Shown here: positions 1 through 64,000 of the stretch, in pieces | How positions within the stretch are numbered: position 1 is the first letter of the stretch | Layout of the letters: each line of letters starts with the position of its first letter | Source: Erythrobacter oryzae | GTDB lineage: Bacteria; Pseudomonadota; Alphaproteobacteria; Sphingomonadales; Sphingomonadaceae | Direction of reading: 5' to 3' | Assembly (NCBI RefSeq): GCF_030271515.1 | Contig: NZ_JASCXI010000001.1 | Location: 1 to 64,000 of the forward strand | DNA: 64,000 bases | The notes under the pieces: model-generated | The model's input: only the letters and a program-made list of their open reading frames with translations | Told to the model about the DNA's origin: nothing | Database searches by the model: none | Position numbers and translations under genes: made by a program

Positions 1-368
1 CCGCGCCCGCGCCGGAACCGGCGGATGCTCCCGCCGCAGTGGCGCCGCCAGCGGCAGCCAAGCCTGCCAGCACCGCGCCCGCGCAGCCCTCGGCCAAGCC
101 CGCTGCGAGCGCCGTCGCACCCAAGCCCGCGGCAGCGCCTGCGCCGGGCGCGGCCAAGCCTGCGGCAGCTCCCGCCGCGAGCGCTCCCAAGCCGGGCACG
201 GCTCCGGCAGCGACCGCCCCGAAGTCCGCCGCCGCGCCCGCTGCATCGGCCGCCAAGCCCGCAGCGACGCCCTCGGCCACCGCTCCGAAGCCCGCGCCCA
301 AGCCGACCCCCAAGCCCACGACCGTCGACGACGCCTTCAGCGATCTCGACGACAAGCCGGGGGCCTGA
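1..368 (+). CDS. C-terminal part of an Ala/Pro/Lys-rich protein (5' end outside window)
   Basis: Open frame running off the left edge (first full codon at base 3) and ending in TGA. About 120 residues are visible. Almost all are Ala, Pro, Lys, Ser and Thr in short AAPKPAA-like repeats, and the end is acidic (TVDDAFSDLDDKPGA). Such tails are disordered linkers or extensions and do not identify the protein. Upstream of rpsM many alphaproteobacteria carry secY and adk, so an adenylate kinase with a long low-complexity tail is one possibility, but no kinase motif lies inside the window. The 283 bases from here to rpsM hold the ribosomal promoter. Confidence 0.55.
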   Translation, partial: APAPEPADAPAAVAPPAAAKPASTAPAQPSAKPAASAVAPKPAAAPAPGAAKPAAAPAASAPKPGTAPAATAPKSAAAPAASAAKPAATPSATAPKPAPKPTPKPTTVDDAFSDLDDKPGA

Positions 369-445
369 GCGCCGGGCAGGGCGCCGCGCTATCTGCTTGA
401 TGCACCGGCTGGTTTGCGCCATCGCAAGCTTTCCAAGCCAGGCGG

Positions 446-474
446 TTGACGCTGGGCGCGAATCAGCCTATGCG
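446..474 (+). promoter_or_regulatory. Sigma-70-type promoter for rpsM-rpsK-rpoA-rplQ
   Basis: TTGACG (446-451), a 17-base spacer and TATGCG (469-474) lie about 180 bases before rpsM. The -35 is one base off consensus; the -10 is weaker. The upstream gene ends at 368, so this would give the alpha-operon its own start. Inferred from sequence match only. Confidence 0.45.
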
Positions 475-651
475 CGCCGCTCATTCGACATGTTCGAAGC
501 AAGTTCGGCAGGCATCGCCCTTGCGCGTGCCGACCGGACTTTTTGCCGTTTGCGCACCCGCGCCCGGCAGGCGGACATGGGAGTGAATGTCGCGTTGAGA
601 TAGGGGTGGCCCCTCAAGGCCCGCAAGCCCCTGTGGAGCATGGAGAAATAA

Positions 652-1020
652 GTGGCTCGTATTGCCGGGGTCAATATCCCCACCAACAAGCGCGTGATCA
701 TCGCGCTGACCTATATTCACGGTATCGGTCGTACCACCGCCGTCCAGATCGCTGACAAGCTCGGCATCGCGCACACCGCGCGCGTGCAGGACCTCTCGGA
801 CGAAGAGATCCTTCGCATCCGCGAAACCATCGACGCCGATTTCACCGTGGAAGGCGATCTGCGTCGCAACACCGCGATGAACATCAAGCGCCTGATGGAC
901 CTGCGTGCCTATCGCGGCCTGCGTCACCGTTCGGGCCTGCCCGTCCGCGGCCAGCGCACCCACACCAACGCCCGCACCCGCAAGGGCAAGGCCAAGCCCA
1001 TCGCGGGCAAGAAGAAGTAA
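652..1020 (+). CDS. rpsM: 30S ribosomal protein S13
   Basis: 122 residues, the normal S13 length. S13 sits in the head of the 30S subunit and contacts the P-site tRNA and bridges to the 50S. The N-terminus [14 protein letters not shown], the helical GIGRTTA segment and the basic C-terminal tail ([15 protein letters not shown], then Lys-rich to KKK) are diagnostic. The start is GTG, supported by GGAG about 7 bases upstream; no in-frame ATG lies nearby. First gene of rpsM-rpsK-rpoA-rplQ, the usual bacterial order except that rpsD is missing between rpsK and rpoA, as in other alphaproteobacteria. Confidence 0.98.
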
Positions 1021-1075
1021 GCCGGGCCTTCGGGCTCCCGCTTTTTCCTTCTGACGAGCTAGAGGAATATAGAAA

Positions 1076-1465
1076 ATGGCACGCGAACCAGGCCGTATCC
1101 GGCGCCGTGACAAGAAGAACATCACTAGCGGCGTTGCGCATATCAACGCCAGCTTCAACAACACCATGATCACCATCACCGACGCGCAGGGCAATGCCAT
1201 CTCGTGGTCGTCGGCCGGGATGATGGGCTTCAAGGGCAGCCGCAAGTCGACTCCCTACGCCGCGCAGGTCGCCGCTGACGATGCCGGCAAGAAGGCCGCC
1301 GAACATGGCGTGCGCACCCTCGAAGTCGAGGTCAAGGGCCCGGGTTCGGGTCGTGAAAGCGCGCTCCGGGGTCTTGCAGCCGTCGGCTTCAACATTACCT
1401 CGATCCGCGACGTCACCCCGATCCCGCACAACGGGGTCCGTCCCTCCAAGCGTCGCCGCGTCTGA
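1076..1465 (+). CDS. rpsK: 30S ribosomal protein S11
   Basis: 129 residues. S11 forms part of the platform of the 30S subunit beside S7 and S18. The segments [29 protein letters not shown] and the C-terminal [14 protein letters not shown] are strongly conserved in the family. ATG is preceded by GAGG in the 55-base gap after rpsM. Co-transcribed with rpsM and rpoA. Confidence 0.98.
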
Positions 1466-1587
1466 TCCGCCGGGCTGGCGGGGGCGCGTGTCGTCTCCGC
1501 CGTCCGAACGGGTCTGATGCCGCGCCGCCGCGCCCCATCCGGCCCGCCCAAATTTGAACCGCCCACAAGGCGAATTAGGGGAAATCC

Positions 1588-2643
1588 ATGTCCGTCAACA
1601 CCAAGAACTGGCAGGAACTCAAGAAACCCAACTCCCTGGAAATCAAGGATGGCGGCGATCGTCAGCGCAAGGCGACTTTCGTGGCCGAACCGCTCGAGCG
1701 GGGCTTCGGCCTGACGCTCGGCAACGCGCTGCGCCGGGTGCTGCTTTCGAGCCTGCAGGGCGCCGCGATCACCTCGATCAAGATCGAGAACGTGCTGCAC
1801 GAATTCTCGTCGCTCGCGGGCGTGCGTGAGGACGTCACCGACATCGTGCTGAACGTCAAGCAGATCGCGCTCAAGATGGAAGGCGAGGGCCCCAAGCGGC
1901 TCCAGCTTTCGGCCACCGGCCCGGGCGAAGTCCGCGCCGGCGACATCGCCGTGACCGGCGATATCGAGGTGATGAACAAGGATCTGGTGATCTGCCACCT
2001 CGATGAAGGCGCGACGCTCAACATGGAGCTCACCGCCGACACCGGCAAGGGCTACTCGCCTGCCGTCGCCAACCGTCCGGCTGACGCGCCGATCGGGCTG
2101 ATCCCGGTCGACTCGCTCTACTCGCCCGTGCGTCAGGTGAGCTACAAGGTCGAGAACGCCCGCGTCGGGCAGGAGCTCGATTACGACAAGCTCTCGCTGA
2201 CCGTCGAGACCGATGGCACCGTCACCCCGGAAGACGCCGTGGCCTATGCCGCGCGCATCCTTCAGGACCAGCTGACGCTGTTCGTCCACTTCGAGGACGG
2301 CATCCCGCAGCCGGTCGGCCAGATGATCGGCCACGCGGTGCAGCCGGAAGAGAGCGACGCCAACCAGCTCAACCGCTACCTCCTCAAGAAGGTGGACGAG
2401 CTCGAGCTGTCGGTGCGTTCGGCCAACTGCCTCAAGAACGACAACATCATCTACATCGGCGATCTGGTCCAGAAGACCGAAGCCGAGATGCTGCGCACGC
2501 CGAACTTCGGCCGCAAGTCGCTCAACGAGATCAAGGAAGTGCTCTCGAGCATGGGCCTGCGTCTGGGCATGGATATCCCGGGCTGGCCGCCTGAGAACAT
2601 CGAGGAAATGGCAAAGAAGTTGGAACAGGAACTTCTCGGGTAA
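1588..2643 (+). CDS. rpoA: DNA-directed RNA polymerase subunit alpha
   Basis: 351 residues. The N-terminal dimerisation domain (about residues 1-230) carries [20 protein letters not shown], the family hallmark. A linker leads to the C-terminal domain (about 260-330), which contacts UP elements and activators; its helix-hairpin-helix region is visible in [18 protein letters not shown]. The ATG has GGGG about 6 bases upstream. It lies 122 bases after rpsK and 116 bases before rplQ; the latter gap contains a perfect GAAA-capped hairpin. Confidence 0.98.
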
Positions 2644-2652
2644 GCATTTCGG

Positions 2653-2676
2653 GAGCCCCTGCGAAAGCAGGGGCTC
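2653..2676. repeat. REP-like palindrome with GAAA tetraloop
   Basis: GAGCCCCTGC - GAAA - GCAGGGGCTC, a perfect 10-bp stem with a GNRA loop, 9 bases after the rpoA stop. No T-run follows, so it is not a classic terminator. Similar hairpins with a GAAA or closely related loop occur between lpd and sucB. It may tune mRNA stability between rpoA and rplQ or be a dispersed repeat. Confidence 0.7.
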
Positions 2677-2759
2677 ACCACATGGGCGAAGGTGGCAGCC
2701 CTGACGGCCACCAGCACTGGGCTACCTGACACGGGCCCTTTTCGAACGGAGTAATGAGA

Positions 2760-3179
2760 ATGCGTCATGGTATTTCGGGCCGCAAGCTGGGCCGTCGCAC
2801 GGGTCACCGCAACGCCTTGTTCCGCAACATGGCCGCCGCGCTGATCAAGCACGAGCAGATCAAGACCACGCTGCCCAAGGCCAAGGAACTGCGCCCCTAC
2901 ATCGAAAAGCTGATCACGCTGGCGAAGCGTGGCGGGTTGTCGAACCGTCGTCTGGCGATGAGCCGTCTGGGCGACGAGGCGCAGCTCAAGAAGCTCTTCG
3001 AAGTGCTCGCCGAGCGCTATGCCGACCGCGAAGGCGGCTACACCCGCGTGCTGCGCGCCGGTGTCCGCGCCGGTGACGCGGTGCAGATGGCGATCATCGA
3101 ACTGGTCGACCGCGACGAGAGCGCCCACGGGCAGGACTCGGGCCCGGTCGCCTCGGAAGAAGAATACGAAGACGCGTAA
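2760..3179 (+). CDS. rplQ: 50S ribosomal protein L17
   Basis: 139 residues from the chosen start. L17 binds 23S rRNA near the exit tunnel. [20 protein letters not shown] and the GGY.R..RAG..AGDA..MAIIEL block identify it. Two in-frame ATGs (2754 and 2760) compete; GGAG at 2748-2751 is 8 bases from the second and only 2 from the first, and the MRH start matches other L17 proteins. The C-terminus has an acidic extension (SEEEYEDA) beyond the family core. Last gene of the operon; a terminator follows. Confidence 0.96.
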
Positions 3180-3203
3180 GCCGCGGCTTCCACGAGACAA
3201 GGC

Positions 3204-3240
3204 AAGGGCCGGGGCGGGAACGCTTCCGGCCCTTTCCTTT
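3204..3240 (+). terminator. Rho-independent terminator after rplQ
   Basis: AAGGGCCGG (3204-3212) pairs with CCGGCCCTT (3226-3234) across a 13-base loop and is followed by a T-rich tail (TCCTTTT). It lies 24 bases after the rplQ stop and closes the ribosomal/rpoA operon. Confidence 0.75.
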
Positions 3241-3267
3241 TGCGCTGCCGCCGATAGGCTGCGCGCC

Positions 3268-4686
3268 ATGATCCGCCAGACCCTTGCAGCGACAGCGCTG
3301 CTCCTCGCCGCTGTCCCCGCCGCCGCCCAGAACCAGCAGGAGGCGCTCGACGCACGCTACGACCGCGCGCTCGCGGCGGGCTACAAGGCGCTGATGCTGT
3401 GCGGGGCGATCACCAGCGCCGAGGCCAATGGTGCCGCGCGCACGCCCGAGAGCGTGATGCAGTGGGAGCTTACCGGCATCCAGGCTCCGCAGGCATCAGT
3501 GATCGCCGACCTGCCGTTCACCATCATCCGCAGTCCCGACGGCCTCATTGCGCGTGTCGCAGTCAGCTGGGCGGAGGACATGCCTGCAAGGATCGCGATC
3601 TACGGCGGTCCGGGAAACGGATGCGCGCTTGCGCCCATCGGTTCGGACGACGGCGCAGGCGACCCGCGCCCGCCGGTCAAGGTTGCGCCGCGCTTCGAAC
3701 CCAAAGTCCTCGGCACGGTCGAGCTGCCCATGATCGAAGTCTGGAAGCCGCCGCCGCCGACCGCGCTGGACAGGGCGTTCGAAGTGGCATTCGGGGAGGG
3801 CTACGGCAAGGGACGCAGCACCGCCGTGCTGGTCAACCGCTACGACCGCGAGGGCAGACGGACCGAGGGAAGGGCTCGCTACAAGAGCGGCTTCGACGAC
3901 CGGACCCCGCAGCGCACCTTCTCGGTCGCCAAGAGTATCGCGGCGACGCTGATCGGCGCGGCGGTCTATCGCGGGGAAGTGGACGTCAATGCCTCGGCGG
4001 GGCTTGGCCTCGCGGAGAATGATCCACGCCGCGCGATCACCATCGACCACCTCTTGCGCATGGCTTCCGGGCGCTATTCCGACAGGCCGGGCAATCGCAC
4101 CGATCCGCTCTATTATGGCGGGGCCACCGTCGATGAAGTGGCGCTCGACTGGCCGCTGGTGAGCCCGCCGGGGAGCACCTATCGCTATGCCAACAACGAC
4201 ACGCTCGCCGCCGTCGCCGCGATCAAGGGCACCTTCGCCGCGCACCCTCCCGCCGAACTCTTCGCCAGGCTCGGCATGGAGGGAACCGTCGCCGAGACCG
4301 ACTGGCGGGGCGATTACATCCTCTCCTCGCAGGTCTGGGCGACGGCCGACGATCTGGCGAAGCTGGGCCAGCTTTACCTCAACGACGGCAAGCTGCCTTC
4401 GGGCGAGCGCATCCTGCCCGAGGGCTGGGTGAAGTATGTCACCACCCCTAGCGGCCCTCAGCCGCCCACCGGCACCTTCGGCTATGGCGCGGGGTTCTGG
4501 CTGCTGAACAAGGAGGAGGGCGTGCCGCCCGACACCTTCGCCGCGATCGGCAATCGCGGGCAATATGTGGTGATCGTCCCCTCGCGGCAGGTGGTGATCG
4601 TGCGGCGGGGGGAGGATCCGGCGGGCTCCGGATTCGACATCGCCGCCTTCACCCGCGACGTGCTGGCGGCGCTTGCGGCCGAGTAA
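3268..4686 (+). CDS. Serine hydrolase, beta-lactamase/penicillin-binding fold, exported
   Basis: 472 residues. A signal peptide (MIRQTLAATALLLAAVPAAAQ) is followed by a roughly 130-residue N-terminal region and then a class C beta-lactamase-like domain. The nucleophile motif SxxK is seen in FSVAKS and the Y-x-N motif in YRYANND, with a late FGYGAGFW block. Such enzymes act in the periplasm as esterases, DD-peptidases or beta-lactamases; the substrate cannot be read from sequence. The frame is open upstream into rplQ, but the ATG at the signal peptide fits best. Monocistronic, beginning just after the rplQ terminator. Confidence 0.85.
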   Translation: MIRQTLAATALLLAAVPAAAQNQQEALDARYDRALAAGYKALMLCGAITSAEANGAARTPESVMQWELTGIQAPQASVIADLPFTIIRSPDGLIARVAVSWAEDMPARIAIYGGPGNGCALAPIGSDDGAGDPRPPVKVAPRFEPKVLGTVELPMIEVWKPPPPTALDRAFEVAFGEGYGKGRSTAVLVNRYDREGRRTEGRARYKSGFDDRTPQRTFSVAKSIAATLIGAAVYRGEVDVNASAGLGLAENDPRRAITIDHLLRMASGRYSDRPGNRTDPLYYGGATVDEVALDWPLVSPPGSTYRYANNDTLAAVAAIKGTFAAHPPAELFARLGMEGTVAETDWRGDYILSSQVWATADDLAKLGQLYLNDGKLPSGERILPEGWVKYVTTPSGPQPPTGTFGYGAGFWLLNKEEGVPPDTFAAIGNRGQYVVIVPSRQVVIVRRGEDPAGSGFDIAAFTRDVLAALAAE

Positions 4687-4873
4687 GTTGACATAGTCCA
4701 TGCACACGCCGCTCTTGCGGGTGTGTCAACTTGCGACGAACCGTTCATCTAAAGCGCTTCTAAAATTAACAACACCTGTCATCCCGATTCAGGCAAGCCT
4801 CACGCCGAATCGCGCAAAAGGTCCTCGACGCCCCGGCAATTCCGCCAGCGGGTCGCCAAAGAGGAATGCTTCG

Positions 4874-5413
4874 ATGACCACCAAGACCAACCGGCTGGCC
4901 TCCGGCACGATGGCCCGGCTCGCGCTCGGTGCGGTCGCTGCGACCGCGCTGACCGCCGGCTCCGTCACCCCCGCCATGGCCGACGACCGCCGTGACCGCG
5001 ACGGCATCAGCGCGGGCGAGATCATTGCCGGCGCCGTGGTGATCGGCGGGATCGCCGCGCTGGCGGGAGCCTTCGACGGTGACCGCGACCGCGACCGCTG
5101 GGATTACCGCGGCGACCGCTGGGATCGCGGCGGCGGCTGGGACCGCGGTGGACGCTGGGGTATCGGCCCGCGTGCGGCGGTCGACCGCTGCGTGCGCGCC
5201 GCGGAGAACCAGGCGCGGCGCTTTGGCGGCTACCGCTATGCCGACGTGATCGACGTGCGCGACATCGACCGCACCCGTGACGGCTTCCGCGTCCGCGGCC
5301 GGATCGACGTCGGCGGCGGCTGGGGCCGCAACGACCGCGGCAGCTTCACCTGCCGGGTCGACGGCCGGGGCGCGCCCTTCATCGACTTCGACGGGATCCG
5401 CGGCCTGCGCTGA
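4874..5413 (+). CDS. Exported Asp/Arg/Gly-rich protein (paralogue of next gene)
   Basis: 179 residues. An N-terminal signal peptide ends near PAMADD. A short glycine-rich hydrophobic stretch (AGEIIAGAVVIGGIAALAG) is followed by a DRDRDRWDYRGDRWDR-type low-complexity segment and a compact C-terminal domain beginning AVDRCVRAAENQ and ending with FTCRVDGRG..IDFDG. The same C-terminal domain recurs in the next gene (AVDMCLDRIE...FRCRIGNDGRIDTVDYDG). The two Cys may form a disulphide. Start chosen at ATG with GAGGA 8 bases upstream. Function unknown; probably periplasmic or envelope-associated. Confidence 0.75.
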   Translation: MTTKTNRLASGTMARLALGAVAATALTAGSVTPAMADDRRDRDGISAGEIIAGAVVIGGIAALAGAFDGDRDRDRWDYRGDRWDRGGGWDRGGRWGIGPRAAVDRCVRAAENQARRFGGYRYADVIDVRDIDRTRDGFRVRGRIDVGGGWGRNDRGSFTCRVDGRGAPFIDFDGIRGLR

Positions 5414-5473
5414 TCCCTGACACGAAACCCCCTCGCGCGCGGTGTTCTGCCTTTTTCGCCGCGCGCATCCTCC

Positions 5474-5516
5474 CCGCCCCGCCATCGTCCACCCGGTGGC
5501 GGGGCGGCTCTTGTTC
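5474..5516 (+). terminator. Strong hairpin, probable terminator
   Basis: CCGCCCCGCCA (5474-5484) and TGGCGGGGCGG (5497-5507) form a perfect 11-bp stem with a 12-base loop, followed by CTCTTGTTC. It lies between the two paralogous exported-protein genes, so they are probably separate transcripts. Confidence 0.55.
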
Positions 5517-5622
5517 GGGGCCCCCGCGCGGTTCAGCCCAGCGCAAGCTCGGCACGGTTAGTCCTGCCGGTCATCCGGACGTTGGTGGGCGTTCGGGACC
5601 ATGAACAGGAGGAACGAGCATC

Positions 5623-6516
5623 ATGGCTCCGAAATTGCGCGTGGCTGCCGTCGCCGCCGCGCTGGCTGGCACCACCATTCTTGCCACCCCCGCTGCGGCC
5701 GCGCCGCTGACACCTGAAACCACCACATCGACCTATTTCGCGCCTTCGCGCTTCGACCCGGCTGCCGACACCGCGCAGTGGGGCTGCCGCTGGGGTTGCG
5801 GCTGGGGCAGGGGTTGGGGCGGGGGCTGGGGCCGCCGCGGTTGGCGGCGCAACCGGGTCGATGCGGGCGACGTGCTGATCGGCGTCGCGATCATCGGCGG
5901 CGCGCTCGCCATCGCCGATTTGGAGCGCCGCCGTGATCGCGAGCGCGAGGTCGTGGTGATCGACCGCGACCCGCGTTACCGCGACCGCGATGCCGATTGG
6001 GACCGCCGCGACCAGCGCCGCGATGCGCGCCGCTCGGGCTCGGCCGGCCTCGACAATGCGGTCGACATGTGTCTCGACCGGATCGAGCGCGATGTGCGGG
6101 TCGACACGGTCGACAACGTCGAGCGCACGGCGAGCGGCTGGCAGGTGACCGGCTCGATCTTCAACGGCGCGCAGTTCCGCTGCCGGATCGGCAATGACGG
6201 GCGGATCGACACGGTTGATTACGACGGCACCTTCGGCGTCAGCAGCGCGGGCGCGGACTGGAGCGAGCCGCAGGCCTTTGCCGAACAGCCCGCCGCCGGA
6301 CAGTGGGACGCACAGGACTATGCCGCCGCCCGCGCCGGGCTCGGCGGGACGGTGCGCCCCGACATGGCGGTGCAGGAGACCGCGGTGCGCGGCGGCCTCG
6401 CCGTCGCTCCGGCCCGCGCGCCTGCCGCTTCCGCCGCCGCTCTGCCCGCCTATCCCGGCGGACCGATCCCGGGTGAGGTCATCCCCGAAACGCTGGAAGA
6501 GGTGAGCGGCGGCTAA
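5623..6516 (+). CDS. Exported Trp/Gly/Arg-rich protein with conserved C-rich domain
   Basis: 297 residues. Signal peptide to about residue 26 (ATPAAAAPL). Then a WGCRWGCGWGRGWGGGWG low-complexity patch, a glycine/alanine hydrophobic segment (GDVLIGVAIIGGALAIADL), an Arg/Asp-rich linker, the domain shared with the preceding gene (about residues 145-205) and a Pro/Ala-rich tail of about 90 residues. GAGGAA lies 10 bases before the ATG. Its stop codon overlaps the stop of the convergent gene. Probably an envelope protein; role unknown. Confidence 0.75.
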   Translation: MAPKLRVAAVAAALAGTTILATPAAAAPLTPETTTSTYFAPSRFDPAADTAQWGCRWGCGWGRGWGGGWGRRGWRRNRVDAGDVLIGVAIIGGALAIADLERRRDREREVVVIDRDPRYRDRDADWDRRDQRRDARRSGSAGLDNAVDMCLDRIERDVRVDTVDNVERTASGWQVTGSIFNGAQFRCRIGNDGRIDTVDYDGTFGVSSAGADWSEPQAFAEQPAAGQWDAQDYAAARAGLGGTVRPDMAVQETAVRGGLAVAPARAPAASAAALPAYPGGPIPGEVIPETLEEVSGG

Positions 6517-7160
6517 CCCCCGCCGCCGCGCTCGCCGTCATAGCTCGGCAGGCCCCATTCCCAGCGGATCGCGGCGCTCCGCAGCGCAAAGCCGCAGGCG
6601 AAGGCGAAGCCCCAGGTGATCTCGCCGGGCAGCCCCAGATGGGGCGCGGCGAGCATCCCCGCAACGCTCAGCGCCGAGGTGAGCGCGGCGGGGGTGACGT
6701 AGAGCTCGGGGCTCATGATGATCGAGGGGCGGCCTGCGACCACGTCGCGGATGATCCCGCCGACGCAGCCGGTGATGACGCCCATCAGCGCGGCGGGGAT
6801 CGGCGGGATGCCGTAGGCGAGGGCCTTGGCGCTGCCGAGCACGGCATAGGCGGCGAGCCCCGCGCCGTCGGCATAGGCGAAGCCCTTGCCCTCCCACCAG
6901 CGCACCGGCGTGAACCACGCGATCAGCGCCGTGCCGAGGCACACGGCGGCGACCCAGGGATCGTCGATCCAGAACACCGGCGCGCGGATCAATAGGTCGC
7001 GCACCGTCCCGCCGCCGACGCCTGTCACCAGCGCGAAGAAGGCCATGGTGACGAAGGTCTGCTTGAGCCGCGCTGCCAGCACCGCACCCGACAGCGCGAA
7101 GAGCGCGATGCCGGCAAGGTCGAGCAGGTCGAGGATCGGGGTGAGGACGGTGGGGGTCAT
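6513..7160 (-). CDS. Trimeric intracellular cation (TRIC) channel family membrane protein (UPF0126)
   Basis: 215 residues, seven predicted membrane segments in two repeats. Each repeat has the family glycine motif: ALVTGVGGGTVRDLLI near residue 45 and GVITGCVGGIIRDVVAG near residue 130. Prokaryotic TRIC proteins form trimeric monovalent-cation channels in the inner membrane; older names are UPF0126 or YicG/YadS-like. The ATG overlaps the stop of the upstream PepSY gene by four bases (ATGA), so the two are translationally coupled. The 3' end overlaps the convergent exported-protein gene. Confidence 0.9.
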   Translation of the reverse strand: MTPTVLTPILDLLDLAGIALFALSGAVLAARLKQTFVTMAFFALVTGVGGGTVRDLLIRAPVFWIDDPWVAAVCLGTALIAWFTPVRWWEGKGFAYADGAGLAAYAVLGSAKALAYGIPPIPAALMGVITGCVGGIIRDVVAGRPSIIMSPELYVTPAALTSALSVAGMLAAPHLGLPGEITWGFAFACGFALRSAAIRWEWGLPSYDGERGGGG

Positions 7161-7846
7161 GCGGCGGAAGGCCGCGCCTTGCGTCGGCGGAACATCAGCA
7201 CGCAGCCGATCAGCGCTCCGGTGAGCGAGAGGGCGGCGAAGAGGATCAGCACAGGGTGGCTGGTATCCTCGCGCTCCGAGAGGTCCATGATGTGCAGGCC
7301 CCAGGCAAAATCGAAGGCGCGCCACCAGCGCGTGCGCACCGCCTCGATCTCGCCAGTGTCGCGCCCGACATATACATTGGTGCCATCGGCGAGCTGGACT
7401 TGCCACACCGCGACCGGGCGGCGGAAATCGAAGGGCGTCTTGTCGGCGGGGAAGAGCGTGACGCGTGCCGCCTTGTCGCCCCCTGTGATCCGCGCGGCGA
7501 CCAGCGCGCGTGCGGCGGCGGCATCGAGCGGCGGGATCGCGGCACCGGTTGCGAAGTCGACCCGCCGCGTCTCACCCTTGAGGCCCGTGAGGATCGCCAC
7601 CGCGCGGCCATCCTGCATGACGACGCGCATCTCCCTGAGCGCGGTGCCCGGCCCGGCCAGCGTGCTTCCCGGTAGCGCCAGCGGGACAGGATCGGCCTTC
7701 ACCCGCAGATGCTCGCCGCGCACCTCTTCGATCGGGCGCGAGACCATGAACAGGCCGGTCGCCAGCCACATGGCGATCGGCACGCCGACCAGCCAGCCGA
7801 GCCAGATGTGCCAACGGGCAAGCGTGCGCATGGAGAGAAGCTTCAT
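7157..7846 (-). CDS. PepSY-domain membrane protein
   Basis: 229 residues. One N-terminal membrane segment (LARWHIWLGWLVGVPIAMWLATGLFMV), a periplasmic region with PepSY-like character (RPVAVWQVQLADG..VYVGRDTGEI), and a C-terminal segment (HPVLILFAALSLTGALIGCVLM). The RWHIWLGW and FAWGLHIMDL parts resemble the PepSY_TM family linked to iron/siderophore reduction and Tat- or redox-related membrane proteins. Start at MKLLSM is favoured; MRTLAR five residues later is possible, and neither has a strong Shine-Dalgarno. Coupled to the TRIC gene. Confidence 0.75.
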   Translation of the reverse strand: MKLLSMRTLARWHIWLGWLVGVPIAMWLATGLFMVSRPIEEVRGEHLRVKADPVPLALPGSTLAGPGTALREMRVVMQDGRAVAILTGLKGETRRVDFATGAAIPPLDAAAARALVAARITGGDKAARVTLFPADKTPFDFRRPVAVWQVQLADGTNVYVGRDTGEIEAVRTRWWRAFDFAWGLHIMDLSEREDTSHPVLILFAALSLTGALIGCVLMFRRRKARPSAA

Positions 7847-7869
7847 CCTCGCGCCATGACGAAGCCCGC

Positions 7870-9228
7870 CTAGCTGTGCAAGATGTTCCCGATCGCCTCG
7901 GCCGCCGCGATGCAATCGAGGTCGCTCCAGCGCGGGCCGATGACCTGCATCCCGCAAGGGAGCTCGGCGCCGAGATAGTTGCCGGAGCCGATGGGCAGCA
8001 CGGTCGAGGGCAAGCCGGGGAAGGTTGCCATCCCCGACCACACAAGCCCGCAGCTGCCCGGCTCCTCCTTGCCATCGATCATAAGCTTGCCCCGGAACAC
8101 CGCCTGCTCGCTGTGCGGCACCGCCAGCACCGGGGCGGGCGGCGCGAGGACGAAGTCGTAGGTTTCGAACAGGGCCTCCCACTCGGCGATGCAGGCGGCC
8201 TGCGCGTTCATCAGCGCGAACCAGTCCGAGGCGGTGGCGCGGGTGCCGTCGGGGGCGGGCGCGCCGCCTGACATGGCGATGTTCATCATCTTGAGATAGC
8301 TGCGATAATGCCGCGCCTGATCGGGCAGCAGATCGCTCGCCCGATCAATCCGCACCCCGGCGCGGGCGAGGGTCTCCAGCGCCGCCTCGGTCGGCCCCAG
8401 CACGGATCCATCGACCGGCGCGCCGGGGAGCGACGTGATCGCCAGCAGGCGGCATTCGGCTAGCGGCTTGGTCCGGCGGCGCAGCGGGACTTCGGCCCCG
8501 ACTTCGACCAGCACGGCAAGGTCCTGCGGGTTGCGCGCCAGCGGCCCGGCGATGCTCAGCGGGCCGTCGGCTGCGGCGAGGAAGCCCTCGCGCCGCGACT
8601 GGCCGGGAAAGTCATGGCCGTGCTTGGGGACGAGGCCCCAGGTGGTCTTGTGCCCCCACACCCCGCAGAAATGCGCCGGCACGCGCACCGATCCGCCGAT
8701 ATCGGTGCCGTAATCGCACGGCACCATGCCGCTCGCCACGGCAGCCGCGCTCCCGCCCGAAGAGCCGCCGGGGGAGCGATCATGGTTGTGCGGGTTGCTG
8801 GTGCGGCCATAGACCGGGTTGAAACTCTGCCAGTCGGTGAGATCGACCGGCACGTTGGTCTTGCCGATGATGATCGCCCCCGCCGCCTTCAGCCGCCGCA
8901 CCAGCAGCGCGTCCCTGGGGGCGACCTGGTCCTTGAACTGCGGGTGCCCCCAGGTGGTGGGGAGCCCGGCGACGTCGAAGCTTTCCTTGATCGTCATCGG
9001 CACGCCGAACAGCGGCTGGCCGAGCGGCCGCGGGGCATTGTCCATCGCCCGCGCGGTCTCGCAGGCGCGCCCGAAATCGGGGACGGCGATGGCGTCGATC
9101 TCGGCATCGAGGCGGCCGGCGCGGGTGATCGCGGCATCGACCGCCTCGGCGACACTGAGCTTGCGCGTGCGAATCGCGAGCGCGGTCGCCAGCGCGCCGG
9201 CTTTGTCGGTCAATTGCGGATAGGCCAT
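7870..9228 (-). CDS. Amidase (amidase signature family)
   Basis: 452 residues. The amidase signature is plain: SPGGSSGGSAAAVASG with the cis-Ser/Ser pair, catalytic Lys in TIKESFDVAG near residue 80, and GTDIGGSVRVPAHFCG. These enzymes hydrolyse carboxamides in the cytoplasm using a Ser-cisSer-Lys triad. The family also contains GatA, but there is no gatB or gatC here and the C-terminal half differs, so a substrate-specific amidase is more likely. Same strand as the PepSY/TRIC pair, 23 bases upstream of it. Confidence 0.9.
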   Translation of the reverse strand: MAYPQLTDKAGALATALAIRTRKLSVAEAVDAAITRAGRLDAEIDAIAVPDFGRACETARAMDNAPRPLGQPLFGVPMTIKESFDVAGLPTTWGHPQFKDQVAPRDALLVRRLKAAGAIIIGKTNVPVDLTDWQSFNPVYGRTSNPHNHDRSPGGSSGGSAAAVASGMVPCDYGTDIGGSVRVPAHFCGVWGHKTTWGLVPKHGHDFPGQSRREGFLAAADGPLSIAGPLARNPQDLAVLVEVGAEVPLRRRTKPLAECRLLAITSLPGAPVDGSVLGPTEAALETLARAGVRIDRASDLLPDQARHYRSYLKMMNIAMSGGAPAPDGTRATASDWFALMNAQAACIAEWEALFETYDFVLAPPAPVLAVPHSEQAVFRGKLMIDGKEEPGSCGLVWSGMATFPGLPSTVLPIGSGNYLGAELPCGMQVIGPRWSDLDCIAAAEAIGNILHS

Positions 9229-9282
9229 GCGTGAATTCTCCCCTTGAAGGGAGGTCTAGGCAATGCGGCCGGAGGGATCAAT

Positions 9283-10098
9283 TCACGCGTGCCGCGCTGT
9301 CCCCGCCGCGCTCAGGGCGAGGGCGAGGCCGAGGATCGGCGAGGCGCCGTAGCCGATCAGCGGGAAGGGGAAGGGGGCAAGGCAGGCCATGACGCCGAGC
9401 GTCACCAGCAGCGCGGCGAGCGCGGTGGCCTCGGTCCGGGGCAGAGGGGCGGCGTGCAGCAGCAGCGCAGGCGCGGCGAGGAACAGCAGCGCGCCCAGCA
9501 GCAGCGCCGCGGGCGGGGCGGCGTACCAGATCTGCGCGAGGACGCCCTCGGTGAAAAGCTGCGGTTCGAGCGTCCCGCGGCCGAAGTTCACCGCCGCAAG
9601 GCCCAAGGCGGCGAGGGCTACCATGGTGAAGCCGACCGAGCGGTGGGTGATCGCGAACACCGCGCTCGCCGCCGCCAGCCCTGCGAGCATGGCGGCATCG
9701 GGTTGGAGCGCGAGCGCTACGATCGCCGCGCCAAGCAGCGGCGGGCCCGCGCGGGGGCTTTGCGACGCGAGCACCACCACCAGCGGCAGCAGCAGCGCGC
9801 CTGAATGCAGCAGCACCGGCCCTGCGGGAAGCCAGCGGCTCACCCCGCCCACCTCGGGGCCGATCAGCACGGGGAGGAAGAGGAGCGCCGCGCCGAGGGC
9901 CGCAAGGCCGAGGCGCGCTTTCGGCCCCGACGGCAGTCGCCCGAAGGCCGCCCACAGGGCTCCCGCCACCAGCGCGCCCGCGTTGATCGCGATCAGCCGC
10001 AAGGGCGCACCGAAAGCGGCGAGGTAGGCGAGCCCGCCGAGCGCGGGCACGGCCAGGGGCAGAACGAGGCGCCAGCGATCCGCGAAAGGCGCGCTCAC
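9283..10098 (-). CDS. Small polytopic membrane protein, reduced SEDS (FtsW/RodA)-like
   Basis: 271 residues, almost wholly hydrophobic, roughly eight to nine membrane segments. Three stretches follow the SEDS pattern in the right order: GGVSRWLPAGPVLLHSGAL (compare GxxRWI...QPSE), ALQPDAAMLAG (QPDxG) and FPFPLIGYGASPILGLAL (LPxISYGGSS). SEDS proteins are usually 370-420 residues, so this one lacks about a third, including the loop with the catalytic Asp. It could be a degenerate or repurposed relative; otherwise it is simply an unknown membrane protein. It ends the lpd transcription unit, starting 10 bases after the lpd stop. Confidence 0.5.
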   Translation of the reverse strand: MSAPFADRWRLVLPLAVPALGGLAYLAAFGAPLRLIAINAGALVAGALWAAFGRLPSGPKARLGLAALGAALLFLPVLIGPEVGGVSRWLPAGPVLLHSGALLLPLVVVLASQSPRAGPPLLGAAIVALALQPDAAMLAGLAAASAVFAITHRSVGFTMVALAALGLAAVNFGRGTLEPQLFTEGVLAQIWYAAPPAALLLGALLFLAAPALLLHAAPLPRTEATALAALLVTLGVMACLAPFPFPLIGYGASPILGLALALSAAGTARHA

Positions 10099-10108
10099 CT
10101 TGCTCGCA

Positions 10109-11515
10109 TCACATGTGGATCGGCTTGCCCGTCACCGCCATCGCCGCTTCCTTGAAGGCCTCGGCGTGGGTGGGGTGGGCGTGGCAGGTGTAGGCGATGT
10201 CTTCCGAGGTCGCGCCGAATTCCATCGCCTGCGCTGCCTGTGCGATCATCGTGCCTGCGAGGCTGTTGATCATCCACACGCCGACCACGCGGTCGGTCGC
10301 GGCGTCCGCGATCACCTTGACGAAGCCGTCGGTGTCGCGGTTGGCCTTGGCGCGGCTGTTGGCCATCATCGGGAACTTGCCGACCTTGACCGCGAGGCCG
10401 CGCTCCTTGGCCTGTTCCTCGGTGATGCCGACGCCCGCGATTTCCGGCGCAGTATAGACGACGCTCGGGATCACATCGTGGTTCACGATGCCGGTGAGGC
10501 CCGCAATGTTCTCGGCGACCGCAATGCCCTCGTCCTCGGCCTTGTGGGCGAGCATCGGGCCGGGAACGACGTCGCCGATCGCCCAGATGCCGGGGACGGC
10601 GGTGGCGAAATCGTGATCGATCTCGATCTGGCCGCGGTTGTTGACGCTGAGGCCCGCCTTTTCGAGCGCGAGGCCATCGGTGTTGGCGCGGCGGCCGATT
10701 GCGACCAGCACGTGGCTGGCGGTGACGCTCGTGGCTTCGCCGCCCGCAGCGGGTTCGACGGTGAGGGTGACGGTCTTGCCGTCTACCTTCGCGCCGGTGA
10801 CCTTCTGGCCGAGCATCATCGCCATGCCCTGCTTCTTGAAGATTTTCTGCGCTTCCTTGCGCACCTCGCCGTCCATGCCGGGGAGCAGCTGGTCGAGGAA
10901 CTCGATCACGGTGACCTTGGCGCCGAGACGCCGCCAGACCGAGCCCAGCTCCAGCCCGATCACCCCGCCGCCGATCACCACGAGGTGCTCGGGCACTTCA
11001 TCGAGATCGAGCGCGCCGGTGCTGTCGACGATCCGCTTCGCGGCGTTGTCGACCGGCACGCCGGGGAGCGGCATGACGGAAGAGCCGGTGGCGATGACGA
11101 TGTCCTTGGCGGTGACCTTTTCGGCCGCGACGCTGACGGTGTGCGCGTCTTCGAACGCCGCATGGCCCTTGAGCCAGGTGACCTTGTTCTTCTTGAACAG
11201 GAACTCGATTCCGCCGGTGAGCTCGCCCACGGCCTTTGTCTTCTCGGCCATCATCTTGCCGAGGTCCAAAGTCGGGGTCGCGGTGATGCCCCAGGTGGCG
11301 AAATGGCCGTTCTTCGCCTCGTCGAACAGCTCCGATCCGTGGAGCAGCGCCTTAGAGGGGATGCACCCGACATTGAGGCAGGTGCCGCCCAGCGTCGCGC
11401 GCGATTCCACGCAAGCCGTCTTCAGCCCGAGCTGCGCCGCGCGGATCGCCGCGACATAACCGCCGGGGCCGGCACCGATGACAAGGACGTCGTAATCGTA
11501 GGAATGGTCAGCCAT
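10109..11515 (-). CDS. lpdA: Dihydrolipoyl dehydrogenase (E3)
   Basis: 468 residues. The flavoprotein reoxidises the dihydrolipoyl group of the 2-oxoglutarate (and possibly pyruvate) dehydrogenase complex with NAD+. Visible are the FAD motif VIGAGPGGYVAA, the redox disulphide GGTCLNVGCIPSK, the NAD motif VVIGGGVIGLELGSVW near residue 180, the second FAD motif GIWAIGDVV, and the catalytic His/Glu pair in HAHPTHAEAFKEA. Start at MADHSYDYDVLVIG; the frame continues 15 codons upstream, but that part lies in the repeat region. Downstream of sucB, separated by two REP-like hairpins. Confidence 0.97.
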   Translation of the reverse strand: MADHSYDYDVLVIGAGPGGYVAAIRAAQLGLKTACVESRATLGGTCLNVGCIPSKALLHGSELFDEAKNGHFATWGITATPTLDLGKMMAEKTKAVGELTGGIEFLFKKNKVTWLKGHAAFEDAHTVSVAAEKVTAKDIVIATGSSVMPLPGVPVDNAAKRIVDSTGALDLDEVPEHLVVIGGGVIGLELGSVWRRLGAKVTVIEFLDQLLPGMDGEVRKEAQKIFKKQGMAMMLGQKVTGAKVDGKTVTLTVEPAAGGEATSVTASHVLVAIGRRANTDGLALEKAGLSVNNRGQIEIDHDFATAVPGIWAIGDVVPGPMLAHKAEDEGIAVAENIAGLTGIVNHDVIPSVVYTAPEIAGVGITEEQAKERGLAVKVGKFPMMANSRAKANRDTDGFVKVIADAATDRVVGVWMINSLAGTMIAQAAQAMEFGATSEDIAYTCHAHPTHAEAFKEAAMAVTGKPIHM

Positions 11516-11529
11516 TATTTTCTCCGTCG

Positions 11530-11547
11530 CCCCGGCCAAAGCTGGGG
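11530..11547. repeat. REP-like hairpin, copy 1
   Basis: CCCCGGC - CAAA - GCTGGGG, 7-bp stem with one G-T pair, in the lpd-sucB gap. It is a diverged, oppositely oriented copy of the hairpin at 11584-11601. Confidence 0.6.
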
Positions 11548-11583
11548 TCTTGAGCGTCAAAGGGCAAGCCGTGCCGCCCTAGG

Positions 11584-11601
11584 CCCCAGCTTTCGCTGGG
11601 G
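11584..11601. repeat. REP-like hairpin, copy 2 (inverted)
   Basis: CCCCAGC - TTTC - GCTGGGG, perfect 7-bp stem; read on the minus strand the loop is GAAA. With the first copy, 36 bases away, it makes an inverted pair typical of bacterial interspersed REP doublets. It lies just after the sucB stop. Confidence 0.65.
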
Positions 11602-11613
11602 TGACGGTCAAAC

Positions 11614-12837
11614 TTAAAGGTCGATCAGCATCCGGGTGGGATCCTCGATCGCTTCCTTGATGATCTTCAATGCGGTCACCGCCTCGCGCCCGTCGATCAG
11701 GCGGTGGTCGTAGGAGAGCGCGAGATACATCATCGGGCGGATCACGATCTGGCCATTGCGGACCACCGGACGATCCTCGATGCGGTGGAGGCCCAGCACC
11801 GCGCTCTGCGGCGGGTTGATGATCGGGGTGCTCATCAGACTTCCGAACACGCCGCCGTTCGAGATGGTGAAGGTACCGCCGGTCATGTCTTCCATCGTCA
11901 GCGTGCCCGCCTTCGCGCGCGCGCCGAAATCGGCGATGTCCTGCTCGATCCGGGCAAAGCCCTTCTTGTCGGCGTCACGGATCACGGGGACGACGAGGCC
12001 GTTCGGCGCGCTGACCGCGACCGAGATGTCGACATAGTCGTGGTAGATGATCTCGTCGCCGTCGATATAGGCGTTGACCGCGGGGACGTCCTTCAGCGCG
12101 AGGCAGGCGGCCTTGGCGAAGAAGCCCATGAAGCCGAGGCGGATGTCGTGCTTCTTGGCGAAGAGGTCCTTGTACTTGTCGCGCGCTTCGATGACCGCGC
12201 TCATGTCGACATCGTTGAAGGTGGTGAGGAGCGCTGCGGTGTCCTGCGCGCTCTTCAGCCGCTTGGCGATGGTCTGGCGCATGCGGGTCATCTTGACCCG
12301 CTCTTCACCGCGCGCGCCGCCGGTCGCCACGGGGGCGGCGGGAGCGGGGGCAGGGGTCGGGGCAGGGGCAGGCGCGGGGCCCTTGGCCTTGGCTTCGGCG
12401 GCGGCGAGGACGTCTTCCTTGGTCAGGCGGCCATCCTTGCCGGTGCCCTTAATGGTCGAGGGGTCGACCCCGTGTTCGAGCACCGCGCGGCGCACCGCGG
12501 GCGACATGGTCTGGGCGGGGGTGAGCAGTTCTTCCGAAGCCGCCGGGGCGGGGGCCGCGTCAGCCTTCGCGGCGGCGGGGGCCGGGGCAGGCGCGCTCGC
12601 ACCGTCCTCGATGATCGCGATCACCGCGCCGACTTCCACGGTGTCGCCCACCGCGACCACGTGCTGCGACATGACCCCTGCGACAGGCGAGGGCACGTCG
12701 ACGGCGACCTTGTCGGTCTCGAGGCTGGCGATGGGTTCATCGACCGCAACCGCTTCGCCGGGCTGCTTGAGCCATTCGGCAATCGTGCCTTCGGTGACGG
12801 ATTCGCCGAGGACGGGGACTTTGATTTCGGTAGCCAT
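11614..12837 (-). CDS. sucB: 2-oxoglutarate dehydrogenase E2, dihydrolipoyl succinyltransferase
   Basis: 407 residues. Lipoyl domain at residues 1-80 with the lipoylated Lys in ETDKVAVDV; Ala/Pro linker; peripheral-subunit binding domain ([14 protein letters not shown]...GRLTKEDVL, about 120-155); a second Ala/Pro linker; then the acyltransferase core with the catalytic [11 protein letters not shown] near the end. It passes the succinyl group to CoA and forms the core of the complex. Preceded by sucA (54 bases) and followed by lpdA, so E1, E2 and E3 are in order. Confidence 0.97.
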
Positions 12838-12891
12838 TGGAACGGGTTCCTGCGTAAATCTGAATATCGGTGTGAAGAAAGGGTGCGGCCG

Positions 12892-15687
<2,796 letters not shown>

Positions 15688-15720
15688 CGGGGGGACTCCT
15701 GGGGAGGAGGAAGGATGATC

Positions 15721-15740
15721 CCCCGCGTTAGGGCGCGGGG
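15721..15740. repeat. Small palindrome between sucD and sucA
   Basis: CCCCGCG (15721-15727), six-base loop, CGCGGGG (15734-15740). It is not followed by a T-run. Its place between two operon genes suits an mRNA-processing or partial attenuation element. Confidence 0.4.
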
Positions 15741-15757
15741 GACCGGTAGTCGTTAAC

Positions 15758-16648
15758 TCAGGCGTTTTCTTTCAGCATCGCGGCCAGCGTCTCGCCGAGC
15801 AGCGAGGGCGAGGGCGAGACGCGGATGCCGGCATCTTCCATCGCCGCGATCTTGTCCTCGGCGCCGCCCTGGCCGCCCGAGACGATGGCGCCGGCGTGGC
15901 CCATGCGGCGGCCCGGAGGGGCGGTGCGCCCGGCGATGAAGCCGACCATCGGCTTCTTGCGGCCCTTGGCGGCTTCGGCCTTGATGAAGGCGGCGGCTTC
16001 TTCTTCCGCGCTGCCGCCGATTTCGCCGATCATGATGATGCTCTCGGTTTCCGGATCGTCGAGGAACAGGTCGAGCACGTCGATGAAGTTCGTGCCGTTG
16101 ACCGGGTCGCCGCCGATGCCGACCGCAGTGGTCTGGCCGAGGCCCGCCATCGTGGTCTGGTGCACGGCTTCATAGGTGAGCGTGCCCGAGCGGCTGACGA
16201 TGCCGACCGAGCCCTTCTTGAAGATGTTGGCCGGCATGATGCCGATCTTGCACTCGTTCGGCGTCAGCACGCCGGGGCAGTTGGGGCCGATCAGCCGCGA
16301 CTTCGAGCCCGCGAGCGCGCGCTTGGCGCGGACCATGTCGAGCACCGGGATGCCTTCGGTGATGCAGATGATGAGTTCGATCTCGGCATCGATCGCCTCG
16401 CAGATCGCATCGGCAGCGAACGGCGGCGGCACGTAGATGCACGAGGCGGTCGCCCCGGTCGCGGCCTTGGCCTCGCGCACGGTGTCATACTGCGGCAGGC
16501 CGATATGGGTGGTGCCGCCCTTGCCAGGGGTCACGCCCGCAACCATCTGCGTCCCGTAATCGAGCGCGGCCTGGGTGTGGAAGGTGCCGGTGTTGCCGGT
16601 CATCCCCTGGGTGATGACCTTGGTGTCTTTGTTTACGAGGATGCTCAT
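15758..16648 (-). CDS. sucD: Succinyl-CoA synthetase alpha subunit
   Basis: 296 residues. This subunit binds CoA and carries the phosphorylated His. The N-terminal [18 protein letters not shown], the CoA-binding [10 protein letters not shown], the [13 protein letters not shown] stretch and the phospho-His region [20 protein letters not shown] are all present. The beta subunit gene sucC normally lies directly upstream in many proteobacteria; here that place holds a DUF4274-like gene and then mdh, so sucC must be elsewhere or missing. Confidence 0.97.
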
Positions 16649-16686
16649 TCGATAATTCCTTTATTTAATCTCGGACACGCGGCTAT

Positions 16687-18439
<1,753 letters not shown>

Positions 18440-18510
18440 TAATGCCTCGGTTCAACCCCTCAGGGGAACTGCGTAGCGCTGCTACCGTAAGGGAAGGGGC
18501 CCCGCGCGCG

Positions 18511-18864
18511 TCAAGCGGGCTCGAGCACCCGGCTCGCGCGCTCTGCCAGCCGGCGATCGAACATCTGCGTGATCGCGAGCCAGCGGTCTTGTCCATTCGC
18601 ATCGCCGCGTGTGCGCGCCTCGGCCGCCAGATCGACCGCGACTTCGGCAGCGGCCAGCCCGTGCACCGCGAAATGGCGCAGGGCGTCGGTCAGCAGCGGA
18701 TCGAAGGCCACCCCCGCCGGGGCGAGTTCGCTCCCCGGGCAGCGCCCAAGCTGCAAGTTGTCGTTCGCCGCGCGCGCCAGCACCGGAGCGATCAGCCCGC
18801 GCCCCGCAGCGCGCCAGCCCAGACGCCGGGCAGGGTGATTGGCGGAGGCGAACCGGACGGACAT
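18511..18864 (-). CDS. Hypothetical protein, 117 aa
   Basis: 117 residues from MSVRFASANHPARR. No signal peptide or membrane segment. A basic N-terminus is followed by a helical region (ALRHFAVHGLAAAEVAVDLA...RWLAITQMFDRRLAERAS). This pattern of a short cytoplasmic helical protein is familiar in sphingomonads but has no known role. The frame extends 18 codons further upstream without a better start. Standing alone between mdh and the wall hydrolase. Confidence 0.6.
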   Translation of the reverse strand: MSVRFASANHPARRLGWRAAGRGLIAPVLARAANDNLQLGRCPGSELAPAGVAFDPLLTDALRHFAVHGLAAAEVAVDLAAEARTRGDANGQDRWLAITQMFDRRLAERASRVLEPA

Positions 18865-18992
18865 TGAGCGGGTTTCCTGCTTGTTGGCCAGCGCAACAAA
18901 GTGACGCGGGCGGGTCACAAAGCTTTAGCCGCGCGGGCCTAAGGCTTGGTGTGACAACAGGGTTTCGCGGGGCTTAACCATGCCCTCCCGCC

Positions 18993-20129
18993 TTATGGGG
19001 CGGGCGTTTTCCCGGGGCCGGGCTGGGCCTTCCACTGCCCGGCGCGGGCATATTCGGGCTTGACCGAGCCGGTGCCGGAGACGGGCTCGCTGGGTGCCGC
19101 AGGCGCCGTGGCAGCGCCCGGCTTGGGGGCGGGGACTGGGGCGGGGGCCAGATCATTGCCGATCACCGGCGCGATCGCGACCGGCGGACCCGCCGGAACG
19201 ATCGGCCCGGCGCCCGGCGGCGGCGGCGTGGTGCGCCCGCTCACGACCGGCTCGAACCCGGCATAGCCGCCCCGGAACGCCGCCGCCGATCCGCTCGCCC
19301 CGCGGGTGCGGTAGAAGCGGTGCGCGCCGATCGTGCCGATGTGGTCGAGGCTCGAGGCCCAATAGGGATTGACCCAGAGCGTGTGGTAATGCGTCGCGAG
19401 GCCCACCGGCGCATAGACGCTGCCGTTCAGCGCTTCATCCGCGATGCGCTGCGCCCGCGCCCAGCTCATGCCGGAAGGCCGCCGCGCGAGGCTGCCGTCG
19501 CAGGTGAAGGTGAACTGGCACCCGGTCGAGCGCTCCGAGCCCTGGTAAACCACCCCGCACACCGAATTGGGCCAGGACGGGTGGGCGACGCGGTTGAGCA
19601 CCACCTGCGCCACCGCGCGCTGCCCGGCCTCGCTCTCGTTCGCGGCCTCGTACCACACGGCCTGCGCGAGGCATTCCGAGGCGCGCAGATGGGAGATGCC
19701 GGTGCCGGGCATGTAAAAGGGCTTGGCCGCCGCGCCGACATCGATCAGCGCGCCCAGCTCGCGCCCGCTTTCCGCGCCGGTCGCGAGCGGATCGTCGGTC
19801 GGCAGCGCGACGAGGGCGGTGCCGGCGGGGTCGGCCATGTAGAAATAGGCCGAGCCGGGGAAGCTCATGCCAGGCCGCTCGAAGGGCAGCGCGGCCTCGG
19901 CGGCCTGACGGGTGGCGAGCGCGGCGGAGCTTTCGACCGCAGGGCCGGGCAGCTGGCCGACATTGCCGGTGGCGGCCATCGCCGGGACAGTGATCGCGGC
20001 GAGCAGCACCGCGAGGCGCTTCTTCGCGGTCTTGGAGAAGCGGCCGATCGGCGGCAGCGCCCAGCCTCGCCGCGCGCGCGGGACGACATTGCCCGAGGTA
20101 TCGACGAAGAATGTGCGCTGGCGGGCCAT
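18993..20129 (-). CDS. Cell wall hydrolase, SleB/CwlJ family
   Basis: 378 residues. The N-terminus is cytoplasmic and basic, then a membrane/signal segment (RLAVLLAAITVPAMAATG, about residues 38-56). The hydrolase_2 domain (about 165-270) begins CLAQAVWYEAANE and continues RAVAQVVLNRVAHPSWPNSV, QFTFTCDGSLA and a GLATHYHT segment; the early Glu is the expected catalytic residue. A Pro/Ala-rich tail of about 80 residues follows. Family members cleave peptidoglycan, as spore germination hydrolases in Bacillus; in alphaproteobacteria they are presumed remodelling enzymes. Divergent from the ABC operon. Confidence 0.88.
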   Translation of the reverse strand: MARQRTFFVDTSGNVVPRARRGWALPPIGRFSKTAKKRLAVLLAAITVPAMAATGNVGQLPGPAVESSAALATRQAAEAALPFERPGMSFPGSAYFYMADPAGTALVALPTDDPLATGAESGRELGALIDVGAAAKPFYMPGTGISHLRASECLAQAVWYEAANESEAGQRAVAQVVLNRVAHPSWPNSVCGVVYQGSERSTGCQFTFTCDGSLARRPSGMSWARAQRIADEALNGSVYAPVGLATHYHTLWVNPYWASSLDHIGTIGAHRFYRTRGASGSAAAFRGGYAGFEPVVSGRTTPPPPGAGPIVPAGPPVAIAPVIGNDLAPAPVPAPKPGAATAPAAPSEPVSGTGSVKPEYARAGQWKAQPGPGKTPAP

Positions 20130-20267
20130 GGTCGGCTCCGCTTACGCGCGGGCACGCGACGGGGCGAGCGCGGGGCGGGTCGGCGTCCCGTTTCCGGACA
20201 CTCAGGGAGTGCGGGTTAAGGCGTTGCGCGCGAAGGCCTGCCGCCCTATCGCCTGTCGTCACGGGAT

Positions 20268-21113
20268 ATGGCGCGGGATCGCATCACGACGGGGCTTAGG
20301 GGCCGATGCGCGGGCGCGCTCTTGCTGGCGCTTGCCGCCTGCGCGCCTGCCGCGCCGGTGCCTCCGAAAGACACCGCGCATCCCACCATCCTGAGCCTCA
20401 ACCCCTGCCTCGATGCGATCCTCGTCGAGCTCGCGCCGCCCGAGCAGGTGCTGGCCCTTTCGCACTATTCGCGCGATCCGTCCTCTAGCTCGATCCCGCC
20501 CGACACCGCCGCGCGCTACGGCGTCACCGGAGGCACCGCCGAGGAGGTGATCGCTGCAAGGCCCGATCTGGTGCTCGCCTCGATCTTCCTCCCCCAGCCG
20601 ACCCGCAGCGCTCTGGAGCGTGCGGGGCTGCGGGTCGAGACCTTCGGCAGCCCGACGAGCATCGCCGAGAGCGCCGAGCAGGTCCGCGCCGTCGCCGCGC
20701 TGGCGGGGCGCGCAAGCGAGGGCGAGGCGCTTGCCGCGCGCATCGCTGCCCCCGCAAGGCCGCCGGGCGCGCCCATCGACGCGCTGCTGTGGCAGCCGGG
20801 CGAGATTGTCGCGGGCGAGCAGACCCTCGTCGCCGAGCTGCTGCGCGAGGCCGGTTTTGCGAGCGACGCCGCGCGCCGGGGCCTCGGCCAGGCCGACCGG
20901 GTGAGCCTCGAGAGCGTGCTCGCCGATCCGCCGCAGGTGCTGCTCGTCGCGGGCGACGCGGCGGGGCAGCGCCATCCGATGCTGGCGGGCGGGCTTTACC
21001 GCACCCATGTGGCGTCCTTCGACCCCTCGCTGATCTATTGCGGCGGCCCGACCATTTTGCGTGCGCGGGAGCGCCTCGCGCAAATCCGCGCCGAAGCGGA
21101 GCGGATGCCATGA
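20268..21113 (+). CDS. ABC transporter substrate-binding lipoprotein (BtuF-like)
   Basis: 281 residues. A signal sequence with lipobox LAAC (LLLALAACAPAAP) suggests a lipoprotein. The body is a class III periplasmic binding fold (PF01497): TILSLNPCLDAILVELAPPE, the EEVIAARPDLVLAS segment and a C-terminal helix. Such proteins bind vitamin B12, haem or ferric siderophores. The two following genes give the permease and ATPase, joined by ATGA overlaps. Substrate cannot be fixed: no TonB receptor or cobalamin riboswitch is visible next to it. Confidence 0.85.
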   Translation: MARDRITTGLRGRCAGALLLALAACAPAAPVPPKDTAHPTILSLNPCLDAILVELAPPEQVLALSHYSRDPSSSSIPPDTAARYGVTGGTAEEVIAARPDLVLASIFLPQPTRSALERAGLRVETFGSPTSIAESAEQVRAVAALAGRASEGEALAARIAAPARPPGAPIDALLWQPGEIVAGEQTLVAELLREAGFASDAARRGLGQADRVSLESVLADPPQVLLVAGDAAGQRHPMLAGGLYRTHVASFDPSLIYCGGPTILRARERLAQIRAEAERMP

Positions 21114-22108
21114 ACCGCGCGAGCTTAGTCTTCGCCGCGCTGCTGGCGGTGCTGCTGCCGCTCTCGCTGCTGGCGGGCCGCGTGTGGATTTCGCCCTTCG
21201 GCGATGGCCCGCACAACGCTGCGCTGATCCTCGCCGAGCTGCGCCTGCCGCGCGCGGTGCTGGCGGTGGTGATCGGCGCAGGGCTCGGGGCGGGGGGCGC
21301 AGCGATGCAGGGCTATCTGCGCAATCCGCTCGCCGACCCCGGCCTCTTCGGGATCGCGCCGATGGCCGCGCTGGGCGCGGTGGCGAGTTTCTGGCTGGCC
21401 CCGCTGCTCCCGCCCGCCGTCGCCGCTTGGAGCCTACCCGTCATGGCGCTCGGCGGGGCGGCGCTCGGCATGGCGGGGCTTGCGCTGATCGCGGGACGCA
21501 CCGCGTCTGACGGTGCCGAGGGCGCGGGCGGCGGAATCGCGCTCTTCACCCTCGCCGGGCTGATGCTGGCGAGCCTCGCGGGCGCGCTGACCGCGCTCGC
21601 CATCACCCTCGCGCCCAATGCCTTCGCGCTCTCCGAGATCGTGCTGTGGCTCAACGGCGCGCTCACCGACCGTTCGTGGCGCGAGGTCTGGATCGCCGCG
21701 CCGCTGACCCTCGCAGGCATCGGCGTGCTGGCGCTGGCGGCGCGGAGCCTCGACGCGCTGACGCTGGGCGAGGCGGCAGCGCGCTCGCTCGGGGTGGAGC
21801 CGCGGCGGTTGCTGGTGCTGCTGGTGATCGGGATCGGGCTGACGGTGGGCGCAGGCGTGGCGGTGGCGGGGATCATCGGCTTCGTCGGCCTTGTCGTGCC
21901 CCATCTGGTGCGCCCGCTGACCGACCGGCTGCCTTCGAGCCTGCTGCTGCCCTCCGCGCTGGCGGGCGCCTGTCTGGTGCTCGCGGCGGACAGCATTGTC
22001 CGTATTCTGCCGCTGGTGACCGAACTCAGGCTCGGCATCGCGCTTTCGCTGATCGGGGCGCCGTTCTTCGGCTGGCTGCTGGTTCAGATGCGGCGGGGGC
22101 GGCTATGA
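21110..22108 (+). CDS. FecCD-family ABC permease (BtuC-like)
   Basis: 332 residues, about nine or ten membrane segments. Hallmarks of the FecCD/BtuC family are LRLPRAVLAVVIGAGLGAGGAAMQGYLRNPLADPGLFGI and the C-terminal GIIGFVGLVVPHLVRPL coupling region. It forms the transmembrane channel for B12, haem or siderophore uptake with its ATPase partner. Its ATG overlaps the preceding stop by four bases, and its own stop overlaps the ATPase start the same way. Confidence 0.93.
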   Translation: MNRASLVFAALLAVLLPLSLLAGRVWISPFGDGPHNAALILAELRLPRAVLAVVIGAGLGAGGAAMQGYLRNPLADPGLFGIAPMAALGAVASFWLAPLLPPAVAAWSLPVMALGGAALGMAGLALIAGRTASDGAEGAGGGIALFTLAGLMLASLAGALTALAITLAPNAFALSEIVLWLNGALTDRSWREVWIAAPLTLAGIGVLALAARSLDALTLGEAAARSLGVEPRRLLVLLVIGIGLTVGAGVAVAGIIGFVGLVVPHLVRPLTDRLPSSLLLPSALAGACLVLAADSIVRILPLVTELRLGIALSLIGAPFFGWLLVQMRRGRL

Positions 22109-22848
22109 CCTTGGCGGCGGAGAACCTGAATCTGACCCGCGGCGGTCGGAGCGTGGTCGAGGGCCTCACCGCCGCGCTTGCCCCGGGCAAGATCACCGCC
22201 ATCGTCGGCCCCAACGGCGCGGGCAAGTCCTCGCTGCTGCTGGCGTTGGCGGGCCTGCTCGAGCCTTCAGGCGGAGCGGTGACGCTGGACGGCACCCCGC
22301 TCGCCGCGCTTACCCCGCGAGGGCGCGCGCAAGCCATCGGCTACCTGCCGCAAAGCCCCGACATCGCCTGGGACGTGAGCGTCGAGAGCCTCGTCGCGCT
22401 CGGCCGCCTGCCGTGGCGCGATCGGGGGACAGCCGCAATCGAAGCCGCCTTGGCCGCGCTCGACCTCGAAACCCTGCGCACCCGCCCCGTCAGCCGCCTC
22501 TCCGGCGGCGAGCGGGCGCGGGTGCTGCTGGCGCGGGTGCTGGCCGGGAACCCTCGCTGGATCCTCGCCGACGAGCCGCTCGCCGCGCTCGACCTCGCGC
22601 ACCAGCTGGCGCTGATCGCCCATCTCAAGGCCTGCGCGCGCGCCGGGCAGGGGGTGGCCATCGTGCTCCACGATCTCGCGCTGGCGATGAACCACGCCGA
22701 TCACGTGCTGGTGCTCCACGAGGGGCGGCTGGCGCAAGAAGGGCCCCCCGCCGACGCGCTTGCTGGAGAGGTCATCGCGCGCGTGTGGGGGGTGAGCGCG
22801 CAATGGCTGGGCGAGCCGGGGCGGCGGGGGCTAGTTTCGGGCGCTTGA
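22105..22848 (+). CDS. ABC transporter ATP-binding protein (BtuD-like)
   Basis: 247 residues. Walker A is GPNGAGKSS near residue 37, the signature LSGGERARVLLARVL near residue 133, Walker B WILADEPLAALD, and the switch His in IVLHDLALAMNHAD. The order and the AxIGYLPQSP segment are typical of FecE/BtuD/HmuV ATPases. Third gene of the importer operon, translationally coupled. Confidence 0.93.
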   Translation: MTLAAENLNLTRGGRSVVEGLTAALAPGKITAIVGPNGAGKSSLLLALAGLLEPSGGAVTLDGTPLAALTPRGRAQAIGYLPQSPDIAWDVSVESLVALGRLPWRDRGTAAIEAALAALDLETLRTRPVSRLSGGERARVLLARVLAGNPRWILADEPLAALDLAHQLALIAHLKACARAGQGVAIVLHDLALAMNHADHVLVLHEGRLAQEGPPADALAGEVIARVWGVSAQWLGEPGRRGLVSGA

Positions 22849-23241
22849 GGCTTCGATGCGGCGGGGAAGCCCTTGGGGTAGCTCCGCCCGCCGGTGTTCG
22901 GCCTGCCGCTGCACACCCGCAGAAGGGGCCAGGTTGCGACCCTCGAAGGGACCCGGCCAGCTCTGCGGGGAGGACTTTTATCTGACACAATATCGGCCCG
23001 TTGACGCCTTCAGATTTTCTGTAGGGGCGCGCGATTCCGGGTCAAAACCTTGGAAAACAGCCGTTTTGCGCTCGCCCCATGCGCGTTTGGCAAAGCTTGC
23101 CTGAACCCAGGCCGCGCCCGATTTTCCGTACCGACCCACGTATGTTTGCCTATTGCCGCCTTTCGTCCTAGCCTTGGCTCCGGCCTTGCCGCGGGGGAGG
23201 GGGCGACAGCTCCCGCGCGGGGACAAGCGTGGGGGTTCGGC
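22849..23241. other. 393-base gap before the TIR gene
   Basis: No convincing gene or tRNA. The first 130 bases are GC-rich with short inverted segments; the middle is A/T-richer (ATTTTCTG, GGAAAACAGCCGTTTTGCGC) and probably holds the promoter of the TIR gene. I looked for a cobalamin riboswitch (B12 box) and did not find one. Confidence 0.4.
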
Positions 23242-25296
23242 ATGAGCGATCCGGGGGGCACGTTCCGCTACAAGGCGTTCATCAGCTACAGCTGGGCCGA
23301 TGCCAAGTGGGGCAAGTGGCTCCAGCACGGACTCGAAACCTACCGCACCCCGCGCGCGCTGGTGGGCGAGGAACGCGCGCTCGGCCCGGTGCCTGCGCGG
23401 CTCCACCCGTTGTTCAAGGACCGCGAGGAGGAGGCCGCAGGCAGCAGCATCGGCGCGGCGGTCGAGGCGGCGCTGGCGTCGAGCGAGTTCCTGATCGTGA
23501 TCTGCTCGGCCACCTCGGCCAAGTCCAAGTGGGTCAACCGCGAGATCGCCTGGTTCAAGGCGCACCGCGACCCTGCGAAAGTGCTCGCGCTGATCGTCGG
23601 CGGCGAGCCGGGCGATCCCGACAACGAATGCTTCCCGAGGGCGCTGACCCATCTGGTCGATGCCGAGGGCAATGTCACCGACACGCCGCTCGACACCCCG
23701 CTCGCCGCGGATGCGCGCGAGAGCGGAGACGGCAAGCGCATCGCGCGATTGAAGCTCGCCGCGGCGATGCTCGGCGTCGGCCTCGACGAGCTGGTCCGCC
23801 GCGACGAGCGCCGCCGCACGCTTCGCACCCGCGCGGTGGTGGCGGCCTCGCTCAGCCTCACGGCCGTGATGGCGACGCTGACCTGGTTCGCAGTCGAAGC
23901 GCGCAAGGAGGCCGAGTTCCAGCGCAACCAGGCCGACGGCCTCGTCGAATTCATGCTCACCGACCTGCGCGCCAAGCTCGAACCGGTGGGACGGCTCGAC
24001 GCGCTCGACGTGGTCGGCACGCGGGCGCTCGATTACTACGCCAAGCAGAAGCTCGCCGATCTCGACGCCGATGCGCTGGGCCGCCGCGCGCGGGCGCTGC
24101 TGCTGGTGGGCGAGCTTTCCAACCTGCGCGGCGACAGCGGCGAGGCGTTGAAAGCCTTCACCGAAGCCGCCGCCTCGACCGCCGAGCAGCTCGCCCGCGA
24201 TCCCGACAACCCGCAGCGGATTTACGACCACGCGCAGAGCGTGTTCTGGGTCGGCTACATCGCCTATAACCGCGGCGAGCTGAAGAATGCCGAGGCGCAA
24301 TACCGCGAATACAAGCGCCTCGCCGACGCGCTGCTGGCGATCGATCCGAAGAACCCCGAATGGCAGATGGAGAGCAGCTACGCCGAGAGCAATCTCGGGG
24401 TGATGTTTGACGCACAGGGTCGCATCGCCGAGGCGGAGCCGGCATTTGCCAATTCGCTCAGGATGGCCGAGGCGAGCGCCAAGGGCCGCGCCTTCGATGC
24501 CGACCGGCAGGTCGAGATCGGCAATGCGGCGAACTGGCTCGGCGTCGCCAAGGAGAAGCTCGGCAAGCTCGCCGAGGCGCGCGCGCTGCATGCCCGCGAG
24601 ATCGCGATCTACGAGGAAGTGCTGCGCCGCGATCCGGCCAATGCCGTGGCTCAGAACCGGCTCGCCGTGGCGCTGCAATTTCTGGCGCGCGCGCAGCTGC
24701 AATCGGGCGAGATCGACGCGGCGCTGCGCTCCCACGACCGGGGAGTCGCGGTCAATGCCGCTCTGCGCCGGATCGAGCCGGACAATACCGAATGGCAGCA
24801 GACCGAGGTCGGCGGCCTGCTCGACAAGGCCACGACCCTGATCTACGCCAAGCGTCTCGCCGAAAGCCGGACGCTGCTGGAAAACGCCACCGCGCTACTC
24901 GGCCGCATGATTGCAAGAGACCCGGACAATGCCGAATGGTCGAAGGGGGTGCGTCACCGGCTGCTGGTCAGCCGCGCCCGGCTCGCGCTTGCCAGCGGGC
25001 AGGCGAGCGAAGGGCGCGGGCTGATCCGCGAGGCGATCGTGCTGACCGACAGAAACAGTCTCGATCGCATGGTCGCAGGCCTGCTTGCGGGCGAAATCGA
25101 GGCCCGGCTCGGAGCGAGCCAGGCCGCGCAGGCCCTGTGGGCCGATGCGCTCGCCGGCGCACCCGCATTTGCCGCTGCCGATGACGAGCGGTTCGTGCTG
25201 CTCAAGCGGCTGGGCCGGGGGGGCGAGGCATCGCAACTGGCCGCAGCGCTCGACAGGCGGGGCTATCGCCACCCCGCCTATCTGCGCGAAAAATAG
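23242..25296 (+). CDS. TIR-domain transmembrane protein with TPR repeats
   Basis: 684 residues. TIR domain at about 8-150: YKAFISYSWADAKWGKWLQ, a DREE loop, and KSKWVNREIAWFK, where WVNRE fits the WxxxE pattern around the catalytic Glu of NAD+-cleaving TIR domains. One membrane helix at about 198-218 (TRAVVAASLSLTAVMATLTWFAV). Then NQADGLVEFMLTDLRAKLEPVGRLDALD, a segment found in TPR proteins fused to cyclases or kinases, followed by about eight TPR-like helical repeats to the C-terminus. The TIR side would face the cytoplasm. Start chosen at MSDPGG with a GGGGG box 8 bases upstream; the open frame extends 64 codons more. Possible signalling or defence sensor. Confidence 0.88.
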   Translation: MSDPGGTFRYKAFISYSWADAKWGKWLQHGLETYRTPRALVGEERALGPVPARLHPLFKDREEEAAGSSIGAAVEAALASSEFLIVICSATSAKSKWVNREIAWFKAHRDPAKVLALIVGGEPGDPDNECFPRALTHLVDAEGNVTDTPLDTPLAADARESGDGKRIARLKLAAAMLGVGLDELVRRDERRRTLRTRAVVAASLSLTAVMATLTWFAVEARKEAEFQRNQADGLVEFMLTDLRAKLEPVGRLDALDVVGTRALDYYAKQKLADLDADALGRRARALLLVGELSNLRGDSGEALKAFTEAAASTAEQLARDPDNPQRIYDHAQSVFWVGYIAYNRGELKNAEAQYREYKRLADALLAIDPKNPEWQMESSYAESNLGVMFDAQGRIAEAEPAFANSLRMAEASAKGRAFDADRQVEIGNAANWLGVAKEKLGKLAEARALHAREIAIYEEVLRRDPANAVAQNRLAVALQFLARAQLQSGEIDAALRSHDRGVAVNAALRRIEPDNTEWQQTEVGGLLDKATTLIYAKRLAESRTLLENATALLGRMIARDPDNAEWSKGVRHRLLVSRARLALASGQASEGRGLIREAIVLTDRNSLDRMVAGLLAGEIEARLGASQAAQALWADALAGAPAFAAADDERFVLLKRLGRGGEASQLAAALDRRGYRHPAYLREK

Positions 25297-25329
25297 GGCC
25301 GCTTACGGCGCCATGACCTGCCGCCCCGG

Positions 25330-25914
25330 TCAGGATGAGGTGTTGGTGGTCTTGGTCGTGATGCGCGGATCGATGGTGATGTAGTAATTGTTGTAGGCCG
25401 GCAGGACCAGCGCGATGGCATAGGCATATTCCGGCGTGGCCTTGGGCGTGTCGTCGTTGATCCGCAACTGCATGTCGTTCAGCCGTTCGATGCGCATGCC
25501 GTCGATCGGGATCGGGATCTTGGTGGAATATTTGCCTGCCGCATCCGTGCCGCAAAACCACCCGAACCCGGTCTCGCCCTGACCCGACGATTCATCGACG
25601 AACGCCCAGCGTCCGGTCACCCGGTTTCCGTTCGGGTCGAAAAGCAGACTGGAGTCGAGATTGATCGTGATGTCGACATTGTCGGTGTATTCGGCGTTGA
25701 ACGGCATGTCGGTGAGGTTGATATCCCCGTGCTCATCCACGCGCCCCTCCATTCCCGTGGGGTGGCCAAGCGTCTGTTCGAACACGATGTTCGGCGCCTG
25801 GATTTCCAGACTCGGCGTGACTTGGACGAATGTGAGCTTGGGCCTGCACGTCAGGACGATGGACCGGTCCTTCGTCGTGCTGGCAGCTTGCGCAAAAAGT
25901 ATGTCAGAGTTCAT
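25330..25914 (-). CDS. Unknown protein, tandem paralogue A
   Basis: 194 residues from MNSDILFAQ; GGGGGAG lies about 5 bases before the ATG. No signal peptide. Not a family I recognise. It looks all-beta: alternating hydrophobic stretches such as NVDITINLDSSLLF and TGRWAFVDESSGQGETGFGWFCGTDA, then EYAYAIALVLPAYNNYYITIDPRITTKTTNTSS at the end (cited here in parts). The last 40 residues are nearly identical to the next gene. Convergent with the TIR-TPR gene, 33 bases from its end. Confidence 0.75.
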   Translation of the reverse strand: MNSDILFAQAASTTKDRSIVLTCRPKLTFVQVTPSLEIQAPNIVFEQTLGHPTGMEGRVDEHGDINLTDMPFNAEYTDNVDITINLDSSLLFDPNGNRVTGRWAFVDESSGQGETGFGWFCGTDAAGKYSTKIPIPIDGMRIERLNDMQLRINDDTPKATPEYAYAIALVLPAYNNYYITIDPRITTKTTNTSS

Positions 25915-26086
25915 TGCTTCTCCCCCGTCCCTTGTTGCCATTGGCTGCGTGGCCTCGCCCGCAAGGGCTCCCGGGCGGGCCGCGCATCATTGCCGGGGGC
26001 CCCTGCGGGGGCGGATGCCGGGACGGTTGTGCCCGGCACCCCCTGCGCCACGGACCATCGCGATCCTCAGCCGCCGCGTGTCGCGC

Positions 26087-26671
26087 TCAGCACGAGGACT
26101 TATCGTTCAACATGAAGGACGAGGTATTGGTCGTCTTCGTCGTGATCCGCGGGTCGATCGTCATGTAGTAATTGCTGTAGCCCGGCAGGACGAGGCCCAT
26201 CGCATAGGCGTAGGCTGGCGCGTTGTCGGGAGTGTCGTCGTCGATCACCAGTTCGGTGTCGCTCACCCGCACGAAGCTCATGTCGGGGATCGTGATCGGC
26301 ACCGAGGCGCTGTAATTGCCGTTGGCGTCGGTGCCGCAGAACCAGCCGTAGCCGGTGACCGGGCCGCTGCCCGAGAACTCGTCCGGCAGCGCCCAGCGCC
26401 CCGCGACCGGCTGGCTGCCGTCCTGCGTCACCATCCGGCTGGTATCGAGCATGATCGTGATGTCGATATTGTCGTTGTAGGCCGGGTCATTGGGCATGGC
26501 GGTGAGATCGATGCTGCCGTCGCTGCCGATCCGCCCGTTCATGGCGGCGGGCACGCCATTGGTCTGCGTGAAGGCAATCGTCGCCCCGATCGAGCCGTCG
26601 GCGTTCCACACCAGCGTCGGCGTGCAGAGCATGGTGATCTGGCGATCCATCGTGTCGGTATCAGTGGTCAT
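26087..26671 (-). CDS. Unknown protein, tandem paralogue B
   Basis: 194 residues, same length as its neighbour. Shared landmarks in the same order: a DGSIDLTAMPxxxxYNDNIDITI block, AGRWALPDEFSG..., GYGWFCGTDANGNYS, AYAYAMGLVLPGYSNYY and TIDPRITTKTTNTSS, after which this copy has an extra FMLNDKSSC. The region upstream of both starts is also alike (CCCGCAAGGG...CCCGGGC), so the whole unit of about 760 bp was duplicated. No known domain is recognised; a beta-sandwich is likely. Confidence 0.75.
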   Translation of the reverse strand: MTTDTDTMDRQITMLCTPTLVWNADGSIGATIAFTQTNGVPAAMNGRIGSDGSIDLTAMPNDPAYNDNIDITIMLDTSRMVTQDGSQPVAGRWALPDEFSGSGPVTGYGWFCGTDANGNYSASVPITIPDMSFVRVSDTELVIDDDTPDNAPAYAYAMGLVLPGYSNYYMTIDPRITTKTTNTSSFMLNDKSSC

Positions 26672-27090
26672 GGCTTTTCCCCCACCCTTGCGTGCGACTG
26701 ACGGCGCATGGCGGCCCGCAAGGGTTTCCCGGGCCTGCCGCGCGATGCACTTGCAATCCCTCTGCCGGGTGGGAGTCTTGTCGATTCTGCCGGACGCTCC
26801 CCGCGCACCGGTCCCCCGCGGCGCATGCCCTTCGCTGTGATCCCGTCGATGGGCAGCGGGGAAAATGCGCCTTTTGCAACTCTTTGTAAATCACGTTTGC
26901 GCCCGCGTGCCGGGGTGTGCGGGGGAGGCGAGAGCAAAATTCCGACAGTCTCGCCATCATTCTGCCGCGCAATGCGCAGTTTATGGGGCTGAATTCACCT
27001 CACCCTCGACGTTTGTCGTAAATCAGCAAGCTGATGCGCGCAGGGAACTATAGGTTATCACGAGTTGGGCATTGGGAGGGGGTCGCTGAA
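26672..27090. other. 419-base gap between paralogue B and the GH19 gene
   Basis: No gene recognised. The first 150 bases repeat the upstream region of paralogue A. The right-hand part is A/T-richer (TTTGTAAATCACG, GTCGTAAATCAGCAAG) and likely carries divergent promoters for paralogue B and the GH19 gene. Confidence 0.4.
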
Positions 27091-27699
27091 ATGGCTGGGA
27101 TCAATCGCAAGTTTTTTTTCGATTTTGCGCGCCTGCATCTGTTCGGCGGCAGTCTGACCCAGAAGCAGGTTGAGGGGCTGCTGGCCATCCTCGATTACTG
27201 GGAAAGCAAGCATGCCGGCGATGATGACCGCAAGCTCGCCTATCTGCTGGGCACGGCCTATCACGAGACCGACAAGAAGATGCAGCCGATCCACGAATAT
27301 GGCAGCACGGCCTATTTCAACCGCCGCTACGGGCCCGAGGGGCAGAACCCGGGGCTGGCCCGCTCGCTCGGCAATACCCAGGTCGGCGACGGCGCGCGCT
27401 ATGCTGGGCGCGGCTTTGTGCAGCTGACGGGCCGGCGCAACTATGCCGACTGGAGCACGCGGCTGGGGCAGGACCTTGTCGGCAACCCCGATCTCGCGCT
27501 CGATGCGGCGGTGGCGACCCGGATTCTGGTCGAAGGCTCGCTGCTGGGCACCTTCACCGGCCGGAAGCTCGGTCGATACTTCGATGGCGATCTGGCGGAC
27601 TGGCGCAACGCGCGGCGAGTGATCAACGGGCTGGACCGGGCCGATCTGATCGCGGGCCATGCGCGCAGCTTCTACGCCGCCATCAGCTACACTGTCTGA
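27091..27699 (+). CDS. GH19 chitinase/endolysin-like enzyme, no signal peptide
   Basis: 202 residues. GH19 features: the catalytic Glu in LLGTAYHETDKKMQPI near residue 69, the substrate-cleft segment YAGRGFVQLTGRRNYADWS near residue 115, and NARRVINGLDRADLI near residue 180. GH19 enzymes cleave chitin or, in phage-type members, peptidoglycan. There is no signal peptide, so export would need a holin or dedicated system. ATG at MAGINRKFFF; an in-frame start lies 19 codons upstream but has no better ribosome site. Followed after 16 bases by an exported protein and a lipoprotein. Confidence 0.85.
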   Translation: MAGINRKFFFDFARLHLFGGSLTQKQVEGLLAILDYWESKHAGDDDRKLAYLLGTAYHETDKKMQPIHEYGSTAYFNRRYGPEGQNPGLARSLGNTQVGDGARYAGRGFVQLTGRRNYADWSTRLGQDLVGNPDLALDAAVATRILVEGSLLGTFTGRKLGRYFDGDLADWRNARRVINGLDRADLIAGHARSFYAAISYTV

Positions 27700-27715
27700 G
27701 ACGGAGAGAGCTGCA

Positions 27716-28090
27716 ATGCGTCATCTCGTCATTTCTCTCGCCGCCCTTGCCGTGCCTGCCGCAGCAGTCGCGGCAGGGCCGGGCGATTTCACCTGTGCCA
27801 ACCGCCAGGCGCAGATTTCCTGCAACGGTGCGGCGTGCGAGGTCGAAACGGCCAGCTTCACCCCCATGTCGGTCTCGCGCAGCGGCAACCGGCTGGAGGT
27901 TTGCGCCTACACGGGCTGCTGGTCGGGCCCGCTCGATCTGGTGCGAACGCGCGGCGATCTGGTGATCCTCCACGCGCGGCTGTCAGGAGGGCAGGGCACG
28001 GCGAGCGTGACCTACGACCGCCGCCAGAAGATCGCGACCATGCTGTGGGGCAATTTCGCCCAGGCGATGAGCTGCGGGGAGGCACCGTGA
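27716..28090 (+). CDS. Small exported Cys-containing protein
   Basis: 124 residues. Signal peptide to about AVAAGPG (residue 21), then a mature part of about 100 residues with five Cys (FTCANR, ISCNGAACEVE, VCAYTGCWSG) and one near the end (MSCGE), so probably disulphide-bonded in the periplasm. GGAGAGAG precedes the ATG. No known family recognised. The stop overlaps the next ATG by one base (TGATG). Confidence 0.7.
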   Translation: MRHLVISLAALAVPAAAVAAGPGDFTCANRQAQISCNGAACEVETASFTPMSVSRSGNRLEVCAYTGCWSGPLDLVRTRGDLVILHARLSGGQGTASVTYDRRQKIATMLWGNFAQAMSCGEAP

Positions 28091-28971
28091 TGCGCGGCTC
28101 GCCGTTCCTGCGCTGGGTTGCTCTGGGCCTTGCCGCGCTGGGGCTGCAAGGCTGCATGACGATCAGAGGCACACAGGATGCCGTGCCCGAGCTTCGCCCC
28201 ACCGAAGCGCTGGTGCCGATGACGACCGCCCTGACGCGCTTCGCAAGCAACGATGCCACGCTTCGCGGCGGCCTCAGCAAGCAGGATTATCGCGACATCG
28301 TCATCCGGGCCTATAGCCAGAAGATCGACGGGAAATATGCCGTGTTCGTCGACCAGCTCTATTCGGGCGATCGCGGCACGGCGCTTGGTTTCGATCTGTT
28401 GCAGCTTGGCCTTTCGGCGGCTACCGGACTGGTAAAGCAGGAAGCGGTGGAAGAGCTGTCGGCTGCCTCCACCGTCGCCGCAGGCGCGCGCGCCAGCATC
28501 GACAAGCGGCTGTTCTATGACCGGACCATTACCGCGCTGGTGGCCTCGATGGATGCCGAGCGGACACGGATCAAGGCCGACATCGCCCGCAAGCGCCGCC
28601 TGCCGGCAAACGAATATACGCTCAACGATGCCTTCGACGACCTCAATCTGCTGGTTGAAGCGGGCAGCCTCAACCGGGCATTCAGCAGCATCACCCGCAG
28701 TGCCGATGTGGCGCGCGAGCAGGCGCAGGCCCGGCTCGATGGCATCCCGGCGGCGTGCGAGGACATCAACGCGGATGATGGCGCGCTGATCCAGACCTTC
28801 CGGCAGTTCATCACCAAGGGTGAAGCCAACCTCCAGGCGGCAGCCAGTGCGATGGATATCCAGTTCGCTCCGGGGGACGATCGTACATCCGTGCTGCTGG
28901 ACGGGTTTGCCACGGATTATTGCGGCAATACGGCCAAACGCGCGCTGCTGGAATCCATCGGCGCAAACTGA
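28090..28971 (+). CDS. Lipoprotein, helical, unknown function
   Basis: 293 residues. Lipoprotein signal with lipobox LGLQGC (Cys near residue 22). The mature part is largely helical, with a short hydrophobic LGFDLLQLGLSAATGLVKQ segment and a charged coiled-coil-like region (DAERTRIKADIARKRR). Two Cys near AACEDI and DYCGN. Translationally coupled to the preceding exported protein; the role could be an envelope partner of the GH19 enzyme (a spanin-like or immunity role is only a guess). Confidence 0.7.
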   Translation: MRGSPFLRWVALGLAALGLQGCMTIRGTQDAVPELRPTEALVPMTTALTRFASNDATLRGGLSKQDYRDIVIRAYSQKIDGKYAVFVDQLYSGDRGTALGFDLLQLGLSAATGLVKQEAVEELSAASTVAAGARASIDKRLFYDRTITALVASMDAERTRIKADIARKRRLPANEYTLNDAFDDLNLLVEAGSLNRAFSSITRSADVAREQAQARLDGIPAACEDINADDGALIQTFRQFITKGEANLQAAASAMDIQFAPGDDRTSVLLDGFATDYCGNTAKRALLESIGAN

Positions 28972-29004
28972 TCCGTAGAGCCATCACAGCGAGGGGGCCG
29001 GGCA

Positions 29005-29295
29005 ATGGCGACAAAGGAACGCAAATACAAAGGCTCGCTCACGCTGGGCAAGCTCGAGACCGCTTGCGAGGCGGAAGAACAGGCCTATGGCACGATCATC
29101 AAGATCGAGGCCTTGGGCGGATGGTCGGTTGCGACCTATGACAACGCCGAATTCCCGCCCTTGCAGTCTCTGGCATTCGTGCCGAAGGCGGGCGGGATTC
29201 CCGCGCCTGCACCGGCGCATGCGACCTTCCTGTTCGACGGAACGGCCACGGCGCTGGGTGTCGAAATTCCGGTCTCGGTCTATCGCACCAGCTGA
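29005..29295 (+). CDS. Small hypothetical protein, 96 aa
   Basis: 96 residues, no signal peptide. MATKERKYKGSLTLGKLETA then a beta-rich part (GTIIKIEALGGWSVATYD, HATFLFDGTATALGVEIPVSVY). A GAGGGGGCCGGGC stretch precedes the ATG. Lies 33 bases after the lipoprotein gene and ends the cluster. Not recognised. Confidence 0.55.
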   Translation: MATKERKYKGSLTLGKLETACEAEEQAYGTIIKIEALGGWSVATYDNAEFPPLQSLAFVPKAGGIPAPAPAHATFLFDGTATALGVEIPVSVYRTS

Positions 29296-29466
29296 TCGTT
29301 TGCGCCCGGCCCGGCGGGGCTGACCGACGCGTGATCAAGCGCAGGGATCGGGCGCGGTGAGTGGCTGTGCCCGGATTGGCGGGCACCAATCGGACGATCG
29401 CCCGTTGCATACGCGCGTGCCTGTCTCCATCTGGGGATGAGCGCCGCGCCGCCTCTCCGCGCCCCC

Positions 29467-29495
29467 TTGACCCACGCGAACATCTCCGGAACAAA
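29467..29495 (+). promoter_or_regulatory. uvrA promoter with LexA (SOS) box
   Basis: GAAC-ATCTCCG-GAAC at 29478-29492 fits the alphaproteobacterial LexA operator (direct repeat GTTC-N7-GTTC read on the other strand). It overlaps a -35-like TTGACC (29467-29472), 17-base spacer and a weak -10 AACAAA (29490-29495). LexA bound here would block RNA polymerase. The -10 ends 8 bases before the uvrA ATG. Confidence 0.75.
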
Positions 29496-29503
29496 CCTCT
29501 TCC

Positions 29504-32410
<2,907 letters not shown>

Positions 32411-32416
32411 TCCAAG

Positions 32417-32452
32417 CCCCCCTCCCGCTTGCGGGAGGGGCTGGGGGTGGGC
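32417..32452. repeat. REP-type palindrome downstream of uvrA
   Basis: CCCCTCCCGC (32419-32428), TT, GCGGGAGGGG (32431-32440), followed by the tail CTGGGGGTGGGC. The same element with the same tail appears twice near 34.8 kb. A second GC-rich element (CCCCCGCGAGGGGAGGGGG) follows to about 32515. Confidence 0.75.
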
Positions 32453-32650
32453 ACGAGGCGAACCATTCTCCCCCGCGAGGGGAGGGGGACCACCCAACGT
32501 GGTGGAGGGGACGGCGACCCTCGAGATCATATTGTGTTGCGGCGCATCAATTTTTCCGCGAAAAACATGGGTCTTGCGCCTTGTCGTACCTCAACATAGA
32601 ACTTCCGATATGACGACTAAAATACTTTTCGTCTTTCAGGGATTTTTAGC

Positions 32651-33760
32651 GTGACCGAACCGGCGACCGAGAGCGAGAACTTTGTTGTCTCTGCAAATGA
32701 CGAGTATGCCATTTCTCTAGAAGAAGGTATTGAGGACGAAAGTCTACTTGAAGACCAGCAAGTCCGGCAGTTTAAAATAACAAGCTATGGTGCAGACTAT
32801 ACCGTTGATTCGCTTGTAAAAAGAATGCGTGGCGGTGCCTTCAAGATTCCTTCATTTCAGCGAAATTTTGTCTGGTCTCAGCGTCACGCATCGCGGTTTA
32901 TTGAGTCGCTGCTTATGGGCCTTCCGATTCCAAGTATTTTCTTGTATAAAGAGTCGGATACAAATCACCATTTGGTAATTGATGGGCAGCAAAGACTTAG
33001 GACTTTGCAGGCTTTTTATGATGGAACTTTTGGAGAAAAGAAGTTCCGCTTAGTCGGCGTTATGGATCCTTGGAATGGTAAAACCTACGAAGATTTAGAT
33101 CCATCGGATCAGCTCAAAATAGACGACTCGATCGTTCACGCGATTATTTTTCGTCAAGATACACCTGAAGACGCTCTCGACAGTATATATTATGTTTTTG
33201 AGAGAATTAATTCTGGAGGGATTCGCCTTTCTCCACAAGAAATCAGGAATTGTATTGCGGAAGGTCCATTTACTCAGATGGTAAAAGAAATTAACCTCCG
33301 CGAGTCTTGGAGAAATTTATTCGGTGGACCACCAAATAAACGTGCAAAAGACGAGGAACTTATAATTCGCTTTTTTGCAATGTTGAGGAATGGTGCTGAT
33401 TATCAAAAGCCTATGGCGAAATTCCTGAATGACAGTGCATCGAGGTATAACAAGCTCAGCCAGCGCGAACTTGCAGGTATGACTGACGTCTTTTGTTCCG
33501 CGTCTGACGCTATATGGGAGGCGCTCGGCCCTGCTGCATTCAGGCCCAATCGACCGTTGAACGCAGCGGTTTTTGATGCCGTTATGCCAGTCGTTGCAAA
33601 AGCGCTATTGCACCGACCTATCTCTGCCGACGAGATTAGAGCTTCGTATGCTGCGCTGTTGGCTGACAAAGAGTTTGTGAGGGTAAGTGAGCGGGCGACT
33701 TCTGACGAGGAAGCGGTTCGCACGAGGCAGAAACTGGCAGCTGAGAAATTTGGGGTTTAG
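32651..33760 (+). CDS. DUF262 domain protein (ParB-like/GmrS-type)
   Basis: 369 residues. DUF262 motifs: KIPSFQRNFVWSQ near residue 75 and LVIDGQQRLRTLQAF near residue 112, matching the DGQQR loop of GmrSD-type restriction proteins; FERINSGGIRLSPQEIRN follows. DUF262 has a ParB/sulfiredoxin-like fold that binds and hydrolyses NTP. The HNH (DUF1524) nuclease half common in GmrSD is not present; the C-terminal third is helical. GTG start with CAGGG about 10 bases upstream. Codons are A/T-rich compared with uvrA. The HEPN-like gene follows 6 bases later, so an operon is clear. Confidence 0.87.
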   Translation: MTEPATESENFVVSANDEYAISLEEGIEDESLLEDQQVRQFKITSYGADYTVDSLVKRMRGGAFKIPSFQRNFVWSQRHASRFIESLLMGLPIPSIFLYKESDTNHHLVIDGQQRLRTLQAFYDGTFGEKKFRLVGVMDPWNGKTYEDLDPSDQLKIDDSIVHAIIFRQDTPEDALDSIYYVFERINSGGIRLSPQEIRNCIAEGPFTQMVKEINLRESWRNLFGGPPNKRAKDEELIIRFFAMLRNGADYQKPMAKFLNDSASRYNKLSQRELAGMTDVFCSASDAIWEALGPAAFRPNRPLNAAVFDAVMPVVAKALLHRPISADEIRASYAALLADKEFVRVSERATSDEEAVRTRQKLAAEKFGV

Positions 33761-33766
33761 GGAAAG

Positions 33767-34231
33767 ATGCGGCTTTCGATCGATAGTCGGGAGTTAAGTC
33801 TAGGAAATTTCATCACCCGATGTTCGGGTAATGAAATTCCAGAAGACGTTAGAGCTGCTATGAGAGTGCATAGTGTGGTTCAGTTATGTGGATACATTGA
33901 GCGTTCTATGGAAGTCATTGTTCTAACTAGGATCGAAAAGAGAGCGCACCCCAGGCTGATTGACTTCGTTAAATCTTACTTCAAGAAGGGCACAAATTTT
34001 CGATGCTCTGTAATAAAGAGCTTTCTTGAAAGATTTGACACAAGGTGGGCTAGAAATTTTCAAGACTTCATGGATGCCAATGATGATGTGGTTGAGCTAG
34101 TTAATTCAGCCTACTCTCTCCGAAATAGGGCAGCCCATGGGGATGCCATCCAGCTATCGGACAGAAGGTTGATCGAGCTATTTGATGGCGCCAAACGTGC
34201 GGTGCAGGGGATTATCGACGCGACGGCGTGA
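33767..34231 (+). CDS. HEPN-domain RNase-like protein
   Basis: 154 residues. Helical protein with RNRAAHG near residue 125, which fits the R-x4-H catalytic motif of HEPN ribonucleases; the preceding helix (DDVVELVNSAYSLRN) and the early IERSMEVIVLTRIEKRAHP fit RiboL-PSP/MAE_28990-type HEPN proteins. GGAAAG lies directly before the ATG. Together with the DUF262 gene it would make a sensor/effector pair: HEPN would cut RNA when released or activated. Low GC and foreign codon use. The family assignment rests on motif and neighbourhood. Confidence 0.72.
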   Translation: MRLSIDSRELSLGNFITRCSGNEIPEDVRAAMRVHSVVQLCGYIERSMEVIVLTRIEKRAHPRLIDFVKSYFKKGTNFRCSVIKSFLERFDTRWARNFQDFMDANDDVVELVNSAYSLRNRAAHGDAIQLSDRRLIELFDGAKRAVQGIIDATA

Positions 34232-34468
34232 CGCATGAGTTTGTCAGCCCTATAACTCCCTCCTTTCCTACACCCCCACTCCAAGCATACCCTCCCACCC
34301 AAGCGTCGGCACTGTGCATCTCGCTCCCGCCTTGCCCTTCGCCCCGCCAGCCCCTCGGCTTGTCCGTTTGAGGGGGAGGGCAGGGGCCTCGGGCGCTCTG
34401 CGCGGGGGATAGCCGGCAGGCCCGGCGCTCTCGCGGCCATTCCGCCGCTTGCTGGGAGCCTCTTGCTT

Positions 34469-34699
34469 ATGGACCGCATCAATCAGGCAGCCTTCGCTCC
34501 GCCCTCCTATGACAACACGCGCAAGCTGCCGTGCGGGCCGTCGGTCATGTTCGATCCCGGCGAGCGGGCGTTTGTGGCGGAGTGGCTCGGGCATCTGGCG
34601 GCGGGGCGGGTCGGGGGGAATCCTCCGATGAGCGACGCGCGCAAGGCCGAGATCCTGGCCAATGAGCGGGTGCTCAGGGGGGCGCGCTGGCGGGGGTGA
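34469..34699 (+). CDS. Small hypothetical protein, 76 aa
   Basis: 76 residues from MDRINQAAFAPPSYDNTRKL. GGGAG lies 10 bases before the ATG. Arg/Gly-rich C-terminus (ANERVLRGARWRG). GC returns to the genomic norm. No known family; its position ahead of a terminase-like gene suggests a shared mobile origin. Confidence 0.4.
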   Translation: MDRINQAAFAPPSYDNTRKLPCGPSVMFDPGERAFVAEWLGHLAAGRVGGNPPMSDARKAEILANERVLRGARWRG

Positions 34700-35013
34700 G
34701 GGTTTTTCGCCCCTTCCGCAGGCAGGAGGGGAGCGAGGCTTACCGGCTTGCCGGTTAGCCGCAGCGGGGTGGGCCTTCCGGCCCAGCGCTGCGCGCGCCC
34801 ACCCCCGACCCCTCCCGCAAGCGGGAGGGGAGTATCAGCGCCAACCAGTCCCCCTCCCGCTGCGGGAGGGGCTAGGGGTGGGCCTGTTCGGCGGTAACTG
34901 TTCGGATCAGCCTCGCGTGCCCCTCCACCTGTTGGACTTTTATCATTTTCCTACAGCTATTTGCCTCTGATAGCCTCCGTCACTCCTGACATTCAGCATC
35001 GGAGGCCCACCCC
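34700..35013. repeat. REP doublet region
   Basis: Two copies of the REP palindrome face each other. Copy 1: CCCCTCCCGC-AA-GCGGGAGGGG at 34809-34830 with its tail on the left (CCCACCCCCGA). Copy 2: CCCCTCCCGC-T-GCGGGAGGGG at 34851-34871 with CTAGGGGTGGGC on the right. A degenerate third element lies at about 34710-34790. No gene in this 314-base gap. Confidence 0.75.
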
Positions 35014-35535
35014 ATGTCCGCACCCGCCACGTCCGCGCCGTCCACCCACATCGTCGATCCCGCCACGCTCGTGCCCGATGTCGCGCCCGAGGCGCAGGCG
35101 AAGTTTGTCGAGGTGCTGGCGCAGTGGGGCAATGTGCGGGCGGCGGCGGCGCAGGCGGGGGTGAGCCGGGGGCATCTCTACCGGATGCGGCGCGCGAGCC
35201 CCGAATTCCGGCGGATGTGGGATGCCGCGCTGGTGCTGGCCCGGCCGCAGGTCGAAGAGGTGCTCGCCGACCGGGCGCTGAATGGCGTCCCCGAGGTGGT
35301 CTTCTATCATGGCGAGGAGATCGCCACGCGCACCCGCTATGACTCGCGGCTGCTGCTCGCGCATCTCGGGCGGCTCGACCGGGTGGAGGACACGCAGGGC
35401 GTGCGCGTGGCGGTGCGCGATTTCGACGAGCGGGTCGAGGCGCTGCGGACGGGCGGCGTGACGCTCGAATGGGAGGGCGAGGCGGAAGAAGAGGCGTCGG
35501 AGGAGGCGTCGGAGGAGGCTGGGCAGGAGGGCTGA
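35014..35535 (+). CDS. Terminase small subunit-like / helix-turn-helix protein
   Basis: 173 residues. The helix-turn-helix NVRAAAAQAGVSRGHLYRMRR at about residues 40-60 is followed by SPEFRRMWDAAL, ADRALNGVPEVVFYHGEE and YDSRLLLAHLGRL. This matches phage small-terminase-like proteins that bind packaging sites (AAxxAGVSRxTxYRxR...F...WxxAL). The C-terminus is an acidic EEEASEEASEEAGQEG run. GGAGG lies 8 bases before the ATG. No large terminase, portal or capsid gene is nearby, so it is a remnant or an independent DNA-binding gene. Confidence 0.65.
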   Translation: MSAPATSAPSTHIVDPATLVPDVAPEAQAKFVEVLAQWGNVRAAAAQAGVSRGHLYRMRRASPEFRRMWDAALVLARPQVEEVLADRALNGVPEVVFYHGEEIATRTRYDSRLLLAHLGRLDRVEDTQGVRVAVRDFDERVEALRTGGVTLEWEGEAEEEASEEASEEAGQEG

Positions 35536-35569
35536 CGGGGGGCGCGGTTTTCCGGCCCTGGACAGTGTC

Positions 35570-36980
35570 TCATGTGTCTCCAACAGCCGCGCCCGGAGGC
35601 GCGCGGCGGCGCTCCCACAGAGCCAGCGCGGCGAAGGTGAGCGTGCCGCTCGCCAGCATCCACAGGAAGGCGCCGGGGAGCCCGAGGACCCAGTCGAGCA
35701 GCACCAGCGCGGCCATCTGCACCACCACCGCGGCGAGCGCGGCGTGGCGTGCGCGTGACCCGGCGAGCCCGGCGATGATGGGCACCGCGAGCACCGCGCC
35801 GATCGCGCCGGCATCGAGCACGAGCTCGCGCAGGGTCTCGCCCGTGAGCGCCAGCCCCGCGGCGAGCGCGGCAGCGGCGACGGTGGCGGTGCGGGCGGCG
35901 CGCAGCAGCTGGCGGTCCGATGCGGCGGGGTTGAGGCGGCGGTACCCGCTCTCGGTGATGACCGCCGAGGCCGCGAGCAGCGCGGAGTCGACCGAGGAGA
36001 GGATCGCCGAGACGAGCGCTCCGGTGAAGACGATCAGCAGCCAGCCGGGGAAGAGCGCCTTGGCGAGGGAGGGGAGGAAGGCCTCGCCCTCACCGAGCGG
36101 CAGGCTGAGCTGGGGGGCGAAGAGGCCGAAGGCGACGGGGACGAGGCCCGCGGCAAGGTAGACCCCGGCGCCCAGCAGCGCGCCGGTGCGGGCGGCCTCG
36201 GGGGTGCGGGCGGCCAGCGTGCGCGAGATGGCCTCCTGGCTCACCATGGTGCCGATGATGGGGATGAGCCAGAGCTCGGCGGTGTCGGCCCAGCTCTCGC
36301 CGGGCGGGGCGGCGGGGCTGAGCGCGGCGGGGGGGAGGGCGGCCCACATGGCGGCGGGGCCTCCCGCGGCGACGGTCATGAGGGCGAAGAGGATGGCGAT
36401 GGCGACGAGGATGACGATGCCCTGGAGGATGTCGGTGATGACGTCACCCGCAAGGCCGCCGAACAGGGTGTAGGTCATCACCAGCAGCGTCGCGCCGAGG
36501 AGCGCGGGGACGAAGCCGATGCCCGACGCCGTGTCGATGATGGCGGCGAAGGCGAAGAGCTGGGCGGCGGACCAGGTGGTGGCGGAGAGCGCGATGACGG
36601 CGGCGGCAAGGCCCTCGGTCGCTCCGCCGAAGCGGTCGCGCAGGAAGTCGGCTAGGGTGATGAAGCCTCCGCTGCGCAGGCGGTGGGCGAAGAACAGCGC
36701 CACCGCGACGAGGCCGGCGGCATAGGCCAGGGGCTCGGCCCGGGCTCCGGCGAGGCCCTGCGCGGCGACCTCGGAGGAGGTGGCGATCAGGCTTTCGGCG
36801 GCGAACCAGGTGGCGAAGATCGACATGCCCACCGCGCCCGCCGAGAGGCTTCGCCCGGCGACGAGGTAGTCGGTGTCGGACCGCGCCCCGCGCCCGACCC
36901 ATACGGCGAGCGCGATCTGGAGTGCGACATAGGCGAGGATGAGAACGAGTGTGATGGCGCTGCCCCCTTGCTGCCGCCAT
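35570..36980 (-). CDS. Sodium:solute symporter family protein, apparent frameshift near N-terminus
   Basis: About 460-470 residues if intact. SSS signatures: DYLVAGRSLSAGAVGMSIFA and TWFAAES in the first two segments, TYTLFGGLAGDVITDILQGIVIL, and GALVSAILSSVDSALLAASA. About 12 membrane segments. The frame for the first helix (AITLVLILAYVALQIALAV) is open but has no ATG, GTG or TTG before an in-frame TAA at 36998-37000. The natural ATG (at 36980) is one base out of register; a run of five G on the coding strand (36963-36967) lies between. One G fewer gives an intact MAARGSAITLVLIL start. It is either a sequencing error, a true null, or slippage. The longest frame with a standard start begins at 36832. 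Confidence 0.75.
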
Positions 36981-37118
36981 GGATCGGGAGGCTCTGGTTA
37001 GCGGGGCCGGATGTGTGTGCAAGAGGGGGGGGCGCACAATCGTCAGCCAAGGTGCATCCGCGCGGGCCCGGGTGCGGTAGCTCGGGGCGGGCCGGGAGAT
37101 GAACAAGGAGTGCCGACG

Positions 37119-37517
37119 GTGCCCATGAAACCTGCATTCGCCCCCCGCTTGCCGGCTGCTGCCGTGGCGCTGGCCTTTGCCGGCACCGCGGTCAGCGCGG
37201 GCGAGATCAACTCGAACCTCCAGATCGAGGCGGGCAAGACCTTCGAGCTGGGCGGCGGCCAGCCGGGGGGCTTCACGGTCACCGGGCGGAACACCGGCCC
37301 GGTCGCGGTTGTGGTGCTAGCGAAGGGTGCCGGAGAGAGCGGGGGCGCGGCGGTGGTCAAGGGCCGGGTCGAGCCGGGCGCCAATGTCGATGCGGCGTTC
37401 GGGGCGGGCGAGCAGGCGCTGCTGCGCAACACCTCGGACAGCCGGATGGCGCGCATGAAGCTGGTGGTCAGGGGCGACACGTCCTCGCTCGGGATGACCT
37501 ACTCGGCCAACCCGTGA
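37119..37517 (+). CDS. Exported protein, 132 aa
   Basis: 132 residues. Signal peptide ends near TAVSAGEIN (about residue 30). The mature part is Gly/Val-rich and beta-like (GGFTVTGRNTGPVAVVVLAKG, MARMKLVVRGDTSSLGMTY). GTG at 37119 is chosen because GGAG is 8 bases away; the ATG at 37125 is 14 away. Not recognised. Convergent with rlpA. Confidence 0.65.
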   Translation: MPMKPAFAPRLPAAAVALAFAGTAVSAGEINSNLQIEAGKTFELGGGQPGGFTVTGRNTGPVAVVVLAKGAGESGGAAVVKGRVEPGANVDAAFGAGEQALLRNTSDSRMARMKLVVRGDTSSLGMTYSANP

Positions 37518-37522
37518 GCGGA

Positions 37523-38074
37523 TCAGTCGGCGATCACCGCGAGCTCGACCATGCCGTGCCCGCGCGCGACGAGGCCGAGTTCGTCGGCGGCGGCGCGGCT
37601 GACGTCGATCATCCGGCCCGCGCTGAAGGGGCCGCGATCATTGATGCGCACGATCACGCTGCGCCCGTTGGCGAGGTTGGTGACGCGCACGAGGGTGCCG
37701 AAGGGCAGGGTGCGGTGCGCGGCGGTCATCGCGGCGTTGTCGAACCGCTCGCCGCTGGCGGTGCGGCGGCCGTCGAACTTGGCGGCGTAGTAGGAGGCGC
37801 TGCCGCGGCCCATCACGGTTTCCTGCGGGGCCGAGGGGGCGGGGGCCTCTTCGGTGATAACCGGAGCGGTGACCTCGGCCTCCGGCTGGAGCGGGACGAG
37901 CTCGACCACGGCGCTGCTCGAGGCGGCTTCGATCGGTGCGGGCGTATCGGGCGCGGCGGCGGAAGAAGCGGCGAGCGGGGCGAGGCCGAGCAGCATCGCC
38001 GCGATCCACGCAGGCGCTCCGCGCGAGGCGAAGCGGGGGGCGTCTTGGCCATGTATGCGAATTCCCGTCCGCAT
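37523..38074 (-). CDS. rlpA: Septal ring lytic transglycosylase RlpA family protein
   Basis: 183 residues. Signal segment at about 20-42, a Pro/Glu-rich linker, then the double-psi beta-barrel domain (about 85-175): SASYYAAKFDGRRTASGERF, the conserved LPFGTLVRVTN and IVRINDRGPF with its key Asp. There is no SPOR domain, so this is the short RlpA type. Family members act on denuded glycan strands or bind the septal ring; enzyme activity is not universal. Confidence 0.87.
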   Translation of the reverse strand: MRTGIRIHGQDAPRFASRGAPAWIAAMLLGLAPLAASSAAAPDTPAPIEAASSSAVVELVPLQPEAEVTAPVITEEAPAPSAPQETVMGRGSASYYAAKFDGRRTASGERFDNAAMTAAHRTLPFGTLVRVTNLANGRSVIVRINDRGPFSAGRMIDVSRAAADELGLVARGHGMVELAVIAD

Positions 38075-39062
38075 GGCGGGGCCGATACAGGGCCGCGCTG
38101 CATGAAGGCAAACCAGGTTAGGATTTCGTCGTCCCGTCGCTTCGGCTGGGCCGCGAGTTGCCCGCCAAACGCGATGAACCGTTGTGGAGAGCCGGGTGGT
38201 GCAGGGCCGGAATTACGTATTTCCGCTTGGGCGACTCGCGAAATCCGCGCGCGGACGAGGGCCGCAGCCTAGCCAGACCCGCAATGCAAATGGGGCCGGC
38301 ATTGCTGCCGACCCCACTCTCACCGGCGTGTGGATGACCGCTCCGCTTCCGATGCCTCCGGCGAACCTTCGGCGTCCTTCACTTTGCGGGCCATGCTTGG
38401 CGCCCGATGTCTAGCCTCTCGCTCGCCTTGCCTTGCGGCCGGCCTTGCCAGAGATTTGTCACCGGCGCTCGCGCCGGCATCCGGCTTTCGCTCCGGCTGG
38501 CTTTCGCGTCCGTCGTCGGGCCTGAGCCTTCCCACGTGTCGCCGCCGCGCCTTCGCTTCCGCCGAGGCCGCGTCCCTTTACCTTCCGCCAGTCGCCACGG
38601 CTGGGGGCTTTCGCCGTCCCGCTGCGCCTGCCTTCGGGCCAGGTTCTTGGCCTGTCCGGTGTCACCGCGTCGCTCCGACCCTTGAATTGAGCCGACTTGC
38701 CTTTGGCCGAGGCCTCCTGCATGCCGTCTCCAGATCGGCGCGTGGACAGATGTCACCGCCACCCTCGGGATAAAATCTCCGGTAATTTCAAGGCCTTGCG
38801 GCCTCCCGTTCCCGTCGCTTCGTGTCCCGAAGACAGGTTCAAAGTGCGCCTGAATCGGCGTTCTGACAACATTCCGGACGGCGAGTTTTCCACTTCAGGC
38901 AATAAGGCCTGTGGACGAGAGTGGATAAGTCAACGCTTCGCCGCAATTGTCGCCGCGCGCGCAAAAAGCGGGAACGAAACCGCCTTCAAACGGTCACGTT
39001 ATAGGCCCCGAGCCGCTCCGGCGAGCGCCGCGACTCGGTTTTCCCCTGTCGGACAGCGCGGA
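38075..39062. other. 988-base gene-free stretch between rlpA and argG
   Basis: No convincing coding region on either strand: the open frames have codon use unlike the neighbours and no known domains. The core (about 38330-38780) is very GC-rich with many short inverted repeats (ACCGGCGCTCGCGCCGG, CCGGCTTTCGCTCCGG). The right part (38880-38930) has three DnaA-box-like nonamers and the end has a plus-strand terminator. I tested tRNA, RNase P RNA and tmRNA landmarks by eye and found none. Confidence 0.5.
39008..39042 (+). terminator. Plus-strand terminator with no annotated gene upstream
   Basis: CCGAGCCGC (39008-39016) and GCGACTCGG (39030-39038) pair with one mismatch and are followed by TTTT. 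argG runs the other way and ends at 39063, so this would end a plus-strand transcript coming out of the gene-free stretch. Confidence 0.5.
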
Positions 39063-40277
39063 TCAGGCGTCGCGGTTGCGGCGCGAAAGCAGGCGCAGGC
39101 GCAGGCCGTTCAGCTTGATGAAGCCCTCGGCGTCCTTCTGGTCATAGGCCCCGGCGTCGTCCTCGAAGGTGACGTGGGCTTCCGAATAGAGCGAGTAGGG
39201 CGACTTGCGACCGACCACGCTCGCCAGCCCCTTGTAGAGCTTCAGGCGCACCGTGCCGGTGACCTTGTCCTGGCTGTGGTCGATCGCCGCCTGCAGCATC
39301 TCGCGCTCGGGGCTGAACCAGAAGCCGTTGTAGATGAGCTCGGCATATTTCGGCATCAGCTCGTCCTTGAGATGCGCGGCACCGCGATCCAGCGTGATCT
39401 GCTCGATCCCGCGGTGCGCGCGGGCGTAGATCTCGCCGCCGGGGGTCTCGTACATCCCGCGGCTCTTCATGCCGACGAAGCGGTTCTCGACGAGGTCGAG
39501 GCGGCCGATGCCGTGCTTGCGGCCGAGGTCGTTAAGCGCGGCCAGCAGTGTGGCGGGTGACATCGCCTCGCCGTTCAGGGCAACGCCGTCACCCTTCTCG
39601 AAGTCGACGGTGATATATTCCGGCTGGTCGGGTGCATCCTCGGGATTGACCGTGCGGCTGTAGACGTAGTCGGGGGTTTCCTCCCACGGGTCCTCGAGCA
39701 CCTTGCCCTCGGACGAGGTGTGGAGCAGGTTCGCGTCGGTCGAGAAGGGGCTGTCCCCGCGCTTGTCCTTGGGCACCTGGATCTGGTGCGCCTCGGCCCA
39801 GGCGATCAGCGCGGTGCGGCTGGTGAGGTCCCATTCGCGCCACGGGGCGATCACCTTGATGTCGGGATCGAGCGCATAGGCGCTGAGTTCGAAGCGCACC
39901 TGATCATTGCCCTTGCCGGTCGCCCCGTGGGCGATGAAATCGGCGCCGGTCTGGTGCGCGATCTCGACGAGGCGCTTGGAGATCAGCGGCCGCGCGATCG
40001 AGGTGCCCAGCAGGTAATCGCCCTCGTAACGGGCATTGGCGCGCATCATCGGGAAGACGAAATCGCGCACGAATTCCTCGCGCACATCCTCGATGAAGAT
40101 GTGATCGTCGGGGATGCCCATCGCTTTCGCCTTGGCGCGCGCGGGCTCGATTTCCTCGCCTTGCCCCAAGTCGGCGGTGAAGGTCACCACCTCGAGGCCC
40201 CGCTCGACGCTCAGCCACTTGGCGATGACGCTGGTATCGAGACCGCCGGAATAGGCGAGGACGACTTTCTGGGACAT
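39063..40277 (-). CDS. argG: Argininosuccinate synthase
   Basis: 404 residues. Joins citrulline and aspartate with ATP to argininosuccinate in arginine synthesis. The PP-loop [17 protein letters not shown] is at the N-terminus; [31 protein letters not shown] and [11 protein letters not shown] are conserved type I ArgG segments. Length is standard. Single gene; upstream gap of 73 bases. Confidence 0.97.
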
Positions 40278-40350
40278 GGGCGAGGCTTCCTTGGGAATGA
40301 CGGCGCGCCGCTAGCAGGCATTGCCCGCCAGTGCCACCCCCGAAGGTGCC

Positions 40351-40911
40351 TCAGGCGCGCGTCCAGTCCATGAACCAGCTGTCGTCCCATGTCGCCCCGA
40401 GATCGCGCGAGGTGCCCTGAAACCAGCGGCACGAGGTCGGCGTGATCCGGTCCCACACGCCGCGATACCAGACGACCGTATCGCCTTCGCGGTCTTCGCT
40501 CAGGAACGTGCCCACGCCGTTCGCGAAGCCGCCGGTCTGGCCGGGCACGCTGACCGCGCCGGAGAGCTTGTTGACGAAGTGATCCGACCAGATGCGGCTC
40601 TCTGCATCGAGCAGGCGCAGGCCCATGCCGAAGAAGCCGCGCGCCGGGATGCGCAGGTCCTCCACGCTGCCGACCCCGCCCATCACCGGCACGACCGTCG
40701 CCTCGCCGGGGAATTCGATCCAGGTGCCGTTCTCGCGGAAGCGGTTGTGGATGCGCCATTCGCCGGTGAGGAAATCGAAGTCGCCGGGCTTGCCGGGCGG
40801 CGGGGGCGGCAGGGTTGCGGTGGTCGCGGGGGCGGCAAGGATTGGCGCGTTGGTCATGGCGATCAGGGCTCCTGCAGAGGATTGGAGAAAGCTGCGGCGG
40901 TGGAAGGGCAT
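40351..40911 (-). CDS. Tat-exported protein, DUF1579-like
   Basis: 186 residues. The N-terminus MPFHRRSFLQSSAGALIAM has a twin-arginine signal (RRSFLQ). The mature part carries DFDFLTGEWRIHNRFREN, GTWIEFPGEATVVPVMGG and ends in WDDSWFMDWTRA, typical of the DUF1579-type small beta-barrel proteins of unknown role. It is divergent from a WYL regulator with a palindrome between them, so the regulator probably controls it. Confidence 0.75.
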   Translation of the reverse strand: MPFHRRSFLQSSAGALIAMTNAPILAAPATTATLPPPPPGKPGDFDFLTGEWRIHNRFRENGTWIEFPGEATVVPVMGGVGSVEDLRIPARGFFGMGLRLLDAESRIWSDHFVNKLSGAVSVPGQTGGFANGVGTFLSEDREGDTVVWYRGVWDRITPTSCRWFQGTSRDLGATWDDSWFMDWTRA

Positions 40912-40955
40912 GGGTCGAGGCCTCGCTGTGGGAGAGCGGCTGGTAGCAGGCCAAT

Positions 40956-40974
40956 GCTGACATCCGCTGTCAGC
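40956..40974. promoter_or_regulatory. Palindromic operator between DUF1579-like gene and WYL regulator
   Basis: GCTGACA - TCCGC - TGTCAGC, a perfect 7-bp inverted repeat with a 5-base spacer, in the 86-base divergent intergenic region. TGACA-N5-TGTCA is the arrangement seen next to YafY-type regulators, so this is the likely binding site controlling both genes. Confidence 0.65.
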
Positions 40975-40997
40975 GATTTTCTGCTAGGCCCGCGGCG

Positions 40998-41954
40998 ATG
41001 AAGACCGCCCGCATGATCGCCATCCTCTCCCGCCTGCAGGCGCGCGGCACCGCGACCGCGCGCGAGCTGGCCGAGGCGCACGAGGTCTCGGTGCGCACGA
41101 TCTATCGCGATATCGACGCGCTGAGCGTGGCGGGCTTTCCGGTCTATGGCGATGCGGGGCCGGGCGGGGGTTTCCGGCTGCTCGACGTGCCGAGCGAGCG
41201 GCACACGGGTCTGCTCGCCGACGAGGCCGAGGCGATGCTGCTGCTCGGCCTCAGTGGTCCGGCGGCGGCGCTGGGGCTGGGCACGATGGCCGGCATCGCC
41301 CGCGATAAGCTGCTGTTGCGCCTGTCGGGCCCGGCGCGAACCCGTGCGGTCAGGCTGGCCGAGCGCTTCCATCTCGACACCGACGACTGGTATCGCAGCG
41401 CCGCCGCCCTGCCGCACCTGCCGCAGCTCGCCCGCGCGATCCTCGATACGCGGCCGGTGACCTTCGCTTACCGCAGCTGGACGCGCGCGCGATCGTGGCG
41501 TGTCGATCCGCTCGGAATCGTGCTGAAGGGCGGGCGCTACTATCTTGTCGCCGCCGCCGGGCAGGGGCCGACGACTTTCGCGGTGGCGGCAATGTCGGCG
41601 CTGGCGGTGTCACAGGAGAGCTTCGATCGCCCGCATGACTTCGACCTCGCCGAGTGGTGGGCGCAGTCCTTGCGCGAGTTCGAGGCGCGGTTGCGGCCGC
41701 ACGCGTGCAGGGTGGTGCTGACACCGACCGGCGCGGCGCGGCTGGCCGAGGCGGGGCACTATGCCGCAGAGGCGGTCGCGGCGGGGCGCGAAACGCCCGA
41801 GGGTCTGGTGGTCGCCTTGCCCTACGAAACCCCCGATCAGGCCGCGCGCCTGCTGCTGTCGCTGGGGGCGGAATGCCGCGTCGTGGGCCCTCGCGAAGTG
41901 CGCGCCTGCATGGCGGCGCTGGTGCAGGCGATTGCGGCAGGGCTGGCGGACTGA
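40998..41954 (+). CDS. YafY-type HTH/WYL transcriptional regulator
   Basis: 318 residues. DeoR-like winged helix at 1-65 (RMIAILSRLQARG..TARELAEAHEVSVRTIYRDIDAL), then the WYL region (about 140-215) with SWRVDPLGIVLKGGRYYLVA, and a C-terminal WCX extension. WYL domains sense nucleic acids or nucleotides in several systems. It reads away from the DUF1579-like gene; the palindrome between them is likely its operator and would give autoregulation. Confidence 0.88.
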   Translation: MKTARMIAILSRLQARGTATARELAEAHEVSVRTIYRDIDALSVAGFPVYGDAGPGGGFRLLDVPSERHTGLLADEAEAMLLLGLSGPAAALGLGTMAGIARDKLLLRLSGPARTRAVRLAERFHLDTDDWYRSAAALPHLPQLARAILDTRPVTFAYRSWTRARSWRVDPLGIVLKGGRYYLVAAAGQGPTTFAVAAMSALAVSQESFDRPHDFDLAEWWAQSLREFEARLRPHACRVVLTPTGAARLAEAGHYAAEAVAAGRETPEGLVVALPYETPDQAARLLLSLGAECRVVGPREVRACMAALVQAIAAGLAD

Positions 41955-42064
41955 GATGCGCCGGGCGGTCGGCTGTGCCGCTCTTGGCAATCGTGCGGTA
42001 GGAATTACCTGTTAGACAATATCCGTGATGGCAGCCCCCGTGCGGGGCGAACAGGGGTCTGAAA

Positions 42065-43426
42065 ATGCTGCAAATGTGGAGCAAGGCGCGCGAGCTGGCG
42101 GTGATGACCCCGCCCGAGCGCAACCGCTGGGTCGATTTTCTGCGCGCGGTGTCGATCATGGCGGTAGTGTTCGGCCACTGGCTGATGGCCGGGCTCTATA
42201 TCGACGCGTCGGGCGAGCTCAGGCGCGGCGATCTGCTGTCGATCTCCGAATGGGCGCATTGGCTCACATGGGGCTTTCAGGTGATGCCGGTGTTCTTCCT
42301 CGTCGGCGGCTATGCTAACCAGGTGAGCTGGCGGGCGACCACCGCCAAGGCCGCGCCCGACCAGCCCGGCGTCTATCGCGACTGGCTGGCGAGCCGGGTG
42401 CAGCGCCTCATCACCCCGACCTTCCCGGTGCTCTTGCTGTGGGCGGGGCTCGCGGTGGTGATGACCCAGGTCGGCCTGCCGCGCGCCCAGATCCGCATGG
42501 CGACCGAGGCGGCGCTGATCCCGGTGTGGTTCCTCGCGGTCTATCTGCTGGTGACCGCCTTCACACCGCTCGCGCAAAGGCTGTGGGACAGGCTGGGGTG
42601 GGTCAGCGTCGCCCTGTTCGTGCCGCTTGCCATGCTGACCGACTGGCTGACCTTCACCGCGAAGGTCCCCTACGTCAACTTCACCAATTTCCTCTGGGTG
42701 TTCCTCGCCATCCATCAGCTCGGTTTCGCATGGCGGGCGGGGAAGTTCGAGAAGGCGTGGTTCGCCTGGGGCTTCTTCGCGGTGTCGCTGGCGATCCTCG
42801 TGAAGATCACCGTCTTCGGCTTCTACCCCGTCTCGATGGTCTCCGCGCCGGGAGGCTTCTCCAACTCGCTCCCGCCGACGCTCGCGCTGTTCGCGCTGGG
42901 GGGCGTGCAGGTGGGGCTGGTGCTGGCTTTGGAGCGCGCGGGGCGGCGGATGCTCGAGAACGTGACCGTCTGGGCCGCGACCGTGCTTATGAACGGGATG
43001 ATCATGACCGTCTACCTGTGGCACCTCACCGCCTTCGTGCTGGTGATGACCGTGGACTGGCTGCTCCTTGGCGGCTGGGGCCTCGGCCCGGTGCCGGGGA
43101 CGGGCGAGTGGTGGGTGACGCGCCCGATCTGGATCGCGGTCTACATCCTTGCGCTACTCCCGCTGATCGGCATCTTCGCGCGCCACGAGAGGAGCTTCGG
43201 CCCCGTGCGCGGCGGGCGCACCGTGCCGCGCCTGCGCGCCGTCGTCGGCGTGCTGGCGATCTGTGCGGGGCTGGGCGCGACCGCGGGGCTGACCATCACC
43301 AGCCCGGATTCGCTCTCCGGCATCCGCTGGTGGGTGATCGCGCTCCCGCTGGCAGGCGCGGCGCTGATGGGCTTCGGGCCAGTCTACCGCCCGCGCCAGC
43401 GCCCCGGCGCGGCCGAGATGGGCTAG
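42065..43426 (+). CDS. Acyltransferase 3 family membrane protein
   Basis: 453 residues with about ten membrane segments. The N-terminus has NRWVDFLRAVSIMAVVFGHW with the conserved Arg and active-site His of acyltransferase 3, and a TLALFALGGVQVGLVL segment later. Such proteins O-acylate sugars or lipids at the membrane. Acceptor unknown. Start ATG has GGGG about 8 bases upstream; MTPPERNRW 13 codons later is an alternative. Its stop shares the CTAG tetranucleotide with the stop of the convergent cyclopropane synthase-family gene. Confidence 0.85.
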   Translation: MLQMWSKARELAVMTPPERNRWVDFLRAVSIMAVVFGHWLMAGLYIDASGELRRGDLLSISEWAHWLTWGFQVMPVFFLVGGYANQVSWRATTAKAAPDQPGVYRDWLASRVQRLITPTFPVLLLWAGLAVVMTQVGLPRAQIRMATEAALIPVWFLAVYLLVTAFTPLAQRLWDRLGWVSVALFVPLAMLTDWLTFTAKVPYVNFTNFLWVFLAIHQLGFAWRAGKFEKAWFAWGFFAVSLAILVKITVFGFYPVSMVSAPGGFSNSLPPTLALFALGGVQVGLVLALERAGRRMLENVTVWAATVLMNGMIMTVYLWHLTAFVLVMTVDWLLLGGWGLGPVPGTGEWWVTRPIWIAVYILALLPLIGIFARHERSFGPVRGGRTVPRLRAVVGVLAICAGLGATAGLTITSPDSLSGIRWWVIALPLAGAALMGFGPVYRPRQRPGAAEMG

Positions 43427-44649
43427 CTCCCGATCAGATAGTCCCGCGTGATCGGCAGCGCGCGGCGGCTGCGGACGTACTGGATCTGGTAATTGCCCAT
43501 GCCCCCGTGCTCGAACACCGTCGCCGCGCCTGCGAGGTAGAAGGTCCACATCCGGAAGAACTTCTCGTCATAGAGGGCGATGATCTGCTCGCGGTGCTCC
43601 ATGCACTTGGCATACCACGCGCGGATCGTGTGGGCGTAGTGGAGGCGCAGGGTCTCGATATCGGTCGCGATCAGGCGGAATTTCTCGGAGGCTGCCAGCG
43701 TCTCCGACAAGGCCGGGATATAGCCGCCGGGGAAGATGTATTTGCGGGTGAAGGCATCGGTGGTGCCCGGGCTGCCGAAGCGGCCGATGGTGTGGAGCAG
43801 CATCACCCCGTCCGCCTCCAGCATCCTTGCGCAGGATTCGAAAAAGGTCTCGAACTGCGCGCGGCCGACATGCTCGAACATCCCGACCGAGACGATCCGG
43901 TCGAACTTGCGGCCCGAAGCGGCGGTGTCGCGGTAATCCTCGAGCAGGATCGTCACCCGGTCCGCCACCCCAGCCTCGCGCACGCGCTTGCGGGCGAGGG
44001 CGGCCTGTTCCTCGGACAGGGTGATGCCGGTGACATGGACGTTGTGCTCGCGCGCCAGGTGGATCGCCATCCCGCCCCACCCGCAGCCGATGTCGAGCAC
44101 GTCCTGCCCGGGTTCGAGGTGCAGCTTGCGCGCGATATGCTTCAGCTTCGCTTCCTGCGCCGCGCCCAGCGTGGTCACGCCCTCGGCCCAGTAGGCGCAG
44201 GAATACTGCCAATGCTCGGGATCGAGCATCAGCGCATACAGATCATTGCCGATGTCGTAGTGGTGCGCGACGTTCTTCTTCGAGCCGACGCGGTTGTTGA
44301 ACTGCTCGGCCGCGAAACTCGCCTTGTTGAGCAGGCGCTTCAAGCGCTTGGGGCGCAGGTTGTTGCCGCCGCGCTCCCAGCGGTCGTTCATTCTGAGGAG
44401 GCTGACGAGGCCCATCACGTCGCCCTCCTCGATCAGCAGCCGCCCGTCGATGAAGGCCTCCGCCGCGCCAAGGCGCGGGTCGAGGATGATGTCACGGGGG
44501 ACCGCATTGTCGGTGAAGCGCAGGACGATTTCGGGGAAGCCCTCCGCGCTCGTGCCATAGGTGCTGGCAGAGCCGTCGGCAAAGACGATGCCGAGGCGGC
44601 CCTGCTTGACGGCCCGGGACAGGAAACGGTCGAGGAGAGGCTTGCTCAT
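43423..44649 (-). CDS. Cyclopropane-fatty-acyl-phospholipid synthase family protein
   Basis: 408 residues. SAM-binding motif LDIGCGWGGMAIHLA near residue 185, the substrate-linked YSCAYW, the GMFEHVG motif and FPGGYIPALSE are all typical of CFA synthases, which add a methylene group to unsaturated phospholipid acyl chains. The N-terminal 130 residues match the family lipid-binding part. Sphingomonads often have several copies; the exact substrate is not fixed. Confidence 0.9.
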   Translation of the reverse strand: MSKPLLDRFLSRAVKQGRLGIVFADGSASTYGTSAEGFPEIVLRFTDNAVPRDIILDPRLGAAEAFIDGRLLIEEGDVMGLVSLLRMNDRWERGGNNLRPKRLKRLLNKASFAAEQFNNRVGSKKNVAHHYDIGNDLYALMLDPEHWQYSCAYWAEGVTTLGAAQEAKLKHIARKLHLEPGQDVLDIGCGWGGMAIHLAREHNVHVTGITLSEEQAALARKRVREAGVADRVTILLEDYRDTAASGRKFDRIVSVGMFEHVGRAQFETFFESCARMLEADGVMLLHTIGRFGSPGTTDAFTRKYIFPGGYIPALSETLAASEKFRLIATDIETLRLHYAHTIRAWYAKCMEHREQIIALYDEKFFRMWTFYLAGAATVFEHGGMGNYQIQYVRSRRALPITRDYLIGS

Positions 44650-44733
44650 GGTGCTTCTTTCTAGGATGCTTGAGAGGTTAGGCTAAGCCGGGATGGGGGC
44701 TTTCGCAAAATCATCGGTTCGGAAGGGCGAGAG

Positions 44734-45168
44734 ATGGGCGACGGGAAGACGACGATCACCGATGTTGCGGTCGAGACGTTCATCGAGGACGTCGAGCCGC
44801 CCGCCAAGCGCGAGGATGCTCGCGTGCTCGACGCGCTGTTCCGCAAGGTGACCGGCGCGACGCCCCGGATGTGGGGGCCGACGATCATCGGCTACGGCGA
44901 ATATTCCACAACCTATGATAGCGGGCGCAGGGTGCATTCGCTCAGGATTGGCTTCTCGCCGCGCAAGGCCAAGCATTCGCTCTACCTGTCCGCCGGATGC
45001 GCCGCACCCGAGGACGAGGCGCGCCGCGCGGAGGCGCTGGGGCGGTTGGGGAAGTTCAGCCAGGGGGCCAGCTGCATCTATGTGAACAAGCTCGCCGACA
45101 TCGATCTTGGCGTGCTCGAAGAGATGATCGCGGACGGCTGGGCGGTCTCGCTGCGCGACCTGCCCTAG
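44734..45168 (+). CDS. DUF1801 domain protein
   Basis: 144 residues, cytoplasmic. Pattern TDVAVETFIEDVEPPAKRED near the N-terminus and MWGPTIIGYGEY...SLRIGFSPRKAKHSLYL fit DUF1801 (YdhG-like) proteins, which resemble frataxin/YdhG folds. Ends ADIDLGVLEEMIADGW. GGGCGAGAG precedes the ATG. Convergent with the molybdopterin gene, 4 bases apart. Confidence 0.85.
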   Translation: MGDGKTTITDVAVETFIEDVEPPAKREDARVLDALFRKVTGATPRMWGPTIIGYGEYSTTYDSGRRVHSLRIGFSPRKAKHSLYLSAGCAAPEDEARRAEALGRLGKFSQGASCIYVNKLADIDLGVLEEMIADGWAVSLRDLP

Positions 45169-45172
45169 GGTC

Positions 45173-45922
45173 TCAAACGCCAGCGTACCACTGGTAGCCG
45201 GCCAGATCCTCCCACAGGCCGCCGCCGCCCTGGCCGATCTGCTCGAAGCTGGTGACCGCCTCGATCGCCTGCAGATACTTTGCCTGCTTGTAGCCCAGCT
45301 GCCGCTCGATCCGCATCCGGTAGGGCGCGCCGTTCTTCTCGGGCAGCGGCTCGCCGTTCAGCGCGTGGGCGATGATGGTCTGCGGGTGATAGGCGTCGAC
45401 CATGTCGATGCTCTCGTAATAGGGCGTGCCGCGGTAGAGGTCGGCGCAGCGGAAGACGATGAACTTCGCCTCCTTCTTCACCTTCGCCATGTCGAGCAGG
45501 TGGCCCAGCTGCACCCCCTGCCATTCGCCGATCGCGCTCCAGCCCTCGACGCAGTCGTGGCGGGTGATCTGGGTGCGCTGGGGCATCCCCTTCATGTCGG
45601 CGAGGCTCAATGCGAGCGGCTTTTCGACCAGCCCCTTCACTTCCAGCTTCCAGTCGGGAAAGCCCTTGGCGAGCTGCTCCTGATAGAAGGGATCGGCGAC
45701 CGTCACCGAGCCATTGCCGCGGAAGGTGGGCGAGCGCTGGTCGCGGGTGAATTCCTTGGCGAGCCCCTGCTTGCCCGCGAGCGCGCGGTGGAGGAGGCGG
45801 TGGCCGTCCTCGGCGGCCTTGAACACCTCCTGGGTGGTCTCGCTGTCGTTGATCTTGGCGCAGGCCGAGGCGCCGAGGGCGGCCATCCCGGCAAGCAGCG
45901 AGCGGCGCGGCAGGTCAACCAT
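45173..45922 (-). CDS. Molybdopterin-dependent oxidoreductase (sulfite-oxidase/MsrP-like fold), Tat-exported
   Basis: 249 residues. N-terminal MVDLPRRSLLAGMAALGASAC is a twin-arginine signal with a possible lipobox Cys. The Moco pyranopterin site is in TRHDCVEGWSAIGEWQG, where Cys would ligate Mo, and the FRCADLYRGTPYYESIDM and ALNGEPLPEKNGAPYRMRIE segments match the SUOX fold. It overlaps the cytochrome b gene upstream by eight bases, so the two form an electron-transfer pair like MsrPQ or related systems. Substrate not determined. Confidence 0.87.
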   Translation of the reverse strand: MVDLPRRSLLAGMAALGASACAKINDSETTQEVFKAAEDGHRLLHRALAGKQGLAKEFTRDQRSPTFRGNGSVTVADPFYQEQLAKGFPDWKLEVKGLVEKPLALSLADMKGMPQRTQITRHDCVEGWSAIGEWQGVQLGHLLDMAKVKKEAKFIVFRCADLYRGTPYYESIDMVDAYHPQTIIAHALNGEPLPEKNGAPYRMRIERQLGYKQAKYLQAIEAVTSFEQIGQGGGGLWEDLAGYQWYAGV

Positions 45923-46652
45923 GGGCGGGCACTCCTTCGTCGGTGGCGGCAGGGACGGGCGGGGCCGGAGGGGGCGCCTCGGCTGCGCCTTCGGCGGGAC
46001 GCTTGCCGCCGGTGAACATCTCGAGGATCAGCCGCCAGTCGGTCAGCGCCAGCAGGATGTGGATCACGAAGAAGCCGAAGATGCCCCATGCGGCGATGAA
46101 GTGCAGCGAGCGCGCGCTCTGGCGGCCGCCGAACAGGTCGATCAGCCACGGCGCATAGCCGCCCGAGCCTGGGCTGATGGCGAGGCCCGTCAGCAGGATC
46201 AACGGCAGCAGCACGCCGAAGACGCCGCCGTAGAGGATCTTCTGGACCGGATTATAGCCGTGATGCGCGCCCGCGCCCGCGCCCGAATGCGCCTTGATCG
46301 AGGCGATCACTGCACCGGGCGTCCAGTCCTTTGGCTTCGTCATCAGGTCGCGGCGGAAGTGGCCGTTCCACAGCATCGCGACCCAGATGAACAGCACGCC
46401 CACGCCGAAGGGCCACGCCATGGTGATGTGCCAGTCGCGCGCAAGGGCGAGGTTGTAATGCCCCGGGATCGTCGCCCAGCCCGGGAAGCGGATCACGTGG
46501 AGCCACGCGTCGGCCGGGTCGAAGCCGTAATGGCCCCAGTAGAGGTTGCGGTGCGCGTTCGAGATGTTGAGGCCGGTCATGAACAGCACGATGATCGCGA
46601 CCGCGTTCACCCAGTGCCACAGGCGGGTTGTCAGAGCATGCTTCTTGGCCAT
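45915..46652 (-). CDS. Cytochrome b/b6-domain membrane protein (redox partner)
   Basis: 245 residues, four to five membrane helices. Haem-ligand His are available in TRLWHWVNAVAII, the RDWHITMAWPFGV segment and SLHFIAAWGIFGFFVIHI. It resembles the b-type cytochrome domain of Ni-hydrogenase or thiosulfate-reductase-type electron carriers. It would pass quinol electrons to the periplasmic Moco protein encoded next. ATG chosen, with GAGGGGG just upstream; a TTG one codon earlier is unlikely. The C-terminal tail is Pro/Ala-rich. Confidence 0.87.
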   Translation of the reverse strand: MAKKHALTTRLWHWVNAVAIIVLFMTGLNISNAHRNLYWGHYGFDPADAWLHVIRFPGWATIPGHYNLALARDWHITMAWPFGVGVLFIWVAMLWNGHFRRDLMTKPKDWTPGAVIASIKAHSGAGAGAHHGYNPVQKILYGGVFGVLLPLILLTGLAISPGSGGYAPWLIDLFGGRQSARSLHFIAAWGIFGFFVIHILLALTDWRLILEMFTGGKRPAEGAAEAPPPAPPVPAATDEGVPAHG

Positions 46653-46662
46653 CAAATCCCCC

Positions 46663-47457
46663 TCAGGCCTGTTGTTCTCTGGCCAGCCAGATGACGTCGC
46701 GCGGCTGGTCCATCAGGTGCTGGCCGCTGTCGATGAACAGGCTCTGCCCGCTCGCGAGCGCGCCGCCGGCGAGGAACAGCGCGGCTTCTGCGATCTCGTC
46801 GGGCCCGGTCTTGCGGGCGAGGAGGTTCATCCGGTGCGAAATCTCGGTCTCCTCCTCGCGCTGGTCGTGGCTCGCCAGCACGGCACCCGGGGCGATGCCA
46901 TAAGCGCGCACGTCCCCTTCGAAATTCCCCTTGGCCAGCATGCCGATGGTGGCTGCCAGCGCGTGTTTGGACATGGTGTAACTGAAGAAATCGGGGTTCG
47001 TATTTTCAATTTTCATGTCCGTGACGTTGATCACGCAGCGCACGCCCTGCGCCCTCGCGGTGAGCGCGATGAAGGCCTGCGCGAGGGCGGCGGGGGCGAG
47101 GGCGTTGATCTGCATCGCCGCCCGGTTCGTTGCCGGGTCCAATCCGGTTACAGGGTCGTAATCGAAAACCGAGGCCGAATTGACGAGGCAGCGCCAGCCG
47201 GGTGTGCGCGCGGCCAATTCGGTGATGGCGGCAATCGCGTCCTGTTCGTCGGCAAGGTCGAAAGCGATCGTCTCGGCGCTGGGGAGCTGGGCGGCGAGTG
47301 CCTCGGCCTCGCCTGCGGAACTCCGGTGATGGATCACCGTGTGCCAGCCCGCGGCGGCAAAGCGGCGCGAGATCGCGGCGCCGATACGGGTCGCCCCGCC
47401 GGTCACGAGAACGGCGGGGCGAGGGGTGGTTGCGCTGCTGTCGGGGGAGAGGGGCAT
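46663..47457 (-). CDS. SDR oxidoreductase, pteridine reductase/FolM-like
   Basis: 264 residues. The cofactor motif is TGGATRIGAAISRRFA, with the Arg variant (TGxxxRIG) that marks pteridine and dihydromonapterin reductases; NSASVFDYD lies at the usual NNAS position and the catalytic pair in YTMSKHALA. Likely reduces dihydropterin or dihydrofolate with NADPH. Start at MPLSPDSS; the frame is open far upstream but codes nothing recognisable. Ten bases upstream of the cytochrome b gene, perhaps co-transcribed. Confidence 0.85.
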   Translation of the reverse strand: MPLSPDSSATTPRPAVLVTGGATRIGAAISRRFAAAGWHTVIHHRSSAGEAEALAAQLPSAETIAFDLADEQDAIAAITELAARTPGWRCLVNSASVFDYDPVTGLDPATNRAAMQINALAPAALAQAFIALTARAQGVRCVINVTDMKIENTNPDFFSYTMSKHALAATIGMLAKGNFEGDVRAYGIAPGAVLASHDQREEETEISHRMNLLARKTGPDEIAEAALFLAGGALASGQSLFIDSGQHLMDQPRDVIWLAREQQA

Positions 47458-47524
47458 GACAGAAGCGCTAACAGGGGGGCGCGCGCGCTTCAATCGGGGA
47501 GAGGGACGCGCGCCCCTGAGAGGC

Positions 47525-47959
47525 TTAGCGGCAGCGCAGCTCCCCGCGGTCGATTTCGCGGCCGATGAGGCCGCCGCCAATCGCGCCGAGCAGGGTGCCG
47601 ACGGTGCGGTCACCGCGGGTGTCGACCGTCCGGCCGAGCAGCGCGCCGACGCCGGCACCGATCACGAGACCCGTGGTCCCGTTGTCGCGGCGGCAATAGT
47701 AGCGGTCCCCGTCGCGCCAGATCCGGTCGCCGCGGCTCAGGCGGCGCGGTTCGTAATAGCGCCCGCGCGAATCGTAGACCGGGTGACGCTTGCGCTTGCG
47801 GTGCTCGGCAGTGTTGTCTCCCGGCAGCGAGCTGGCCTCGATCCCCGCAAAGGCGGACGGGGCGCTCGGTGCAGGGCGCGCCAGCGGCGCGGCCTGGGCG
47901 GGGATTGCCATCGGCAGCGTCATGGCTCCGGCGGCGAGGATGAGTGCGACTTTCTTCAC
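47525..47959 (-). CDS. Exported glycine-zipper 2TM protein A
   Basis: 144 residues. Signal peptide to about AQAAPLA. A basic linker (HRKRKRHPVYD), the conserved YYCRRDNGTTG, and a glycine zipper (GLVIGAGVGALLGRTVDT...GTLLGAIGGGLIG) ending REIDRGELRCR. Glycine-zipper 2TM proteins sit in the outer membrane or envelope. GTG start chosen: AAGGAG is 7 bases upstream. Paralogous to the next gene. Confidence 0.8.
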   Translation of the reverse strand: MKKVALILAAGAMTLPMAIPAQAAPLARPAPSAPSAFAGIEASSLPGDNTAEHRKRKRHPVYDSRGRYYEPRRLSRGDRIWRDGDRYYCRRDNGTTGLVIGAGVGALLGRTVDTRGDRTVGTLLGAIGGGLIGREIDRGELRCR

Positions 47960-48085
47960 GGCAGTTCTCCTTTCGGTTTGCCTGCTTTCAGTGGTGTTGG
48001 CTGGCATTGCCCCGCCAGCGGGGGAAGGGGGCGGCGGCGGAGCGGGCGTCCGGCAAGGTGGACGCCCGCCCCTGATCAGCCCGGC

Positions 48086-48562
48086 TTAGCGGCAGCGCGC
48101 TTCGCCGCGGTCGATCTCGCGGCCGAGCAGACCGCCGCCGATCGCGCCGAGCAGGGTACCGGCCGAGCGGTCGCCCCAGCGGTCGATGGTGCGGCCCAGA
48201 AGGGCCCCGCCGATCGCGCCGACCACGAGGCCGGTGGTGCCGTTGTCGCGGCGGCAGTAGTAGCGGCCATCCTCGCCGCGCCACACGCGGTCGCGGCGGC
48301 TCAGGCGGCGTTCGCGCTCCCAGTCGCGGCGATCATCGCGCCACTCGCGGCGATCGCGGCGCCAGTCGCGGCCATCGCGGCGCCAGTCGCGGCGGTCATC
48401 GCGCCAGTCGTCATCGCCATAGGCGGCGACGGGGGCATAGGCGGGAGCGGCGTTGTAGCTGGCGAACAGCGGCGAGGGGGCACCGGGCAGCTCGGCAGCC
48501 TGCACCGGAGCGGCGAAGGCAGCCATCGAACCAGCGGCGGCAAGCAGGGCGAGGTGTTTCAT
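48086..48562 (-). CDS. Exported glycine-zipper 2TM protein B
   Basis: 158 residues. Signal peptide to about PVQAAEL, then a repeated RRDWRRD-type charged segment (about residues 50-85), the shared YYCRRDNGTTG and the glycine zipper (GLVVGAIGGALLGRTIDR...LLGAIGGGLLG) ending REIDRGEARCR. Clear tandem paralogue of the previous gene. Three GTTCAGC-type elements lie within 110 bases upstream of the ATG. Confidence 0.8.
   Translation of the reverse strand: MKHLALLAAAGSMAAFAAPVQAAELPGAPSPLFASYNAAPAYAPVAAYGDDDWRDDRRDWRRDGRDWRRDRREWRDDRRDWERERRLSRRDRVWRGEDGRYYCRRDNGTTGLVVGAIGGALLGRTIDRWGDRSAGTLLGAIGGGLLGREIDRGEARCR
48321..48411. repeat. Imperfect tandem repeat of about 18-21 bp inside glycine-zipper gene B
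   Basis: Several units of the form CGCCAGTCGCGGC(G/C)ATCG. They encode the RDWRRD-type residues on the minus strand. Units differ by insertions of a codon, which suggests expansion and contraction. Confidence 0.6.
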
Positions 48563-48608
48563 GGTCTGTGTCCTTGTGGCGGCTCCGCTGTGGAGCGACC
48601 CCCTTTTC

Positions 48609-48669
48609 GTTCAGCTAACGCGAACGCTGGCTGAACGAGCGTTTCAGGAAACAGCAGGATTTGTTCAGC
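48609..48669. promoter_or_regulatory. GTTCAGC cluster upstream of glycine-zipper gene B
   Basis: GTTCAGC at 48609-48615 and 48663-48669 and its complement GCTGAAC at 48630-48636. The overlapping GAAC-GCTGGCT-GAAC (48622-48636) also fits the LexA spacing, but that may be chance. Confidence 0.35.
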
Positions 48670-48696
48670 TGGAGAGCTTTTCCGATGAACCGTGCT

Positions 48697-49338
48697 TCAC
48701 GCAAGCTTGGCTGCAGCGCGCTCGCGCAGGCGCGGTGTCAGCGTATCGAGCGCGGCGAGTTCGGCCAGCTCTGAGCGTGTGGCCTTGCCGGTCACCAGCG
48801 CGCGGAACACCCGCGCGATGCTCCAATCCTGCGCGCCGAGCGATACGCGCTCGAGCGAGTCGCCCGCGGCGACCTCGCCCGGCTCGATCACCCGGAAATA
48901 CCAGCCCGCGCGCCCGGATGTGATGATCGCGGCGACCATGCCCTTGTGGCCGAAGCGGTGCTCGATCTTCCAGCACGGCTGGCGCGGCTGGCTGACCTCG
49001 ATCAGCGCGGTTCCACAGCGGAAGCGGTCGCCGATGTGGACGTGCTCCTCGGTCAGCCCGCGCAAGCCGAGGTTGGAGCCGAAGCCGCCGGGTTCGTCCA
49101 GCGCCGGGTGATCGCCGATTGCCCCACGCCACCAGTCATGGTGATCGAGCGGATAGAGGTGGAGCGCCATCTCCGGCCCGCCATGCACCCGGCGGTCGGC
49201 CTGCTCGTCGGGGGCGAGGCCCTCGGCATGGATCTGGACCGGGCCCTCCTGCGGGCGCTTCTGGATTGCGCTGGTCTCGGCGCCGAGGAAGGGGCGGGCG
49301 GTGCCGGCACAGACGGCCTCGATGGTCCAGCGGGTCAT
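48697..49338 (-). CDS. MOSC domain protein (YiiM-like)
   Basis: 213 residues. MOSC core: ADRRVHGGPEMALHLYPLDH, GSNLGLRGLTEEHVHIGDRF, and the conserved Cys in QPRQPCWKIE followed by GWYFRVIEPGEV. The C-terminal helices (about 165-213) correspond to the 3-alpha domain of YiiM. MOSC proteins bind molybdenum cofactor and reduce N-hydroxylated or similar compounds. Its ATG overlaps the methyltransferase stop by four bases. Confidence 0.9.
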   Translation of the reverse strand: MTRWTIEAVCAGTARPFLGAETSAIQKRPQEGPVQIHAEGLAPDEQADRRVHGGPEMALHLYPLDHHDWWRGAIGDHPALDEPGGFGSNLGLRGLTEEHVHIGDRFRCGTALIEVSQPRQPCWKIEHRFGHKGMVAAIITSGRAGWYFRVIEPGEVAAGDSLERVSLGAQDWSIARVFRALVTGKATRSELAELAALDTLTPRLRERAAAKLA

Positions 49339-49931
49339 GCTTTCCTCGCAATCAGGTCGATCCAGTCGCGGGTGACATTGTCGAACCCGCTGGCGGTGTA
49401 TTGTCGGCTCTCGGCAATTTCCCAGCCCTGCACGGCTTCGTATTGCGCGGCAAGCCAGTCGGCCGGGGGGAAGTTGTAGAAGCGCCCGAGCGCATCGCGC
49501 CCCTCGGCCTCGCCCAGCTTGTAGCTGGCGAAGAACCAGCCGCCGGGCCGCAGCGCGCGGTCGATGCGGGCGAGGATGTCGGGGAGCGCGGCGCGCGGGG
49601 CGTGGAGCAGGCTCGCATGGGCCCAGACGCCGTCATAGGCCGCTTCGGCCGCGAGCTCGCCGAAAGCCATCACCCGCGCGCCCACGCCCCAGCGCTCGTT
49701 GGCCTTGGCGACCATGGCGGGGGTCGCGTCGGTCGCATCGACGCTGAACCCGCGCGCGGCGATCCGCGCCGCATCCTGTCCCCCGCCGCAGCCCAGTTCG
49801 AGCACGCAGCCACCGGCCGGCAGCCGGTCGAGGAAGGGGTCGAGCTGATAGCTGTGCGCCTGTCCGAACTTCAGCACGTAATGCGGCGCGCGGGCCTGAT
49901 AGAAGGCGATGGTGTCGGGATCGGTGCTCAC
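49335..49931 (-). CDS. Class I SAM-dependent methyltransferase
   Basis: 198 residues. Motif I CVLELGCGGGQDAARIAARG, the acidic residue in VDATDATPAMV, and the post-II segment LRPGGWFFASYKLGE. Small soluble enzyme of the methyltransferase 11/25 type; substrate unknown. GTG start (MSTDPDTIAFYQARA). Upstream of and translationally coupled to the MOSC gene. Confidence 0.87.
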   Translation of the reverse strand: MSTDPDTIAFYQARAPHYVLKFGQAHSYQLDPFLDRLPAGGCVLELGCGGGQDAARIAARGFSVDATDATPAMVAKANERWGVGARVMAFGELAAEAAYDGVWAHASLLHAPRAALPDILARIDRALRPGGWFFASYKLGEAEGRDALGRFYNFPPADWLAAQYEAVQGWEIAESRQYTASGFDNVTRDWIDLIARKA

Positions 49932-49938
49932 GCGGCTG

Positions 49939-50640
49939 TCACGGCGCGGACTTTTCTTCCGGCATCACGTTGTATTGCCGCACCTCGGCCTGGCTGAGGC
50001 AGTAGCGGGTCGAGGGGTTGTCCTCGCTCTTCACCGCCTGCTGGCGATACATGATGTCGGTGAGCAGCTTGCGGCTGATCCCCATGCGGATCAGGAAGTC
50101 ATTGTCCTCGCTCGCCAGCAGCGCGGAGGATTGTTCGATGCTGCCGATCAGTTCGGTGGTCGCCTTGCTGCCCTCGATCACCACCTCGTCGATCAGCGCG
50201 CGGTCGCCGGTGTGGGTGAACATGTGGACCATGAACACGCCGCCTTCGTCGACCACCCGCCGGTCGCCGCCCATGAACACGAAGTTGCAGGCCGAAAAGC
50301 ACGCCCAGCCGGTAGGGATGCGGGTGAGCATCCCACGATAGGAGCGGATCACCCTGCCCGCCTCGTTCCCGGCGCGGGCATTGCCGCCGCTGCTGCGCAG
50401 CCAGACTTCCTCGATCTTCTCGTCGGCCTCGATCGCGGCCTTGAGGCGCGCGGGGAGGGTTGCATCGACCATCCCTTCGGCAAGCAGCACGCGCTTGCCG
50501 CCCTTGTCGGCCGGGGTGAGGGTCATCTTGGTGGCCGGGCCGAAGTCGGGCGCGGCGGGGCAGGTCGGGTTGTCCGGGTCCATCGCCGGCGCGGCGCCTG
50601 TCAGCAGCGCCAAGGCCGCAAGGGCACCCGCGACGCGCAT
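49939..50640 (-). CDS. Periplasmic ClpP/crotonase-fold protein
   Basis: 233 residues. Signal peptide to about TGAAPAMD. VLLAEGMVDATLPARLKAAI then LRSSGGNARAGNEAGRVIR, the nucleophile region CFSACNFVFMGG with Ser, and a VHMFTH segment with His fit a ClpP-like serine-protease fold as seen in sphingomonad exported proteins. Two Cys flank the Ser. Start at MRVAGALAA overlaps the upstream stop (TGATG). Substrate unknown. Confidence 0.75.
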   Translation of the reverse strand: MRVAGALAALALLTGAAPAMDPDNPTCPAAPDFGPATKMTLTPADKGGKRVLLAEGMVDATLPARLKAAIEADEKIEEVWLRSSGGNARAGNEAGRVIRSYRGMLTRIPTGWACFSACNFVFMGGDRRVVDEGGVFMVHMFTHTGDRALIDEVVIEGSKATTELIGSIEQSSALLASEDNDFLIRMGISRKLLTDIMYRQQAVKSEDNPSTRYCLSQAEVRQYNVMPEEKSAP

Positions 50641-51209
50641 CACGCGACGATCGAATAGCGCGCAGAGCTCGGCGCGCGGCACATGCGTTTCTCGGCGCGG
50701 GTTTCCTCGCCCTCGATGATGACGACATCGGTGACGGTGATGCAGTCGCGCGCGCCGTCCGCCGCGTTGTCACGGGCGGTGACGGTCGAGGTGCCGCTGA
50801 CATTCTCGCGGCTGGCCGAGGTCCACTGCGCGCTCGCGCCGACTTCGGGCTGGGCTCCGCCATCGGCGGCACGCGTCGCCTCGAGCGTGGCTTCGGCGGC
50901 CTGTTTCTGCTCCTCGGGATCGAGCTTGCAGGCGATGCTTTCGGTGATCTGGTCGGAGAAGCTGGGCACCGGCACAAAGGAGGGCAGGCGCGCGCTGCGC
51001 GTCACCTCGTCGACCGCGCCGCCGAGAATACCGCCGAGCACGCCGCGCCCCTTGTCGCCCTTCTTGCCCTTGCCGCAGGCGTCGGCCTTGTCCGCGCCGC
51101 GCTTGCCGCTGCCGAGGATGCCGCTGAACTGCGCCTGCGCGGGCAGGGTGGCGGTGACGAGTGCCAGCGCGCCGAAGGCGAGCGCGAGCCGGGATGCGCG
51201 AGATGCCAC
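50640..51209 (-). CDS. Exported hypothetical protein
   Basis: 189 residues. Signal peptide ends near LPAQAQF. Glycine-rich basic part (GSGKRGADKADACGKGKKGDKGRG) with Cys, a helical middle with LDPEEQKQAAEATLEA, and a C-terminal beta part (DCITVTDVVIIEGEETRAEKRMC). GTG start preferred: GGAGG is 6 bases before it. Coupled to the ClpP-like gene. Not recognised. Confidence 0.65.
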   Translation of the reverse strand: MASRASRLALAFGALALVTATLPAQAQFSGILGSGKRGADKADACGKGKKGDKGRGVLGGILGGAVDEVTRSARLPSFVPVPSFSDQITESIACKLDPEEQKQAAEATLEATRAADGGAQPEVGASAQWTSASRENVSGTSTVTARDNAADGARDCITVTDVVIIEGEETRAEKRMCRAPSSARYSIVA

Positions 51210-51260
51210 TAGGATCCTCCCCAAGGAACGCGCGAAGGTTACGCCCCGCGCTGCGCAGCG

Positions 51261-52520
51261 TCAATCGAGCGCGGCGGCAGCAGCGGCGGCTTCACGGTCG
51301 CGCTGGGCGCGGGACTTCTTCTCGGCCGCGGTCTTCAATTGCCCGCAAGCCGCATCGATGTCGCGCCCGCGCGGGGTGCGGACGGGAGCGGAGAAGCCGC
51401 CCTCGAAGACGATCTCGGAGAAGCGCCGGATGCGTTCCGGCGCCGAGGTCTCGTAGCCCGCGCCGGGCCAGGGGTTGAAGGGGATCAGGTTCACCTTGGC
51501 GGGGAGGTTGTATTCGCGCAGCAGCCGGACAAGCTCGCGCGCGTCATCGTCGCTGTCGTTCTTGTCCTTGATCATGACGTATTCGAAGGTGATGCGCCGT
51601 GCGTTGGAGGCGCCGGGGTAGTCGGCGCAGGCCTGCAGCAGGTCGTCGATGCCGTATTTCTTGTTGAGCGGCACCAGCTCGTCGCGCACCTCCTTGCGCA
51701 CGCCGTGCAGGGATACCGCGAGGTTCACCCCGATCTCCTCGCCGCAGCGCTCCATCATCGGGATGACGCCGCTGGTCGACAGCGTGATGCGCCGCTTGGA
51801 GAGGGCAAGGCCGTCGCCATCCATCACCAGCTTGAGCGCATCGCGCACGTGATCGAAATTGTAGAGCGGCTCGCCCATGCCCATCATCACGATGTTGGTG
51901 AGCAGGCGGCCATCGGCGGTGTAGTGGCCCGCTTCATCGTCCTCGTCGATCACGTCGGCGTCGGAGACCATCGTCCCGCGCGGCCATTCGCCGAGCGCAT
52001 CGCGCGCTAGCATCACCTGACCGACGATCTCGCCGGGGGTGAGGTTGCGGACGAGCTTCATCGTGCCGGTGTGGCAGAAAGAACAGGTGAGGGTGCAGCC
52101 GACCTGCGAGGAGACGCACAAGGTGCCGCGCGTCTCGTCGGGGATGAACACCATTTCGAAATCGTGGCCGTCAGCCGTGCGCAGCAGCCACTTGCGGGTG
52201 CCGTCGACCGAATGCTGCGCCTCGACCACATCGGGGCGGCCGATCACGAAGCGTGTCGCCAGCCACGGGCGCATCGGCTTGGCGATGTCGGTCATCGCCT
52301 CGAAATCGGTGACGCCGCGATGATAGAGCCAGTGGAACACCTGCTTGGCGCGCAGCTTGGCCTGCTTGGCGTCGAGCCCCGCCTCTTCGAAGATTTCGCG
52401 GATGCGCGGGCGAGGCAGGCCGATGAGGTCGACACGCCCGTCAGCGCGCGGCGTGATGTCGCGCGCGGCGGGCACCGGGTCGACGAGGCCCGGGATGGTC
52501 ATGAGTGCGGTATCGGCCAT
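51261..52520 (-). CDS. rlmN: 23S rRNA (A2503-C2)/tRNA (A37-C2) methyltransferase RlmN
   Basis: 419 residues. Radical-SAM CxxxCxxC in [11 protein letters not shown] near residue 150; [20 protein letters not shown]; the helper Cys in [11 protein letters not shown] near the C-terminus. It methylates C2 of A2503 in the peptidyl-transferase centre and of A37 in tRNA. The frame is open upstream, but [11 protein letters not shown] is the likely start. Slightly longer than the usual 370-390 because of an N-terminal extension. Confidence 0.96.
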
Positions 52521-52560
52521 GAGGGCTGCGCATATAATGCCCCTTCGCCGGTTTGGCGAG

Positions 52561-53025
52561 TCAGCGCTTGGCACACCCCACGGTCGCCGCGTCGATAGCC
52601 GTCGCCGCGCCTTCAAGCGTGTAGCGGTCGGTGAAGCCGCCGCCCGAGACGCTCATGCGGCTCGCCGAGCGCATCGCCGCGACAATCGCCGCATCCCCTC
52701 GCGCGTCCGCCGCCCAGGCGTTGCGGCCCTTGGCGACGAGATCGAAGCGCTTGTCGCCCAAGGTGAGCCGAAGGCGGGCCTTGTCGGCGACCTCGCGGCT
52801 CAGCACCAGATGCACGGCACCGCGCACGCCCTTGCCCGGCCACAGCGAGACGGTGGCATAGGCGGGCGCAGCGGTCTTCGCTTGCGCCTTGGCAATCGCA
52901 TAGCAGCGCGCCGGAGAGGCATCGCGGAACGCCGCCCAGCTGTCATAGACGCCAAGGCTCTCGCGCGCGGCGAGCGGCGCGGCGGCGAGGGCGAGGAGGG
53001 CGAGAACCGGCAGGCGCGCGAACAT
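52561..53025 (-). CDS. Exported protein related to invasion-associated locus B family
   Basis: 154 residues. Signal peptide to about PLAARES. The body has [20 protein letters not shown], a VHLVLSREV strand, [20 protein letters not shown] and [16 protein letters not shown], ending GCAKR. Two Cys (RCYA and GCAKR) bracket the domain and may form a disulphide. This is the pattern of IalB-like proteins of sphingomonads. Divergent from kptA by 47 bases. Confidence 0.75.
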
Positions 53026-53072
53026 CGATCCTGCGATTGCCCAAGGACGGCGAATTTGCAACAGCTTGCCGC

Positions 53073-53624
53073 ATGTCGAAGGAACACGCCAAGCGCTCGC
53101 GGGCCCTGTCCTACTGGCTCCGCCACGCGCCGGAGAAGGGTGGGCTGACGCTCGACGCGGCAGGCTGGGCCCCGGTCGCAGGCGTGCTTGCGGCTCTGGC
53201 GCGCGAGGGGCTGGAGACCTCCGAAGTGCTGCTGCGCGCAGTCGTGGAGGAGAACGGCAAGCGCCGCTTCGAGCTGTCGCCCGTTGGCGAGCGCATCCGC
53301 GCGCGGCAGGGGCACTCGGTCGCGGTCGCTGGGAGCTGGGAAGCGGCAACGCCCCCGCCGGTGCTCTATCACGGCACCGTGGAGCGGTTCCTTGAAGCGA
53401 TCGGACGCGAGGGGCTGACGAAGCAGCAGCGCCACCACGTCCACCTCTCCGCCGACATTGAAACGGCGGGCAAGGTCGGCGCGCGGCGGGGGGAGGCGGT
53501 GATCCTGACGGTCGATGCCGCGGCGATGGTAGCGGACGGTCATGCTTTCGCATTGTCGAGCAACGGGGTGTGGCTGACCGACCATGTGCCCCCGCAATAT
53601 CTCGCCCGCGCGCCTCAGTCGTAA
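53073..53624 (+). CDS. kptA: RNA 2'-phosphotransferase (Tpt1/KptA family)
   Basis: 183 residues. RSRALSYWLRHAPEKGGLTLDAAGW at the N-terminus, RRFELSPVGERIRARQGHS, YHGTVERFLEAIGREGL and HHVHLSAD are the conserved blocks, with the catalytic Arg-His-Arg-Arg tetrad represented. Uses NAD+ to remove 2'-phosphate from RNA. In bacteria the natural substrate is unclear. Start at MSKEHAKRSRAL. The 3' end overlaps greB by ten bases, convergent. Confidence 0.93.
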   Translation: MSKEHAKRSRALSYWLRHAPEKGGLTLDAAGWAPVAGVLAALAREGLETSEVLLRAVVEENGKRRFELSPVGERIRARQGHSVAVAGSWEAATPPPVLYHGTVERFLEAIGREGLTKQQRHHVHLSADIETAGKVGARRGEAVILTVDAAAMVADGHAFALSSNGVWLTDHVPPQYLARAPQS

Positions 53625-54094
53625 GCGATTGCCATGACTTCCCACTCGCGGGTGCCCGAGGGAAGGGCCACCACCCGCACATCGCCCACAGAGGCCCCCC
53701 GCAGCGCGCGCGCCATCGGGGAGTTCCAGCCGATGCGGCCTGCGCCTGCGTCCTGTTCATCGTCGCCCACCAGCGTCACGGTCTGGTGGTTGTCGTCCTC
53801 GTCCGCGATGGTGACCTTCGCGCCGAAGAACACGCGGGCGCGGTCGACCTGTGCGGCGGGATCGACCACCCGCAGCACCTTCATCCGCCGCGCCAGATGC
53901 GCCAGCTCGCGGTCGATCTCGCGCATCTTCTTGCGGCCGTAGAGATAGTCGCCGTTCTCGCTGCGGTCGCCGTTGCCCGCCGCCCAGCTGACGATCTCGA
54001 CAATCGCCGGGCGCTCGGTGCCGAGCAGGTGGTCATAGCGTGCCTTCAAGGCCGCCATCCCCTGAGGCGTGATCGGAGGCCCCGCTGGCTTCAC
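53615..54094 (-). CDS. greB: Transcription elongation factor GreB
   Basis: 159 residues. Coiled-coil N-terminus with the tip acidic residues in GNGDRSENGDYLYGRKKMREID, the RVFFGAKVTIADEDDN..VTLVGDDE FKBP-like C-terminal domain. It inserts into the RNA polymerase secondary channel to cleave backtracked RNA. The YGRKK variant is GreB rather than GreA type. GTG start chosen: TGAGG is 6 bases upstream, and the slt stop lies 8 bases before it. Confidence 0.9.
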   Translation of the reverse strand: MKPAGPPITPQGMAALKARYDHLLGTERPAIVEIVSWAAGNGDRSENGDYLYGRKKMREIDRELAHLARRMKVLRVVDPAAQVDRARVFFGAKVTIADEDDNHQTVTLVGDDEQDAGAGRIGWNSPMARALRGASVGDVRVVALPSGTREWEVMAIAYD

Positions 54095-54102
54095 GAGCAG
54101 CC

Positions 54103-56067
54103 TCAGCGCAAGAACGAGTCGACGGTGCGCGGCAGCCCCGCCTGCTCGGGATACATGTGCGAATAGGTCACCGCATTGCCGATCACGCGCATGATGTAAT
54201 AGCGGGTCTCGAAATTGGCGGGGATCTTCTCGATCCATTCCGCCCAGCCGATCGCCCCGGTGCGCGGGTCGCCGTTGAGGCGGAGCCACTGGTTCACCCG
54301 GCCCGGCCCGGCATTATAGGCCCCGATCGCCAGCGGGTAGGAGCCGCCATAATAGGCGAGCATCCGCGCGAAATAGGCATCGCCCAGCTGGATATTATAG
54401 GCGGGCGATCCGGTCAGATCGGCCGAGAGATATTGCACCCCCAGCTTACCCGCCTGCTCGCGCGCGGTGCCCGGCATCAGCTGCATGATCCCGCGCGCAC
54501 CCGCATGGCTTTCACGCGTGCGGTCGAACTCGCTTTCCTGCCGGCCGATGGCGTGGACCATCACCCAGTCATTGACGGCGGGCGGCGTGGCGACAGTGGG
54601 AAAACCGATCCGCTCCAGCCCCGCGACCCCGACCTCGCCCATCTTGAGGCCGAGGACGACCGCCATCTCGTCGAGCCCGACTTCCTTGGCGAGCATCCCC
54701 GCCATAAGCATTTCATTGGGCGTGTCGCACTCGTCTCCGAGGGCTTCGAAAAAGCGGCGCTCGGTGCGCCAGTCGCGGCGGTTCTTCGCCAGCACGCGGA
54801 TCGCCTGGACGACGGGGCGCGCTTCGAATTCGGCGCGCGCGGAGGCTTCCATGCGCGGCTGGGGGAGGGCGGCGAAGGCGGGCATCGGGCGGCCGAGCGC
54901 GCTCAAGGCCAGCTGGCCATAGTAATAATCCGGCCAGCGCGCGGCCATTTCGAACCAGCGCGTCGCGCCCGCGGAATCGCCCGCCTGCTGTGCCGCGCGG
55001 CCTGCCCAGTAATAGCCCTTGGCCTTGGTCAGCGGGGTCTTGGCGGCATCGCCATAGCGCGCGAAGAGCGGCGCGGCGGTGGTGCCGTCACCCAGCCGCC
55101 AGAGCGCATTGGTGCCGCCCTTCCACATCAGGTCGGTCAGGCGGTCGCGCAAGGTGAAGCTGGTCTGCGACAGGTCGGTGTCGGGCGCGAAGAGATCGCC
55201 ACTGCGCGCCGCGATCTGCGCCGCCTCGGAGGGGCCGAGATCCTCGGCAAGCCCGAGCAGCTGGCCGACGAAGGCCTCCGGGTCGAGCGCCGGGCGCACG
55301 AAGGCAGGGCGGCTGGTGAAGACCCGCGCGGCTTCGTAATTCTGCCCGCTCGCGCGCAGCATCTTGACGAGATTGAAGACATAGCCCGGATCGGCCTCGG
55401 CCCCTGAGGGAACGGCGATCCCCGCCGCCTCGGGCCGGGTCCCGCGCAGCAGCGCGATCCGCGCGAGCGCCATCGCGCGCACCTCCTCGGGCAGGTTCAC
55501 CACCATGCGCGAGGCGGCATCGGGCTTGCCCTGCCACAGCAGCGCATCGACCCGCACCGCGTGATCCTCAGACGTGAACTGCGCGCCGTAGAGCCCGGCC
55601 AGATAGAGCTCGACCGGATCGGCCATCTGCCCGCCGCGCCACGCCTTCCTCGCCACCTCCAGCGCCTCGGGGCGCTGCATCGCGGCGAGCGCGAGGGCAT
55701 AGCGCGCACGGGCGGGGTTGGTGAGCGGGGGATGGGCGTCGAAGAAGCGCAGCACCTCGGCCTGGGAGGGCGCCTCGTTCTCGAGCGCGGCCTCGGCGCG
55801 CAGGCGCAGGATGTCGGTCTTGGGGAAAGTGGGGTAGGCGAGCACGAAACCGGCATAGTCGGCAAAGGCGTGGGTGCGGCTCGCCTGCAACGTCTCCCAG
55901 CGTGCGATCGCGGCATCGACCGCACCCGGCTGACGGGCGACCAGATCCTGCCCGCCGCTCCAGTCCTGCGCGGCGGCCGGCACAGCCGCCCCCGCCAGCG
56001 CGGAAGCACCGAGAATCGCAGCATATATCCGACGGGTATTCAACAACTTGCAGCCCATGCTGGACAT
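54103..56067 (-). CDS. slt: Soluble lytic murein transglycosylase
   Basis: 654 residues. Signal peptide to about AAAQDW, a long helical superhelical part (about 40-480), then the SLT catalytic domain: IGRQESEFDRTRESHAGARGIMQLMPGTA with catalytic Glu in QESEF, AYNIQLGDAYFARMLAYYGG, AIGAYNAGPGRVNQWL. It cleaves the MurNAc-GlcNAc bond to give 1,6-anhydro ends. MSSMGCKLL or MGCKLL three codons later are possible starts. greB follows at once; dapA is divergent. Confidence 0.93.
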   Translation of the reverse strand: MSSMGCKLLNTRRIYAAILGASALAGAAVPAAAQDWSGGQDLVARQPGAVDAAIARWETLQASRTHAFADYAGFVLAYPTFPKTDILRLRAEAALENEAPSQAEVLRFFDAHPPLTNPARARYALALAAMQRPEALEVARKAWRGGQMADPVELYLAGLYGAQFTSEDHAVRVDALLWQGKPDAASRMVVNLPEEVRAMALARIALLRGTRPEAAGIAVPSGAEADPGYVFNLVKMLRASGQNYEAARVFTSRPAFVRPALDPEAFVGQLLGLAEDLGPSEAAQIAARSGDLFAPDTDLSQTSFTLRDRLTDLMWKGGTNALWRLGDGTTAAPLFARYGDAAKTPLTKAKGYYWAGRAAQQAGDSAGATRWFEMAARWPDYYYGQLALSALGRPMPAFAALPQPRMEASARAEFEARPVVQAIRVLAKNRRDWRTERRFFEALGDECDTPNEMLMAGMLAKEVGLDEMAVVLGLKMGEVGVAGLERIGFPTVATPPAVNDWVMVHAIGRQESEFDRTRESHAGARGIMQLMPGTAREQAGKLGVQYLSADLTGSPAYNIQLGDAYFARMLAYYGGSYPLAIGAYNAGPGRVNQWLRLNGDPRTGAIGWAEWIEKIPANFETRYYIMRVIGNAVTYSHMYPEQAGLPRTVDSFLR

Positions 56068-56165
56068 AGTGCCTACCGGCTCCTTATCAGGCGGTGAACG
56101 TGAAGGGTAACGGGGGGAGGAACCCCTGTATTCCCGTATCTAGAGATGAAGGCAGGACAAAGGCA

Positions 56166-57053
56166 ATGTTCAGCGGATCGATACCCGCTCTTGTGACTCC
56201 TTTTCGCGGTGGGGCGTTCGACGAGGTTGCCTTCCGCCGTCTGGTCGATTGGCAGATCGAGAACGGCTCTGCTGCGCTGGTGCCGTGCGGGACGACGGGG
56301 GAGGCCTCGACCCTCTCCAACGCCGAGCACCACCGCGTGATCGAGGTGTGCATCGAGCAGGCCGCGGGCCGCGTGCCGGTGATCGCGGGTTGCGGGTCGA
56401 ACGATACGCGCAACGCCCAGCTCCACATGACCTTCGCCAAGAAGGCGGGCGCGGCAGCGGGGCTTTGCGTCGCCCCCTATTACAACCGCCCGAGCCAGCG
56501 CGGGCTGATCGCCCATTTCAGCTACCTCGCCGAAAACTGCGAGCTGCCGATCGTGCTCTACAACGTGCCCGGGCGCACAGTGACCGACATTCTGGATGAC
56601 ACCGTGGTCGAGCTGGTGCGCAAGTACCCAGAGAAGATCATCGCCATCAAGGACGCCAGCGGCGACCTCAGCCGCGTCGCCGACCACCGCATGGGGATCG
56701 GGCGCGAGTTCTGCCAATTGTCGGGCAATGACGAGCTGTGGCTGCCCCACGCGGCGGCAGGCGGGCGCGGGTGCATCTCGGTGACGGCGAATGTCGCGCC
56801 CAAGCTGTGCGCCGAGTTCCACGAGGCGATTGCCGCGAACGAGCTGAAGAAGGCACGGCAATTGAACGACCGCCTGTTCCCGCTGCACTATGCGATGTTC
56901 TCGGACGCCTCCCCTGCGCCGGTGAAATATGCGCTCTCCCGCGTGCACGACTGGATCGAGCCAGAGGTGCGCCTGCCGCTGGTCGAGTGTTCGGACGAGG
57001 CGAAGAAGGCTGTGGACGAGGCGCTGGTCAGCGCAGGCGTCCTAACTGTATAG
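56166..57053 (+). CDS. dapA: 4-hydroxy-tetrahydrodipicolinate synthase
   Basis: 295 residues. First step of lysine/DAP synthesis: pyruvate plus aspartate semialdehyde. Schiff-base Lys in IIAIKDASGD near residue 163, the catalytic Tyr in VLYNVPGRTV, and the pyruvate-binding GTTGEASTL. Start MFSGSIPALVTPF is typical. In many sphingomonads dapA is followed by smpB; here two other genes intervene. Confidence 0.97.
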   Translation: MFSGSIPALVTPFRGGAFDEVAFRRLVDWQIENGSAALVPCGTTGEASTLSNAEHHRVIEVCIEQAAGRVPVIAGCGSNDTRNAQLHMTFAKKAGAAAGLCVAPYYNRPSQRGLIAHFSYLAENCELPIVLYNVPGRTVTDILDDTVVELVRKYPEKIIAIKDASGDLSRVADHRMGIGREFCQLSGNDELWLPHAAAGGRGCISVTANVAPKLCAEFHEAIAANELKKARQLNDRLFPLHYAMFSDASPAPVKYALSRVHDWIEPEVRLPLVECSDEAKKAVDEALVSAGVLTV

Positions 57054-57084
57054 TTTCGTAGGCAAACCCTTTGCTTGCGAGACG

Positions 57085-57393
57085 ATGATGGCCTCGAAAC
57101 ATGATGAACCCTGGACGGACGAAGAACTTGAGTGCTGCGTAGAAATCTATGCAGATATGGTTGCGCGAGGCGGCACGAAAAAGAACATATCGAAAGATGT
57201 ATTCATTGCCCGTGGGCTGAAGGCAGCACCAGGACGAAACAGAACCGCCATCGTCTATCGGATGCAGAACATCAGCCACCTCATGCAAGAACACGGTAGG
57301 CCAATAATCATGGGGTGGGTGACTAAACCGAACATCGGTTCTGCCATGGTGCCTCGCATTGAAGCTTTGATGAAGAAGCACGACTTGATCTAA
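57085..57393 (+). CDS. Small protein resembling the N-terminal domain of HNH/McrB-type restriction proteins
   Basis: 102 residues. Pattern [17 protein letters not shown] near the start, then [21 protein letters not shown] and [15 protein letters not shown], close to the domain found before HNH or McrB-like nucleases (W..EEL..AV..Y...; R...SIE.K.QNISAVL.ELG.P.I.GYKP..N). Here no nuclease follows, so it stands alone. Lower GC and Lys-rich compared with neighbours. The stop overlaps the stop of the convergent deacylase gene. Confidence 0.6.
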
Positions 57394-58454
57394 ACCACCT
57401 CGTCCTCGTCGAGCATCCCCTGCGCGCTGCCTTGCGGTTCGCTTGCGAGGATCGCCTCGGTGATCGAGTCGATCTGCGCGCCGACGCGTTCGGGGTGGTC
57501 GATCGCGGCGATGTGGAACAGCGCGTCGCCCTGGTGAACCACGGGCAGGGTGGCGTGGCCGATGACGATCCCGTCGACCGGGCTGACGAGCGCCTCGGCC
57601 TCCTCGCCGAACAGCCCGGCGACGGTGGCGAGCACGTCGCCCTTCCTCACCGGATCGCCCGAGGCGCAGACTGCCTGCATCACCCCGCCGCGCGGGGCTC
57701 TCACCCAGGTGGTGCGGTTGGCGCGGGCGGGGATGCCGACGGTGGTGAGGCCATCGTCGGCCTCGACCATGCCGAGATGGGCGAGGACGCGGGTGACACC
57801 CTCGACGCCGGTCTCGATCGAGAGGCGGTCAAACCGCAGCGCCTCGCCTGCCTCCATCAGCAGCATGTCGACCCCCTTCTGCTGGGCAAGATCGCGCAAG
57901 GAGCCGTCGCGCAATGGGCTCTCGATGATGACGGGGGCACCGAAGGCCATCGCGAGCTCGACGAGATTGCGGTTGCCCGCGGCGATGCGGATCTGGGGGA
58001 GGTTGTAGCGGTGGATCGCGGCCGAGTGGATGTCGATACCGAGCTGGCACCGGGCGACGACCTCGCGGTAGAAGATATGCGCGAGCTGGCCTGCGAGCGA
58101 TCCCCCGGCGCTACCGGGGAAGCTGCGGTTGAGGTCGCGCCGGTCGGGCAGGTAGCGCGAACCGCTGAGAAAGCCGAAGATGTTGGCGACCGGCACCAGC
58201 AGCACCGTCCCCGCCAGCGCCTCGGGCTTGAGCGCTTGCGCGAGGCGCTGGATGACGGCGGTGCCGATGATCTCGTCGCCGTGGATCGCCGCGCTCACGA
58301 ACACCGCCGGGCCTGCCTTGGCGCCGTGGATCACCCGCACCGCGAGGCTGGAGGTGGTGCCGGTGGCCATGGTGGTGATCGGGAAGGCGACGTCGGCTTG
58401 GGCGCCGGGCGCGATGCTCTCGCCTGCGATGATGAAAGGCTGCGGCGTGGTCAT
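57390..58454 (-). CDS. Succinylglutamate desuccinylase/aspartoacylase family protein
   Basis: 354 residues. M14-like zinc site: [18 protein letters not shown] (HxxE) at about residue 60 and the later His in [18 protein letters not shown] is typical of the family. The C-terminal part (about 260-340) forms a biotinyl/lipoyl-like hairpin ([21 protein letters not shown]). The family removes acyl groups from N-acyl amino acids or related compounds; substrate unknown. Convergent with the small restriction-like gene. Confidence 0.87.
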
Positions 58455-58559
58455 TGCGCGCTGTTCCCCGTGTTGCCCCGAGCCGATGCTACCCTGCGAC
58501 GCGTCGAAGCGCAAAGGGCCTCGCTTTTTGCCCGATCCGCGCCTACATCGCCCCCCCTT

Positions 58560-59042
58560 ATGGCACGCCCCAAACCCGTCACCTTCGACAAAGTGAAGAT
58601 CGTCGCCGAGAACCGCCGGGCGCGGTTCGATTACTATGTCGAGGACACCTACGAGGCCGGGCTCGCGCTGTCGGGCACCGAGGTGAAGGCATTGCGGGCG
58701 GGCGAGGCGAGCATTGCCGAAAGCTATGCCGAAGTGCGCGACGGGCAGGTGTGGCTGGTCAATGCCAACATCCCCGAATACTCGCACGGCAACCGCCTCA
58801 ACCACGAACCGCGCCGCCCGCGTAAGCTGCTGCTCCACGAACGCGAGATCGAGCGGTTGTTCGGGGCGGTCGAGCGCAAGGGCATGACGCTGGTGCCGCT
58901 GTCGATCTACTTCAACCGCACCGGCCGCGCGAAGGTCGAGCTCGCGCTCGCCAAGGGCAAGCAGACGCACGACAAGCGCGCCAGCATCAAGGAGCGCGAC
59001 TGGAAACGCGACAAGGCGCGCCTGATGCGCGAGCGCGGTTAG
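58560..59042 (+). CDS. smpB: SsrA-binding protein SmpB
   Basis: 160 residues. Binds tmRNA and carries it to stalled ribosomes. [36 protein letters not shown], the [18 protein letters not shown] and the C-terminal basic tail [27 protein letters not shown] are diagnostic. There is no clear Shine-Dalgarno: the ATG follows a C-run. Next genes are DUF2062 and cckA, a common sphingomonad order. Confidence 0.96.
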
Positions 59043-59151
59043 GAGTTTTAACGAGGGCCGCAGATTCACCCACTGGTCACCTCCCGTTTGCTACCCATAT
59101 GCATGTCATGTCCCCCGCGCCGAACCTTCCCGCCTGCGAAAGCCCCCGCGC

Positions 59152-59763
59152 ATGAGCGTGCCGCCGCCTGCCAAGGCCCGTCTGGCCCCGCGTGCCAAGG
59201 CCTGGGCGACGGACGTGATCCGCAAGAACACGCCCACGCGCGAGGAGATGGCGCAGAACAAGTATCTTGCGCCCATCGCCCACCGCTTCCTCTCGCCCGA
59301 ACTGTGGCGCTTCACCCGCCGCTCGGTGCCGCGCGGAGTGGCGCTCGGGCTGTTCGCGGCCTTCATCATTCCCATCGGGCAGATCTTCCTCTCCGCCTTC
59401 CTCGCCCTGCCGACGCGCGCCAATGTGCCGCTCGCCGCGCTGGTGACCTTCGTCACCAACCCCTTCACGCTGCCCTTCTGGCTGGTGATCGCCAACCGCA
59501 TCGGCGAGTTCTTCCTGCGCTTCGATGCCGCCAGTGCGAGCATCGCCGCATCGCAGGCCGATAGCGGCGCCTGGGCGTGGTTGACGATGGCCTACGAGGT
59601 CGGCGCTGCGACCATCCTCGGCTATCTCGTGCTCTCGCTCTGCACCCCGCTGGTCGGCTGGCTGGTGACGGGCTGGGTGTGGCGCGCCGTGGTGTCCCGC
59701 AAGCGCGCCAGACGGTTGAAGGCGATGGAAGCGCGGCTCGACCAGCGGCTCGGGGCGCGGTAG
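59152..59763 (+). CDS. DUF2062 membrane protein
   Basis: 203 residues with four hydrophobic segments. SVPRGVALGLFAAFIIPIGQI, ALVTFVTNPFTLPFWLV and a YEVGAATILGYLVLSLCTPL segment fit DUF2062. Role unknown; often linked with cell-envelope or glycosyltransferase genes. The C-terminus is Arg-rich (RKRARRLKAMEARLDQRL). Between smpB and cckA, which supports the assignment. Confidence 0.9.
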   Translation: MSVPPPAKARLAPRAKAWATDVIRKNTPTREEMAQNKYLAPIAHRFLSPELWRFTRRSVPRGVALGLFAAFIIPIGQIFLSAFLALPTRANVPLAALVTFVTNPFTLPFWLVIANRIGEFFLRFDAASASIAASQADSGAWAWLTMAYEVGAATILGYLVLSLCTPLVGWLVTGWVWRAVVSRKRARRLKAMEARLDQRLGAR

Positions 59764-59822
59764 GAGAGCGGTTTCCGCCGCCTTCCGTTCCGCCTCCAGC
59801 CAGCCTCAGGAGCCTGCCTCTC

Positions 59823-62318
59823 GTGTCCCGCCGCACCGGCAAAGAATCTACCAGTCCGATCCTCGCTGACGAGGCTGAAGGCGCGGCCGGGCTGCCGCCT
59901 GCGAGCCTGCTTGCAGGGCTCGGCGGCGGGGTGGTCGCGAGCGCGGCGGTGCTGTGGTTTGCGACCGGCAGCGCCATCGTCGCGCTCGCCTTCGTGCTGG
60001 CTGCGGGCGTGCTGCTGGGCGGCGTGGTGCTGCTCGACCGGGTGCGCGGCCCTGCCGAGGAGCGCAGCCTTGCCGCGCCCGACTGGAGCGTCACCGTCGC
60101 CGCGATCGAGCGCGCGGGCGAGGCGATCGCGATCACCGACCGCGCCAACCGCATGGTCTGCGCCAACCTGTTCTTCCTCGACAGCTTCGGCGCGGGCGCG
60201 GCCCCGCCCGCGCTGCCGATGGAGCGTGCGGCATTGGAGGCGGTGACGCTGCTCGCGCGCAATGCCTGGCGCGACGGAACGTCGAGCCTCGAGGAGGTCG
60301 AGGCTTCGGACGAGACCCGCTGGCAAATCACCGCGACCCGCGCCGGGCGCGGCGAGGATCACCTGATCTGGCGGCTGAAGCCGCTCGCGCGTTCCGGCGG
60401 GGAGAGCCTGCAGGCGCTCGACCTTGCCGGACCTTTCGGCAAGATGCTGAGCCGCGCGGGGATCGAGAGCGCGATCACCACCGCGGACGGCGTGATCCGC
60501 GCGGTCAGCGCCGGGTTCGCCGAACGCGCCGCAGGCGATGAACGCGCGAGCCTTGTCGGGCAGGACTTCGTCAGCTTCCTGCGCTCCGACGAGCGCGACC
60601 GCATCTTCTTCGCGCGCGAGGGCCGCGGGGGGACGCCGCAGACGCTGGTCGACGTGCCGCTGGTCAATCCCGAGGAGCGCGTGACGGCGGCGGGGCCCGA
60701 CGAGGCGACCTCGCTGATGCTGCTGATCGATTCGGGTGTGGGCATCGGCTCGGGCTGGGACGGGGCCAGCCAGGCGGGCGTCGCGCAATTGGACGCGCTG
60801 CTCGCGCAGCTGCCGCTCGGCCTCGCCATGACCGACCGCGATGGGCGATTCCTCTTCGCCAACGAGGCTTTCCTGCGCAGCGTGGGCCGCGAGGGGCGGG
60901 GGCTGCCCGCTTTCCCGACCGATCTCGTCACCCGCGAGGACAAGGCCGCACTGTCGGACGCGGTGCGCCGTCATGGGCGCGGGCCTGCAACCAGCGGCGA
61001 TGTCGCGGTGCGGCTGACGAACTCGCCCGAGGAGCCGGTCAGCCTCGGCCTTGCCGGGGTGCGCGGGCTGGGCGAGGCGGCGGTGCTGCTGAGCCTTGCC
61101 GATACCTCCCAGGAGAACCAGCTCCGGCGGCAGGTCGCGCAGGCGACCAAGATGCAGGCGGTCGGGCAACTGGCGGGCGGGGTCGCGCATGATTTCAACA
61201 ATGTGCTGACCGCGATCATCGGCACCTGCGACCTCATGCTGCTGCGCCATATCCCGGGCGACAGCGACTATGACGACATTCAGCAGATCCGCGCCAATTC
61301 CAACCGCGCCGCCTCGCTGACCCGCCAGCTGCTCGCCTTCTCGCGCCAGCAGACGCTGCGGCCCGAGATCATCCAGCTGCCCGACGTGGTCAGCGAGGTC
61401 AGCCCGCTGATCAAGCGGCTGCTAGGCGAGAAGATCACCTACTACGTCCAGCACGATCGCAACCTCGGACCCGTCCGCGCCGATCCGCAGCAGCTCGAGC
61501 AGGTGATCATGAACCTCGCGGTCAATGCCCGCGATGCGATCCAGTCGCGCGGGCAGGGGGTGGGGCGGATCTCGCTCTTCACCCGCAGCTTGCAGGCCAA
61601 GCAGGTGATCCAGCTCGGCTCCGAAGTCCTGCCGGCCGCCGACTACACCGTCCTGATCGTCCAGGATACCGGCGGCGGCATCCCCCCGCATGTGTTGCCC
61701 AAGCTGTTCGAGCCCTTCTTCACCACCAAGGAGCAGGGCAAGGGCACCGGCCTCGGCCTCTCGACCGCCTACGGGATCGTCAAGCAATCGGGCGGGTTCA
61801 TCTTCGCCGACAACATCACCGACAAGGGCGGGCACCCGGTCGGTGCGCGCTTCACGGTCTATTTCCCCGTCCATCGCGGCGAGGTCACCAGGCGGCGTCC
61901 GGTGCAGGAGATCGTCTCGTCCGACTGGTCGGCGGGCGGCAAGGTGCTGCTGGTCGAGGACGAGGACATGGTCCGCACCGTCGCCGAGCGCGCGCTCACC
62001 CGCGCGGGCTACGAGGTCACCCCTTGCGCCAACGGCGAGGAGGGGCTTGCGGCGATCACCGAAGGGTCGGTGCAGTTCGATATCGTCGTCAGCGACGTGG
62101 TGATGCCCGGGATGGACGGCCCCGCGATGGTCCGCGCGATCCGGGCGCGGCTGCCCAATCTGCCGGTGCTGTTTATGTCGGGCTATGCCGAGGAGCAGCT
62201 GCGGCGCGACATCGACATCCCCGACATGCACTTCATCGCCAAGCCCTTCAGCGTCGCGGCGATCGGCGACAAGGTCGGCGCGGTACTGCGCGAGGCGCGG
62301 GCGACGGCGGGGGCGTGA
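59823..62318 (+). CDS. cckA: Hybrid histidine kinase CckA
   Basis: 831 residues. Two N-terminal membrane segments (about residues 24-75), two PAS-like sensor regions (about 100-200 and 325-420), the HisKA H-box VAHDFNNVLTAIIG near residue 459, the ATPase N-box NLAVNARDAI, G-boxes DTGGGIPP and GTGLGLSTAYG, and a C-terminal receiver with phospho-Asp in IVVSDVVMPGMDG. The C-terminus VLFMSGYAEEQLRRDI...FIAKPFS is CckA-like. CckA feeds the ChpT-CtrA relay of the alphaproteobacterial cell cycle. GTG start with AGGAG 10 bases upstream. Confidence 0.92.
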   Translation: MSRRTGKESTSPILADEAEGAAGLPPASLLAGLGGGVVASAAVLWFATGSAIVALAFVLAAGVLLGGVVLLDRVRGPAEERSLAAPDWSVTVAAIERAGEAIAITDRANRMVCANLFFLDSFGAGAAPPALPMERAALEAVTLLARNAWRDGTSSLEEVEASDETRWQITATRAGRGEDHLIWRLKPLARSGGESLQALDLAGPFGKMLSRAGIESAITTADGVIRAVSAGFAERAAGDERASLVGQDFVSFLRSDERDRIFFAREGRGGTPQTLVDVPLVNPEERVTAAGPDEATSLMLLIDSGVGIGSGWDGASQAGVAQLDALLAQLPLGLAMTDRDGRFLFANEAFLRSVGREGRGLPAFPTDLVTREDKAALSDAVRRHGRGPATSGDVAVRLTNSPEEPVSLGLAGVRGLGEAAVLLSLADTSQENQLRRQVAQATKMQAVGQLAGGVAHDFNNVLTAIIGTCDLMLLRHIPGDSDYDDIQQIRANSNRAASLTRQLLAFSRQQTLRPEIIQLPDVVSEVSPLIKRLLGEKITYYVQHDRNLGPVRADPQQLEQVIMNLAVNARDAIQSRGQGVGRISLFTRSLQAKQVIQLGSEVLPAADYTVLIVQDTGGGIPPHVLPKLFEPFFTTKEQGKGTGLGLSTAYGIVKQSGGFIFADNITDKGGHPVGARFTVYFPVHRGEVTRRRPVQEIVSSDWSAGGKVLLVEDEDMVRTVAERALTRAGYEVTPCANGEEGLAAITEGSVQFDIVVSDVVMPGMDGPAMVRAIRARLPNLPVLFMSGYAEEQLRRDIDIPDMHFIAKPFSVAAIGDKVGAVLREARATAGA

Positions 62319-62414
62319 GCCGCAGCCGATTTCTGCACCGCTGCGCACACCGTTCACCTTGGATAAAGCCGCATAATCGTTCATCCTCGCCCATAACGAG
62401 TGGAGGGGACTGGA

Positions 62415-63920
62415 ATGATCAACCGTGCGATTATCGGCGCGTGCACCATCGGTGCTGCGGTTCTGGCAGCGGGCGCCGCGGCGCAGAGCGCACCGGCGGG
62501 CGAGGCCGCTGCCCCGGCTGAAACCGCTCAGGGCGATGTCGCGATCACCATCTATAATTCCAACCTCGCGCTCGTGCAGGACGTGCGCCAGCTCCCCATC
62601 GCCCAAGGCAAGAGCCGGGTCGAGTTCCCCGATGTCTCGGCCCAGATCCGTCCCCAGACCCTCAGCTTTGCCGCCGCGAACACCACGATCATCGAGCAGA
62701 ATTTCGACTACGACCTGCTCACCCCCTCCAAGCTGATGGAAAAGGCGATCGGCCAGACCGTCACGCTCCTTCGCACCAACCCCGCCACCGGCACCGAGAC
62801 CCGCGAGCGCGCCAAGGTGCTCTCGGTCGCTGGCGGCACCGTGATCCAGATCGGCGACCGGATCGAGGTGTTGCGTGACGACGGCCTGCCGGTGCGCGTG
62901 ATCTTCGACCGCGTTCCCCCGGGCCTGCGCGCGCGCCCCACTCTTTCGGTCAATCTCGATTCGACCCGCGCCGGCACGCGGCCCGTCCAACTGCGCTATC
63001 TGACCGGCGGGCTCGGGTGGAACGCCGACTATGTCGCGCTCTATAACGAGAGCGCCGGTACCATCGACATGCAGGGCTGGGTGACGCTCACCAACAACAC
63101 CGGCACCACCTTCCACAATGCCGACACCGTGCTGGTCGCGGGCGATCCCAATGGCGGCGGGCGCGGCGGCTATCGCGATCGCGGCATGGTCCGCGCCGGA
63201 ACCGAGGCTGCCTCGCGCGAACGGCTCGGCGATTTCTACCTCTATCCCATCAGCGGGCGCACCACGATCGCCAATGCCCAGACCAAGCAGGTCAGCTTCC
63301 TCGACGTGCAGGCGGTCCCGGCGAAGAAGATCTACTCGCGGGAAATCTACTTCCGCCAGAACGACGAGCAGCCCATCAACGTCGAAAGCCGCATCGCTTT
63401 CTCGACGTCGAAGGCGCAGGGGCTGGGCGACGCGCTCCCCGCCGGCACGGTGCGCTTCTACCAGCGCGACCGCGAGGGCACCCCGCAGTTCATCGGCGAG
63501 AAGGGCATCGGCCACACCCCGATGGGCAGCGACCTCTCGCTGGTGACGGGCGAGGCCTTCGACATCACCGTCAAGGCCGAGGTCGAAAGCCGCGAGACCA
63601 TCACCGCCGCCGAATGGGAAAAGAGCGCCCGCTGGCGGGTGGTCAAGGATGGCCGGGTGGTCGAGGAAGGCACGCTCGAGCGGCCCAAGACCTATTACCG
63701 CACCGTCATGCGCTACACCCTTACCAACGCCAAGGCTGAGGGCGTAGAGGTGCAGCTCACCCAGAGCGGGCTCGGCAACAACTGGTGGTCGGACGATTTC
63801 CGCGTCACCGCCGAGGACTTGCCCGGCGTGCAGCTCAACGCCGACCGGCGGCGCTACACCATTCCCGTCCCCGCCGAGGGCGAGCGGGTGATCCGCGTGA
63901 CCTACGAAACCCGCTACTGA
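62415..63920 (+). CDS. Exported DUF4139 domain protein
   Basis: 501 residues. Signal peptide to about AAAQSAPAG. The mature part starts DVAITIYNSNLALVQDVRQLP and holds LTGGLGWNADYVALYNE, AGTIDMQGWVTLTNNTGTTF and a C-terminal beta-rich DUF4139 domain (REIYFRQNDEQPIN...RYTLTNAKAEGVEVQL). Probably periplasmic or outer membrane-associated; function unknown. GGAGGGG precedes the ATG. Another exported protein starts 10 bases downstream. Confidence 0.88.
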   Translation: MINRAIIGACTIGAAVLAAGAAAQSAPAGEAAAPAETAQGDVAITIYNSNLALVQDVRQLPIAQGKSRVEFPDVSAQIRPQTLSFAAANTTIIEQNFDYDLLTPSKLMEKAIGQTVTLLRTNPATGTETRERAKVLSVAGGTVIQIGDRIEVLRDDGLPVRVIFDRVPPGLRARPTLSVNLDSTRAGTRPVQLRYLTGGLGWNADYVALYNESAGTIDMQGWVTLTNNTGTTFHNADTVLVAGDPNGGGRGGYRDRGMVRAGTEAASRERLGDFYLYPISGRTTIANAQTKQVSFLDVQAVPAKKIYSREIYFRQNDEQPINVESRIAFSTSKAQGLGDALPAGTVRFYQRDREGTPQFIGEKGIGHTPMGSDLSLVTGEAFDITVKAEVESRETITAAEWEKSARWRVVKDGRVVEEGTLERPKTYYRTVMRYTLTNAKAEGVEVQLTQSGLGNNWWSDDFRVTAEDLPGVQLNADRRRYTIPVPAEGERVIRVTYETRY

Positions 63921-63930
63921 GGCGCGGGCC

Positions 63931-64000
63931 ATGCGCTCTGCCGCGATCCTGCTCGCCGGCGTGGGCCTGGCGCTCGCCGCCCCGCTGTGGGCGCGCGAGG
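63931..64000 (+). CDS. Start of an exported protein (3' end outside window)
   Basis: 23 residues visible, MRSAAILLAGVGLALAAPLWARE, a typical signal peptide. GGCGCGGGCC precedes the ATG. Directly downstream of the DUF4139 gene, so perhaps its partner or paralogue; nothing of the mature protein is in the window. Confidence 0.6.
   Translation, partial: MRSAAILLAGVGLALAAPLWARE

Follow-up and report, generated by a model that had tools for sequence, protein, structure and literature searches.

What is the role of a small, low-GC pair of genes behind uvrA in Erythrobacter oryzae, in which a DUF262 protein with no nuclease half of its own is closely followed by a HEPN protein, and does this pair belong to a known system? 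The window in which it lies is a stretch of 64,000 nucleotides (contig NZ_JASCXI010000001.1, positions 1 to 64,000). The pair probably forms a PD-T4-2-like anti-phage module of two genes, in which the DUF262 protein would act as sensor and switch and the HEPN protein would cut RNA. The two genes and their motifs are as follows.

32651..33760, + strand: short DUF262 protein (GmrSD_N, ParB/sulfiredoxin-like), 369 aa, proposed sensor or switch; matched by PF03235 and PADLOC models
32858..32863, + strand: QR motif, DUF262 residues 70-71; identical in 74/74 proteins, the window's included
32981..32995, + strand: DGQQR motif, DUF262 residues 111-115; D, G, second Q and R identical in 74/74
33197..33211, + strand: FxxxN motif (FERIN), DUF262 residues 183-187; F in 73/74, N in 74/74
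33767..34231, + strand: HEPN protein, 154 aa, PF18735 family, proposed RNase effector; matched by PF18735, weakly by PD-T4-2_B
34121..34138, + strand: R-x4-H motif RNRAAH, HEPN residues 119-124; H in 85/85 rows, R in 80/85

The two genes and their proteins

The first open reading frame (32651-33760) begins with GTG and encodes a protein whose residues 54-201 match the Pfam family PF03235, GmrSD_N (E 2.1e-32). The best solved structure found by profile is 7p9k (E 2.7e-10), which is presumably BrxU. No other Pfam family matches the protein at E up to 1, and because PF03235 is the sole family at that threshold, the HNH or DUF1524 half is considered to be missing. A preliminary description made from the DNA letters alone had claimed as much, together with intact FQR and DGQQR motifs, and these claims are borne out, with FQR at residues 69-71. 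Residues Q70, R71, D111, G112, Q114, R115 and N187 are invariant in all 74 DUF262 proteins of the motif set, which consists of the window's protein and 73 census relatives (census of the best 80 of 577 confirmed candidates). DGQQR is described as the NTP-binding pocket in GmrS and SspE (PMC10952713), and the name of the FxxxN motif follows PMC12137116. Near the C-terminus, beyond the Pfam-matched domain, T350 (33698-33700) is conserved in 70/74 proteins and R359 (33725-33727) in 74/74; these two residues perhaps contribute to a partner interface.

The second open reading frame (33767-34231) begins with ATG on the same strand, with 6 bases between the DUF262 stop and its own start, as the preliminary description had it. 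Its product matches PF18735, HEPN_RiboL-PSP (E 1.1e-11, 45.4 bits against a Pfam cut-off of 28.4). R-x4-H is the catalytic pair of HEPN RNases, and the motif RNRAAH agrees both with the earlier claim and with the R-x4-6-H pattern by which such RNases are recognized; the protein is thus a predicted RNase. In an alignment of 85 rows, the window's HEPN and 84 relatives, H124 is invariant (85/85), while R119 occurs in 80 rows and is replaced by K in 4 and G in 1. E45 (33899-33901), which is kept in 83/85 rows, may be part of the active site or of a dimer face. The conservation of the motif residues suggests that both DUF262 and HEPN have been retained as working proteins.

Relatives of the HEPN protein in the PDB are limited to weak matches to CRISPR-associated chains, at E 0.011 or worse. 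A protein search with HEPN alone returned 15 proteins, including the window's own, because shared exact words were required; a profile search over the census loci reached further. The window's HEPN family is itself the Ribo L-PSP-HEPN family of the 2013 survey by Anantharaman et al., where it appears as an entry in a computational-survey table with the remark ‘operon with ParB’ (PMC3710099).

Comparison with nuclease-bearing DUF262 systems

GmrSD, BrxU and SspE have a DUF262 domain with the same QR, DGQQR and FxxxN motifs, but they carry their own DUF1524 nuclease half, whereas the window has a separate HEPN gene instead. A GmrSD system comprises DUF262 together with DUF1524/HNH, in one or two proteins; in the window PF03235 stands by itself and the partner is HEPN. 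Nuclease-less DUF262 proteins have been described alongside nuclease-bearing proteins, both in GrwAB, where the second protein is also of the DUF262 family (PMC12137116), and in the two-gene GmrSD of ECOR17 (PMC12373910). A term search of the 2015 GmrSD survey (PMC4619093) found no mention of HEPN in the text searched.

These systems bear on the idea that the pair works in a manner like type IV restriction, with DUF262 nicking or blocking modified phage DNA and HEPN serving as a structural protein or cleaning up phage RNA. Nicking of DNA has been attributed to ParB/sulfiredoxin proteins (PMC12839542), and GrwAB, with its two DUF262 proteins, is directed against modified phages (PMC12137116), both of which favor the idea. 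However, cutting by GmrSD, BrxU and GrwA is assigned to the DUF1524 half, and that half is missing here. Moreover, HEPN seems to be kept as an enzyme, since its H is invariant in 85/85 rows. Such a mode of action is highly improbable, and a module in which HEPN is the RNA-cutting component is preferred.

A further comparison is offered by ptuXYZ, which as described in PMC11980606 also combines, within one operon, a short DUF262 protein and a protein with an RNase fold. It differs in having a BECR-fold RNase and a PtuA-like ATPase between the two, and thus three genes.

Conservation of the pair

A lack of conservation would have counted against the preliminary description, but the pair is conserved in other genomes. 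HEPN lies directly downstream of DUF262 in 75/80 named genome loci, a figure that describes close relatives, since 577 candidates were confirmed and the best 80 of them make up this set. Seventy-three of the 75 are full-length by profile, one has a short open frame (L080) and one was recognized by eye (L123); the loci without HEPN are L101, where the contig ends, L085, L105, L111 and L134. According to record titles, the HEPN-paired loci of this set of the best 80 of 577 belong to Pseudomonadota, Bacteroidota, Acidobacteria, Planctomycetes, Chloroflexi, Cyanobacteria, Actinobacteria and Spirochaetia, as well as to several candidate phyla and one Methanosarcinales archaeon.

The DUF262 protein also matches 272 plasmid records. 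Ten of these, picked for organism diversity and spanning four phyla, were read (E. coli (two), Phaeobacter, Hymenobacter, Kocuria, Arthrobacter, Rhodococcus, Exiguobacterium, Klebsiella and Bradyrhizobium), and the next gene is HEPN in 10/10, with PF18735 over its cut-off in all 10.

The commonest layout in the census (best 80 of 577) is a 4-base overlap between DUF262 and HEPN, found in 36/74 pairs with the window's pair counted, and these overlaps suggest translational coupling. In addition, the two proteins diverge together: for 74 pairs (the window's and 73 from the best 80 of 577), DUF262 and HEPN distances give a Mantel r of 0.816, compared to 0.139 for the best of 2000 permutations. A third system gene was not found, in that no Pfam or PADLOC family occurs in more than 2/95 flanking proteins; these were predicted with a crude ORF caller at 50 of the 80 loci (best 80 of 577) and include a few methylases. 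Because no family recurs among these 95 proteins, the defence-island company of the genome copies is weak. Plasmid copies from Hymenobacter (L050), Rhodococcus (L053) and Phaeobacter (L049) adjoin integrase genes, or restriction and methylase genes, and such company is less clear for genome copies.

This tight spacing, the plasmid carriage, the lack of a recurring third gene, the small toxin-like HEPN protein and the antitoxin-first order would all suit a plain toxin-antitoxin pair, in which a constitutively active RNase toxin, HEPN, is simply bound and neutralized by DUF262, so that the pair maintains mobile DNA and any role in defence is secondary or absent. A passive antitoxin would have no need of the NTP-pocket motifs, however, and these are kept in 74/74 proteins (the window's and 73 from the best 80 of 577); for an antitoxin, a protein of 369 aa is also large. 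PD-T4-2, a relative, acts against phages and does not appear among the toxin-antitoxin-like systems named in PMC9519451. Moreover, L123 combines a DUF262 frame interrupted near its start with an intact HEPN, which argues against strong toxicity of free HEPN unless the break is an assembly error. A plain toxin-antitoxin role is therefore judged unlikely, and an anti-phage module with a DUF262 sensor is favored. At another locus, L080, HEPN is the shortened partner, with 96 aa open.

Partners of short and long DUF262 proteins

A PF03235 search of 190 class genomes gave 64 places, of which 40 were fetched as 20 short and 20 long DUF262 loci; the split was made by open-frame length, and “long” denotes a length class rather than the presence of a nuclease half. 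HEPN lies downstream in 6/20 short loci compared to 0/20 long loci (one-sided Fisher p 0.010), which supports the earlier proposal that HEPN replaces the missing nuclease as the likely effector. The six short loci are L177, L178, L180, L183, L187 and L190. The HEPN of L190 is weak and below the Pfam cut-off, and those of L183 and L187, weak to the HEPN profile built here (0.0009 and 0.005), were counted by the PADLOC PD-T4-2_B model. Among the long loci, L204 ends just behind the gene, and the DUF262 frame of L209 was not found by the profile built here.

HEPN is absent at 14/20 short loci in this unbiased set, three of which (L175, L176 and L179) stop before any downstream gene is visible; a short DUF262 alone therefore does not imply a HEPN partner. 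Other partners include the Menshen ATPase at L182 and some proteins without a Pfam match. Individual short DUF262 genes are also followed by an EcoRI-type adenine methylase (L188:1991-2998), an AAA ATPase (L192:1986-2909) and a protein kinase (L277:673-1554, - strand). Short DUF262 proteins thus have HEPN among several partners, and in the branch to which the window belongs HEPN is the usual one.

Relation to PD-T4-2 and Menshen

PD-T4-2 of E. coli ECOR65 was reported by Vassallo et al. in 2022 from a selection with T4; it protects K-12 against T4, and ECOR65 shows higher T4 plaquing once the system is deleted (PMC9519451). A review gives its components as DUF262 and a PF18735 HEPN (PMC10952713), the same two genes in the same order as in the window; the comparison made here is with PADLOC models rather than with the ECOR65 sequence. 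The window's DUF262 matches PD-T4-2_A at E 2e-49 (residues 61-367 against profile positions 49-361 of 363), and a PF18735 HEPN lies directly downstream after a gap of 6 bases, which is the PD-T4-2 layout. The window's HEPN differs in falling below the PD-T4-2_B model, with a best E of 0.0056 (14.7 bits), and the window's genome has no match to that model at 1e-5.

The PD-T4-2_B model has matches in 2/240 class genomes (8e-50 and 8e-44), both directly behind a short DUF262, at L183 and L187. Compared with the HEPN of L183, which is of the PD-T4-2_B type, the family profile of the window's HEPN gives a probability of 28% (E 6e-4), and the alignment centers on a common CG-Y/W-IE together with R-x4-H.

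The best PADLOC match of the window's DUF262 is NsnA of Menshen (NsnABC), at E 1.2e-71 and 240 bits over most of its length. In Menshen, DUF262 has been suggested to regulate a partner nuclease through NTPase activity (PMC10952713). The first gene of Menshen is likewise a short DUF262, but its second gene encodes the AAA ATPase NsnB. The strong NsnA match would be expected if the pair were a degraded Menshen that lost nsnB and nsnC and came to lie beside an unrelated HEPN gene. A census with the NsnA model over 398 phylum genomes found 62 places in 51 genomes, of which 55 were fetched; it excluded the window, L177, three places with an in-frame stop and two pieces of one broken gene. Where NsnA scores 324-480 bits, NsnB follows in 21/26 loci and HEPN in 0/26. 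Below 260 bits, a range that includes the window (240 bits), HEPN follows in 23/29, with two of these 23 calls (L267 and L276) being weak matches to the HEPN profile built here alone. Because HEPN rather than NsnB follows most of the loci below 260 bits, the best match to NsnA does not make the window's pair a Menshen system. The NsnB model has no match in the window's genome at 1e-40, and the gene after the window's DUF262 is HEPN. The low-scoring loci without HEPN are L275, L277 (the kinase locus), L278, L279, L280 and L281; L280 consists of a DUF262 piece and an NsnB-like piece. At L218, a Menshen-type DUF262 is split in two pieces.

A tree of DUF262 proteins points in the same direction. 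It includes about half of the census HEPN rows and 11/20 long rows, omits L080, L084, L101, L123, L218 and L280, and is midpoint rooted because the long DUF262 proteins formed no clade of their own. The window, L183 and L187 fall in a clade of 61/130 tips (support 0.82) with zero Menshen members. The Menshen clade has 26 tips, 22 labelled NsnB and 4 with an unknown partner, and with a support of 0.998 it does not include the window. A clade of 57 (support 0.95) unites Menshen with further DUF262 proteins that are paired with HEPN. Pairing with HEPN therefore extends beyond the window's clade, and it may predate Menshen. Together, the tree and the partner census contradict a Menshen remnant, which retains only a negligible probability.

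By its layout, its first gene and its place in the tree, the module appears to be a diverged member of the PD-T4-2 kind. It is named PD-T4-2-like rather than PD-T4-2 because the second gene falls below the PD-T4-2_B model. The preliminary reading as a candidate RNA-targeting defence or toxin module finds partial support; it did not mention that this kind of module is already known, and the window's pair is a further member of it. Among the literature matches listed, no paper deals with the window's clade or its partner census.

Proposed mechanism and wider significance

In the proposed mechanism, the DUF262 protein would bind NTP and stay quiet until it senses an invader, probably through phage DNA or a modification of that DNA. 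It would then release or activate HEPN, which would cut RNA through R119 and H124 and thereby stop the infection or the infected cell. NTP use is proposed by analogy with GmrS, BrxU and SspE, and a DNA trigger by analogy with GmrSD, BrxU and SspE. RNA is the expected target because the protein belongs to the HEPN family. Phage protection by the window's copy is inferred.

More tentatively, and with some doubt, short DUF262 proteins could be regarded as a general sensing platform of type IV restriction origin that operates with no DNA nuclease of its own and to which HEPN or ATPase outputs are attached. If this were true, the HEPN branches, namely the window's clade and PD-T4-2, would turn recognition of invading DNA into destruction of RNA, while the Menshen branch would turn it into an ATPase-based response. 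The window's clade, with members in many phyla, would then be a largely uncatalogued family of DNA-sensing, RNA-cutting immune systems.

Judging by its weak PD-T4-2_B score, the window's HEPN would probably escape recognition as a PD-T4-2 component in PADLOC-DB version 2.0.0, and for this reason counts of the family are probably too low. As a small, widespread and apparently complete two-gene system, the pair lends itself to studying the wiring from DUF262 to RNase. Since related short DUF262 proteins carry either HEPN or the Menshen ATPase, partner-swap experiments are possible.

Composition, genomic site and probable origin

The deviating GC content and codon use noted in the preliminary description are confirmed. 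GC is 0.457 in the module region compared to a mean of 0.682 (sd 0.030) elsewhere in the 64 kb, and the lowest value among 1186 other, overlapping segments of module length is 0.584. GC3 is 0.43 and 0.46 in the two module genes compared to 0.91 in uvrA, and host-like GC resumes from about 34300. The genome contains a single copy each of DUF262 and HEPN. Among same-genus genomes, DUF262 has a partial match in 5/36 (best E 4e-11, residues 37-210) and a full-length match in 0/36; in a wider class draw, 8/385 genomes, including the window's own, have a match at 1e-30. From its foreign composition and the lack of a full-length match in the 36 same-genus genomes, the module looks imported by horizontal transfer.

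In a search with the DUF262 protein, relatives were present in 31 of 50,697 phage records, and one of these covers at least 80% of the query, which shows phage carriage for the wider DUF262 family rather than for the window's copy. A virus origin of the pair was considered and rejected, as HEPN relatives in viral contigs were sought in a close-relative scan and none was confirmed. No tRNA was found across the whole window, no Rfam RNA in 31000-36000 and no sigma-70-like promoter in 32380-34500, and terminator-like sites are at chance level.

The end of uvrA is present in 28/31 genomes, the window's own included, and the site beside it is variable among the 11 same-genus stretches compared. In one genome (G003), the uvrA-side match stops 334 bp short of sequence that matches window position 35072, an interval of 2.6 kb in the window; because of this difference, G003 looks like a site without the module block. 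Between uvrA and the next conserved piece there is about 1.5 kb of other DNA in G010 and about 2.5 kb in G012, G016 and G018, and in several of the 11 stretches the right side has no match. The module is bordered by palindromic repeats.

32419..32452, no strand: intergenic palindromic repeat on the left side of the module; 82% identical to its direct copy at 34850-34883
34794..34883, no strand: the palindromic repeat twice more, on the right side of the module

Recombination at these repeats may have taken place. The repeat core CCTCCCGC-GCGGGAGG has 63 copies in the genome and 0 in a backward control. Within the window this core is limited to three copies, which surround the module, at 32421-32438, 34811-34828 and 34853-34869.
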